Source of the DNA: Oscillospiraceae bacterium
GTDB taxonomy: Bacteria > Bacillota > Clostridia > Oscillospirales > Oscillospiraceae
Length of the DNA: 40,980 nt
Direction: 5' to 3'
Assembly: GCA_017622995.1 (NCBI GenBank)
Contig: JAGAQA010000037.1
Span: forward strand, 1-40,980
Below are positions 1 to 40,980 of this stretch, in pieces. Made by a program: the position numbers and the translations under genes. Numbering within the stretch: position 1 is the stretch's first letter; each line of letters starts with the position of its first letter. Under the pieces are notes generated by a model, which saw only the letters and a list, made by a program, of their open reading frames with translations, did no database searches and was not told the DNA's origin.

Positions 1-1800
1 AATGAAGAACAGATTGCCATATACTCCCGTAAATCCAAGTTCACCGGCAAGGGTGAAAGTATCGGCAATCAGGTGGAACTCTGTAAAGAGTATGTCCGCA
101 ATATGTTTGGCGAGGAATATGTGGATCGCTGTGTGGTCTTTGAGGATGAAGGTTTCTCCGGCGGCAATCTGCTGCGACCGGACTTCAAACGGATGATGGA
201 GGAAGTGCGTAAGCGCAAATTCAAGGCAATTGTAGTCTATCGCTTGGACAGAATCAGCCGTAATATCAGTGACTTTACGGGGCTGATCGATGAACTGACC
301 AAGCTGGATGTATCCTTCGTATCCATTAAGGAGCAGTTCGACACCAGCACCCCTATGGGCAGAGCCATGATGTTTATTATCTCCGTGTTCTCCCAGTTGG
401 AGCGTGAAACCATTGCTGAGCGTATCCGGGATAATATGCACGAACTGGCAAAGACTGGCCGCTGGTTGGGCGGCAATACGCCTACCGGCTTCAAGTCCGG
501 TTCCGTCAGTAAGATCACCATTGACGGCAAAGAAAGAAAATCCTACAAGCTGATCCCGATTCCCGAGGAAATCGAGATTCCTAAAATGATTTTTGACCTC
601 TATATAGAAACGGATTCTTTGACCGCTGTGGAAGCAGAGTTGCTGCGCCGGAGAATCAAAACCAAAAAGGGGAAGGATTTTACCCGCTTTGCCATCAAGG
701 CAATTCTGCAGAATCCTGTCTATATGGTGGCAGATGAAGATGCCTACAACTACTTCGTAGAAAAGGAAGCGGAAGTCTGTTTCCCCAAGGAAGCCTTTGA
801 TGGTAGCTGCGGCATCATGGCTTATAACCGCACGAACCAGGAAAAGGGAAGAACAACACAGCTTCTGCCGGTCAGTGAGTGGATCGTTGCCATTGGTAAG
901 CATGCCGGTGTGGTTCCTTCCAAACAGTGGATCAAGGTGCAGGAATCCTTGGATAGAAATAAATCCAAGGCATACCGCAAGCCCCGGAATAATGAAGCCT
1001 TGCTGACCGGTTTGGTTTATTGCTCCTGCGGCGAGAGAATGTACCCCAAACTGTCTCAGCGTACTACCGCTTCCGGCGAAGTTATTTACACCTATGTGTG
1101 CAAGATGAAAGAACGGAGTAAGCGGGAGCGCTGTAACCGCCGAAATGCCAATGGCAATATCCTGGATGCGGCGATCATTGAGCAAATCAAATCACTGACA
1201 GACCATGACAGCAGTTTCATTTCTCAGCTTGCAAAGAGCCGTGAGTTCTACACCGGCAAACGGGAACAGTATGAGCGGCAGCTGGAGGAACTTCGGGTAG
1301 AACATGAGATGAACGAAAAAACCATCAATGGCTTGATCGATTCTCTGGGCATGGTTGGTGACTCCCTCGCCAAGCCTCGTGTTTTGAAGCGAATTGAAGA
1401 ACTGACTGATATAAACCGGGATGTGGAGAACCGCATCCATGAGCTGGAAGGTTTGGTCAATGTCAATTCACTTACCGATGCTGAGTTTGATCTGCTGCGG
1501 CAGATGCTGTCCATGTTCCGTACCAGCATTGATGATATGTCCATCGAAGAAAAGCGGGCAGCCATCCGCACCGTGGTTCGCAAGGTGATCTGGGACGGCG
1601 TGAATGCCCATGTGGTGTTGTTCGGAGCCGACGAGGGCGAGATCGAGTTCCCCGATATGGAAGATCGAATGAGTAACATGATTGACGAAAGTACAGAGGA
1701 AGACACCCTGGAAGCCTTCGCAGATGTCAATTATGAGGAGTTTGAAGGCGAAAACCCTGCCACGGACTCTGAAAGTCCTTGGGGAGAGGGTAGCAAATGA
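1..1800 (+). CDS. Large serine recombinase of a skin-like element (5' end outside window)
   Basis: Site-specific DNA recombinase of the large serine family, expected to excise or integrate the element it lies on. The frame is open from base 1, so the start codon is upstream; 599 residues are visible. The catalytic serine motif YSRKS is at visible residues 8-12. The resolvase-type domain follows, with YRLDRISRN and SQLERETIAERI motifs, then the Recombinase domain, a zinc-ribbon-like Cys cluster (YCSCGERMYP, then YVCK and RERC), and a charged coiled-coil C-terminal part. Its TGA stop (1798-1800) lies inside the AATGA at which the sigK frame resumes, so the gene runs right up to the element boundary. 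By position it corresponds to SpoIVCA-type recombinases of sigK-intervening elements. The family call is secure; the role in sigK rejoining is inferred. Confidence 0.9.
   Translation, partial: NEEQIAIYSRKSKFTGKGESIGNQVELCKEYVRNMFGEEYVDRCVVFEDEGFSGGNLLRPDFKRMMEEVRKRKFKAIVVYRLDRISRNISDFTGLIDELTKLDVSFVSIKEQFDTSTPMGRAMMFIISVFSQLERETIAERIRDNMHELAKTGRWLGGNTPTGFKSGSVSKITIDGKERKSYKLIPIPEEIEIPKMIFDLYIETDSLTAVEAELLRRRIKTKKGKDFTRFAIKAILQNPVYMVADEDAYNYFVEKEAEVCFPKEAFDGSCGIMAYNRTNQEKGRTTQLLPVSEWIVAIGKHAGVVPSKQWIKVQESLDRNKSKAYRKPRNNEALLTGLVYCSCGERMYPKLSQRTTASGEVIYTYVCKMKERSKRERCNRRNANGNILDAAIIEQIKSLTDHDSSFISQLAKSREFYTGKREQYERQLEELRVEHEMNEKTINGLIDSLGMVGDSLAKPRVLKRIEELTDINRDVENRIHELEGLVNVNSLTDAEFDLLRQMLSMFRTSIDDMSIEEKRAAIRTVVRKVIWDGVNAHVVLFGADEGEIEFPDMEDRMSNMIDESTEEDTLEAFADVNYEEFEGENPATDSESPWGEGSK
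1..1800. mobile_element. Right part of a skin-like sigK-intervening element (element 1)
   Basis: Only the right end is inside the window. It carries the serine recombinase gene, and the sigma factor reading frame begins directly after it. The boundary is placed at AATGA (1796-1800), followed by GATCCTGATGTAC, which encodes the conserved sigma sequence NEILMY. From memory, AATGA is also the short repeat at the Bacillus subtilis skin junction in sigK. The left end and the 5' half of sigK should lie upstream. Confidence 0.7.
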
Positions 1801-2102
1801 GATCCTGATGTACTTCCGTTCCCAGAGGAAAAGCGCACAGGATGTGTCACTGTCGGATTATATCGAGACGGGAGCGGATGGAGCCCCGCTTGCGCTGATG
1901 GATGTGATCAGTGAGGATGGAGATCTGATGGAGGAGGTCAGCACCAGAGAGTCGGCGCTGTTGTTACGAAAAGCGGTGAAAAAATGCCTGACGGATCAGG
2001 AACGCCAGGTGATCGTACTGCGCTATGGCTTGTCAGGGGAAAGCCCACTTCGGCAGCGCCAGGTGGCGGAGCGAATCGGAATCAGCCGCAGCTATGTATC
2101 CC
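1796..2102 (+). pseudogene. sigK: sigK-type sporulation sigma factor, middle segment of a split gene
   Basis: This is an uninterrupted coding segment of about 102 codons of a sporulation sigma factor. It starts at NEILMYFRSQ (end of region 2) and contains DVSLSDYIETG and LMDVISEDGD (region 3), LTDQERQVIVLRYGL (region 4.1) and GISRSYVS (region 4.2 recognition helix). It has no start codon of its own. On the left it joins element 1. On the right it runs into non-homologous codons (HRGYCKR, stop at 2125) inside element 2. The missing C terminus is at 7442-7492. The SRSYVS-RIEKRAL pattern and the recombinase at the Asn-Glu site favour SigK over SigE. No stop or frameshift is seen within it, so it is better read as a rearrangeable gene segment than as decay, though it cannot be expressed intact in this configuration. 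Confidence 0.85.
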
Positions 2103-2124
2103 ACCGCGGCTATTGTAAACGATG
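2094..2124. other. attL of element 2 (core plus left half-site)
   Basis: The core ATGTATCCC (2094-2102) is repeated at 7437-7445. The element-side half-site 2098-2124 is the inverted complement of 7412-7438 at 24 of 27 positions. The two halves flank a central GT (2096-2097 here, 7439-7440 on the right), which is the layout expected of a large serine recombinase site. Confidence 0.85.
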
Positions 2125-2129
2125 AAATG

Positions 2130-3722
2130 TTAGGAAATCGCTTCAAACTGTGCTGAATTTAGCTGTTTGAAGCGGAATTTGATATAAAGCTGTTTGTCCT
2201 CGCTGAGTTCAATGCGTTCAATGAGGCTGACCAGCAGCTCCCGGCTGGCACAGGCGCTTTCCAAGAAACGCTGAACCAGTGCTTTTGCTTCATCCTCCGC
2301 TTTGGCGGGGGATTCTTTTTTCTTCTCCAGTTCCCTGAGCTGATCCTCCAGCTTGGCCCTATCGGATTTCACTTTGCAATAGATGCGCTGGAAGTCGTCT
2401 TCGCTGAGAATACCGGAGAGCTTATCCATGTACATCCGATCCAGGTTGGAAGTCAAAGACTCGATCTTGCCCTGCAAGGCCTGAATCTCCCCTTCGGTGC
2501 TGTCCGCGGCTCTGGCTGCTTCCACGGCTTTCTGCGCCATTGGCAGCAGCTGGTCAGCGTTGAGATACGCCTGACAGACCTCCCGAACTTTGGCGAGCAC
2601 AGCCTCTGTGACGGTTTGCTCCTTGATGGAGTGGCAGGTGCAGACGCCGGCTTTGGTAAACCTCTGGTAGGTGCGACAGACGAAGAACAGCCGTTCCTCT
2701 CCGGCGGCATTCTTGCGGTTCAGTGTTGCTAGAGGATAGCCGCACTCGTGGCAGAAAATCAACCCCTTCAGTAAGAAGTCATAGGTTCTGCTCCGGGTGT
2801 GCTTGCGGCTTTCCACCAGCAGGCGCACCTTGCGAAAGGTTTCGGCATCTACCAGCGGTTCATGGGTTCCCTCTACCACGACCCAGTTTTCTCTGGGCTG
2901 TTTCAGACACTTCTTCGATTTGTAACTGATTTTCACCATGCGCCCCTGAACCATATTTCCGATATAGGTTTCGTTTTGCAGCATCTCCGAAATCCGTTCG
3001 CTGGACCACAGACCGGCGTAGGGGCCTTTTCTACCCATATTCCACCCACAATAAGTTGCTGGTGTTGGAACGCCCTCCTCATTGAGGGTGGCGGCGATTT
3101 TTCGGCAGCTTACCCCATCCAGCGCCATGGCGAAGATCCGCCGAACAATGGGTGCCACTTCCTCGTCGACGACGATTTTATTCTTCTCTGTGGGATGCAT
3201 CTTGTAGCCATACATGGGCTTGCCGCCAATGAACTGCCCCTTGCGCTGCTTGTCACGTTTGACGGACTTGATCTTCTTGGAAATGTCCTTGGCGTACATG
3301 TCGTTCATGATGGCCCGGAAGGGGGTAATATCATTGGCAGTAGATTCCACGCCGGTGTCGATGCCGTCCAGCAGGGAGATATACCGCACACGCTTTTCTG
3401 GGAAGTACCGCTCCATGTAGTGACCGGTCATGATGTAGTCACGGCCCAGTCGGGACAGGTCCTTGGTTATGACCATATTGACCTTTTTGGCTTCAATATC
3501 CGCGATCATCCGCTGGAACGCCGGACGGTCAAATGTCGTACCGCTGTAACCGTCATCAATATAGGTGTCGTAGACGGATAGCTTATGCTGTTTCACAAAT
3601 TCATCTAAAAGGGAATTCTGGTTGGTAACGCTCTGGGAAGGGCCTTCACTTTCATCCTCCTTTGATAACCGGATGTATTTTGCCACATGGTAAGCCATGG
3701 GGTCGCTGATTTCTAAGAACAT
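2130..3722 (-). CDS. Large serine recombinase of element 2 (TndX/TnpX-like)
   Basis: 530-residue recombinase with an N-terminal catalytic domain (YIRLS at about residues 17-21, then DDGYSGTTFDRP, DLSRLGRDY and the MNDMYAKDISKKIKS region). The Recombinase domain follows, then a zinc ribbon (FCHECGYPL, later FVCRTY and CTCHS), and a long charged C-terminal coiled coil (roughly residues 400-490). The ATG at 3722 is preceded by AAGGAGG at good spacing. The 3' end lies only 5 bases from the left half-site, so the gene abuts its own attachment site, as is usual for this family. It should catalyse integration and excision between attL and attR. It differs clearly from the recombinase at 1-1800, so the two elements are independent. 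Confidence 0.93.
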   Translation of the reverse strand: MFLEISDPMAYHVAKYIRLSKEDESEGPSQSVTNQNSLLDEFVKQHKLSVYDTYIDDGYSGTTFDRPAFQRMIADIEAKKVNMVITKDLSRLGRDYIMTGHYMERYFPEKRVRYISLLDGIDTGVESTANDITPFRAIMNDMYAKDISKKIKSVKRDKQRKGQFIGGKPMYGYKMHPTEKNKIVVDEEVAPIVRRIFAMALDGVSCRKIAATLNEEGVPTPATYCGWNMGRKGPYAGLWSSERISEMLQNETYIGNMVQGRMVKISYKSKKCLKQPRENWVVVEGTHEPLVDAETFRKVRLLVESRKHTRSRTYDFLLKGLIFCHECGYPLATLNRKNAAGEERLFFVCRTYQRFTKAGVCTCHSIKEQTVTEAVLAKVREVCQAYLNADQLLPMAQKAVEAARAADSTEGEIQALQGKIESLTSNLDRMYMDKLSGILSEDDFQRIYCKVKSDRAKLEDQLRELEKKKESPAKAEDEAKALVQRFLESACASRELLVSLIERIELSEDKQLYIKFRFKQLNSAQFEAIS

Positions 3723-3769
3723 AAATTACCTCCTTGGGAAGCTCTGAAATTAGCGACCATTCATCGCTA

Positions 3770-3913
3770 TTAGGATACACCATCCTGGGTGGCTATGGCA
3801 AATGTGCCGAGCTCCTTTTGCAGAAAAAGTCGGAAAGATTCCTGAAGGATATCAGCGATATCTTTTCCCACCTCGGAATACTCACAGTGAACAACGACAG
3901 TTTTCGTATTCAT
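3770..3913 (-). CDS. 47-residue protein upstream of the recombinase, function unknown
   Basis: Small ORF beginning MNTKTVVVHCEYSEVGKDIA and ending at TAA (3770-3772). A strong ribosome binding site (AAAGGAGG, about 3920-3927) lies seven bases before the ATG. It is compact, mixed alpha/beta in appearance, and has no signal peptide or membrane segment. It lies 47 bases upstream of the serine recombinase gene on the same strand, so the two are probably cotranscribed. Similar short ORFs, as far as I recall, accompany this kind of recombinase. A role as a recombination directionality factor is possible but unproven. Confidence 0.7.
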   Translation of the reverse strand: MNTKTVVVHCEYSEVGKDIADILQESFRLFLQKELGTFAIATQDGVS

Positions 3914-3980
3914 AACACGCCTCCTTTGGTCAATGGTATGTAGGAAGCCGAGCTGATTTGCTACCTTCAGGGAATAAGAA

Positions 3981-4006
3981 ACCCCGTGCCGATTACGACA
4001 CGGGGT
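3981..4006 (-). terminator. Hairpin after the metallopeptidase gene
   Basis: Eight-base stem ACCCCGTG / CACGGGGT with a ten-base loop, just downstream of the stop at 4016 on the - strand. The following T-run is weak (TTTCTTATT), so termination may be partial. Confidence 0.5.
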
Positions 4007-4015
4007 GCGAAGGGA

Positions 4016-4789
4016 TTACTTTGTCGAAAGAATATCGCAGATATAGGAATAGCAGCGTTCCTTGGTGTTTTCGGATATCTCAGGAAATGGATCACCGAAT
4101 TCTTTCGTTTTATAGATTACTGCCAGAAGAAATGTATCAGCAAACACTTCCAGTAAATCTGCTCCACTCAAATTTGAATAATCAGCCCCTAAACTGTTAA
4201 GATGGCCGTAAAAACTTTCCGGGAGCTTGTACAGCTCGCCTGCCAAATGAAAGTGAAGCTGATGCCCTAGCTCGTGGAGCAACACCGCAACGGGGGTAAA
4301 CCTGCCGCCAAAGTCATTCCACATCCGATACAGAAAGATGGCCCCGGAACAATCGTCATCGCCGAATACGGCAATGGACTCCCCATTACGCCCATCCATC
4401 TCAGCATCAATGATGGCGATGGAAATGGGATGCAGTTTCTGGGAGAGAGAGAACAGCTCATCGACCATGGCCAGAACACGGCAGATGGTCGGTAGGTCGA
4501 TTTGCGCCCCATCCGAGCAGCTGATTTTGTCTTCGAGACGCAGATAGAGGGCATCGGTACAGTCGTCAAGGCTGACGCTGGGCGTGGTTGCGTAGAACCA
4601 GCGGATGTATTCCAGAACGGCATCCGCCCCAGTGTATATAGGGACTGACCCGATGGAATGAGAGCGGAGGGATTTCTTTGCAACCGCATCATAGAATTGC
4701 TGGAAGGCGTCCTCATCTTCTTCGTAACGCTCCATCAGATGACCAAGCGTATCCCGAAGGGCACAAAGGTTGGAAAAATCAAATCGCAT
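4016..4789 (-). CDS. HELGH-motif metallopeptidase-like protein (ImmA/IrrE-like)
   Basis: Predicted soluble zinc-dependent peptidase-like protein of 257 residues. The motif LLHELGHQLHFH is in the C-terminal half, and a downstream acidic segment LLEVFADTFLLAV may give the third zinc ligand, as in ImmA/IrrE-type proteases of mobile elements that cleave cognate repressors. The start is taken at ATG 4789 (MRFDFSNL), with AAAGGGA eight bases upstream; an in-frame ATG at 4798 is an alternative. The start overlaps the 3' end of the tyrosine recombinase gene (stop 4779), so the two are likely translationally coupled. No helix-turn-helix partner is seen next to it, so a repressor-cleaving role is only a guess. 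The zincin motif itself is clear. Confidence 0.7.
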   Translation of the reverse strand: MRFDFSNLCALRDTLGHLMERYEEDEDAFQQFYDAVAKKSLRSHSIGSVPIYTGADAVLEYIRWFYATTPSVSLDDCTDALYLRLEDKISCSDGAQIDLPTICRVLAMVDELFSLSQKLHPISIAIIDAEMDGRNGESIAVFGDDDCSGAIFLYRMWNDFGGRFTPVAVLLHELGHQLHFHLAGELYKLPESFYGHLNSLGADYSNLSGADLLEVFADTFLLAVIYKTKEFGDPFPEISENTKERCYSYICDILSTK

Positions 4790-5900
4790 TTGTGTCATTC
4801 CCTTTCGTAAAAATCGTGTCTTCCAAAATGGAAGCGCAGTGTTCCTTGCTGATGAATTCCAGATGACCATAGAGGTCGGCGGTGATGGCAATGGAGCTAT
4901 GTCCCAGCCACCGGGATACATCGATCAGCGGCATTCTGGCAGCAATCAGAAGCGCGGCGCAGGTGTGTCTCAAATCATGATAGCGAATCTCCCGCAGATT
5001 GTTTTCCTGGAGAAGTGCTTTGAATTTGGATGTGAGCCTGGATGGCTTGAGAAGCTCATTATGTGCGTTGAGGCAAATATACCCGGATTCCCTTTGACGG
5101 GACATCAGAAGCTGTTCCACTGCGGGGGAGAGGGGAAGCGTCCGGTGGCTGGACTTTCGTTTAGTGACATCCCGGGCAACGATGCCGCCGGTGATTTCGT
5201 TGACGGTGTGGCTGATATGGACGGTATGGCAGTCGAAATCAATGGCTTCCCATTTGAGTCCCAGCACCTCGCTCCTGCGCAGCCCCAAAAGGAGCGCAAG
5301 GGTGACCGGCAGCTCCAAATCGGTGCCTTGAATCGCGGCAAGCAGCTGCTGGCATTCGACTTTGCTGTAATAGGATGCCGTATAGGGAGCGACCTTGGGT
5401 GGAACCACCCGATTGGCGGGATTCTCCGGCAGAAGACCGTCGATCACCGCACAGCCCACAGCCTTGTGAAGGTTTGCATGGTGGCGGCGTACGGTTGTAG
5501 TGGAGAGCCCTCTTTTCAGAAGAGAATCATAGTACGCGGCGATATGCTTTGGAGCCAGGTCGCAGATGGGAAGATTCATTTTCTGGAAATATGGGCAAAT
5601 AGATTTGCGAACGATGAGGGAATAGGCTTTGAAGGTGGTGGGAGAAACCGTAGGCTGCATCCGCTCCAGCCAGTGCATGAGATAGGCATCTACATAGATG
5701 CCCTTGGCGTTCCGGCGCATATCCAGATCGGCGGTGATTTGCCTGCGCTTTTCAAAGAGCATTTCCTCTGCCCGACGGCGGTTACCCTTTGCTTTGAGAT
5801 GGGTTGTGAAGGATCTTTCCTTGCGGTTTCCCATTTCATCGCGATAGGTGATGACCATATGCCAGTATCCGTTTTTTTCGCGTAAGTGTCCTGCGACCAT
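4779..5900 (-). CDS. Tyrosine recombinase (phage/ICE-type integrase)
   Basis: 373-residue integrase. The N-terminal part is an arm-binding-like beta domain (YWHMVITYRDEMGNRKERSF), followed by a SAM-like core-binding domain and the C-terminal catalytic domain. Catalytic residues are visible: Arg in LLGLRRSEVLGLKW, Lys/His region KRKSSHRTLPL, HDLRH, WLGHSS and the Tyr in ADLYGHL. The start is set at ATG 5900 (MVAGHLRE), which has GGAGG at about eight bases; the ATG at 5909 is too close to that motif. A tRNA-Leu-like core lies about 47 bases upstream, suggesting this integrase once used a tRNA-Leu target. It now sits inside an element that has its own serine recombinase, so it may be a captured remnant. 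Confidence 0.92.
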   Translation of the reverse strand: MVAGHLREKNGYWHMVITYRDEMGNRKERSFTTHLKAKGNRRRAEEMLFEKRRQITADLDMRRNAKGIYVDAYLMHWLERMQPTVSPTTFKAYSLIVRKSICPYFQKMNLPICDLAPKHIAAYYDSLLKRGLSTTTVRRHHANLHKAVGCAVIDGLLPENPANRVVPPKVAPYTASYYSKVECQQLLAAIQGTDLELPVTLALLLGLRRSEVLGLKWEAIDFDCHTVHISHTVNEITGGIVARDVTKRKSSHRTLPLSPAVEQLLMSRQRESGYICLNAHNELLKPSRLTSKFKALLQENNLREIRYHDLRHTCAALLIAARMPLIDVSRWLGHSSIAITADLYGHLEFISKEHCASILEDTIFTKGNDTNAI

Positions 5901-5946
5901 TTTTTTCATCCTCCGTGTATATTGATTGCAGAATCATTATACGATG

Positions 5947-5970
5947 GGGGACGCAGCGGACTTAAAATCC
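5947..5970 (+). other. tRNA-Leu(UAA)-like att core beside the integrase
   Basis: GGACGCAGCGGACTTAAAAT, continuing TCC, reproduces the end of the D arm and the anticodon stem-loop of a tRNA-Leu with loop CTTAAAA (anticodon TAA). The flanks do not fold into acceptor or T arms, so this is not a tRNA gene. Its place just upstream of a tyrosine integrase fits an attP-type core that matches a tRNA-Leu target. Confidence 0.6.
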
Positions 5971-6048
5971 CCTGTGCCGAAACAGGCGAGAGATCGGATT
6001 GGGGCGGTGCTTGGGAGCGAATATTCAACAAGAAAAATGTTTTTTGAA

Positions 6049-6077
6049 TTGATGAAAGCTGCAATGGATGCTATAGT
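6049..6077 (+). promoter_or_regulatory. Promoter of the SWIM protein gene
   Basis: TTGATG (6049-6054), 17-base spacer, TATAGT (6072-6077). The start codon follows at 6112. Confidence 0.6.
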
Positions 6078-6111
6078 AAAGACATCGAATCAGGAGAAAG
6101 AAGGGTTAACG

Positions 6112-6567
6112 ATGAGCTTTCTGTCCATTGCCAGTGGGGCGTCTGTCTGGCGCGGCTATGAATATTTCACGGAAAAGAAAGTACGCAGTCTTACAAAGAA
6201 GAGTGACACGCAATTTGCAGCCTTTGTAAAGGGAACGGGAAGTGAGCCGTATTCGGTTTTGGTTGATGTCGAACATCCGAGAAAGTCTGTGTGCACTTGC
6301 CCCCATGCCAGTGGCAGGCGGATCATTTGCAAGCACATGGTGGCAACCTATTTCACCGCGTTTCCGGAGGAAGCGAAGCGTTTTTACGATGAGGCAGTGG
6401 CATACGAGGAAGAGGAGGAACGGCGGCAGGAAGAACGGGAAGATAAGCTGATTGCCTTTATCGGCAAGTGCAAGAAGCAGGAATTGCAGCAGATGCTGCT
6501 GCAGCTTCTTTTTGACGGCCCGGAGTGGCAGTATGAGCGTTTTCTGGAAGAACATTGGATTGAGTAG
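6112..6567 (+). CDS. SWIM zinc-finger protein
   Basis: 151-residue protein with a SWIM-type zinc finger, CTCPHASGRRIICKH (CxC...CxH), at about residues 63-77. Such fingers bind zinc and are thought to bind DNA or protein. The C-terminal part is very acidic and then basic/helical (AYEEEEERRQEEREDK). The start at 6112 (MSFLSIASG) is supported by AGGAGAAAGAAGG upstream and by the promoter at 6049-6077. It has its own promoter and points away from the integrase. It contains no nuclease or helicase domain. Its job on the element is unknown; DNA-binding control of recombination or expression is one possibility. Confidence 0.75.
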   Translation: MSFLSIASGASVWRGYEYFTEKKVRSLTKKSDTQFAAFVKGTGSEPYSVLVDVEHPRKSVCTCPHASGRRIICKHMVATYFTAFPEEAKRFYDEAVAYEEEEERRQEEREDKLIAFIGKCKKQELQQMLLQLLFDGPEWQYERFLEEHWIE

Positions 6568-6601
6568 AAAACACTTTTGCTAACTTTTCTTTCCTGAGTG
6601 A

Positions 6602-6630
6602 TTGCATATTCGTGGATTGGGAAGTATAAT
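6602..6630 (+). promoter_or_regulatory. Promoter of the mntA-hepT operon
   Basis: TTGCAT (6602-6607), 17-base spacer, perfect TATAAT (6625-6630), followed by AAGGAGGG before the start at 6652. Confidence 0.8.
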
Positions 6631-6651
6631 GAAGACGAAGGAGGGATGTTT

Positions 6652-6978
6652 ATGATTTACACACTGGACGAAATTAAAAAGCGTATTCTCCCGGTGATTG
6701 AGAAATACGGCATCCCTGCCATGTACCTGTTTGGCTCCTACGCCAGAGGGGAAGCAACGGAAGAAAGCGATCTGGATTTCCTGGTGGACACCACGGGAAC
6801 CGGGTTGACCTCTCTGCTGACGCTGGGAGCGCTTTATTGCGATCTGGAAGAAGTGTTTCAAAAGAGCATTGACCTGATTACGGTGCGTTCCGTTATGCAG
6901 AATGTGGTAACGGAAAGCGAGCGTAGCTTCCGGGATACAATCATACGGGAAAGGGTGAAGCTGAATGATGTCGCCTGA
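6652..6978 (+). CDS. mntA: MntA-type nucleotidyltransferase antitoxin
   Basis: 108-residue minimal nucleotidyltransferase. The motif GSYARGEATEESDLDF matches the family signature GSx10DxD, with the two metal-binding aspartates and a further acidic residue nearby in FLVD. In the HepT/MntA toxin-antitoxin family, MntA silences HepT by AMPylating a tyrosine near the toxin's active site. The ATG at 6652 is chosen because the Shine-Dalgarno AGGAGG is seven bases away; the ATG at 6646 is only one base from it. The stop at 6978 overlaps the start of the HEPN gene by 14 bases, giving tight coupling. It lies on element 2 and probably helps keep the element in vegetative cells. Confidence 0.88.
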   Translation: MIYTLDEIKKRILPVIEKYGIPAMYLFGSYARGEATEESDLDFLVDTTGTGLTSLLTLGALYCDLEEVFQKSIDLITVRSVMQNVVTESERSFRDTIIRERVKLNDVA

Positions 6979-7312
6979 TTTGCAGAGAATCCAGCATATC
7001 AAAGAGTATTGCGTTGCCATCGGGAAAACCATTGAACGCTATGGTAATTCCTTTGAAGTCTATGCGGCGGATGCGGATTTCCAGCGGTCAGTCAGCTTTT
7101 CCATCTTGCAGATTGGGGAGTTGAGCGGCGGGTTGTCCGCTGAGTATCGGCAGGCGACCGCAAACCGTGTTCAGTGGGGACCCATGAAGGCCATGCGGAA
7201 TCTGGTTGCCCATAACTATGGACGAATGGATCAGGCCATTATCTGGGAAACCGCAACAGTGGACATCCCCGCGCTGCTGCAATTCTGTGAAGAGCAGCTG
7301 TCCGGGAAATAA
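6965..7312 (+). CDS. hepT: HepT-type HEPN ribonuclease toxin
   Basis: 115-residue HEPN-domain protein of the DUF86 type. The RNase motif Rx4HxY is present as RNLVAHNY at about residues 79-86, including the tyrosine that MntA partners modify. The rest is an all-alpha four-helix fold pattern. The gene overlaps the upstream mntA, so the pair is coexpressed with the antitoxin first. The alternative ATG at 6968 is equally possible. As a free toxin it should cleave RNA and stop growth. On this element it would punish loss of element 2 from growing cells. Confidence 0.88.
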   Translation: MMSPDLQRIQHIKEYCVAIGKTIERYGNSFEVYAADADFQRSVSFSILQIGELSGGLSAEYRQATANRVQWGPMKAMRNLVAHNYGRMDQAIIWETATVDIPALLQFCEEQLSGK

Positions 7313-7385
7313 CATTTCATGGGTGAGCGTTTGCGACTATGAGAAAACCTTGATGAATGGCCGCTATATCGTACGAAAATGAGCA

Positions 7386-7415
7386 GATGCCCTGGACGAA
7401 ATTGTCCGGGGCATC
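7386..7415. other. Hairpin at the inner edge of attR
   Basis: GATGCCCTGGAC (7386-7397) and GTCCGGGGCATC (7404-7415) pair at 11 of 12 positions with one wobble, around the loop GAAATT. It overlaps the first four bases of the right half-site. No T-run follows, so it is a poor terminator. It could be a binding site for an accessory recombination factor or the end of the hepT transcript. Confidence 0.5.
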
Positions 7416-7445
7416 GTTTACATTAGCGGCGGTGGAATGTATCCC
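7412..7445. other. attR of element 2 (right half-site plus core)
   Basis: The half-site 7412-7438 mirrors 2098-2124 with three mismatches. The central GT is at 7439-7440 and the core repeat ATGTATCCC at 7437-7445. Bases after it belong to the sigma factor gene. Confidence 0.85.
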
Positions 7446-7492
7446 GCATTGAAAAGCGGGCGCTGCAGAAGCTGAAGAAAGCTCTGGAATAA
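7439..7492 (+). pseudogene. sigK: sigK 3' terminal segment (C-terminal tail of the split gene)
   Basis: From the GT core, codons read Val-Ser-Arg-Ile-Glu-Lys-Arg-Ala-Leu-Gln-Lys-Leu-Lys-Lys-Ala-Leu-Glu and TAA (7490-7492). This is the usual end of SigK/SigE-family proteins after region 4.2 and completes the segment that stops at 2102. The fusion is in frame at the nucleotide level (Val codon split as GT and A). The segment has no start codon and is too short to be noticed as a gene by itself. Confidence 0.85.
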
Positions 7493-7497
7493 AAAGG

Positions 7498-7528
7498 CCC
7501 CCTCCCGCTGCGGCTGCTTCGGGAGGGG
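7498..7528. terminator. Shared terminator of sigK and the DUF362 gene
   Basis: Nine-base stem CCCCTCCCG / CGGGAGGGG between convergent genes. On the - strand it is followed by CCTTTTTATT, a good T-run. On the + strand there is no T-run, so it acts mainly for the leftward gene. Confidence 0.75.
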
Positions 7529-7534
7529 AGGACG

Positions 7535-8641
7535 TCAAATCCTTACCAGCTCATAGGTGTCATCACCCAGTCCGATTTTCTTGGCGTGGGTGATCTGACT
7601 GCGCCAGTTGGTGTGGGGGAAGGAGCCGGTCAGGTTGTCCAGATCGGGACGGTTGGCTTTGTCCAGCTTGGAGCCGGGGTTGACGGTCTGGGCGTTTACT
7701 GCTTCCGCGCAGGCAAGATCCAGGGCTACGGGATCGAAGGAGGCGAACATACCTACATCGGGGACAATGGGCAGGTCGTTCTCCGCGTGGCAGTCGCAGT
7801 AGGGGCTGACATCCCGAACCAGGCTGATGTGGAAGTGGGGACGTCCATCCACCACGGCCTTTGCATATTCTGCCATCTTGTAGTTGAGCATCCGCACGGC
7901 CTGATCGCCGCTGTCGTGGTAGATGGCTTTCACGGGGCACACGTCCACGCAGCGGCCGCAGCCCATGCAGTTGACCCAGTTGATTTTCATCACCTTGCCG
8001 TCCGGCTGGGGGCCTTCGTGGGCACAGTATTTGGCGCAGGTACCGCAGCCGACGCACTTTTCTGGGTCTACCAGGGGACGACCGGCGGAGTGCATATCCC
8101 GTTTCCCTTCGTTGGAGCCGCAGCCCATGCCCAGGTTTTTGATGGCGCCGCCGAAGCCCGCCTCCTCATGTCCCTTGAAGTGGTTCAGGGAGATGACGAT
8201 GTCCGCATCCATCACGGCCCGGCCGATCTTGGCAAATTTTACATATTCGCCGCCCTCCACAGGCACGGCCACATCGTCGGTTCCCTTCAGACCGTCGGCA
8301 ATTAGAATGTGGCAGCCGGTGGAGTAGGGAGTAAAGCCGTTGAGGTAGGCGGTTTCCAGATGATCCAGGGCGTTCTTCCGGGAGCCGACATACATGGTGT
8401 TGCAATCGGTGAGGAAGGGTTTTCCGCCCAGGTCCTTGATGATGTTCACCAGCACCCGGGCGTAACCGGCACGCAGGTGAGCCATGTTGCCCAGTTCACC
8501 GAAGTGAATTTTGATGGCAACGTATTTGTCCTTGAAATCAATCTGATCGATTCCGGCGGAGAGAATCAGTCGGGAGAGCTTCTGGGGCAGGGTTTCCGAT
8601 GTTCCGGTGCAAAAATCGGTAAAGTAGACCTTGGATGCCAT
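7535..8641 (-). CDS. DUF362-family ferredoxin-type iron-sulfur protein
   Basis: 368-residue cytoplasmic protein. The N-terminal two thirds match the DUF362 family (KIHFGELGNMAHLRAGYAR, SLNHFKGHEEAGFGGAIKN). Within it lie two [4Fe-4S] clusters: CVGCGTCAKYC at about residues 193-203 and CMGCGRCVDVCP at about 225-236. Such proteins are thought to take part in electron transfer, but the partner is not known. The start at 8641 has AGGAGG seven bases upstream. It stands alone, convergent with sigK. No promoter stands out in the upstream gap. Confidence 0.85.
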   Translation of the reverse strand: MASKVYFTDFCTGTSETLPQKLSRLILSAGIDQIDFKDKYVAIKIHFGELGNMAHLRAGYARVLVNIIKDLGGKPFLTDCNTMYVGSRKNALDHLETAYLNGFTPYSTGCHILIADGLKGTDDVAVPVEGGEYVKFAKIGRAVMDADIVISLNHFKGHEEAGFGGAIKNLGMGCGSNEGKRDMHSAGRPLVDPEKCVGCGTCAKYCAHEGPQPDGKVMKINWVNCMGCGRCVDVCPVKAIYHDSGDQAVRMLNYKMAEYAKAVVDGRPHFHISLVRDVSPYCDCHAENDLPIVPDVGMFASFDPVALDLACAEAVNAQTVNPGSKLDKANRPDLDNLTGSFPHTNWRSQITHAKKIGLGDDTYELVRI

Positions 8642-8831
8642 AGGATACCTCCTGAAGTGTTATCAATTCGAATAGACCTTTGCAGTGCGCTACCATATTA
8701 GAAAGCGTTGACTGCATGGATGCTTATGATCAGCATCTGTTTGAAATAATACGAAAATACGGAACGCTCAAAGGAGATCAGTCTATCCCGTTTTTGAAAA
8801 AGTCATGCTGAAAGCCAATGGACCGGTTCCA

Positions 8832-9950
8832 TTATAAAGAGGTATGAGGTGATGGCTTCCGCTTCAAATCGTGGAGAATCATCAGGAAAACCAGCAAAAA
8901 TCCCAGATAACCATTCAGTCCGTATAGAATATTGATCAAACCCTTGTAGGGAACCAGACAGGCGATCAAGCAGCCGAGAATTCCCAGAATCGCCGTCACG
9001 GGACGATAATGGACGCTGCCTTCCTGAGAAATAGCCCGCACACCGGTCCAGAGAAGGGGCACAGCGGAGGTGTATATTCCAGCGCAGATGACAATGGCGA
9101 AAACCTGGGCGACCACAGGCGAGATCTGTCCGGCCAGCACCAAAGCGGGAATGTCCGCTGCGGCTGTTGCGTCAATGTGTCCCAGGATAGCGGTACAGCA
9201 CAGAGCTGCTGCACCGAAGATGCACAGCGTGGACAGGAGCATTCCGGAACGGACGGGCGCCAGATCATTTTTGCTGCCAATTTCTGCGATAAAGGCGGCG
9301 AACCAAAGAATCACAAAGCCGCCATAGGACGCGCCGGAGGCAATGGGATTGCCGCCGCCTACCTGGGCCATGGCCTGACAGTAGAAACCGGCGTCTACCT
9401 GGGCCATGCCCTCTTTCAGGGACGGGTATCCGGTGCAGGTGGTCACCAGGGAGACAAAGAGGATCATGGCGATAATCACTGGCCCCACACGGCTCAGGGC
9501 CTTGACGATGCCGTTTAGGCCGAACGCCACCGTGGTAATTGCCAGCACTGTCAGCACCCCTGCACCAAGACCGGCGGGGGCACCCCACTGCTGGGATGCG
9601 GTGGCACTGGCTCCGCCGCACATGACCACGAAGCTCATATAGCAGAACAGGGCAGAGAAGAGGTCAAAGAATTTCCCAATCCAGATTCCGGCCCTTTCCC
9701 CAAGAACAGAGCCGTAAACCCGGTATATATCGCCGCCTCTGCTGAGCTGAAGCCTGTGCCCGTTGGCAGCAAAGGAGAGATTGGTATACACATAAATCAA
9801 TGCGGTGACAGCAATCACCAAAGGAAACCGGGAACCATAGGAGGCTTCGTACTGGACCAGCTCCTGCATGGTGGCAAACCCTGCTCCAATATAAAAGGAG
9901 ATACAGGAGCCGCATACCGCTAATACGCGGTGGGTTTTTGTTCGGTTCAT
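8832..9950 (-). CDS. YkvI-like polytopic membrane transporter
   Basis: 372-residue integral membrane protein with about ten hydrophobic segments, starting near residue 8 (VLAVCGSCISFYIGAGFATM). The N-terminal GAGFATMQELVQY pattern and overall layout resemble the YkvI family, related to LeuT-fold amino acid transporters. Substrate unknown. The start at 9950 has AGGAGG seven bases upstream and is only 15 bases after the ATP-grasp gene, so the two form an operon read from the promoter near 11160-11185. No convincing terminator follows; a short AATGGA/TCCATT dyad overlaps its end. Confidence 0.8.
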   Translation of the reverse strand: MNRTKTHRVLAVCGSCISFYIGAGFATMQELVQYEASYGSRFPLVIAVTALIYVYTNLSFAANGHRLQLSRGGDIYRVYGSVLGERAGIWIGKFFDLFSALFCYMSFVVMCGGASATASQQWGAPAGLGAGVLTVLAITTVAFGLNGIVKALSRVGPVIIAMILFVSLVTTCTGYPSLKEGMAQVDAGFYCQAMAQVGGGNPIASGASYGGFVILWFAAFIAEIGSKNDLAPVRSGMLLSTLCIFGAAALCCTAILGHIDATAAADIPALVLAGQISPVVAQVFAIVICAGIYTSAVPLLWTGVRAISQEGSVHYRPVTAILGILGCLIACLVPYKGLINILYGLNGYLGFLLVFLMILHDLKRKPSPHTSL

Positions 9951-9965
9951 TGGCGTCCTCCTGGT

Positions 9966-11114
9966 CTATTTCCGCAGTTTCTTATAGAAAAGTCCCCAAA
10001 GGGTAGAGAAGAACGGAAGGCAGTCTTTTCTACCCCAGTAGTATTTGCACTTGCTGGACTTCCATTGGCGCAGCCATTCCGACAGGGTAATCTGCCTTGT
10101 CTTCACCCGGAACCGGAGGTCATCCATTTCCACCATGGCGCAGAAGGGCTCGGTGACCTCTTTGCGGGCCTGCCGGACCACATTCGGATCCAGCATTCCC
10201 TCGGCCCACAGCACGGGCAGGGGCATCTGGGCGATGGTGGAGGCGTAGCTCCATGTGGAATTCCGGAAATTGATCTCCAGGAAGTAAAGCGTGTCATCCT
10301 GATCCACCAGGAATTCAATTTCAAAAATACCCTCGAAGCCAACCTCCTCCAGCATCCCACAGAGCTTTTCGCGGAGGCCTTCGTTATGAAGGCTTCCGAC
10401 GGTCATATAGGGGCTGTAGCTGTTGTCCAGCAGATAGTTATAGGAACTGGCGATGGAGATCAGGGTATCCCGACCCCGGTTGACGCTGAGCCCTTCCATA
10501 CACAGCTCGTTTTTCTTTTCAATGTACTTTTGGATAAGCACCTTGGGGCTGCGGATGTGTCGGTAGGCCTCCCGGAGTTCCGATTCGTCCCGACAGATAA
10601 CCATATCGTCCTTCCAGTTCGGGATGGTGGAGATGATCGCCTTGGTAATAACGGGATATTCCAGACCCTCTGGGATTTCCCCAACGTTCACGGTGTAGGT
10701 TTTCAGGAAGGAAAGCCCGTGCTTCCGCGCCAGCTGGAGGATGGCTTCTTTATTCTGGAACTGGGCAATCCGTCCCGGAGCACCGGCGTTGAAAAAGTAG
10801 AATTGATCCTTCAGCGTGTCATAATGGGCGTCCAGGAAATTGGTGATGGTATCATCACAGGTGTAGACAAAGGGCTTTTCTGGCTGGTTCCCAAAGGTAT
10901 CCAGCAGCAGCCGATACCCCTCCTCCACGGAATCCACGAAGCAACGCTTTTTCAGGTACTTGCTTCGGGAGGTGATGTGCAGATTTGAGCGCAGGATGAT
11001 GGCAATGGGGGTGATGCCTGCCTCTCCGAGAGAACGAACAACGCCCAGGGGGTTATAATGCTCCGCGCAGAACACAATGTGCAGGTGGGATTTGACCTTC
11101 TGCAAAGAATCCAT
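9966..11114 (-). CDS. ATP-grasp family ligase
   Basis: 382-residue protein with the ATP-grasp layout. The N-terminal Rossmann-like domain (HIVFCAEHYNPLGVVRSLGE) precedes the grasp lobe, which has FQNKEAILQLARKHGL, VLIQKYIE and FEIEFLVDQDDTLYFLEINFR, the last giving the Mg-ATP binding Asp/Glu/Asn residues. Members ligate a carboxylate to an amine. Closest in style are the D-aspartate-ligase and carbamoyl-phosphate-synthase-like proteins, but the substrate is not readable from sequence. The start is set at 11114 (MDSLQKV) because AGGTG lies nine bases upstream; an ATG at 11129 has none. It heads the operon with the YkvI-like transporter. Confidence 0.8.
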   Translation of the reverse strand: MDSLQKVKSHLHIVFCAEHYNPLGVVRSLGEAGITPIAIILRSNLHITSRSKYLKKRCFVDSVEEGYRLLLDTFGNQPEKPFVYTCDDTITNFLDAHYDTLKDQFYFFNAGAPGRIAQFQNKEAILQLARKHGLSFLKTYTVNVGEIPEGLEYPVITKAIISTIPNWKDDMVICRDESELREAYRHIRSPKVLIQKYIEKKNELCMEGLSVNRGRDTLISIASSYNYLLDNSYSPYMTVGSLHNEGLREKLCGMLEEVGFEGIFEIEFLVDQDDTLYFLEINFRNSTWSYASTIAQMPLPVLWAEGMLDPNVVRQARKEVTEPFCAMVEMDDLRFRVKTRQITLSEWLRQWKSSKCKYYWGRKDCLPFFSTLWGLFYKKLRK

Positions 11115-11156
11115 AGAATGGCACCTCATTTCGATTGGTTACGGCTTGCTCCACCC

Positions 11157-11185
11157 AGTATACAGGATAATGGGCACAGAATCAA
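11157..11185 (-). promoter_or_regulatory. Promoter of the ATP-grasp/YkvI operon
   Basis: On the - strand, TTGATT (11180-11185), 17-base spacer, TATACT (11157-11162). Confidence 0.7.
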
Positions 11186-11199
11186 CCTTATAGGGAAAA

Positions 11200-11225
11200 A
11201 ATCCCCTGCCTTTCGGCAAGGGATT
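11200..11225 (-). terminator. Terminator of the MATE gene
   Basis: Stem AATCCCTTGCC / GGCAGGGGATT with a GAAA loop, followed on the - strand by TTTTTT. It lies seven bases after the MATE stop. Confidence 0.87.
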
Positions 11226-11232
11226 AACGTGC

Positions 11233-12612
11233 TCAGGCAAGATTATGAATCCAGGTGCCCTTTTTCAGCATGTATTGGCCCAGGATGCATTTGAGAATGT
11301 CCGGCAGCTGGCAGATGGCGAACAGCGGCAGAATGGAAAGATTCGTAAACCGGCTCAGGCAGAAGGCAAGGCTGACACTGCATACCCACATAAACCCGCT
11401 GTCGAAGATAAACGTGATAAAGGTCTTTCCTCCGGAGCGCAGTGTGAAGTAGGTGGCGTTGGCAAAGGACTGGAAGGGCATGATCAGGGCACTGATGAGA
11501 ATCAGATCCTGAGCCAGCAGCCGTACCGCTTCCGATGTGTTGTAGATATGGGGGAACAGGCCGGAACCCAGAGCCATCAGTCCACCAAACAAAACGCCCA
11601 TGGATACGGAAAAAGCAATGAGCTTTCGGTTCGTGTCCCGCACCTCCTCCTCCGAACGGCGGGCGCCCAGCATCTGGCCCATGAGGATTCCTACGCTGAC
11701 ACCCAGGGAGTGATATACCACACTGGACAGATTGATGAGCGTAGTAGAGATATTCATGGCGGGCACCACATCCAGACCGCAGGTGGAGTAGCACTGATTC
11801 ATGATGGCAACGCCCATTGACCACAGGGTCTCGTTGATCAGCAAAGGGGCGCCGGTAATGGTAATGGATTTCAGAAGCCTTCCGGGGATGGCCATGGAGC
11901 GGTAAGCGCCCCGGATAAAGGGATGCTTGTCCGAATGGCGGTGGCACCAAACGGCAACCAGGCCCAGCTCGGCATAACGGGAAATGACCGTTGCCAGCGC
12001 CGCACCCCGCACACCCATGGCGGGAGCGCCGAAGTGGCCGAAAATGAGAATATAGTTGAGGACCAGGTTGATGAAAACCGCGGCTACGCCTGCCACCATG
12101 GGAACGAAGGTTTCTTCACTCTCTTTCAGGGTGCTGGCGTAGGCGTTGGCTACACTGAAGGGGAGCAGCCCCCACAGCATGACGGCCAGATAGTCACGAC
12201 CGTAGCTGAGCACCTGGGCGGCATCCTCAGCGGTTCCGTTTCCTGTAAGGTACAGGTTGATCAGCGGATCCTGGAAAAAGTAAAACAGACTTCCCGCAAC
12301 CAGGGTAATCACCAGACAGACCAGCATTTTAAACCGGAAGGTATAGCGGATGCCCGCATCATCCCCGCTGCCGTGGAACTGGGCGGTAAAAATACCCGCA
12401 CCTGAGGCAGCACCAAAGATGCAGAGATTAAAAACAAAGATGATCTGGTTGACAATGGATACGCCGCTCATGGGAAGCGTGCCAACCTGACCGACCATGA
12501 TGTTGTCCAAAAGGGAAACAAAATTGGTAATTCCGTTTTGGATGATAATGGGAATGGCAACCTGGAAAACCCTTCGGTAGAAGGAACGGTCGCCAATGTA
12601 CTTTGAAAGCAT
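11233..12612 (-). CDS. MATE family multidrug/cation efflux transporter
   Basis: 459-residue integral membrane protein with twelve hydrophobic segments in two halves, as in MATE (NorM/DinF-type) exporters that use a Na+ or H+ gradient. Typical pieces are PIIIQNGITNFVSLLDNIMVG near residue 20 and the matching second-half segment beginning ITGAPLLINETLWSMGVAIM. The start at 12612 (MLSKYIGD) is supported by GAGGAG six to seven bases upstream; the ATG at 12630 is less well placed. Single gene between its own promoter and terminator. Substrate unknown. Confidence 0.9.
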   Translation of the reverse strand: MLSKYIGDRSFYRRVFQVAIPIIIQNGITNFVSLLDNIMVGQVGTLPMSGVSIVNQIIFVFNLCIFGAASGAGIFTAQFHGSGDDAGIRYTFRFKMLVCLVITLVAGSLFYFFQDPLINLYLTGNGTAEDAAQVLSYGRDYLAVMLWGLLPFSVANAYASTLKESEETFVPMVAGVAAVFINLVLNYILIFGHFGAPAMGVRGAALATVISRYAELGLVAVWCHRHSDKHPFIRGAYRSMAIPGRLLKSITITGAPLLINETLWSMGVAIMNQCYSTCGLDVVPAMNISTTLINLSSVVYHSLGVSVGILMGQMLGARRSEEEVRDTNRKLIAFSVSMGVLFGGLMALGSGLFPHIYNTSEAVRLLAQDLILISALIMPFQSFANATYFTLRSGGKTFITFIFDSGFMWVCSVSLAFCLSRFTNLSILPLFAICQLPDILKCILGQYMLKKGTWIHNLA

Positions 12613-12655
12613 ATCATTCTCCTCTTCCATTCAACAAACACACGAAAACGATGCT

Positions 12656-12684
12656 ATCATACATTTTTGTTTTTGCAAAGTCAA
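12656..12684 (-). promoter_or_regulatory. Promoter of the MATE gene
   Basis: On the - strand, TTGACT (12679-12684), 17-base spacer, TATGAT (12656-12661). Confidence 0.75.
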
Positions 12685-12811
12685 GTTTTTTCGGAAAACT
12701 TACGAAGAAAGATGACCATTTGCCGAAAAGGAACCACATGGGAAATGTGCCTGATCGCAGTGGCCTCCCGATCATTTCCTCAAAATTTTTCCGGCTTCCT
12801 TCATTTCCCCC

Positions 12812-12840
12812 TTTACGGAAGAAAAAGTTTTTTGTACAAT
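12812..12840 (+). promoter_or_regulatory. Promoter of the glycosyltransferase-like gene
   Basis: TTTACG (12812-12817), 17-base spacer, TACAAT (12835-12840). The start codon is at 12877. Confidence 0.55.
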
Positions 12841-12876
12841 AGAAAAAACGATCCTTTGGAAAGAATGGGGAGTATC

Positions 12877-14409
12877 ATGGAGAAAAGAACCTCCGTTTTC
12901 CGCAGTTCGGCGCGTATTGTCCTGACGGCTCTGGCTGCGGTGGGATTTCTGGCGGTGTGCGCCCTGTCCACAACACCGCTGCTGCAATACAACGTGGGTC
13001 AGGATGCGGCATTCTTTCGCCTTGTGGGAAAGGGAATGACCCAGGGAATGCTCCCGTACCGGGACTTCTTTGATATGAAGGGACCCTACCTGTTCCTGAT
13101 GGAATATCTGGGGCAGCTTCTCTTCCCTGGACGGACGGGCGCGTTCCTTCTGGAGTGTGTCTGCCTGTTTGTGACGATTCTGTTCAGCCTGAAATGCTGG
13201 GATCTGGCTTTTGCAGATAAGAGAATTCCAATTTGGCTGAGCCTGGTGTTTCTGCTGCCCATGGGCTATGTGCTGAGCTTTACCATGACCGGCGGCAATC
13301 TGACGGAAGAACTGTCTCTGCCGTTTTTGATGCCCTGTCTGTATCTGTTTCTGGGGTATCTGAACCGGAGCCGGATTCCCTCACCGGAAAACCAGGACCA
13401 TTCTGTTTGGGCAGGCTTCTATTACGGTTTGGCATTCGGTGTAATGGCCATGATTCGCGTTACCAACGCGGCACTCATTGGGGCGATTCTCCTGACTGCG
13501 GTGTGCAATCTGCTTGTTTGGAAGCGCTTTCGCAATCTTTTTTCCAACGGCGCTATGTTTCTCCTTGGCACAGCACTGGGGGTGCTTCCGGCTGTTGCCT
13601 GGTGTGCTGCCAACGGCATCCTGGAAGAAATGCTCAGCCAGGTGTTTTTGTTCGGCTTCCGGTATTCTGGGGAGTCCGGACTGCTGGACAGCCTGCTTTC
13701 AATGGGACAGGTCCGGCTGTGTCTTGCGCTGCTGCTGCTCCCGGCAGTGCCGCTGGTTGTGTACCGGCTGCGGGATTGGAAGCTGTGGCTGTTCTTTGCG
13801 GCTTCCGCCGCTACGGTGCTGGTGGCAGCACTGATGGGTAACGGCTACTGCCATTACTTTGTTTTGGTGTTGCCCAACATGGTTTTTGGCGGCTATCTGA
13901 CCGTTTGCGGCGCAAAACGGGGCATTCCATGGCGGAAAGAGAAGCAGGCCCTGTGCCTGATTCTGACCGGCGCTCTGTCTCTGGGCATTCTGGCCGTCCC
14001 CTGGAAGCTGTTTCGAATCCGGGCGCTGGAAGAGATCTCCTATGCAATGTACTGTGCGCACTATGGCGTTGAGGAACGGCAGGATTATGACGCAATCCAG
14101 ACGCTGGTGGAGCGGATTCCTCAGGATCAGCGGGGCCAGGTCTACGTCTATGGCCTGGATTCCTGCTCTGCCTGGTATTTGCAGGCGGATATGCTGCCGC
14201 CGGTCAAATACTGCGACTGGCAGAGCCATTACATTCAGCTGGTTCCGGAGATTGGGGAAGAGATTTGCGCTTACCTTTCCTCGCCGGACGCGCGGTGGGT
14301 TGTGACCGGACAAGGGGAAATGGAGCCGGAAGCCATTGGTGAGCTGCTGCGGGAAAAGTATCAGGTCCGGGAAAAAACAGAAAAATATTGCCTTTGGGAG
14401 AAAAATTAA
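12877..14409 (+). CDS. Polytopic GT39/ArnT-like membrane glycosyltransferase-type protein
   Basis: 510-residue integral membrane protein with about eleven hydrophobic segments and a soluble C-terminal part from about residue 385. After the first membrane segment comes a loop with GQDAAFFRLVGKGMTQGMLPY and RDFFDMKGPYLFLMEY. Its acidic residues match the first extracytoplasmic loop of PMT/ArnT-like GT-C glycosyltransferases, which use lipid-phosphate-linked sugars. The start at 12877 (MEKRTSVF) has GGGGAG before it and follows a promoter. It precedes two other envelope-associated genes on the same strand. The acceptor is unknown, and the exact GT family cannot be fixed by eye. Confidence 0.7.
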   Translation: MEKRTSVFRSSARIVLTALAAVGFLAVCALSTTPLLQYNVGQDAAFFRLVGKGMTQGMLPYRDFFDMKGPYLFLMEYLGQLLFPGRTGAFLLECVCLFVTILFSLKCWDLAFADKRIPIWLSLVFLLPMGYVLSFTMTGGNLTEELSLPFLMPCLYLFLGYLNRSRIPSPENQDHSVWAGFYYGLAFGVMAMIRVTNAALIGAILLTAVCNLLVWKRFRNLFSNGAMFLLGTALGVLPAVAWCAANGILEEMLSQVFLFGFRYSGESGLLDSLLSMGQVRLCLALLLLPAVPLVVYRLRDWKLWLFFAASAATVLVAALMGNGYCHYFVLVLPNMVFGGYLTVCGAKRGIPWRKEKQALCLILTGALSLGILAVPWKLFRIRALEEISYAMYCAHYGVEERQDYDAIQTLVERIPQDQRGQVYVYGLDSCSAWYLQADMLPPVKYCDWQSHYIQLVPEIGEEICAYLSSPDARWVVTGQGEMEPEAIGELLREKYQVREKTEKYCLWEKN

Positions 14410-14470
14410 CAATTTGTTGATGTTTTCGTGTTACCATTTGCATAACGGATATGAGAAACGGGTGATTTTT

Positions 14471-15478
14471 GTGAGGAAAATGCGTCGATTGTCGTTTGCG
14501 CTGGTGCTGCTGACTGCGGTTTCCTGTTTGTCCGGATGTGGGCAATCCAAGGAAAAGCAGTATGACGCGGCACGGAATCTTTACTATTACGGCCAGTATT
14601 CGGAGGCCAGAAAGGCATTCCGGGCGCTGGAGGATTATGCCGACAGCAAGGCCATGATCACTGCCTGCGACTATCAGCTTGCAATGGCCCAGCTGGCGGA
14701 TGGTGAATATCTGGGAGCGGCCACAGCCTTTGCCGCCCTGGGAGAGTATGGAAATTCCAAAAATCTGAGCCAGGCTGCCGGTCAGCTGGCGGCCCTGCAG
14801 CAATATGAGGATGGGGATACCCAGGGTGCCCTGGCGGGCCTGGAAGGAACCCGGATCGCGGAGGATCTGGGGTCTCATCATGAAAGCAAGGATGAGCTGG
14901 CTCCCCTGTTGGGGAATTGGTCCTGCACACTGGATATTCTGCCGGATGTGAAGGCCGCTCTCACGGAACTGGCGCAGAACCAGGATAAGATGGACAAAGA
15001 CTTCCCGGAGAAGATTGAAATCAAGGACCTGTCGGTTAAGGTAACCCTGGCAGTAAGCAAGGATGGACTGGCAGTGCTGAGCCTGGGGCAGGAGGAACTG
15101 GATCGTGTGACCAAGAGCTATGCCGCTCAGCTGCACCAGGGCGTAACGGGCTACTATGATACGGTCATTGACAAAATGGCCGAGGATGGGGGCTTTACCC
15201 GTGAGGAAGTGATTGAAAACCACCAAACCACCGATGCCGAGGGCGTTTTTGAGGCCGAGGGCGGTATCCGGTTTGCGGAATTTGAGAGAAGAATGACCCC
15301 CTCCGAGCTGTTTTCCAGCCTGAAAAGCCTGTATAACGATGCTGGAATCGCCAAAATGGATGGCCAGACACTGACCCTTCGCCTGTCCGGCAATACCTGG
15401 AGGGTGGATGCATCCCAGGAAGGGAAACTGATCCTGACCGATGGCGCCAACACTCTGACGGTAACCAGGATTCCCTGA
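14471..15478 (+). CDS. Lipoprotein with TPR-like repeats
   Basis: About 335 residues. The N terminus is a lipoprotein signal, RRLSFALVLLTAVSCLSGCG, with the lipid-carrying Cys in LSGC, so the protein should be anchored outside the membrane. Residues of about 30-130 contain helical repeats of the TPR type (YYYGQYSEARKAFRALEDYADS, then GEYLGAATAFAALGEYGNS, shown here in short pieces). The remainder is a conserved-looking C-terminal domain of unknown function. The start is GTG 14471, with GGGTGA five bases upstream; ATG 14480 is the alternative and would place GAGG very close. It ends at a hairpin shared with the next gene. Confidence 0.75.
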   Translation: MRKMRRLSFALVLLTAVSCLSGCGQSKEKQYDAARNLYYYGQYSEARKAFRALEDYADSKAMITACDYQLAMAQLADGEYLGAATAFAALGEYGNSKNLSQAAGQLAALQQYEDGDTQGALAGLEGTRIAEDLGSHHESKDELAPLLGNWSCTLDILPDVKAALTELAQNQDKMDKDFPEKIEIKDLSVKVTLAVSKDGLAVLSLGQEELDRVTKSYAAQLHQGVTGYYDTVIDKMAEDGGFTREEVIENHQTTDAEGVFEAEGGIRFAEFERRMTPSELFSSLKSLYNDAGIAKMDGQTLTLRLSGNTWRVDASQEGKLILTDGANTLTVTRIP

Positions 15479-15504
15479 ATAATTTTCCCACCTATGGCAA
15501 ACAA

Positions 15505-15532
15505 TACCTCCGGAAATCATTTTCTGGAGGTA
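15505..15532 (+). terminator. Hairpin: terminator whose 3' arm holds the next gene's ribosome binding site
   Basis: Twelve-base stem TACCTCCGGAAA / TTTCTGGAGGTA with one wobble and a TCAT loop, followed by TTTCTTT. The GGAGG in the right arm is the Shine-Dalgarno of the ATG at 15540, so folding would both stop transcription and hide the site. Confidence 0.65.
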
Positions 15533-15539
15533 TTTCTTT

Positions 15540-16652
15540 ATGAGAAGAAAACTTGCACTGTTTCTCTTCACACTGCTGATGCTTTCTCCTGTGACGGCCA
15601 GGGCTGCGGCGGTGGAAAGCGGCAGCGTATACTGCTTTGCGGCCGGAGATTTTACCGGGAACATGGAAGGAGCGGCACTTCTGGAAACGCCGGATACCGG
15701 GGTATTGCGTTTAGACCGCCGGGTAATCCGTGAGGGGGATGTACTCACAATGGCGCAGTTGGAAAACCTGACCTTTACCCCTTACCAGACGGAAGTGGAC
15801 AATCAGGCAACGGTCATCTATCTCCCGGTTTCAGAAGCGGGAATCGGCCAGGAAACCGCGTTTACGCTTGGCATTCGGGGAAAGGAGAACAAGCCGCCCG
15901 TAGCGGAGGATTCCACGCTGGAGACCTATAAAAACCTGCCGAATACCGGCTCTCTGCGGGCAAGTGATCCGGAAGGGGAGCCCCTGAGCTTTTCCGTGAC
16001 CCGTCAGCCCCGGCGGGGAGAAGTGGTAATCTCCCAGGATGGAAGCTTCACCTATACCCCGAAGAACAATAAGGTTGGTGTGGATTCCTTTGCCTATACC
16101 GCGTCTGATCCCGGAGGAAAAGTATCCCGGGAGGCAACAGTGACCATTACCATTCTGCGCCCTACGGAACCAACCGCCTATACGGATACCCTGGGCACAG
16201 ACTGCTGCTTTGAGGCGGAGTGGATGAGATCTTCCGGAATCTTTTCCGGGGAAAGCCTGGCGCAGAAGCCGGTCTTTCAGCCGGGCAAAGAGGTTACAAA
16301 GGGGGAATTCCTTGCCATGGCTGTCAAAACACTGAGCATTCCCGTGGAGGATACAGCCAGCGATCAATACGGCGGCAATCTCCCACAGTGGCTGCGTCCC
16401 TATGCCACTGCGGCACTGCGTGCCGGACTGACAGACCGGCAGCCCTGGCAGGAGTGGCAGGCGGATGAGACTGCAAAAGGGGAAGATGCAGCCGCGCTGT
16501 TGTGCAGCGCCCTGGATCTGGATGCCGATGAGAAAACCCAATTCGATGAATTGAGAGAACGGGAAATTGTTCTTTCGGAGGGAGAGGCGCTGACCCGTCA
16601 GACGGCGGCCATTGCGCTGTACCGGCTCAGTGAACTGAAAAAAGTGGAGTAA
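15540..16652 (+). CDS. Secreted protein with cadherin/Ig-like domain and S-layer-like C terminus
   Basis: 370 residues with a Sec signal peptide (MRRKLALFLFTLLMLSPVTA, cleavage after ARA). Residues of about 115-205 form a cadherin/Ig-like module: NKPPVAEDSTLETYKNLPN, then ASDPEGEPLSF, GSFTYTPKNNKVGVDSF and YTASDPGG. Residues of about 220-365 resemble S-layer homology or dockerin-like repeat pairs (KEVTKGEFLAMAVKTL, LRPYATAALRAGL, LTRQTAAIALYRL), which may bind cell wall polymers. GGAGG lies nine bases upstream of ATG 15540 and is inside the hairpin above. The protein is likely on the cell surface. It lacks an LPXTG or clear enzymatic domain. Confidence 0.75.
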   Translation: MRRKLALFLFTLLMLSPVTARAAAVESGSVYCFAAGDFTGNMEGAALLETPDTGVLRLDRRVIREGDVLTMAQLENLTFTPYQTEVDNQATVIYLPVSEAGIGQETAFTLGIRGKENKPPVAEDSTLETYKNLPNTGSLRASDPEGEPLSFSVTRQPRRGEVVISQDGSFTYTPKNNKVGVDSFAYTASDPGGKVSREATVTITILRPTEPTAYTDTLGTDCCFEAEWMRSSGIFSGESLAQKPVFQPGKEVTKGEFLAMAVKTLSIPVEDTASDQYGGNLPQWLRPYATAALRAGLTDRQPWQEWQADETAKGEDAAALLCSALDLDADEKTQFDELREREIVLSEGEALTRQTAAIALYRLSELKKVE

Positions 16653-16670
16653 GTCAACCAAAAACATGAA

Positions 16671-16698
16671 AACCCCCGCTGCCTACGCAGCGGGGGTT
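16671..16698. terminator. Bidirectional terminator
   Basis: Perfect twelve-base stem AACCCCCGCTGC / GCAGCGGGGGTT with a CTAC loop. It lies 18 bases after the stop of the S-layer-like gene, with TTTC following. On the - strand TTTTCATGTTTTT follows. Confidence 0.82.
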
Positions 16699-16871
16699 TC
16701 CTGCAAAAGGAATAGAAAGAAGAGAGGTAGAAAAGAGGATCTACGGATAAGAAAGGGAGCGGCTCACGGCTTCCGCAACCTTTCTGCTATTAAAATACCG
16801 GGGGAATTTGAACAGCAAATAGCGGAATTGAAAACAGAATTCAACGAAAATGTGAACAATCCCTTTGGTTT

Positions 16872-17705
16872 CTATTGAAAAATCCCCAGTTCTTTGGGAT
16901 CAAACCCTTCAAAAATCGGAATCCAGCCTTCCCGCACCGCAGCTTGAAAATCCTCAGGCGTTTTGATGGTCCAGCTGACACCCTGGATGCCCCACAGCTT
17001 GCGGCAGATGGCATTGCTGGTGGTTTTCCGGTCCTCAAACCGGTAGGCTATGAAATCGGGTCTCGTCAGGAAGTTTTCCAGATAGTAGGTACAAACAAAC
17101 CGAACCGGCCAGGAAAAGGTTTTATCCCGCTTGACGGAATTTTCGGAAAGCTGGCCCCGGATCAGTTCCGGATGGTGCCTGCGCAGATACCGGATGCAAC
17201 GGGGGTCGAAGGATTCCAGGCAGAAGGGGCCTTTGTAGCTTTCCAGCATCCGGCAGACGGCCTCCGTCAGCGCACCGGCGTTTCCTTTGTAGGTTTTCAG
17301 CTCAATGATCAAGGGGGCTTGTCCGGCATACAGGTCCAGAACCTGCCCCAGGGTGGGGATGGTTTCCTGGGTGCCGGCCAGATGGATGGCAGGCAGATCC
17401 TCTGCGGTCAGCTCCTCCAGGATTCCTTCCCGGCCGGTTACCCGTTTCAGGTCAGAGTCATGGAGAATGGCCAGGGTGCCGTCTTTCAGCAGATGAACAT
17501 CCAGTTCGATTCCATAGCCTTTTTCCAGCGCTGCCCGGAAAGCGGCCATGCTGTTTTCCGGTTTGGACGGGTCATGGAGCCCTCTGTGGGCATATGCCCA
17601 GGGTCGCAGCGCCTCCAGGCCAACATGCTGCTTCCTCCCCCGCAGGCAGAAAACATGCAGGATCATACAGATCAGCAAAATAAGGATCAGAACAAACATG
17701 ATCAT
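16872..17705 (-). CDS. Membrane-anchored glycerophosphodiester phosphodiesterase
   Basis: 277-residue enzyme with one N-terminal membrane segment (MIMFVLILILLICMILHVF), then a TIM-barrel GDPD domain. Active-site motifs are visible: AHRGLHDPSKPENS (His-Arg and Glu) and GIELDVHLLKDGTLAILHD (Glu, Asp, His). It hydrolyses glycerophosphodiesters to glycerol-3-phosphate and an alcohol, useful for lipid or teichoic acid recycling. The start at 17705 follows AAAGGAAG by three bases, with ATG 17699 as alternative. A TTG at 17750 that overlaps the upstream stop would extend the N terminus by 15 residues but has no ribosome site. It is in an operon with the MFS gene. Confidence 0.85.
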   Translation of the reverse strand: MIMFVLILILLICMILHVFCLRGRKQHVGLEALRPWAYAHRGLHDPSKPENSMAAFRAALEKGYGIELDVHLLKDGTLAILHDSDLKRVTGREGILEELTAEDLPAIHLAGTQETIPTLGQVLDLYAGQAPLIIELKTYKGNAGALTEAVCRMLESYKGPFCLESFDPRCIRYLRRHHPELIRGQLSENSVKRDKTFSWPVRFVCTYYLENFLTRPDFIAYRFEDRKTTSNAICRKLWGIQGVSWTIKTPEDFQAAVREGWIPIFEGFDPKELGIFQ

Positions 17706-17746
17706 TCGCTTCCTTTTGAAATGGGTTTGTATCGATTTGACGGTCG

Positions 17747-19066
17747 TCAATCTTCTACATCATATGCCTCCAGCCCCTTTTTGGCAGGGACCTTGTTGTC
17801 ACCATGGCGGACAAAGCCCATGGTCACAAAGGAGGCAAAAACAAACAGTGCCGCGTAAGGGAACAGGGACAGATAGCTCACATTGCGCAGCAGCCAACCG
17901 GCTGCAATGGGAGTGACAATCTGAGCGGACATGGAAAAGGTGTAGTAGAGCCCCGTAAATTTGCCAACTTCACTGCCGCTGCACATTTCCACCACCATGG
18001 GCAGGCTGTTCACATTGATTGCGGCCCAGGCAAGGCCCACAAGCAGGAACAGAATATAGAGAACCGGGCTGAAGCCCTGGAGGACGCTGGTCAGCAAAAA
18101 GGCCACCAGAAAGCTGCCGGACAGCAGCAGGGTACCAAAACGGATGGTTTTCCGCCGGCCGATGCGGCTGGCTACATTGCCCACGGGGATGTAACTGAGG
18201 ATGGCGCCGCCGGTGGCAATGGTCAGGCAGGTATTCGCCTGGCCCAGGCTCATACCCCAGACATTCTCCGCATAAACGGAAAACCAGGTGCTTACGCCGT
18301 TGTAGCCGATAAACCACAGGCTGATGGAAATCAAAAGGAACGCAAGACTCCGCTTCACAGCCTTCGGGAGGAGCTCGCCCTTTTCCGTCTTCTCGGCCAG
18401 GTCATCCTCCGGGTGCTGCTTTTCAAATTCCTCCTGCTTTTTCACCAGCTCCGGCTCATTGACAAAGAACATCACAATGGCCAGGGCAACCGCCATGATT
18501 CCTGCCACAATGGCAAACAGGGGAAGGTAGCTTACATAGGTTTCGCTTTTCACATGATAGAGGAAGGTGGTAATCAGCAGATAGAGGATACCGCCTACAG
18601 CGCCCATGAGATTGATGATGGCATTGGCCTTGGAACGCAGAGGCTTGGGGGTGATGTCCGGCATCAGCGCAACGGCGGGACTGCGGTAGGTGCCCATGGC
18701 AATCAGCAGCAATCCAAGACAGAGGATAAACAGGGCGATTTTTCCGCCGCCGGGGGCAGCGTGGTAGCTGTCTGCCCAGATGGGAAGCTGGAGCATCAGC
18801 ACAATTGCGGCCAGAGTGCCAAAGAGGATAAAGGGTCTGCGCCGTCCCAGAGGACTTTTGCATTTGTCGGAAAGTCCGCCAAACAGGGGCAGCAGGAACA
18901 GTGCCAGCACATTGTCCGCAGCCATGATGGCACCGGATAGGGTCTCATTCAGGTGAAAGGTGTTGGTCAGGATCAGGGGAACCAGATTGTCGTACATCTG
19001 CCAGAAGGCGCAGATAGACAGGAATGCAAAGCCCACAAGGACCGTGCGTTTGGTGTCGAGTTTCAT
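17747..19066 (-). CDS. MFS sugar-type transporter
   Basis: 439-residue transporter with twelve hydrophobic segments. The family loop motif is present in GGLSDKCKSPLGRRRPFILFG between helices 2 and 3 (acidic and basic residues as in MFS/GPH-type carriers), and a second-half counterpart in NVASRIGRRKTIRFGTL. There is a long charged central loop (PELVKKQEEFEKQHPEDDLA). The SLC45-like pattern suggests a sugar or organic solute, not certain. The start at 19066 has GGAGG eight bases upstream. The glycerophosphodiesterase gene follows with almost no gap. Confidence 0.83.
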   Translation of the reverse strand: MKLDTKRTVLVGFAFLSICAFWQMYDNLVPLILTNTFHLNETLSGAIMAADNVLALFLLPLFGGLSDKCKSPLGRRRPFILFGTLAAIVLMLQLPIWADSYHAAPGGGKIALFILCLGLLLIAMGTYRSPAVALMPDITPKPLRSKANAIINLMGAVGGILYLLITTFLYHVKSETYVSYLPLFAIVAGIMAVALAIVMFFVNEPELVKKQEEFEKQHPEDDLAEKTEKGELLPKAVKRSLAFLLISISLWFIGYNGVSTWFSVYAENVWGMSLGQANTCLTIATGGAILSYIPVGNVASRIGRRKTIRFGTLLLSGSFLVAFLLTSVLQGFSPVLYILFLLVGLAWAAINVNSLPMVVEMCSGSEVGKFTGLYYTFSMSAQIVTPIAAGWLLRNVSYLSLFPYAALFVFASFVTMGFVRHGDNKVPAKKGLEAYDVED

Positions 19067-19088
19067 GGCAAGCCCTCCATTTGTCCGG

Positions 19089-19121
19089 TCTGCCGCAAAA
19101 ACGGCAGCTGTGTGCGGCAGA
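19089..19121 (-). promoter_or_regulatory. Leader hairpin upstream of the MFS gene
   Basis: TCTGCCGCA (19089-19097) pairs perfectly with TGCGGCAGA (19113-19121). Part of each arm could instead pair with an inner CGGCAG, giving two competing folds. It lies 23 bases before the start codon. Role unknown. Confidence 0.35.
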
Positions 19122-19179
19122 ACTCCACAAAAGGATCCCAGGGAATGGACAGAAAATTGTGGAGAATGCTTCTGCTTTA

Positions 19180-20076
19180 TTATAGACCCTTTTGTTCCGC
19201 TTGTCCAGTGGTGCGCAGAAGGTGATTCAGGTAATTGAGTACCTTTTTCTTATCCAGGGACCAGGTTGGCGCAATGAGTTCCCGCCGGGCACCGTCGCCG
19301 GTGATCCGATGCACCACGGTTTCCGGGGGCAGCAGGGCAATACACCTGCCAAGAATGCTGCCGTATTCCTCCATGGTCAGGCAGCGGAATTCTCCCTGCC
19401 GATAGGACGTTTCCAGAGCGGTATCCTTCAGCACGTGCAGAAGGTGAAATTTGACACCGTCTGTGCCGCAGCTTACAGCCAGACGGGTGGTTTCCAGCAT
19501 ATCCTCTTCCGTATCTCCGGGAAGCCCCAGAATAATATGGGTTACCACATTGAGGCCCGCCCTTTTCAGCCGCTTGACAGCATCCACATACGCACTGGTT
19601 TCATAGCAGCGGTTCATGGCCCGGGCGGTTGCATCGTTGGCGGTTTGCAGTCCCAGTTCGATGCTGACAGGCTTTTCTCTGTTGAGCCCTTCCAGCAGCG
19701 AGATGACTTCCTCTGGCAAACAGTCCGGCCGGGTGCCAATGGAAAGTCCCACAATCCAGTCCGGCTTCATGGCCTCCCGGAACAGCGTTTCCAGCTTTTC
19801 CACCGGGGCGTAGGTGCCGGTGAAGGACTGAAAGTAGGCAATGTATTTCCCAGTTTTGCATTTGGCCCTAACCCGCTCTTTGGCAAGCTCCAGCTGCTTT
19901 TCAATGCTGCCACAGCCACGCTGGGCAAATTCTCCGCTTCCGGAACCGGAGCAGAAGGCACAGCCGCCGGTGCCCAGGCGGCCGTCCCGGTTGGGACAGG
20001 TGAAGCCGCCGTCCAGGGACAGTTTATATACCTTGCAGCCAAAAAGCGCCCGGTAGTAGTCGTTTGCAGTACGCAT
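19180..20076 (-). CDS. Radical SAM protein, TIGR01212 (YtqA-like) family
   Basis: 298-residue enzyme-type protein. The N terminus MRTANDYYRALFGCKVYKLS leads into an extended iron-sulfur motif FTCPNRDGRLGTGGCAFCSG (Cys-x11-Cys-x2-Cys) that characterises this radical SAM family, instead of the usual CxxxCxxC. Later motifs include SIELGLQTANDATARAMNR and THIILGLPGDTEEDML. The start at 20076 is chosen for GGAGG eight bases upstream; an upstream in-frame extension lacks one. The substrate of the family was long unassigned. It stands alone. Confidence 0.88.
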   Translation of the reverse strand: MRTANDYYRALFGCKVYKLSLDGGFTCPNRDGRLGTGGCAFCSGSGSGEFAQRGCGSIEKQLELAKERVRAKCKTGKYIAYFQSFTGTYAPVEKLETLFREAMKPDWIVGLSIGTRPDCLPEEVISLLEGLNREKPVSIELGLQTANDATARAMNRCYETSAYVDAVKRLKRAGLNVVTHIILGLPGDTEEDMLETTRLAVSCGTDGVKFHLLHVLKDTALETSYRQGEFRCLTMEEYGSILGRCIALLPPETVVHRITGDGARRELIAPTWSLDKKKVLNYLNHLLRTTGQAEQKGL

Positions 20077-20289
20077 GGCGATCCTCCAATATGGGATAAT
20101 GAGACGGAAAGCTGTGGTTTTTTCCAAAATCACAGCTTCGGCAACGCGGTCAAGGGATGCCGTTTCAATTGAAAGACTACTTTCCATTGAAACACAGTAT
20201 TAGAATACCTCGGAACAAGGACAAATGCAACGGGGGAAATGTATGAAAACGGTCATTTGTAACATTTTTACGAACACTTCTCTGGCTGC

Positions 20290-20317
20290 TTGCAAGGCGG
20301 GGGAAATGTGTTATAAT
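20290..20317 (+). promoter_or_regulatory. Promoter of the lipid kinase/Nudix operon
   Basis: TTGCAA (20290-20295), 16-base spacer, TATAAT (20312-20317). A seven-base leader hairpin ATCCGGG/CCCGGAT lies at 20334-20352. Confidence 0.75.
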
Positions 20318-20374
20318 AAGCAAATAAGAAAACATCCGGGCTGCTCCCGGATCGCAAAGTGAGAGGAAATACCC

Positions 20375-21262
20375 ATGAAAAAAATGCTTTTGGTCGTGAA
20401 TCCATATTCCGGGCAGAAGAAAGCAGCAAAAATGCTGGCAGAGATCATCGCGCTGTTTAACCGTGCGGACTATGCCGTGCAGACCTATATTACTGCCGGT
20501 CCCGGCGATGCCGTCAGTGAGGTTGCCAGACTTTGCGATCAGGTGGACCTGATCGTCTGCTGCGGTGGCGACGGCACATTTAATGAGACCATTTCGGGGC
20601 TGCTCCAGGCAGGCTCCAAAACACCGGTTGGATATATTCCCGCCGGTTCTACCAATGATTTTGCTTCCAGCCTCCACCTTTCCGGTGACCTTCTGGAGGC
20701 AGCAAGGGAGATCATTGAGGGTCAGCCTGTATCCTACGATGCCGGCAGCTTCGGAGGACGGATTTTCTCCTATGTGGCATCCTTTGGCGCCTTTACCCGG
20801 GCCAGCTATGCCACCCCCCAGAATATCAAGAATGCCCTGGGGCATACGGCCTATGTGCTGGAGGGAATTCAGGAATTGTCCCAGATCCGGAAGGAGCACA
20901 TCCGGATGATTGTGGATGGGGAAGAGGTGGAGGATGATTTCCTTTTTGGCGCCATCTGCAATTCCACCTCTGTGGGCGGTATTCTGACCCTGGACCCTGA
21001 CGTGGTGGATCTTCAGGACAACAAACTGGAAATCCTTCTGATCCGGGCGCCCCGCAGTCTGGCAGAGCTTCGGGAGTGCATTCTCGCGGTGCAGAGCCAG
21101 AAGTACAACTGTGCGATGCTGACCTTCCGTTCCGCGACCCATATCCGGATTTTTGCGGATCCGGAAATGCCCTGGACCCTGGACGGCGAACGGGAGGACG
21201 GCCACAGCGAGGTCGTGGTCACACCCGTCCATCTGGCCTACCGGCTGATAAAGAGGGAATAA
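20375..21262 (+). CDS. Diacylglycerol/lipid kinase family protein (YegS/DgkB-like)
   Basis: 295-residue protein of the diacylglycerol kinase catalytic family, which phosphorylates lipid hydroxyls with ATP at the membrane. The nucleotide-binding signature CCGGDGTFNETISGLL is at about residues 64-79, followed by GYIPAGSTNDFASSL. The N terminus KKMLLVVNPYSGQKKAAKML is typical. The ATG at 20375 follows GAGAGGA by eight bases. The Nudix gene begins one base after its stop, so the two are cotranscribed. The exact lipid (diacylglycerol or another) cannot be told. Confidence 0.9.
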   Translation: MKKMLLVVNPYSGQKKAAKMLAEIIALFNRADYAVQTYITAGPGDAVSEVARLCDQVDLIVCCGGDGTFNETISGLLQAGSKTPVGYIPAGSTNDFASSLHLSGDLLEAAREIIEGQPVSYDAGSFGGRIFSYVASFGAFTRASYATPQNIKNALGHTAYVLEGIQELSQIRKEHIRMIVDGEEVEDDFLFGAICNSTSVGGILTLDPDVVDLQDNKLEILLIRAPRSLAELRECILAVQSQKYNCAMLTFRSATHIRIFADPEMPWTLDGEREDGHSEVVVTPVHLAYRLIKRE

Positions 21263-21263
21263 G

Positions 21264-21737
21264 ATGCACAATTCTACACTGTGTTATGTCATTCAAGGGG
21301 ATCAGGTGCTGATGCTCCACCGGGTGAAAAAGAAGAATGATGTGAATAAGGATAAGTGGATTGGCATCGGCGGAAAGTTTGAGCAGGAGGAAAGCCCGGA
21401 CGAATGCCTGCTCCGGGAATGCTGGGAGGAGACGGGACTGACGCTGACCTCCTGGCAGTGCCGTGGCGTTGTGACCTTTCTGCAGGAGGGCGGAGAAGGG
21501 GAATATATGTATCTCTTTACCGCGGACGGGTTCGAAGGAAATCTGCACGACTGCCCGGAGGGAGATCTGCAGTGGGTCAGCCGGGAGTTTCTGTATGGCC
21601 TCCCCATGTGGGAAGGGGACAGGATCTTTCTGGATCTGCTGTGGCAGGACGCTCCGTTTTTCCTGCTGACCCTTCGTTATCGGGGCGATGTGCTGATACA
21701 GGCTGTATTAAACGGTCAGGAAATCCACAGGATATGA
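21264..21737 (+). CDS. Nudix hydrolase (8-oxo-dGTPase-like)
   Basis: 157-residue Nudix protein. The Nudix box is complete: GGKFEQEESPDECLLRECWE followed by ETG (Gx5Ex7REUxEExG). The N-terminal strand CYVIQGDQVLMLHRVKKKND and a conserved W resemble MutT-like 8-oxo-dGTP diphosphatases. These sanitise the nucleotide pool or hydrolyse other nucleoside diphosphate derivatives. It starts one base after the kinase gene, with AGAGGGA as the ribosome site, and is closed by a strong terminator. Confidence 0.9.
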   Translation: MHNSTLCYVIQGDQVLMLHRVKKKNDVNKDKWIGIGGKFEQEESPDECLLRECWEETGLTLTSWQCRGVVTFLQEGGEGEYMYLFTADGFEGNLHDCPEGDLQWVSREFLYGLPMWEGDRIFLDLLWQDAPFFLLTLRYRGDVLIQAVLNGQEIHRI

Positions 21738-21748
21738 CGCAAATGTGT

Positions 21749-21776
21749 CGGGCCGGGATTCCGGCCCGGTCTTTTT
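21749..21776 (+). terminator. Terminator after the Nudix gene
   Basis: Perfect eight-base stem CGGGCCGG / CCGGCCCG with a GATT loop, followed by GTCTTTTTT. Confidence 0.92.
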
Positions 21777-21792
21777 TGAAAGGGAGCGCGTT

Positions 21793-22149
21793 ATGTGGCA
21801 GGAATCGGAATCCGAAGTGGTACGCCTGCAAAAGGTACTGGCCCATAACGGTCTGAGGGGCCAGAAGCTGATGGAGAAATTCTGCACTGCCCAGCGGCAG
21901 GACAGCATCATGAAAACCCACACGGCCCTGGACCGGGCAATGGAATTTCTGACAGACTGCTATGGGGATGGTCCGGAGCTGACCCTGCTGCTTGCCGGGA
22001 TCACGGACAGCGCACATTTGATGGACTTTATCACGCGCCACGGCTGCCCCGGGTATGTGGCACGCAGCGGACGGCTGAAATACCAGATGAACGAGCAGAC
22101 CTTGCAGCAGGCCTGCCGGGAAACGAGCACAGAAAGGAAAAACACATAA
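21793..22149 (+). CDS. 118-residue protein of unknown function
   Basis: I do not recognise this protein. The start at 21793 (MWQESESEVVRL) has AAAGGGAG seven bases upstream. It is soluble, mostly helical, and contains HNGLRGQKLMEKFC and a C-terminal MDFITRHGCPGYVARSGRLK segment that looks like a small domain. No signal peptide or membrane segment is seen. Its gene ends one base before the TauE/SafE gene, so the two form an operon, although the Nudix terminator sits just upstream and no separate promoter is obvious. Transcription may rely on read-through. Confidence 0.7.
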   Translation: MWQESESEVVRLQKVLAHNGLRGQKLMEKFCTAQRQDSIMKTHTALDRAMEFLTDCYGDGPELTLLLAGITDSAHLMDFITRHGCPGYVARSGRLKYQMNEQTLQQACRETSTERKNT

Positions 22150-22926
22150 ATGAAGCTATTGATCACAATTCTTGTAACCTTTTTCGCGGGAATGGGCGCG
22201 GGCCTGGGCACCGGCTTTGCCGGACTCAGTGCCGCCGCGGTCATCAGTCCCATGCTGATTACATTTCTTCACATGGAGCCCTATATGGCGGTAGGCATCG
22301 CCCTTTCCTCCGATGTTCTGGCCAGTGCGGTGTCGGCCTACACCTATGGAAAGAACAAGAATCTGGATATTCGAAACGGCCTGATTATGATGGCCAGTGT
22401 GCTGGCCTTTACCGTGGTGGGAAGCTATGCTGCCAGTCTTGTTCCCTCCAGAACCATGGGAAGCTTTTCCGTGTTTATGACCTTCCTGCTGGGTGTAAAA
22501 TTCATTGTCCGGCCGGTTATGACCACCAAAGAGGCCATGCAGGGCGTTTCCGCCGGGAAACGGGCGGTGCAGTCTCTGGTCTGCGGCTGCATGATTGGTT
22601 TTATCTGCGGCTTCGTAGGAGCGGGCGGCGGAATGATGATGCTGCTGATTCTCACAAGCGTTTTGGGGTATGAGCTGAAAACTGCCGTAGGAACCAGTGT
22701 GTTCATCATGGCCTTTACGGCGTTTACCGGTGCTGCTTCCCATTTTGCCATCGGTGGGGCGCCGGACTGGGGCGTATTCTTCCTGAGTGTGGTGTTTACC
22801 TTCCTGTGGGCCCGTGTTGCCGCGGTATTCGCAAACAAGGCATCCGCCAAAACCCTGAACCGTGCCACCGGTGTGATCCTGGTAATTTTGGGAATCGTCG
22901 TAATGGGGTTTCAGTATCTGACATAA
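22150..22926 (+). CDS. TauE/SafE family sulfite/anion exporter
   Basis: 258-residue membrane protein with about eight hydrophobic segments, in two repeated halves. Family motifs are GAGLGTGFAGLSAAAVISPM near residue 15 and GFICGFVGAGGGMMMLLIL in the second half. These proteins export sulfite, sulfoacetate or related anions. The ATG follows directly after the TAA of the upstream gene, with AAAGGAAAAACACATAA as a weak ribosome site. Translational coupling to the 118-residue protein is likely. A strong terminator follows. Confidence 0.88.
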   Translation: MKLLITILVTFFAGMGAGLGTGFAGLSAAAVISPMLITFLHMEPYMAVGIALSSDVLASAVSAYTYGKNKNLDIRNGLIMMASVLAFTVVGSYAASLVPSRTMGSFSVFMTFLLGVKFIVRPVMTTKEAMQGVSAGKRAVQSLVCGCMIGFICGFVGAGGGMMMLLILTSVLGYELKTAVGTSVFIMAFTAFTGAASHFAIGGAPDWGVFFLSVVFTFLWARVAAVFANKASAKTLNRATGVILVILGIVVMGFQYLT

Positions 22927-22931
22927 GAAAA

Positions 22932-22961
22932 GGCCGTGCGGAAAACCGCACGACCTTTTTT
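22932..22961. terminator. Bidirectional terminator between convergent genes
   Basis: Stem GGCCGTGCGG / CCGCACGACC (one mismatch) with an AAAA loop, followed by TTTTTT on the + strand and TTTTCTT on the - strand. Confidence 0.9.
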
Positions 22962-22968
22962 ATGGCTC

Positions 22969-23916
22969 TTATTTCGCGAACGCGTCTACAGCCAGCTTAA
23001 AGGCACCATAGGCGCCGGCATCATTGCCCAGGGAAGCCAGGGCAAAGCGCACCTGGGAGGCAGCGTGGAAGACGTATTTATGGAAGTAGGGCTCGATGCC
23101 CTCCAGCAGCACATGGCCTGCCTTGCTGACACCGCCGCCGATGACAACGGCCTCGGGGTCAACCGCAGAGCACACGCTGCCCAGGAATTGGCCCATGTAG
23201 TCGTAGTACTGGTCCAGGATCTCCAGGGCCACAGCGTCGCCTGCCTTGCCTGCGTCAAAAATATCCCGGCAGGTCAGGTCCGTCAGAGTGCGCAGGGAGG
23301 AAGCGGCCTCGTCCTTGTCCAGCCGCAGCTTGGCCAGCCGGACAATGCCGGTGGCGGAGCAATACTGCTCCACACAGCCCCGCTTGCCGCAGCCGCACAC
23401 GGCGGTCTCTCTGGGGTCCAGTACCATGTGGCCCAGCTCCGCGCCGGAACCGTGGGTGCCGTGGAGGAGCCTTCCTTCCACAATGATGCCGCCGCCGACA
23501 CCGGTGCCCAGGGTAACGAACACGATGTTCTCACAGCCCTGGCCGCCGCCCTTCCAGAATTCACCCAGGGCAGCCACATTGGCATCGTTACCGGCCTTTA
23601 CGGGAAGCCCGGTCAGGTCGCTGAGCTCTTTGGCAATGTTGAATACGCCCCAGCCCAGATTTACGCAGCGGTTCACCGTGCCGGAGGCATCCACGGGGCC
23701 GGGAACGCCGATGCCCAGGCCCAGCAGCGCTTCGTCCGGGATATTGTGGTCCTTCCGGTAGCCAGCCACAGATGCCGCGATGTCGGGCAGGATCTGCTTG
23801 CCGCCGTCTGCGGTTACGGTGGGAATTTCCCACTTGTCCAGCATATTACCGGTTTCGTCAAAGTAGGCGATCTTTACGGTGGTGCCGCCAAGATCCACGC
23901 CAAAGCCATATTTCAT
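22969..23916 (-). CDS. glcK: ROK family glucokinase
   Basis: 315-residue sugar kinase that phosphorylates glucose with ATP. The phosphate-binding loop GVDLGGTTVKIAYFD is at residues 6-20. The ROK zinc motif CGCGKRGCVEQYCS is at about 174-187 and the sugar-binding HGSGAELGHMVLD precedes it. GLGIGVPGPVD and GNDANVAALGEFW are also typical. The start at 23916 has GGAGGG at seven bases. It is a single gene converging on the TauE/SafE gene. ROK kinases sometimes act on other hexoses, but no helix-turn-helix is fused, so it is an enzyme and not a repressor. Confidence 0.9.
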   Translation of the reverse strand: MKYGFGVDLGGTTVKIAYFDETGNMLDKWEIPTVTADGGKQILPDIAASVAGYRKDHNIPDEALLGLGIGVPGPVDASGTVNRCVNLGWGVFNIAKELSDLTGLPVKAGNDANVAALGEFWKGGGQGCENIVFVTLGTGVGGGIIVEGRLLHGTHGSGAELGHMVLDPRETAVCGCGKRGCVEQYCSATGIVRLAKLRLDKDEAASSLRTLTDLTCRDIFDAGKAGDAVALEILDQYYDYMGQFLGSVCSAVDPEAVVIGGGVSKAGHVLLEGIEPYFHKYVFHAASQVRFALASLGNDAGAYGAFKLAVDAFAK

Positions 23917-24069
23917 TGGGGAGCCCTCCTGTTTGTAGTTTCTTCCATTATACTACAGGGAGTTCCAAAAAGAAAGATGGGGAAGCGGAATTTCCGAAAA
24001 AAAGCAGAAGCGGTTGCCTTAAAGCCCGGTTAAAGAATTGGAAAGAACCTTAAAAATTGGTTAAGACTG

Positions 24070-24098
24070 GTGACAAATGGAAACATTTGTGATACAGT
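24070..24098 (+). promoter_or_regulatory. Promoter with a dyad operator in the spacer (beta-helix gene)
   Basis: GTGACA (24070-24075), 17-base spacer, TACAGT (24093-24098). The inverted repeat ACAAATG / CATTTGT (24073-24090, gap GAAA) overlaps the -35 element and the spacer, which is where a repressor would act. Confidence 0.5.
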
Positions 24099-24172
24099 TT
24101 GTTCAGGAACCATTCAGCAGGCCCCGAAGGCAAAGCTCCGGAGTCCGTAGATTTTCGGAAAGGATGAAGCAT

Positions 24173-25876
24173 ATGAAACGATTGACCCGAATCCTCAGTA
24201 CCCTTTTGTGCGTACTGCTGCTGTGCGGCTGCCAGGCAGGTCAGAATTCCGCGGCGAGTCTTCCCACCTTCTCGGAGGAGACCCCTGGGGCGGAAATTCT
24301 GGTACATACCGTGGAGGAGCTGGTGGAGGCCATCGCTCCCGACACCACCATCGTCCTGCCCACCGGAACACTGCTGCTCAGTGACGGCAGTCCGATGAAA
24401 AGCGAGAACCCCTACTGCCGCTGGGAGTACGACACCCTGGTGATCTCCAACGTGGACGGCCTGACCATCCGGGGCAGCGGAAAGGACCTGTCCGTTCTGA
24501 AAACCGAGCCCAGAAACGCCGCGGTGCTGACCTTTACCAACTGCCGGGACCTGACACTGACGGGCTTTACCGCGGGGCACACCCAGCGGGCGGAGGCCTG
24601 CGAGGGCAACGTGGTGAATCTGAACGGATGCAGCAAGGTGACCCTAAAGGATTTGAGCCTGTTCGGCTGCGGCGCGGTGGGCCTGAACGGCTGGATGGTG
24701 CGGGATCTGACCCTGGAGGATACAGATATCTATGATTGCTCCATTTCCGGGGTGTCCATCTATCAGGGCGGCGGAATTCTGCTGAAAAACTGCCGACTTT
24801 TCAATATAGGCGCGGAGCAGGATGCGCTGTATGCTCTGGATGTTTCGGACTGTATGGATGTGCTTCTGGATAACTGCCGGATGGATAACAACCGGCTGAT
24901 GCAGCTGATTTCCTGCTATGCATCAACGGTGCAGCTTCAGGGCTGCTCCATGGAGGAAAACACCCTGACCGACGCAATGTTCCATGTGTACGGCCAGTAT
25001 TCGGAATCCGGCACTGGTGTGGGGGCTTCGGTAGAGCTGACGGACCCGGCCTTTAACGGGAATTCTGCCTGGAAATGGATGGATACCGACAATGGCGGTC
25101 AGGTGATGATCGGGGATGAGGAAATGACCGAGGATGGTATGGCGCAAAAGTTTGGCGCCTTTGCCCGGACGGAAGGGGAGGCGGCCACGGGAGATGCCGG
25201 AAGCCAGCGGGAACAGATTACCGTCAAAAACGTGGATGAATTCCTGGCGGCCCTTGGACCCGATCGGGAGATTGTCATTGACTGCCCGGTGCTGGATCTG
25301 AGCAAGGCAAAGAATTACGGGATGGACGGCGGCGACTACTACCACTGGGAAGACCCCTTTGACGGTCCTCAGTTGACCATCTGCAATGTGGAAAACCTGA
25401 CCATTCGGGGGAAAGACGGAAAGACTGCCAATGTGGTAAGTGCTGTGCCCAGATATGCCCAGGTGCTGGCCTTTGACAGCTGCACCAATCTGACAATCCG
25501 GGATCTCACCGCGGGCCACACCAAGGAGCCGGGCTACTGCATGGGCGGCGTGCTCCAGTTCCAGAATTGCGGGAATGTCACCGTGGAAAACACTGGCCTG
25601 TTCGGCTGCGGAACCATCGGCGTGGGTGCCCAATCCTGCAGCAATGTTCTGATCCGGAATAACGACATCTACGAGTGCTCCTACGGCGGCATTAGCCTGT
25701 ATTGTGTGGATGGCGCCAGTATGGAGGGAAACAGCTTCCGGGCTCTGGGAGAGGAATACGGCGATGGTTTTGTTTACAGTACGGATTCCGGCAGCCGGAA
25801 TATCCTGTTCGAACAGAACCTGGTCCAGCCGGGCACCGATCTGAAAACCTACGATTACCCCCAATATACAAAATAA
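24173..25876 (+). CDS. Lipoprotein with duplicated right-handed beta-helix
   Basis: 567-residue surface lipoprotein. The signal peptide MKRLTRILSTLLCVLLLCGC ends at a lipidated Cys. Two homologous halves follow (about residues 45-240 and 345-540). Each begins with a VDEL/VEEL-type strand, passes through a conserved NVDGLTIRG / NVENLTIRG turn and a TAGHT box, and ends with LFGCGAVG/LFGCGTIG, then IYDCSISGVSIYQ or IYECSYGGISLYC. These are the stacked coils of a pectate-lyase-like parallel beta-helix, which often binds or cleaves polysaccharide. No catalytic residues are evident. The start at 24173 has AAAGGA eight bases away; the gene is monocistronic. Confidence 0.8.
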   Translation: MKRLTRILSTLLCVLLLCGCQAGQNSAASLPTFSEETPGAEILVHTVEELVEAIAPDTTIVLPTGTLLLSDGSPMKSENPYCRWEYDTLVISNVDGLTIRGSGKDLSVLKTEPRNAAVLTFTNCRDLTLTGFTAGHTQRAEACEGNVVNLNGCSKVTLKDLSLFGCGAVGLNGWMVRDLTLEDTDIYDCSISGVSIYQGGGILLKNCRLFNIGAEQDALYALDVSDCMDVLLDNCRMDNNRLMQLISCYASTVQLQGCSMEENTLTDAMFHVYGQYSESGTGVGASVELTDPAFNGNSAWKWMDTDNGGQVMIGDEEMTEDGMAQKFGAFARTEGEAATGDAGSQREQITVKNVDEFLAALGPDREIVIDCPVLDLSKAKNYGMDGGDYYHWEDPFDGPQLTICNVENLTIRGKDGKTANVVSAVPRYAQVLAFDSCTNLTIRDLTAGHTKEPGYCMGGVLQFQNCGNVTVENTGLFGCGTIGVGAQSCSNVLIRNNDIYECSYGGISLYCVDGASMEGNSFRALGEEYGDGFVYSTDSGSRNILFEQNLVQPGTDLKTYDYPQYTK

Positions 25877-26130
25877 TGCGTACTGAATAACGCAAAAAGC
25901 CTTGAAAGCCAAGGCTTTCCGGCAATCTTTGCGTTATTCGGGTGCAAGGATTTTGCGGCTTTGGCCACAAAACCCTTGCACCTGCTTTTCCTGCATGGTT
26001 CGCCATGCAGGAAAAGCTACGCATTGATTGCTGTCTGAATTTCAAAAAAATGGTTAAAAAGAGCCATTTTTTGAAATTACACACCTTCGGTGTGTGAATA
26101 AGCCGCATTGGCGGCTTATTCAGCAGACAT
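25877..26130. repeat. Block of stacked hairpins, MITE- or RNA-like, between genes
   Basis: This 254-base stretch has no gene but is nearly all paired. Hairpins: GAATAACGCAAA/TTTGCGTTATTC (25885-25939, enclosing a second nine-base stem); GGTGCAAGG/CCTTGCACC (25941-25982); a perfect fifteen-base stem GCTTTTCCTGCATGG (25984-26017, loop TTCG); AATTTCAAAAAAATGG with its partner (26038-26078, one bulge); ACACACC/GGTGTGT (26079-26095); and a perfect GAATAAGCCGC stem (26096-26121). TGTCTG (26032-26037) and CAGACA (26124-26129) can close the last three into a multibranch fold. CTGAATAA (25883-25890) recurs inverted at 26116-26123. This could be a miniature inverted-repeat element or a structured RNA. 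Confidence 0.6.
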
Positions 26131-26143
26131 TAAATAAAAAAAC

Positions 26144-26175
26144 GTCATCCCCGCAGAGCCTTCTGCGGGGATGAC
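26144..26175 (-). terminator. Terminator of trkH
   Basis: Perfect fourteen-base stem GTCATCCCCGCAGA / TCTGCGGGGATGAC with a short loop. On the - strand it is followed by GTTTTTTTATTTAATG. Confidence 0.92.
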
Positions 26176-26182
26176 TGGTATT

Positions 26183-27643
26183 TCAGCGGATGGAGCGCTG
26201 CCAGGTGTGACGGGAGAGCAGGCACAGAATGGGGAAAATCTCCAACCGGCCCAGAAGCATATCCAGAATCAGGACCAGCTTGCTCAGAACACTGAAAGCG
26301 CTGAAATTGCAGGTTGGGCCTACGGCTTCCAAGCCGGGGCCGATGTTGTTGAAGCAGCACAGCACGGCGGAGAAGTTGGTGCCGGTGGAGAAGCCGTCCA
26401 GGCTCAGCAGCAGGAAGCTGATGAACAGGATGAACACATAGGCAATCAGGTAAGCGTTGGTGCTTTCCACCACCTTTTCGTCCACTGCCTGATCATTGTT
26501 CCAGACCACCTGAACCCGATTGGGATGAAGCATCTGTAAAAAACTGCGGCGAAGGCTCTTAAACAGCAGCAGTACCCGGGATACCTTAATGCCGCCGCCA
26601 GTGGAGCCGGCGCTGGCACCGATGACCATAAGACACAGCAGGATGGTTTTGGAAAAACTGGGCCAAAGGTCAAAGTCTGTGGTGGCAAAGCCGGTGGTGG
26701 TCATGATACTGCTGACCTGAAACGCGGCGTGCCGCAGGGTCTCCCCAACGCTCGCGTACATGCCGCGGATGTTCCAGGCAATCAGCAGCACACTGCAAAA
26801 GGCGATGCCCAGATAGGCCCGGAGCTCTTCGTCTTTGAACACACTCCGGATCTGGCCCAAAAGCAGCAGATAGTAGCAGCTGAAGTTCACACCGAACAGC
26901 AGCATGAACACGGTGGTTACATTTTGCAGGTAGGGGCTGTAGCTGGCAAAGGAATCGTTTTTCACGCCAAAGCCGCCGGTTCCGGCGGTGCCGAAGGCGG
27001 TACAGACAGCCTCGAACAGCGGCATCCTTCCCAGAAGCAGAAACAGAATGTTGAGAACCGTCAGCAGCATGTACAGAAAATACAGAATGGCGGCGGTTTT
27101 GCGCATTTTGGGAACCAGCTTGCCCACGCTGGGGCCGGGGCTTTCCGCCCGGAGCAGGTGCATGGTAAATCCCTTGCCCCGGTCGCTGCTGGGGGCCACG
27201 GCCAGAAGAAACACCAGCACACCCATGCCGCCGACCCAGTGGCTGAAGCTGCGCCAGTAGAGGATTCCTTTGGACAGGGGTTCAACGGCAGGAAGAATGG
27301 AGGCACCGGTGGTGGTAAAGCCGGATACGATCTCGAACAAGGCGTCAATAAACCGGGGAATCTCCCGGGAGATGACAAAGGGCAGACAGCCGGTAAGACT
27401 GAGAATAATCCAGCTCATCGCGACACAGACCATGCCGTCGGTGGCGTAAAAGTTGCTCTTTGCTCCCCGGCAAAAAAAGCGCAGCAGGACGGAAATCACC
27501 AGCAGCAGCACGATGGTCAGGACAAAGGCCTTTGCCGCGGTGCTCTCCCTGTAAGCCAGGCTGATAAACATGGCCGGAAGCATGAAGAGCCCTTCCAGAA
27601 GCAGGATTTGGGCGATAAACCGCCCCATCATTCTATAATTCAT
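26183..27643 (-). CDS. trkH: TrkH/KtrB-type potassium channel subunit
   Basis: 486-residue integral membrane subunit of a Trk/Ktr K+ uptake system. Four pore-loop motifs of the family are visible: FTTTGASIL, FGTAGTGGFGV, MTTTGFATTDFDL and a C-terminal CFNNIGPGLEAVGP. GASAGSTGGGIKVSRV is the typical gating-region segment. The start at 27643 (MNYRMMGRF) is supported by GAGGAG at six to seven bases; an upstream GTG/ATG lacks such support. It lies 10 bases after trkA and forms an operon with it. Confidence 0.92.
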   Translation of the reverse strand: MNYRMMGRFIAQILLLEGLFMLPAMFISLAYRESTAAKAFVLTIVLLLVISVLLRFFCRGAKSNFYATDGMVCVAMSWIILSLTGCLPFVISREIPRFIDALFEIVSGFTTTGASILPAVEPLSKGILYWRSFSHWVGGMGVLVFLLAVAPSSDRGKGFTMHLLRAESPGPSVGKLVPKMRKTAAILYFLYMLLTVLNILFLLLGRMPLFEAVCTAFGTAGTGGFGVKNDSFASYSPYLQNVTTVFMLLFGVNFSCYYLLLLGQIRSVFKDEELRAYLGIAFCSVLLIAWNIRGMYASVGETLRHAAFQVSSIMTTTGFATTDFDLWPSFSKTILLCLMVIGASAGSTGGGIKVSRVLLLFKSLRRSFLQMLHPNRVQVVWNNDQAVDEKVVESTNAYLIAYVFILFISFLLLSLDGFSTGTNFSAVLCCFNNIGPGLEAVGPTCNFSAFSVLSKLVLILDMLLGRLEIFPILCLLSRHTWQRSIR

Positions 27644-27653
27644 GGTGGTCTCC

Positions 27654-29012
27654 TCAGGCAAAAATATCGTTCAGCTGCCGCAGAACCACGCCACTGTTGG
27701 TTACAACGACAACGGTGTCACCAACCTGGAATACGGAGTCTCCGTTGGCAATCTCCGTAGCGGCGCCATGGCTGATACTGACCACCAGAACATTGGATTT
27801 CAGCTTGATCTCCTTCAGAGGAACGCCGCAGAATCTGGTTTGCGCATCAGCCAGGAATTCCATGGCCTCGGCCTGACCGTCCGCAATGGTGTGAACGGAG
27901 ATGGCAGCGCCGGTCTGATTCTGCATGGCGCGGACATAACGGACGATGTTATTGCAGCACAGCTCCTTGGGACAGATATAGCTGCCCAGCGACAAACTGT
28001 TGATGATGCTGTGATTATCGGTATGACTCAGCTTGGTAATCACCTGGGGCACACCCTGGGAGATGCCATAGAGGGAAACAATCATGTTGAGCTCATCCAG
28101 ACCGGTCAGCGTTACCAATGCGTCGCACTGGGAAAGCCCCTCGCTTTCCAGCAGATATTGGTCGGAAATGTCTCCATGGATGACTTCTGCCTTGGGAAGC
28201 AGCGCACACAGCTCCTTGCAGCGGCCAAGATCGCTTTCCACAATGACACAGCCGATTCCGGCCTTCAGCAGACGGTTGGCAAGATAGTAGCTGACCCGGC
28301 CGCCGCCGCAGAGCATCACACGGCGAACCTGGCGGGTCAGGATGCCCAGATTTTTGAGAAGGGTGGTGAGGTTTTCAGAGAGAGCGGTGATGAAAAGCCG
28401 GTCGCCCTCCCGCAGGACAAAATCACCGCCGGGGGTAATGGCAGCGCCGCCCCGCAGAACAGCACAAACCAGGACCTTGCATTTGACGATGGCCCGCAGA
28501 TCCGCAAGCTTTACGTTGCAGAGCTTGCTCTTGGCATCTACCCGGAGTTCCACGATTTCCGTGCGGCCCTTTGCAAAGGTATCCCGGCGAAGAAAGCCCG
28601 GGTATTTCAGCAGACGTTCGATTTCCGTTGCCGCCTGATTTTCCGGGTTAATGAGCATGGACAGGCCAAAAAGCTCCCGCATCCGGAAAATCTGCTCGGT
28701 ATATTCCGGGTTGCGTACCCGGGCAATGGTGTGCAGGTTGGGATTTATGGCATGGGCTGTGGTGCAGCACAGCAGGTTCACTTCATCTGCGCCGGTGGCG
28801 GCAATCAGCAGATTCGCATCCATAACACCGGCCTGACGCAGGACATCCATGGAAGCGCAGTTGCCCTGTACGGAAATCACATCGTAGCGTTCCACACTGT
28901 CTTCCAGGCATTTGAGCTTGGAATCGATTACGGTTACATCGTAGCCTTCACCGGTGAGCTGCCGGGTCAGGGTAGCGCCAACTTTGCCGTCACCTGCAAT
29001 GATAATGTTCAT
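27654..29012 (-). CDS. trkA: TrkA potassium uptake regulatory subunit (two RCK pairs)
   Basis: 452-residue cytoplasmic gating subunit of the Trk system. It has two RCK_N/RCK_C repeats: the first begins MNIIIAGDGKVGATLTRQL, an NAD-binding Rossmann motif, and the second begins near residue 230 with RRVMLCGGGRVSYYLANRL. TrkA_C domains follow each. Nucleotide (ATP/ADP, NAD) binding controls the TrkH pore. The start at 29012 has GGAGG about five bases upstream and a good promoter at 29094-29122. TrkH follows immediately. Confidence 0.92.
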   Translation of the reverse strand: MNIIIAGDGKVGATLTRQLTGEGYDVTVIDSKLKCLEDSVERYDVISVQGNCASMDVLRQAGVMDANLLIAATGADEVNLLCCTTAHAINPNLHTIARVRNPEYTEQIFRMRELFGLSMLINPENQAATEIERLLKYPGFLRRDTFAKGRTEIVELRVDAKSKLCNVKLADLRAIVKCKVLVCAVLRGGAAITPGGDFVLREGDRLFITALSENLTTLLKNLGILTRQVRRVMLCGGGRVSYYLANRLLKAGIGCVIVESDLGRCKELCALLPKAEVIHGDISDQYLLESEGLSQCDALVTLTGLDELNMIVSLYGISQGVPQVITKLSHTDNHSIINSLSLGSYICPKELCCNNIVRYVRAMQNQTGAAISVHTIADGQAEAMEFLADAQTRFCGVPLKEIKLKSNVLVVSISHGAATEIANGDSVFQVGDTVVVVTNSGVVLRQLNDIFA

Positions 29013-29093
29013 TTCTGCCTCCAATATGGACTGGTCCGGCGGATCGGTCGGTATCTGCCGCGGTTATGTCCCAAATGGTAAAAACTCTAGGCT

Positions 29094-29122
29094 ATTATAG
29101 CATTTCTCCACCTAAAAGGCAA
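29094..29122 (-). promoter_or_regulatory. Promoter of the trkA-trkH operon
   Basis: On the - strand, TTGCCT (29117-29122), 17-base spacer, TATAAT (29094-29099). Confidence 0.8.
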
Positions 29123-29192
29123 TATAAACCTTACTTCTTTTGCATGGAACAAATGCCTCTTCGACAAAAAGAAAAATTTTTTGGTTTACCCC

Positions 29193-29221
29193 TTTACAAA
29201 CAGGCGAATATCTGATATAAT
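29193..29221 (+). promoter_or_regulatory. Promoter of tRNA-Asp
   Basis: TTTACA (29193-29198), 17-base spacer, TATAAT (29216-29221), 13 bases before the tRNA. Confidence 0.85.
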
Positions 29222-29234
29222 TCCACTCGTTCCT

Positions 29235-29311
29235 GGCCCGGTGGTGCAGTCGGTTAGCACGCCAGCCTGTCACGCTGGAGGTCGACGGTTCGAGTCCGTT
29301 CCGGGTCGCCA
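29235..29311 (+). tRNA. tRNA-Asp (GUC)
   Basis: Full cloverleaf: acceptor GGCCCGG with CCGGGTC (one G-U), D arm, anticodon stem CCAGC/GCTGG with loop CTGTCAC (anticodon GTC at 29269-29271), and T arm with GGTTCGAGTCC. The discriminator is G29308 and CCA is encoded (29309-29311). It stands alone with its own promoter and terminator. Confidence 0.97.
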
Positions 29312-29343
29312 AAACCCAGAAGCTTTTGCTTCTGGGTTTTTTT
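29311..29343 (+). terminator. Terminator of tRNA-Asp
   Basis: Perfect thirteen-base stem AAAACCCAGAAGC / GCTTCTGGGTTTT with a TTTT loop, followed by more T residues. Confidence 0.93.
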
Positions 29344-29380
29344 GTTATGCAAAAAGTGAAAAAGAAAAATGAGGACGGTC

Positions 29381-29686
29381 TTATTGAGAATCCTGGGATT
29401 CTTCTTCTTCGGAGGAGGAATCCCAAATTTTTTTCCGGTCGGTTTTGCCCTGGTATTCTGTACTGTAACCATTGTATACCGCGTAAAGGCTAATCAGGGC
29501 CACCGGAAGGCCAAGCACAATGAGAAGCACTGCGCAAATACTCAGGGCGGTGGAGAAACTGCCTGCATCAGCCTGGTTTTTCATAATTTTGCATCCCAGG
29601 TAAACCACATATCCGCCTACCAAAAGCCGCATCAGGTGGCTGTTGTAGCGCCGGGAATTCATCCAGGCAATTAATTTTTCTTTCAT
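29381..29686 (-). CDS. Small membrane protein, function unknown
   Basis: 101 residues. A short basic N terminus (MKEKLIAWMNSRRYNSH) is followed by two membrane segments (LLVGGYVVYLGCKIM; FSTALSICAVLLIVLGLPVALI) and a very acidic C-terminal tail (DSSSEEEESQDSQ). The start at 29686 is preceded by GGAG with good spacing. It begins four bases after the upstream gene, so the two are an operon. I do not recognise the family. Confidence 0.7.
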   Translation of the reverse strand: MKEKLIAWMNSRRYNSHLMRLLVGGYVVYLGCKIMKNQADAGSFSTALSICAVLLIVLGLPVALISLYAVYNGYSTEYQGKTDRKKIWDSSSEEEESQDSQ

Positions 29687-29690
29687 TGCG

Positions 29691-30101
29691 TTACTCCTCC
29701 TCTTTCGGAAGTTGAAAGCCCAGAATGGTATTGTTAAAGCCCTTGAAAAGCTCCTGGTAGCTGGCTACCTGGAATGGATACTGGGGGTGCCGTTTGTTCC
29801 AAATGCGGCTTAAGGCGTGGGCAAAGGCTTCCTGGCCCATTTGCAGAGCGGCAGGGGCTGTGTATTGCAAAAGCAGCATCTGCCGGTCTGCCAGCCGCCG
29901 TGACCGAAAAAACCTGCCGGGATGGGCATCCATCCAGTCCACCAATTCCCGGGCGCACGCCTCCGGGTCGCGGATAGAGATCTCCTGAAAAATACCTTCC
30001 GTCCGCTGGCAGTAGTGCCGGAAGCAGGCAGGGTACTCGGTTTTCTTAAAACCGTCCAGGTAGTAGTTGATGCAGTCAGGGATAAGGATGGAATAGTCCA
30101 T
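29691..30101 (-). CDS. 136-residue protein of unknown function
   Basis: Soluble, largely helical protein beginning MDYSILIPDCINYYLDGFKK and containing CFRHYCQRTEGIF and WNKRHPQYPF. No catalytic motif or signal peptide is evident. TGAGGTT lies at a suitable distance before the ATG at 30101. It is followed by the small membrane protein gene on the same strand. I do not recognise it. Confidence 0.65.
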   Translation of the reverse strand: MDYSILIPDCINYYLDGFKKTEYPACFRHYCQRTEGIFQEISIRDPEACARELVDWMDAHPGRFFRSRRLADRQMLLLQYTAPAALQMGQEAFAHALSRIWNKRHPQYPFQVASYQELFKGFNNTILGFQLPKEEE

Positions 30102-30172
30102 AGAACAACCTCAGTTTCTTTTTTCAAATTATATCGCATTTCACGCTTCATTTCAATGGGCAGAAATGAAAA

Positions 30173-30194
30173 TCCCCGGGCCGCAGCCCGGGGA
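30173..30194 (-). terminator. Terminator of the sugar importer operon
   Basis: Nine-base stem TCCCCGGGC / GCCCGGGGA with a four-base loop. On the - strand it is followed by TTTTCATTT. Confidence 0.85.
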
Positions 30195-30207
30195 AGGTAA
30201 GAAAGCA

Positions 30208-31365
30208 TTATGCCTTGCCGGTCTTGTGGTTGGAGACCACGTCGAAGATAACGGCAACCAGCAGAACCAAACCCTTGACGATGTACTGCCAGTTGTTGTC
30301 CAGACCGATGATGGACATACCCTGGTTGATAACGCCCAGGAAGATGGCGCCGATGCAGATACCGGCAACAGTACCGGAGCCGCCGTAGGCGGAAGCGCCG
30401 CCGATGAAGCAGGAGCCGATGGCATCCATTTCGAAGGAGGTACCGGTGTCACCGTTGACAGAGCCGATACGGGCGGCCATCAGCAGACCGGAAAGACCAG
30501 CCAGGAAAGACATGGAAGCATAGGCCATAAAGTAAACCTTCTTGGTGTCGATACCGGAGAGCTTGGTGGCCTTTTCGTTGCCGCCGACAGCGTAGAAGTA
30601 GCGGCCAAAAGCGGTTTTGCTGGTGATAAAGGCGTAGATAAACACAACTGCCAAAATCCACAACAGCATTACGGGAATGCCCTTGTAGTTTGCCAGCTTC
30701 CAGCTGTAAAATACAACAAGAGCAGCAATGATGACCTGTTTTGCCAGTGCGGGAGCCAGAGCGTCAACGCTATAGCCCTTCTTGGCCTTGGAAGCCCGAC
30801 CCAGGAAGAAGCTGATCAGCAGTCCGGCAGCAACGACGACGCCTACAATGAAAGCGGACCACTTGATCTTGTCGTCCAAACCGGGAACCTGGATGTAGGA
30901 GGCGAAGATATTCAGGAAGCTCTGGTTCTTAACGGGTACGGTTTTGGAGGACAGAATAACACGGCCGATACCACGGAACAGGAACATACCGGAAAGGGTG
31001 CAGATGAAGGGAGGAATGTGGACGTAGCCGATCCAGAAGCCCTGCCACACACCGATCAGAGCACCCACGGCCAGGCAGATCAGAATGGTGGGAATGGCGG
31101 GAACACTGGTCTTATCCAGCAGCTGGGCACACAGAGCACCAACCAGACACACAGTGGAGCCGACGGAAAGGTCAACGTTACCACCGGTCAGGATACACAG
31201 CAGCATACCACAGGCCAGAACCAGAACATAGGAGTTCTGCAGCAGCAGGTTCGACATGTTCTGGGCCTTCAGCAGACGGCCTTGGGTCAGGATAGAGAAA
31301 AGGATGAATACCAGTACCAGGGCAATAACCATGGTATACTTTTTCAAAGTCGTTTGAAGTTTCAT
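30208..31365 (-). CDS. mmsB: Sugar ABC transporter permease (MmsB/XylH-like)
   Basis: 385-residue integral membrane permease with about ten hydrophobic segments, of the ribose/xylose transporter class. Typical features are [19 protein letters not shown] in the second segment, [20 protein letters not shown], and the coupling region [15 protein letters not shown], followed by [18 protein letters not shown]. It forms the membrane channel for a monosaccharide imported with the ATPase and binding protein upstream. The ATG at 31365 overlaps the mmsA stop (ATGA), so translation is coupled. It is closest in style to MmsB/GguB. Confidence 0.88.
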
Positions 31366-32924
31366 TCGGTAACTCCCTCACTTTCTTCTTTCTTCTCGGA
31401 TTTCAGAATGGCAGCCATGATCTTTTCCTGAGAAGCCTCCTGGGCGGTCATTTCTGCGACCATCTTACCTTCGTTCATAACGTAGATCCGGTCACACATG
31501 CCCAGAATTTCAGGCAGTTCGGAGGAAATCATAATCACGGATTTACCCATAGCCACCAGTCTGTTGATAATGCCGTAGATCTCGTACTTGGCACCCACGT
31601 CAATGCCGCGGGTGGGCTCATCCAGGATCAAAACCTCGGGATCGGCAAACATCCACTTACTCAGCAGAACCTTCTGCTGGTTGCCGCCGGACAGATTGCC
31701 CACGTCCTGCATGACAGAGGGGGTCTTGGTCCGCATCCTTTCCTTGTATTCCTCGGCAACCTGTTTTTCCTTCTGGAAGTCCAGAATGTTGCCTTTGGTG
31801 CAGACCTTGGATATTTTTGCCATGGTATTGTTCACAGCGATGGACATGGGCAGGATCAAGCCATTGCCCTTTCGGTCTTCGGTAACATAGGCAAGACCTG
31901 CTTCGATGGCCTGCTTTTCGTTGTGCAGGTGCACTTCCTGGCCGTTAATGAAGACCTGACCGGTGATTCCGGTGCCGTATGAGTGACCAAAGATACTCAT
32001 AGCCAACTCGGTACGGCCTGCGCCCTGAAGCCCGGAAAAGCCGACCACTTCACCCTTGCGAACATAGAAGGAAACATTGTCGTCCACGATCTTTTCCTGA
32101 TAAACCGGGTGATGGACAGTCCAGTTCTTAACTTCCATGCCGATCTCGTCGGAAATATGATGCTCGCGGGAGGGATAGCGGTCAGAAAGCTCACGGCCGA
32201 CCATGCCCCGAATGATCCGATCTTCGTCGACACTGCGGGTGGAATTGTCGATGGTCTCAATGGTGGAGCCATCACGCAGCACGGTGATCTTATCGGCAAC
32301 GTAGGCAATTTCGTTCAGCTTATGGGAGATGATGATGGATGTCATGCCCTGTTCCTTAAAGCTCAGGAGCAGGTCCAGCAGCATTTTGGAGTCTGCCTCG
32401 TTCAAGGAGGAGGTAGGCTCGTCCAGAATCAGCAGCTTAACCTTCTTTGCCAGCGCTTTGGCAATTTCAACCAGCTGCTGCTTGCCGGTACCGATATCCT
32501 TGATCAGGGTGTGGGCATCATCCTTCAAACCAACCTGATCCATGTGGATACGGGCTTCGTGATAGGTCTTGTCCCAGTTGATCCCGAAGCGGCCTTTCCG
32601 CTCGTTGCCGAGGAACATATTCTCACCGATCGAAAGCTCCGGGATCAGGGCGAGCTCCTGGTGAATAATGACAATTCCCTTCTCTTCGCTGTCGCGAAGG
32701 GTGTGGAACTGGCAGGTTTCTCCGTTATAAATGATGTCACCGGTATAGGTGCCATAGGGATAGGTGCCGGAAAGCACGTTCATCAGAGTGGATTTGCCGG
32801 CGCCGTTTTCGCCGACAAGCGCATGGATTTCGCCCCGTTCAACCTGCAGGTTTACGTTGTCCAAGGCTTTAACACCGGGGAATTCCTTGGTGATGCTGCG
32901 CATCTCCAGAATATAATCTGCCAA
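31362..32924 (-). CDS. mmsA: Sugar ABC transporter ATP-binding protein (MmsA/XylG-like)
   Basis: 520-residue tandem ABC ATPase. The first domain has Walker [10 protein letters not shown] (about residues 37-45), [14 protein letters not shown] in the signature region and Walker [12 protein letters not shown]. The second, degenerate domain has [25 protein letters not shown] and [12 protein letters not shown]. This is the architecture of monosaccharide importers. The start is a TTG at 32924, with GGAGGG nine bases upstream; no ATG with such a site is near. It overlaps mmsB by four bases. A hairpin separates it from the binding-protein gene. Confidence 0.9.
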
Positions 32925-33027
32925 TGTGGGATACCCTCCTTTTCATGTATTAGGCGGCAACGGCCGAAACACTTTTCTGCCAGGGCAGGAGAAGAAAATT
33001 TTGGTGGTTGCCTGAGGGAAAAAAAGA

Positions 33028-33052
33028 GGGGGCGAGGCAGGACCTCGCCCCC
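33028..33052 (-). terminator. Attenuating hairpin between binding protein and ABC genes
   Basis: Perfect ten-base stem GGGGGCGAGG / CCTCGCCCCC with a five-base loop. On the - strand it is followed by TCTTTTTTTCCC. Partial termination here would give more binding protein than ABC subunits. Confidence 0.8.
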
Positions 33053-33089
33053 GGATTCAGTTCAAAGTGATACGACCCAATCAGTCAGA

Positions 33090-34280
33090 TCAGGAAGCAG
33101 TGGACTCCAGGTACTTGTTGTTGGCATCCCACTTGTAGTTGCCGGTGTCAACCAGCTGCTGCAGGTTGGTGTTATCCACGGACCAAGGCACCAGCAGGAA
33201 GGAGGTAACAGGACGAGTGCCGTTCTCATAGCTCTCGGTGTCATAGGCGGCGGTAACGGCGAACTTATCGCACAGGGAAGCGTCGATGGCATCACCGTTC
33301 AGCAGAGCCTGAGCCAGAACCAGGGTAACGCCGGCTTCGTCAGCCACGTTCTTGTAAACGGTCATAGTCTGCTTGCCGTCAACAATGTTCTGCAGGTTGC
33401 CGATGTCGCCGTCCTGGCCGGTAACCATAACGGTGTTGGAGCCGGCGTAGTCGGACTCGATAGCCTGAGAAACACCAGCGGCGGTGGAGTCGTTGGAGCA
33501 CAGAGCGATGTCAAGGACGGTGCCGTCAGAGTAGAAGGAAGCCAGAGTGTTCTGGAAGTTCTCCAGAGCGGTGTCGGTGGACCATGCGGGGGTAGCAACC
33601 TGCTCGAAGGTGTTCTTTCCGGAAGGAATCTTCAGAGTGCCGGCATCCAGGTAGGGCTTCAGGGTGTCATAAGCACCGTTGAAGAAGTAACCGGCGTTGT
33701 TATCGGCGGGGTCACCAGCGGTGAACTCGATGTTGTAGGTCTTGTCACCGGCATTGTCCAGATCCATGTGCTCGATTACGTACTTAGCCTGCAGCACGCC
33801 GACAGTGTAGTTATCGAAGGATACGTAGTAGTCAACGGCGTCGGCCTTGATCATACGGTCGTAAGCGATAACAGGAACGCCCTGATCCTTGGCTTCTGCC
33901 AGGGTCTGGGTCAGAGCCTCGCCGTCGATGGCGGCAACGATCAGCAGGTCAACCTTATCAGCCAGCATATTGGAGATGTCGTTGTTCTGCTTGGTGTTAT
34001 CGTTATCAGAGTAGGTCAGCTCAACAGCGTAACCGGCAGCCTCAAACTGAGCCTTCAGGTATTCACCATCGCGGTTCCAGCGCTCCAGGGACTTGGTGGG
34101 CATTGCGATGCCAACGGTCTTCTGACCGGCATCAGCGGGAGCTTCGGCAGCGGGAGCCTCAGCCGCGGGGGCCTCGGTAGCAGCAGGAGCCTCGGTAGCG
34201 GCAGGTGCAGAATTGCCGCCGCAAGCAGCCATAGAGATGATCATCAGAATGGCAAGAACGGATGCGAGAATCTTTTTCAT
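33090..34280 (-). CDS. chvE: Sugar-binding lipoprotein of the ABC importer (ChvE-like)
   Basis: 396-residue lipoprotein. The signal KKILASVLAILMIISMAACG ends at a lipidated Cys. A low-complexity linker of repeated APAATEAPAAEAP units follows (about residues 25-55), then a periplasmic-binding-protein type 1 fold: VGIAMPTKSLERWNRDGEYL, DLLIVAAIDGEALTQTLAEA, GVPVIAYDRMI, and VLDIALCSNDSTAAG. These resemble ChvE/XylF proteins that bind arabinose, galactose, xylose or related sugars. The ATG at 34280 has GGAGA eleven bases upstream. It heads the operon and is opposite to the AraC gene across a 430-base gap. Confidence 0.9.
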   Translation of the reverse strand: MKKILASVLAILMIISMAACGGNSAPAATEAPAATEAPAAEAPAAEAPADAGQKTVGIAMPTKSLERWNRDGEYLKAQFEAAGYAVELTYSDNDNTKQNNDISNMLADKVDLLIVAAIDGEALTQTLAEAKDQGVPVIAYDRMIKADAVDYYVSFDNYTVGVLQAKYVIEHMDLDNAGDKTYNIEFTAGDPADNNAGYFFNGAYDTLKPYLDAGTLKIPSGKNTFEQVATPAWSTDTALENFQNTLASFYSDGTVLDIALCSNDSTAAGVSQAIESDYAGSNTVMVTGQDGDIGNLQNIVDGKQTMTVYKNVADEAGVTLVLAQALLNGDAIDASLCDKFAVTAAYDTESYENGTRPVTSFLLVPWSVDNTNLQQLVDTGNYKWDANNKYLESTAS

Positions 34281-34333
34281 GATTGCAGTCTCCTTTTCAT
34301 TTTCGCCCGGAGATTTGTCCGGACGTTGCTCTC

Positions 34334-34363
34334 AGTTTACATCCGCTTTTGCGGGATTGTCAA
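34334..34363 (-). promoter_or_regulatory. Promoter of the sugar importer operon, with a dyad
   Basis: On the - strand, TTGACA (34358-34363), 18-base spacer, TAAACT (34334-34339). The spacer holds ATCCCGC-AAAA-GCGGAT, a possible operator. The remaining gap (34364-34650) has TGTACA-like motifs (TTGTACAA, ATGTACAT) but no gene. Confidence 0.6.
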
Positions 34364-34650
34364 TAGCTTCTACAAGAAAAACATACATTTTGTACAAACC
34401 GAACAATTTAATACTGCGCAATATGTACATAATGCTCGATTGCTTGGATTGCCGGTTCCGAACTGTTCTTTGACAATTTTCGGGGCGGAAACACACTCCT
34501 TCCGGGAGCCTTTGTATTTTTGTGGGTACAAAACAGGATGTTTGCAGAATTTTGAGCGTTTCCTCAGCGCATAGGAGCATTGCGCATCTGCTGGGGGAAT
34601 CAACAGGGGTTTGCACCCACGGCTTACGAATGTACGGCGCGCAGCTTTGC

Positions 34651-34679
34651 TTGACACCTCTGCGTGGACAATTTATAAT
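34651..34679 (+). promoter_or_regulatory. Consensus promoter of the AraC regulator gene
   Basis: TTGACA (34651-34656), 17-base spacer, TATAAT (34674-34679), both perfect. The start codon is at 34711. Confidence 0.9.
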
Positions 34680-34710
34680 CAGACCAGAAACACACAGAGG
34701 GGGATCTGTT

Positions 34711-35631
34711 ATGGAAGAGCTGGAAATCATCCGCCGTTGGAATGTCCTGGGTATCCGACTGTTCCTGAATACCGTAGAATACCGAACGGCCCATTTCCAT
34801 TCGGATTGGGAAATGCTTTGGGTTTTAGAGAATCCTTTGCAGATTATTACTCTGCAGCAATCCTTCCGTGTGGAGGTGGGGCAGGTGGTTTTGCTCACAC
34901 CCAATATGCCCCACGAATTCCGGAAGGTGGAGGGAGGCTGTACCTTCCTGTGTGTCCAGGTATCCCGGGAGCTTTTTCCCGGAATCGACAACCTGGTGAT
35001 GGAGGCCCAGATTGTGGATGAATTCATGGATACTGGGGCCATAAAAAAGTGGCTGCTCCGCTGTGCCTTCGCCTATTTCCGCCGGGAGCGGTTCTATGAG
35101 ATGGAGGTGATGGGCCATGTCAGCCGGATTTTTCATGATACGTTTACGGCCATGCCCTCTCACAGCGTATCCATGGATGAGGCCCGCAGCCGGGATAAAC
35201 GGAATGCACGGCTTTTGCGTCTGCAAAAGTATGTGGACGAAAACTATATGCACAAGATTCGGCTGGCGGATTTTGCGAAGGAAGAGGGGTGCACCGTATC
35301 CTTCCTGTCTCATTTTGTCCGGGACTGTCTGAATCAGACCTTTCAGGAATATGTGACCTCGGTCCGCTTCAACAGCGCCTGCCAGCAGATCGCTGCCGGG
35401 AACACAAAAATGCTGGATGTATGCATGGAGTCCGGCTTTTCCGACTACCGGTATTTTACCAAGGCCTTCCGTCAGTACTGCGGCATGACGCCGGAACAGT
35501 TTGCCCACAGCCAAAATGCCCAATTAAGGGAGGACGCTTTGACCCGCCGCAGCATTCATTCCATGGAACGTTTTTACACGGAAGAGCAGAGCCTCCGTTA
35601 CCTTCAAAAACTTTCAGGCCACGAAAACTGA
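34711..35631 (+). CDS. AraC family transcriptional regulator
   Basis: 306-residue regulator. The N terminus is a cupin-like sensor domain (about residues 15-95), with a segment HFHSDWEMLWVLENPLQIIT and VLLTPNMPHEF that are typical of AraC-type sugar-sensing cupins. The C-terminal half is a double helix-turn-helix: IRLADFAKEEGCTVSFLSHF and MLDVCMESGFSDYRYFTKAF, followed by GMTPEQF. It is expressed divergently from the sugar importer and upstream of the kinase/isomerase genes, so it probably controls this sugar regulon. The start at 34711 is supported by AGGGGGAT. Confidence 0.88.
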   Translation: MEELEIIRRWNVLGIRLFLNTVEYRTAHFHSDWEMLWVLENPLQIITLQQSFRVEVGQVVLLTPNMPHEFRKVEGGCTFLCVQVSRELFPGIDNLVMEAQIVDEFMDTGAIKKWLLRCAFAYFRRERFYEMEVMGHVSRIFHDTFTAMPSHSVSMDEARSRDKRNARLLRLQKYVDENYMHKIRLADFAKEEGCTVSFLSHFVRDCLNQTFQEYVTSVRFNSACQQIAAGNTKMLDVCMESGFSDYRYFTKAFRQYCGMTPEQFAHSQNAQLREDALTRRSIHSMERFYTEEQSLRYLQKLSGHEN

Positions 35632-35644
35632 ACGAAATCACAAC

Positions 35645-35671
35645 AAACGCCTCTGGTTTTCAGGGGCGTTT
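35645..35671 (+). terminator. Terminator of the AraC regulator gene
   Basis: Stem AAACGCCTCTG / CAGGGGCGTTT with one wobble and a five-base loop, 13 bases after the stop. The tail is not T-rich. Confidence 0.55.
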
Positions 35672-35867
35672 CATAAAATAAGGACAAAAACATCAGTCCT
35701 TGGCTATCTTATACAATCCGGAGCGCCAGAAACTGACGATTCTACCAAAAATGCGCCAGACAGCAAAATAGTCTAATAAAAAGCCAAGATTAGCAAAGAT
35801 AAATCCGGCCGGATGAAGTATGCTTACACCAAGAGAACTTCAAAATAATCATCTGGAGGGATTTCAA

Positions 35868-37352
35868 ATGGGTTTGTATATCGGCGTTGATCTGGGTACA
35901 TCCGCGGTCAAGCTCCTGCTGATGGACGGTAAGGGCAAGATCCTGAACACAGTCTCCAAGGAGTATCCCCTGGAGTTTCCCCATCCCGGCTGGAGCCAGC
36001 AGGCTCCCGAGGACTGGAAAAAGGCGGTATTCCAGGGTATTCCCGAGCTGCTGACCGGATTTGACGGAAAAGAAGTCAAGGGCATCGGCTGCGGCGGCCA
36101 GATGCACGGTCTGGTTATTCTGGATGGGGAGGACAATGTAATCCGTCCTGCCATTCTGTGGAACGACGGCCGAACCGCAAAACAGGTGGATTTCCTGAAC
36201 AACGAGATTGGCAAAAAGGTCCTGTCCCAGCGGACTGCCAATATCGCCTTTGCCGGGTTTACCGCGCCCAAGGTCCTGTGGGTCCGGGAGGAGGAGCCGG
36301 AGAACTTTCGGCGCATCGCCAAGCTGATGCTGCCCAAGGATTACATCAATTACATTCTCACCGGCGTGCACAGCTGTGATTATTCCGATGCCTCCGGTAT
36401 GCTGCTGCTGGATGTGGAGCACAAGTGCTGGTCCAAGGAAATGCTGGATCTGTGCGGCCTGACCGAAAGCCAGATGCCCAGGCTCTTTGAGAGCTATGAG
36501 AAAATCGGCTGCGTCAAGAGTGAAATCGCCGCTCAGCTGGGCCTGCCGGAGAGCGTGGTGGTTGCCGCCGGCGCAGGCGACAATGCGGCCGCTGCCGTGG
36601 GTACCGGTGTGGTTGGCAACGGCGGCTGCAACATCAGCCTGGGCACCTCCGGCACGGTGTTTATTTCCTCCGACAAGTTCGGCGTGGACAGCACCAACGG
36701 CCTCCATGCCTTCGCCCATGCCGACGGCGGCTATCATCTGATGGGCTGTATGCTCTCTGCCGCCAGCTGCAACAAGTGGCTGATGGATGAGATCTACAAG
36801 ACCTCCGACTACGCCGGGGAGCAGGTGCCTATTACCGGGGACAAGCTGGGTAAGAACCATGTTTACTTCCTGCCCTATCTGATGGGGGAACGGAGCCCCA
36901 TCAACGATACCAATGCCCGCGCTGCTTTCATTGGCATGACCATGGATACCACCCGGGCGGATCTGACCCAGGCGGTTCTGGAGGGCGTGGCCTTTGCCAT
37001 CCGTGACAGCGTGGAGGTTGCCAGGAGCCTTGGCATTGAAGTGACCTCTTCCATGATCTGCGGCGGCGGCGCCAAGAGCCCCCTGTGGAAGAGAATCATG
37101 GCAAATGTTCTGAATATTCCCCTCAACAGCCCGGCTTCCGAGCAGGGCCCCGGCATGGGCGGTGCCATGCTGGCAATGGTTGCCTGCGGCGAGTACGCAA
37201 CGGTAGCGGATGCCTGCAAGGAAATGGTTTCCATTGCGTCCACGGTAGAGCCCGAACCCGAGCTTGCCGCGCTGTATGAGAAACGCTATCAGCAGTTCCG
37301 TCAGATTTATCCTGCCTGCAAGAACCTGTTTGCAGAGCTTGTTAAGGAGTGA
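35868..37352 (+). CDS. xylB: FGGY carbohydrate kinase (xylulokinase-like)
   Basis: 494-residue FGGY family kinase. The N-terminal phosphate loop GVDLGTSAVKLLLMDGKGK is at residues 5-23; CGGQMHGLVILDGED is the sugar-contact region; WNDGRTA, LPKDYINYILTG, GAGDNAAAAVGTG and the C-terminal GGGAKSPLWKRIMA complete the fold. It phosphorylates a ketose, D-xylulose by family resemblance, though the neighbouring isomerase family leaves L-ribulose or D-ribulose open. The start at 35868 follows GGAGGG by seven to eight bases; an upstream in-frame ATG (35820) lacks this. Downstream gene begins four bases after its stop. Confidence 0.9.
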   Translation: MGLYIGVDLGTSAVKLLLMDGKGKILNTVSKEYPLEFPHPGWSQQAPEDWKKAVFQGIPELLTGFDGKEVKGIGCGGQMHGLVILDGEDNVIRPAILWNDGRTAKQVDFLNNEIGKKVLSQRTANIAFAGFTAPKVLWVREEEPENFRRIAKLMLPKDYINYILTGVHSCDYSDASGMLLLDVEHKCWSKEMLDLCGLTESQMPRLFESYEKIGCVKSEIAAQLGLPESVVVAAGAGDNAAAAVGTGVVGNGGCNISLGTSGTVFISSDKFGVDSTNGLHAFAHADGGYHLMGCMLSAASCNKWLMDEIYKTSDYAGEQVPITGDKLGKNHVYFLPYLMGERSPINDTNARAAFIGMTMDTTRADLTQAVLEGVAFAIRDSVEVARSLGIEVTSSMICGGGAKSPLWKRIMANVLNIPLNSPASEQGPGMGGAMLAMVACGEYATVADACKEMVSIASTVEPEPELAALYEKRYQQFRQIYPACKNLFAELVKE

Positions 37353-37356
37353 TACC

Positions 37357-37995
37357 ATGAAAATCTATTCCGTATTTGATCCTGAGTTCCATGCCTACGG
37401 CCAGATCGTAGACGGTATGGAGGACACCATCGCCGCTTTGCTGGAGGCCCTGGCAAAGACCCCCCAGGGTGAGGCAGTTGCCTATGTCCCCGAGGAGCCC
37501 CTGCTCCAGAACCTGCCCGAGATGCAGGTGATTGCCGATCACTGCTACGGCGGCATGCCCGTACAGCTGGGCTGGTGCAACGGCCACAATACCAAGCTGA
37601 ACTGCCTGGAGTACCACCGGGATTCCGAGTTCAACCTGGGCACGGAAAACTTTATCCTGTTGCTGGCCAAGCAGTCCGATATTGTGGACGGGGTGCTGGA
37701 TACCGCGAAGGTCAAGGCCTTCTGGGCTCCTGCCGGCACTTTGGTAGAGGTATACGCCACCACCCTGCATTACGCGCCCTGCCACATGGATGCGGCCAAG
37801 GGCTTCCGCGTTATGGTGGCGCTGCCCAAGCTGACCAATACCGATAAGCCCGATATTGCCCCGAAGACCAGCGAGGATCAGCTGTTGTGGGCAAGAAACA
37901 AGTGGCTCCTGGCCCATGCCGAGTCCAGCGAGGCCAGGCAGGGTGCTGCCGTCCGTCTGGAAGGCGTCAACCTGGACATCGCGGATTCCATCTGA
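37357..37995 (+). CDS. DUF4867 family protein
   Basis: 212-residue cytoplasmic protein that I assign to DUF4867 by its pattern, with cupin-like strands. Conserved-looking parts are LGWCNGHNTKLNCLEYHRDS, ENFILLLAKQSDI, and APAGTLVEVYATTLHYAPCH, whose His and Glu residues could bind a metal. Such proteins sit next to sugar isomerases and kinases, so a role as a sugar isomerase, epimerase or mutarotase is possible but unproven. AAGGAG lies before the ATG at 37357, four bases after xylB. The next gene, an isomerase, follows after 70 bases with a small hairpin in between. Confidence 0.72.
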   Translation: MKIYSVFDPEFHAYGQIVDGMEDTIAALLEALAKTPQGEAVAYVPEEPLLQNLPEMQVIADHCYGGMPVQLGWCNGHNTKLNCLEYHRDSEFNLGTENFILLLAKQSDIVDGVLDTAKVKAFWAPAGTLVEVYATTLHYAPCHMDAAKGFRVMVALPKLTNTDKPDIAPKTSEDQLLWARNKWLLAHAESSEARQGAAVRLEGVNLDIADSI

Positions 37996-38007
37996 TTCCA
38001 TAAAGTA

Positions 38008-38029
38008 CGGGCCCTTCCTTATGGGCCCG
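38008..38029 (+). terminator. Short hairpin before the isomerase gene
   Basis: Perfect seven-base stem CGGGCCC / GGGCCCG with an eight-base loop. No proper T-run follows. It may act as a processing or attenuation point between DUF4867 and the isomerase. Confidence 0.35.
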
Positions 38030-38065
38030 ATACAATAAATTCTATTATAAAAGGAGAAATGCATC

Positions 38066-39535
38066 ATGAATATTCCTGAGGTTAAGCTTGGCATTATTGC
38101 CGTATCCCGTGACTGCTTCCCCATTGCGCTGTCCACCCAGCGCCGTCAGAACATCGTGAAGGCTTTCGGCGAAGGCCTGTACGAGTGCCCCATCACCGTT
38201 GAGAACGAGGCGGACGTAACCAAGGCTCTGGCGGATGTCCGTGAGCACGGCGTCAATGCTCTGGTGGTTTTCCTGGGCAACTTCGGTCCCGAAACCCCCG
38301 AGACCCTGCTGGTCAAGAAGTTCCATGGTCCCGCAATGTGCATCGCTGCAGCGGAAGGCGACGGCGACATGATCAATGGCCGCGGCGACGCTTACTGCGG
38401 CATGCTGAACTGCTCCTACAACCTGGGCATGCGTCATCTGAAGGCTTACATCCCCGAGTATCCTGTGGGTACTGCCGAGGATTGTGCCAAGATGATCAAG
38501 GAGTTCGTTCCCATTGCCCGGGCCATCATCGGCGTGAAGAACCTGAAGATCATCACCTTCGGTCCCCGTCCCCAGGACTTCTTTGCCTGCAATGCGCCCA
38601 TCAAGGGTCTGTATGAGCTGGGCGTTGAGGTTGAAGAGAACTCCGAGCTGGATCTGCTGGTTTCCTACAAGGCTCACGCAGGCGACAAGCGCATCGCGGA
38701 AGTGGTTGCCGATATGCAGAAGGAAATGAACGGCTCCATCTACCCCGATATGCTGGAGCGTATGGCTCAGTTCGAGCTGACTCTGCTTGACTGGGCAGAC
38801 GGCCACAAGGGCGACCGCAAGTATGTTGCCTTCGCTGACAAGTGCTGGCCCGCATTCCCCGAGCAGTTCGGCTTTGAGCCCTGCTATGTGAACTCCCGTC
38901 TGGCTTCCCGGGGCATTCCCGTTGCCTGCGAGGTGGACATCTACGGTGCTCTGAGCGAGTACATCGGCGCCTGCATCACCGGCGACGCTGTGACCCTGCT
39001 GGACATCAACAACTCCGTGCCGCAGTACATCTATGACGAAGACATCGCCGGCAAGTTCGATTACAAGCTGACCGATACCTTCATGGGCTTCCACTGCGGC
39101 AACACTCCCAGCTGCAAGATGTGCGGCGGCTGCGGCGTCAAGTATCAGCTGATCCAGCACCGTCTGTTGGAGCCCGCCGGCAGCGAGCCCGATTTCACCC
39201 GCGGCACGCTGGAAGGCGACATCGCCGCTTCCGACATCACCTTCTACCGTCTGCAGTGTGACAGCGAAGGCAACCTCCGCTCCTACATCGCGGAAGGTGA
39301 GGTCCTGCCCGTTGCGACCCGCTCCTTCGGCGGCATCGGCATCTTCGCCATCAATGAGATGGGCCGCTTCTACCGTCATGTCCTGATCCAGAAGCGTTAT
39401 CCCCATCATGGCGCCGTGGCATTTGCCCACTGCGGCAAGGCCCTGTTCGAAGTGCTGAAGTACTTCGGCGTTTCCGACATTGCCTACAATCAGCCCAAGA
39501 GCCTGCCCTACGCAACCGAAAACCCCTGGGGCTAA
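38066..39535 (+). CDS. L-fucose/L-arabinose isomerase family protein
   Basis: 489-residue protein of the FucI/AraA superfamily, which isomerise aldoses to ketoses with a divalent metal. The N-terminal domain begins KLGIIAVSRDCFPIALST; the mid region includes FGPRPQDFFACNAPIKGLYE and KCWPAFPEQFG; the C-terminal domain has TFMGFHCGNTPSCKMCGGCG and HHGAVAFAHCGKAL. It is shorter than classical FucI, and the metal-binding residues cannot be fixed by eye, so the substrate is unclear. AAGGAG precedes the ATG at 38066. It is the last gene of the kinase-DUF4867-isomerase operon, closed by a strong terminator. Confidence 0.85.
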   Translation: MNIPEVKLGIIAVSRDCFPIALSTQRRQNIVKAFGEGLYECPITVENEADVTKALADVREHGVNALVVFLGNFGPETPETLLVKKFHGPAMCIAAAEGDGDMINGRGDAYCGMLNCSYNLGMRHLKAYIPEYPVGTAEDCAKMIKEFVPIARAIIGVKNLKIITFGPRPQDFFACNAPIKGLYELGVEVEENSELDLLVSYKAHAGDKRIAEVVADMQKEMNGSIYPDMLERMAQFELTLLDWADGHKGDRKYVAFADKCWPAFPEQFGFEPCYVNSRLASRGIPVACEVDIYGALSEYIGACITGDAVTLLDINNSVPQYIYDEDIAGKFDYKLTDTFMGFHCGNTPSCKMCGGCGVKYQLIQHRLLEPAGSEPDFTRGTLEGDIAASDITFYRLQCDSEGNLRSYIAEGEVLPVATRSFGGIGIFAINEMGRFYRHVLIQKRYPHHGAVAFAHCGKALFEVLKYFGVSDIAYNQPKSLPYATENPWG

Positions 39536-39560
39536 GTAACACGGAATCAATGTGCCTCTT

Positions 39561-39594
39561 CCCACCTGTCCCTTCGGGGACAGGTGGGATTTTT
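39561..39594 (+). terminator. Terminator of the sugar catabolic operon
   Basis: Perfect twelve-base stem CCCACCTGTCCC / GGGACAGGTGGG with a TTCG loop, followed by ATTTTTTG. Confidence 0.93.
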
Positions 39595-39661
39595 TGTGTG
39601 GAAAAATGCCGGCATATACGATATAATGGTAGCTACTACGGAATCAAGGAGGATCTGTCCT

Positions 39662-40411
39662 ATGTCAAAGCCCTTATTTGAAGTCTGTGTGGATTCCTAT
39701 GCTTCCTGTCTGGCGGCAAAGGAAGGCGGCGGTGACCGCCTGGAGCTGTGCGCCAATCTGGTCATCGGCGGCACCACCCCTTCGGAGTGTCTGTTTGCAC
39801 AGGTAAGGGAGCTGGGGGTTCCTGCCAATATTTTGATTCGCCCCCGGTTTGGTGATTTCCTGTATTCTCAACAGGAATTCGAACAGATGGCAGGCGAGAT
39901 TGCCCGATTCCGGGATCTGGGCGCCAATGGTGTGGTCATCGGGGCCCTTACCCGGGATGGAGATTTGGATACGGCCCATTTAACCCAGCTTATGAAAGCC
40001 GCGGGCAATATGGAAGTGACCCTGCACCGTGCCTTTGACATGGCCCGGGACCTGAAAACGGCTCTGGAGCAGGCAATTGACCTGGGGTTCACCACAATCC
40101 TGACCTCCGGCGGCAAGGCAAGTGCGCCAAAGGGCAGCGGGGTTCTGGCGGAGCTGAATGACCAGGCAGCCGGACGGATCCGTTTGATGGCCGGGGCCGG
40201 AGTGAATGTGGGAAATATCCCCGCGCTGTATGCGCAGACCGGCATTACCGCCTATCATGGCTCCTGCCGCACCGGTTCCGTTCCCAGTGCCATGGTCTAC
40301 CGCAATCCGGAGGTGAATATGGGCCTGCCCGGTTTTTCGGAGTACGAGATCATGCGCACCGACCCGAAGGAAGTTGCCCGGTGCGTCCGGGTTGTCCACA
40401 ACCTGAAATAA
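39662..40411 (+). CDS. cutC: CutC family protein
   Basis: 249-residue TIM-barrel protein of the CutC family, historically tied to copper homeostasis but of uncertain function. Conserved pieces are FEVCVDSYASCLAAKEGGGD, RLELCANLVIGGTTPS, ILIRPRFGDFLYS, VTLHRAFDMARD and TILTSGGKASAPKGSG. It is of normal family length. The start at 39662 has AAGGAGGATCTG upstream, and TATAAT at 39622-39627 suggests a promoter with a weak -35. A palindromic terminator follows. It precedes csoR. Confidence 0.88.
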   Translation: MSKPLFEVCVDSYASCLAAKEGGGDRLELCANLVIGGTTPSECLFAQVRELGVPANILIRPRFGDFLYSQQEFEQMAGEIARFRDLGANGVVIGALTRDGDLDTAHLTQLMKAAGNMEVTLHRAFDMARDLKTALEQAIDLGFTTILTSGGKASAPKGSGVLAELNDQAAGRIRLMAGAGVNVGNIPALYAQTGITAYHGSCRTGSVPSAMVYRNPEVNMGLPGFSEYEIMRTDPKEVARCVRVVHNLK

Positions 40412-40416
40412 TTCTG

Positions 40417-40444
40417 ACTGCACCTCCCGGGAGGTGCAGTTTTG
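40417..40444 (+). terminator. Palindromic terminator of cutC
   Basis: Perfect 24-base palindrome with arms ACTGCACCTCCC and GGGAGGTGCAGT, followed by TTTTG. The loop is formed by opening the central CCCGGG. Confidence 0.75.
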
Positions 40445-40448
40445 ATCC

Positions 40449-40477
40449 TTGACAGATACCCCTTGGGGGTATATAAT
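40449..40477 (+). promoter_or_regulatory. Consensus promoter of csoR
   Basis: TTGACA (40449-40454), 17-base spacer, TATAAT (40472-40477), both perfect. The spacer is filled by the first operator and the second lies just downstream. Confidence 0.9.
40456..40472. promoter_or_regulatory. CsoR-type operator 1 (inside the promoter spacer)
   Basis: ATACCCCTTGGGGGTAT, a dyad of the TACCCC/GGGGTA kind used by CsoR repressors. Occupancy would block RNA polymerase at the -35/-10 spacer. Confidence 0.85.
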
Positions 40478-40482
40478 ATGGA

Positions 40483-40497
40483 TACCCCCAGGGGGTA
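40483..40497. promoter_or_regulatory. CsoR-type operator 2 (downstream of the -10)
   Basis: TACCCCCAGGGGGTA, a perfect dyad around a central A, five bases after the -10 element. Two sites around one promoter suggest cooperative autoregulation. Confidence 0.85.
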
Positions 40498-40516
40498 ATG
40501 AAAGGAAGTGTGTGAA

Positions 40517-40819
40517 ATGGAAAACAGCTGCTGCGGCCTGTCAAAAACCACGACAAGGGATCCGGAAGAGAAAAAGAAGCTCTTGAACCGTCTGAAACGG
40601 ATCGAGGGCCAGGTTCGCGGGCTTCAGGCCATGCTCCAGCGGGACGCTTATTGCTATGATATTCTCACCCAATCCTCCGCGGTGAATGCCGCCGTCAACG
40701 CGTTCAATAAGGAGATCCTTGCCCACCATATTGAGGGCTGCGTGGCCCGGGATATTCGGGAGGGGAAGGACGAGGTGATTGAGGAATTGGTAACCATTTT
40801 GCAAAAACTGATGAAATAA
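40517..40819 (+). CDS. csoR: Copper-sensing repressor of the CsoR/FrmR family
   Basis: 100-residue all-helical repressor that releases DNA when it binds Cu(I). The metal ligands are visible: Cys in DAYCYDIL (about residue 46) and the His-x3-Cys pair in HHIEGCV, giving the Cys-His-Cys set of CsoR. The N-terminal RLKRIEGQVRGLQAML helix is the family hallmark. The N terminus has an extra CC pair (MENSCCG). The start at 40517 is set by AAAGGAAG eight bases away; the GTG at 40508 is too close. Its own promoter carries two operators. A copper exporter would be expected downstream but has not appeared by the end of the window. Confidence 0.92.
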   Translation: MENSCCGLSKTTTRDPEEKKKLLNRLKRIEGQVRGLQAMLQRDAYCYDILTQSSAVNAAVNAFNKEILAHHIEGCVARDIREGKDEVIEELVTILQKLMK

Positions 40820-40842
40820 TCCAATTTGATCGGGAAAACTAG

Positions 40843-40980
40843 GGAAGCTCTGAATCAGTCGGCAAGCGCTGACAGCGAGAGATTTTGATTTGACAGAAGG
40901 TTTGGAAAACAGAGGAATACTGTATGTATTTCCTGTTTTTCAAACTGCACTGTCAGAGCAAAAGATCCGCTGCTCAGCCG
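40843..40980. other. Structured non-coding tail (possible element end)
   Basis: After csoR there is no gene to the end of the window. GCTCTGA (40847-40853) pairs with TCAGAGC (40953-40959). Inside, TGACAG (40891-40896) pairs with CTGTCA (40950-40955) and the flanking TTTGG-AAAACAG and CTGTTTTTCAAAC are imperfect complements. This could be an insertion sequence end, an extended repeat or a leader RNA. The window stops too soon to tell. Confidence 0.35.

Follow-up and report, generated by a model that had tools for sequence, protein, structure and literature searches.

Two large serine recombinase elements stacked in one sigK-like gene of a gut bacterium in or near Candidatus Faecousia

The window, by which we mean the whole stretch of 40,980 nucleotides that was analysed, coincides with contig C27, one of 66 contigs in an assembly of 2.55 Mb, and its genome (G000 in a genus set of 136 genomes) lies in or near Candidatus Faecousia. 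A sigma factor frame resumes at position 1796 (AAT GAG ATC CTG, read as NEILMYFR) within the tail of the open reading frame of a large serine recombinase (LSR1), runs open to 2101, is broken after SYVS by a 5.34-kb insert, picks up at 7442/7445 and ends with TAA at 7490-7492; the original prediction had given much the same outline. The features are as follows.

1..1800, plus strand: LSR1, large serine recombinase of element 1, truncated on its 5' side where the contig begins (Resolvase, Recombinase and Zn-ribbon above Pfam cut-offs)
1786..1798: right boundary of element 1, comprising the arm GAGGGTAGC and the AAAT core (element ends read in 11 genomes)
1796..2101, plus strand: middle sigK segment, codons 112-213 (SigK the best NCBIfam model, 91.6 bits; joined frame clean)
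2094..2102: core repeat ATGTATCCC bounding element 2 on the left
2102..2124: inverted arm at the left end of element 2
2130..3722, minus strand: LSR2, large serine recombinase of element 2 (three LSR domains above Pfam cut-offs; phrog_95 integrase)
3770..3913, minus strand: acidic ORF of 47 aa lying upstream of LSR2, a candidate for the directionality factor (conserved position; computed pI 4.7)
3933..3940, minus strand: CATACCAT, sigma-E/sigma-K-like -10 (conserved [GA]CATAnnnT)
4019..4798, minus strand: cargo protein with no family match in NCBIfam, Pfam or PHROG
4779..5909, minus strand: tyrosine recombinase within element 2 (Phage_integrase, Pfam)
6112..6567, plus strand: SWIM zinc-finger protein, cargo (Pfam)
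6652..6978, plus strand: MntA-like nucleotidyltransferase, cargo (Pfam domains above cut-off; NCBIfam 45.5 bits, cut-off 60)
6965..7312, plus strand: HepT-like protein, cargo (Pfam above cut-off; NCBIfam 28.8 bits, cut-off 60)
7412..7435: inverted arm at the right end of element 2
7437..7445: core repeat ATGTATCCC bounding element 2 on the right
7445..7492, plus strand: 3' sigK segment, RIEKRALQKLKKALE plus stop (joined frame; comparison with relatives)

For the middle piece SigK ranked first among the NCBIfam models (91.6 bits vs 71.7 for SigE). Alone, the piece lies below every curated cut-off (91.6 of 252 and 84.7 of 298.65 bits), and full-length SigK copies of the genus likewise lie below 298.65 bits; we therefore named the sigma pieces SigK-like by rank, because SigK was the best of all models and distinct from SigE. 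The 5' half, which the original prediction had proposed to look for upstream, was found at the end of contig C58, where it runs from 468 down to about 136 on the minus strand and breaks after RCVEN, with a sigma region-2 match 127 bp from the contig end. Joined at both cores, the three pieces gave one clean SigK frame of 227 residues, which bears out the clean joints claimed earlier; chance as the source of the frame match was ruled out by the cores, the arms, the relatives and the empty site. A profile search of the contigs found no intact SigK-like gene besides SigE and the split pieces, and hence no second sigK; a second intact copy and a lacking 5' piece were two of the points on which the earlier reading might have fallen. 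SigE (on C23, adjoining a SpoIIGA-like ORF), SigF and SigA are separate, uninterrupted genes, and SpoIVA is uninterrupted as well. C27 starts inside LSR1, so that element 1 is cut and its interior unassembled; the matching contig ends suggest that C58 adjoins C27.

The left end of element 1, on C58, carries GCTATCCTC, with which the right arm GAGGGTAGC pairs at all positions but one. Relatives of LSR1 were found at the same sigK site in other genomes, and codon-112 ends were read in 11 genomes (both ends in seven), with AAT/G common to all; in most genomes a near-palindrome is made up by the arms GAGGATAGC / GCTATCCTC, and it is weaker in G011, G118 and G120.

The core repeats of element 2 are spaced 5343 bp apart. 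As in elements of the skin type, and judged on sequence only, a serine recombinase gene lies inside each insert (LSR1 and LSR2) and the frame is restored by joining at the core repeat. The Resolvase, Recombinase and Zn-ribbon domains stand in the expected LSR order in both LSR1 and LSR2 (Pfam). No phage structural gene was found among the recognised ORFs of element 2, the 47-aa ORF matched no Pfam or PHROG family, and the MntA/HepT pair fell below the NCBIfam cut-offs for a type VII toxin-antitoxin system (45.5 and 28.8 vs 60). Both ends of codon-213 elements were read in eight genomes, namely G000, G027, G048, G115 and strains of Butyricicoccus, Pseudoflavonifractor, Colidextribacter and Flavonifractor; the shared core was ATGTATC in six and only ATGT in G048 and the Colidextribacter strain. 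The arms TGTAAACGATG / CATCGTTTACA recur, varying between genomes, and the element occurs in either orientation, with LSR2 adjoining the 5' or the 3' sigK piece. Of 304 loci, 7 contain an exact copy of the 20-mer predicted for the uninterrupted gene; these belong to relatives with a free codon-213 site.

Relatives of LSR2 at E<=1e-150 occur in 15 of the 136 genus genomes. In a wider scan of 89 loci, made up of the best 80 of 435 relatives (one genome per species) and nine from viral contigs, LSR2 relatives abutted sigK codon 213 in 63 of the 85 loci with enough flank: the recombinase end carried the 3' motif of sigK in 57, the 5' motif in six and neither in 22, some of which proved to be sigK by BLAST, while control windows carried the motif in 2 of 3950. 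Over 5364 bp, element 2 of the window genome and its counterpart in G115 are 94.5% identical, and this 5.34-kb insert occupies one and the same site in both, despite a dS of 1.86 between the sigK pieces of the two genomes; the comparison indicates that element 2 moves between species. LSR2 is under constraint (dN 0.010, dS 0.19 against G122). Between G115 and G122, the sigK middle piece gave dN 0.036 and dS 0.64, LSR3 (the recombinase of codon-66 elements) dS 0.85 and LSR2 dS 0.28. Since the LSR2 value is lower than that of sigK, the codon-213 elements of these two genomes appear to be younger than the host split; the codon-66 elements may be old, or inserted separately.

Of 102 loci, 84 have a small ORF resembling the 47-aa ORF in the region upstream of LSR2; some genomes enter this count twice. 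For the promoter analysis we used the 58 of 90 loci that had a start codon, a ribosome site and 110 nt upstream, 41 of them non-redundant. In these codon-213 elements, 34 of the 41 loci have [GA]CATAnnnT at -20 to -42 relative to the small ORF (0.3 expected), the window's copy being at 3940-3933; we take this motif to fit the -10 of sigma-E and sigma-K. The sigma-K -35 plus -10 as one pattern was found in 4 of the 41 loci (0.5 expected) and a SpoIIID box in 8 (0.8 expected; none seen in the window), and the exact sigma-E consensus CATACANT in 0 of 58. Codon-66 elements have a different small ORF before LSR3, preceded by CATAnnnT in 8 of 8 cases (0.14 expected). The -10-like motif is conserved for the element 2 family and not enriched before LSR1 relatives (1 of 7, 1.1 expected). 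For element 2, the conserved motif points to probable excision in the mother cell.

Each of the three sigK sites, codons 66, 112 and 213, has its own recombinase family. The claim of two different serine-recombinase elements, with LSR1 and LSR2, in the one sigK of the window genome holds. We tallied the 136 genus genomes by hand from profile ranges, counting as intact those with at least two full-length SigK/SigE-like matches. The gene was intact in 59, interrupted at codon 213 only in 10, at codon 66 only in 7, at codon 112 only in 22 and doubly in 6; one (G046) stopped at a contig end and 31 were unreadable. The uninterrupted gene sought among relatives is therefore present in 59 of 104 readable genomes, and 45 of the 104 carry an interruption at one or more of three sites. 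The search was run partly at E 1e-23, at which weak middle pieces may be missed, and G086 was tallied under codon 112 although a codon-213 right end sits on another of its contigs. G064 was considered as a mix of excised and integrated forms and rejected, its two 3' ends differing, with no common 20-mer.

The double interruption of the window is not unique, for five more genus genomes are doubly interrupted, in three site combinations overall: 112 with 213 in G000, G118 and G128 (3 seen vs 3.8 expected under independent filling), 66 with 213 in G115 and G122 (2 vs 1.4), and 66 with 112 in G019 (1 vs 2.5). Eleven named genomes chosen for LSR2 comprised four doubles (Flavonifractor An82, Oscillibacter valericigenes An907, Oscillibacter ER4 and a Subdoligranulum MAG), five interrupted at codon 213 alone and two Faecousia MAGs without a split sigK.

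Among 30 interrupted genes read, no stop was found within a segment, except at the junction codon in G043 and G058. Median dN/dS over codons 112-210 was 0.22 for intact pairs, 0.28 for site 112 pairs, 0.23 for 213 pairs, 0.16 for 66 pairs and 0.27 for pairs of doubles, and higher, 0.31, for doubles against intact genes; because dS saturates and element 2 may be young, we treated dN/dS as supportive rather than decisive. The same possible youth means that intact segments, offered earlier as an argument against long-standing decay, may prove little where element 2 is concerned. The SigK/SigE ratio of the window genome, 1.01, was the lowest of 19, SigK being not fast relative to SigE; the highest, 1.75, was that of the double G128, and the stretch of G128 that was read showed no 3' piece of sigK.

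Two genes that act in the forespore, sigG and the SASP gene, are affected as well. In the window genome the 5' half of sigG lies on C36, whereas the 3' half follows immediately behind another large serine recombinase on C4; the divergence of the 5' half is 0.242, vs at most 0.200 in eight intact copies. An interruption of sigG at one site was found in G000, G019, G046, G114 and G128 of the 136 genomes (in G019 by the 3' half alone) and also in Flavonifractor An82, and in G019, G046, G114 and G128 the gene is no more divergent than intact copies. All three sigG-interrupted genomes with a readable sigK are sigK doubles, vs 3 of 101 others (Fisher p 1e-4, relatedness ignored). On C61, the window genome has two SASP-like copies, both differing in length by the same 1 nt and both ending in a foreign 3' part; an undamaged SASP gene was not found in that genome. 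Elsewhere the SASP gene is split near model residue 28 with a related recombinase by one half (G043, G056, G058, G060, G084, G122); both halves without a recombinase were read in G111, and only 5' halves in G115, G118, G123, G124, G127 and G135. Before the small ORFs of the ssp elements, a putative sigma-F/G-type promoter looked alike by eye in five loci. A generic sigma-F/G pattern matched only one of the five, with random windows drawn from the same loci, so that this promoter is no more than a lead.

Several known systems resemble the two elements in part. The skin of Clostridioides difficile sigK is excised under mother-cell control by the LSR CD1231 and the RDF CD1234, a small acidic protein of 53 aa (PMC5025042, PMC10747680); the LSR is made in vegetative cells, and the mother-cell RDF sets the timing (PMC5025042). 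The likeness lies in an LSR element in sigK with the recombinase adjoining a sigK piece, and by this analogy the codon-112 interruption resembles skin in place and kind; in contrast, the portions of those reports used here describe one element per gene, and here a pair is stacked. The gin element in gerE of Bacillus cereus ATCC10987 is a non-prophage element of 28.6 kb in a small sporulation gene, with a 9-bp core and three serine recombinases (PMC5595907). Element 2 likewise has a 9-bp repeat and lacks a phage structural gene among its recognised ORFs, whereas the gene is another one and element 2 has 5.34 kb and one serine recombinase, as far as the consulted part of that report describes gin. 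SP-beta in spsM of Bacillus subtilis is excised by an LSR and a mother-cell-expressed RDF (PMC4191935), a scheme like the one proposed here; SP-beta itself, in the part of the source drawn on, is an active prophage in a coat polysaccharide gene. ICE-like LSR elements have the same recombinase type, and the codon-213 element of An82 carries a type IV secretion coupling protein; the elements studied here differ from them in attaching within a developmental sigma gene and in having a mother-cell-like promoter ahead of their excision genes.

We consider it probable (about 0.6) that two independent site-specific mobile elements are stacked in this sigK, each with its own LSR and attachment site and each probably excisable. 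Each element would leave precisely, by recombination between its core repeats, and restore the sigK frame. The 47-aa ORF and LSR2 would form an operon-like unit read from a sigma-E/sigma-K-type promoter, element 2 would be induced to excise in the mother cell, a cell that does not survive, and would be kept in the spore; both excisions would have to be complete for full-length SigK to appear, in a strain that may still sporulate. The original prediction had offered a two-key developmental switch, in which the host keeps two elements so that two excisions time SigK more tightly. Doubles do recur in at least ten genomes, but their frequencies are about those that independent filling predicts, element 2 is mobile, and sigK is intact in more than half of the readable genomes, so that we regard an evolved switch as very improbable. 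Because the doubles fit independent filling and element 2 moves between species, we favour the view that two mobile elements came to occupy one gene independently of each other.

It is possible, though clearly less probable than independent stacking of excisable elements, that the lineage is losing or has lost sporulation, that elements pile up in sigK, sigG and ssp genes no longer needed, and that the pieces are intact only as the insertions are young. The split sigG and the two damaged SASP-like copies, with no other found, speak for this, as do the association of sigG interruption with sigK doubles and the recent sharing of element 2 with G115. Against it, the segments are in frame, SigK and SpoIVA have not decayed, many species have elements at the same sites, their recombinases conserved and their promoter mother-cell-like, and the double isolates An82, An907 and ER4 have a full-length or nearly full-length SASP match. 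The earlier suggestion of a recent insertion that blocks sporulation may hold for the window genome, given its sigG and SASP-like genes, and the split sigG, the damaged SASP and the 3' piece not found in the stretch of G128 fit decay in some lineages. An assembly artefact, with C58 and C27 not neighbours or one insert chimeric, would accord with 66 contigs, with two contigs that both end inside element 1 and with neighbour genes of C58 and C27 that were not found beside sigK in 50 intact loci. We tried gene neighbours as proof of the adjacency and abandoned them, the C58 neighbour occurring only near four LSR2 loci. There are nevertheless exactly one 5', one middle and one 3' piece with matching ends, the separate assembly of G115 has the same insert at the same site, and Oscillibacter ER4 has its 5' and middle pieces on one contig; an artefact is thus highly improbable, even more so than the switch.

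sigK is a textbook example of a gene from which DNA is removed in a programmed way, and to our knowledge the sigK elements described so far occur as one per gene. The codon-213 and codon-66 sites and two-element stacking were not found in the literature searched, and titles and abstract openings, a scope outside which preprints and most subscription papers fall, held no report of two elements in one sigK, a split sigG or a split SASP gene. Three element families at three sigK sites, sometimes two at once, are present in common gut bacteria including cultured ones, and cultured strains would allow a direct test of whether both recombinations have to be completed before late sporulation starts. 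A broader proposal, which we hold to be doubtful as a whole, is that Faecousia and its relatives carry element families each dedicated to one core sporulation gene site (three for sigK, one for sigG, one for alpha/beta SASP), with excision tied to the compartment that needs the gene, the mother cell for sigK and the forespore for sigG and ssp, and that forespore elements leave the spore chromosome and return after germination. The elements of other species compared above sit in mother-cell genes. Their restriction to that compartment is named as the means by which they persist (PMC4191935). The split sigG and ssp genes of the genus would be forespore cases and, if excised in the forespore, would break that mother-cell-only rule (PMC4191935, as far as the portion drawn on states it). 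If the proposal is true, the forespore elements would represent an excise-and-return cycle in the germ line.

The sigG gene of G000, the same genome as the window, is broken after KFSTYGVP, and another large serine recombinase is found immediately before its 3' half. The sigG gene is interrupted at the same site in G019, G046, G114, G128 and Flavonifractor An82. The loci in G000 are:

L023 (contig C36), 2126-1839, minus strand: sigG 5' half
L027 (contig C4), 471-2231 and 2249-2755, plus strand: large serine recombinase and sigG 3' half

In G128, the 3' half of the split sigG lies together with the sigK middle piece and LSR2, the recombinase of the codon-213 element, all inside 7 kb of one contig:

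L131 (contig C8 of G128), 1299-8018: sigK middle piece, LSR2, sigG 3' half

The sigK 3' piece was not found in this region, which may therefore be rearranged. G064 has a full-length sigK, and it also has a 3.4-kb contig (L142/L187, contig C32) on which an LSR2 lies together with a sigK 3' end that differs from that of the full-length gene; this contig probably derives from another organism.

The codon-213 element of Flavonifractor sp. An82 (L260/L261, L197) encodes a type IV secretion coupling protein, and would be about 103 kb long, provided that the coordinates of two reads of its contig agree. Within the serine-recombinase element of the window, there is a tyrosine recombinase at 4779-5909, which may mark nested cargo.

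Two SASP-like copies were found in G000, near-identical to each other (97%). They share a length difference of 1 nt, and in both the 3' end is foreign from GGQMVK onwards:

L274 (contig C61), 6756-6980 and 8200-8474, minus strand: SASP-like copies

Divergence also starts directly after GGQMVK in G054 and G132, and many SASP matches (L283, L284, L285-L288, L299-L303) end at model position 49-52, not 59. The flanks that were read here yielded neither a recombinase nor a 3' end.

Near residue 28, the alpha/beta SASP gene is broken, and a dedicated recombinase adjoins one half:

L275, 6929-8850; also L291, L294, L295, L290, L297: split alpha/beta SASP gene with recombinase

This recombinase has a TTGACA/TATAAT promoter, and a separate small ORF lies upstream of it.
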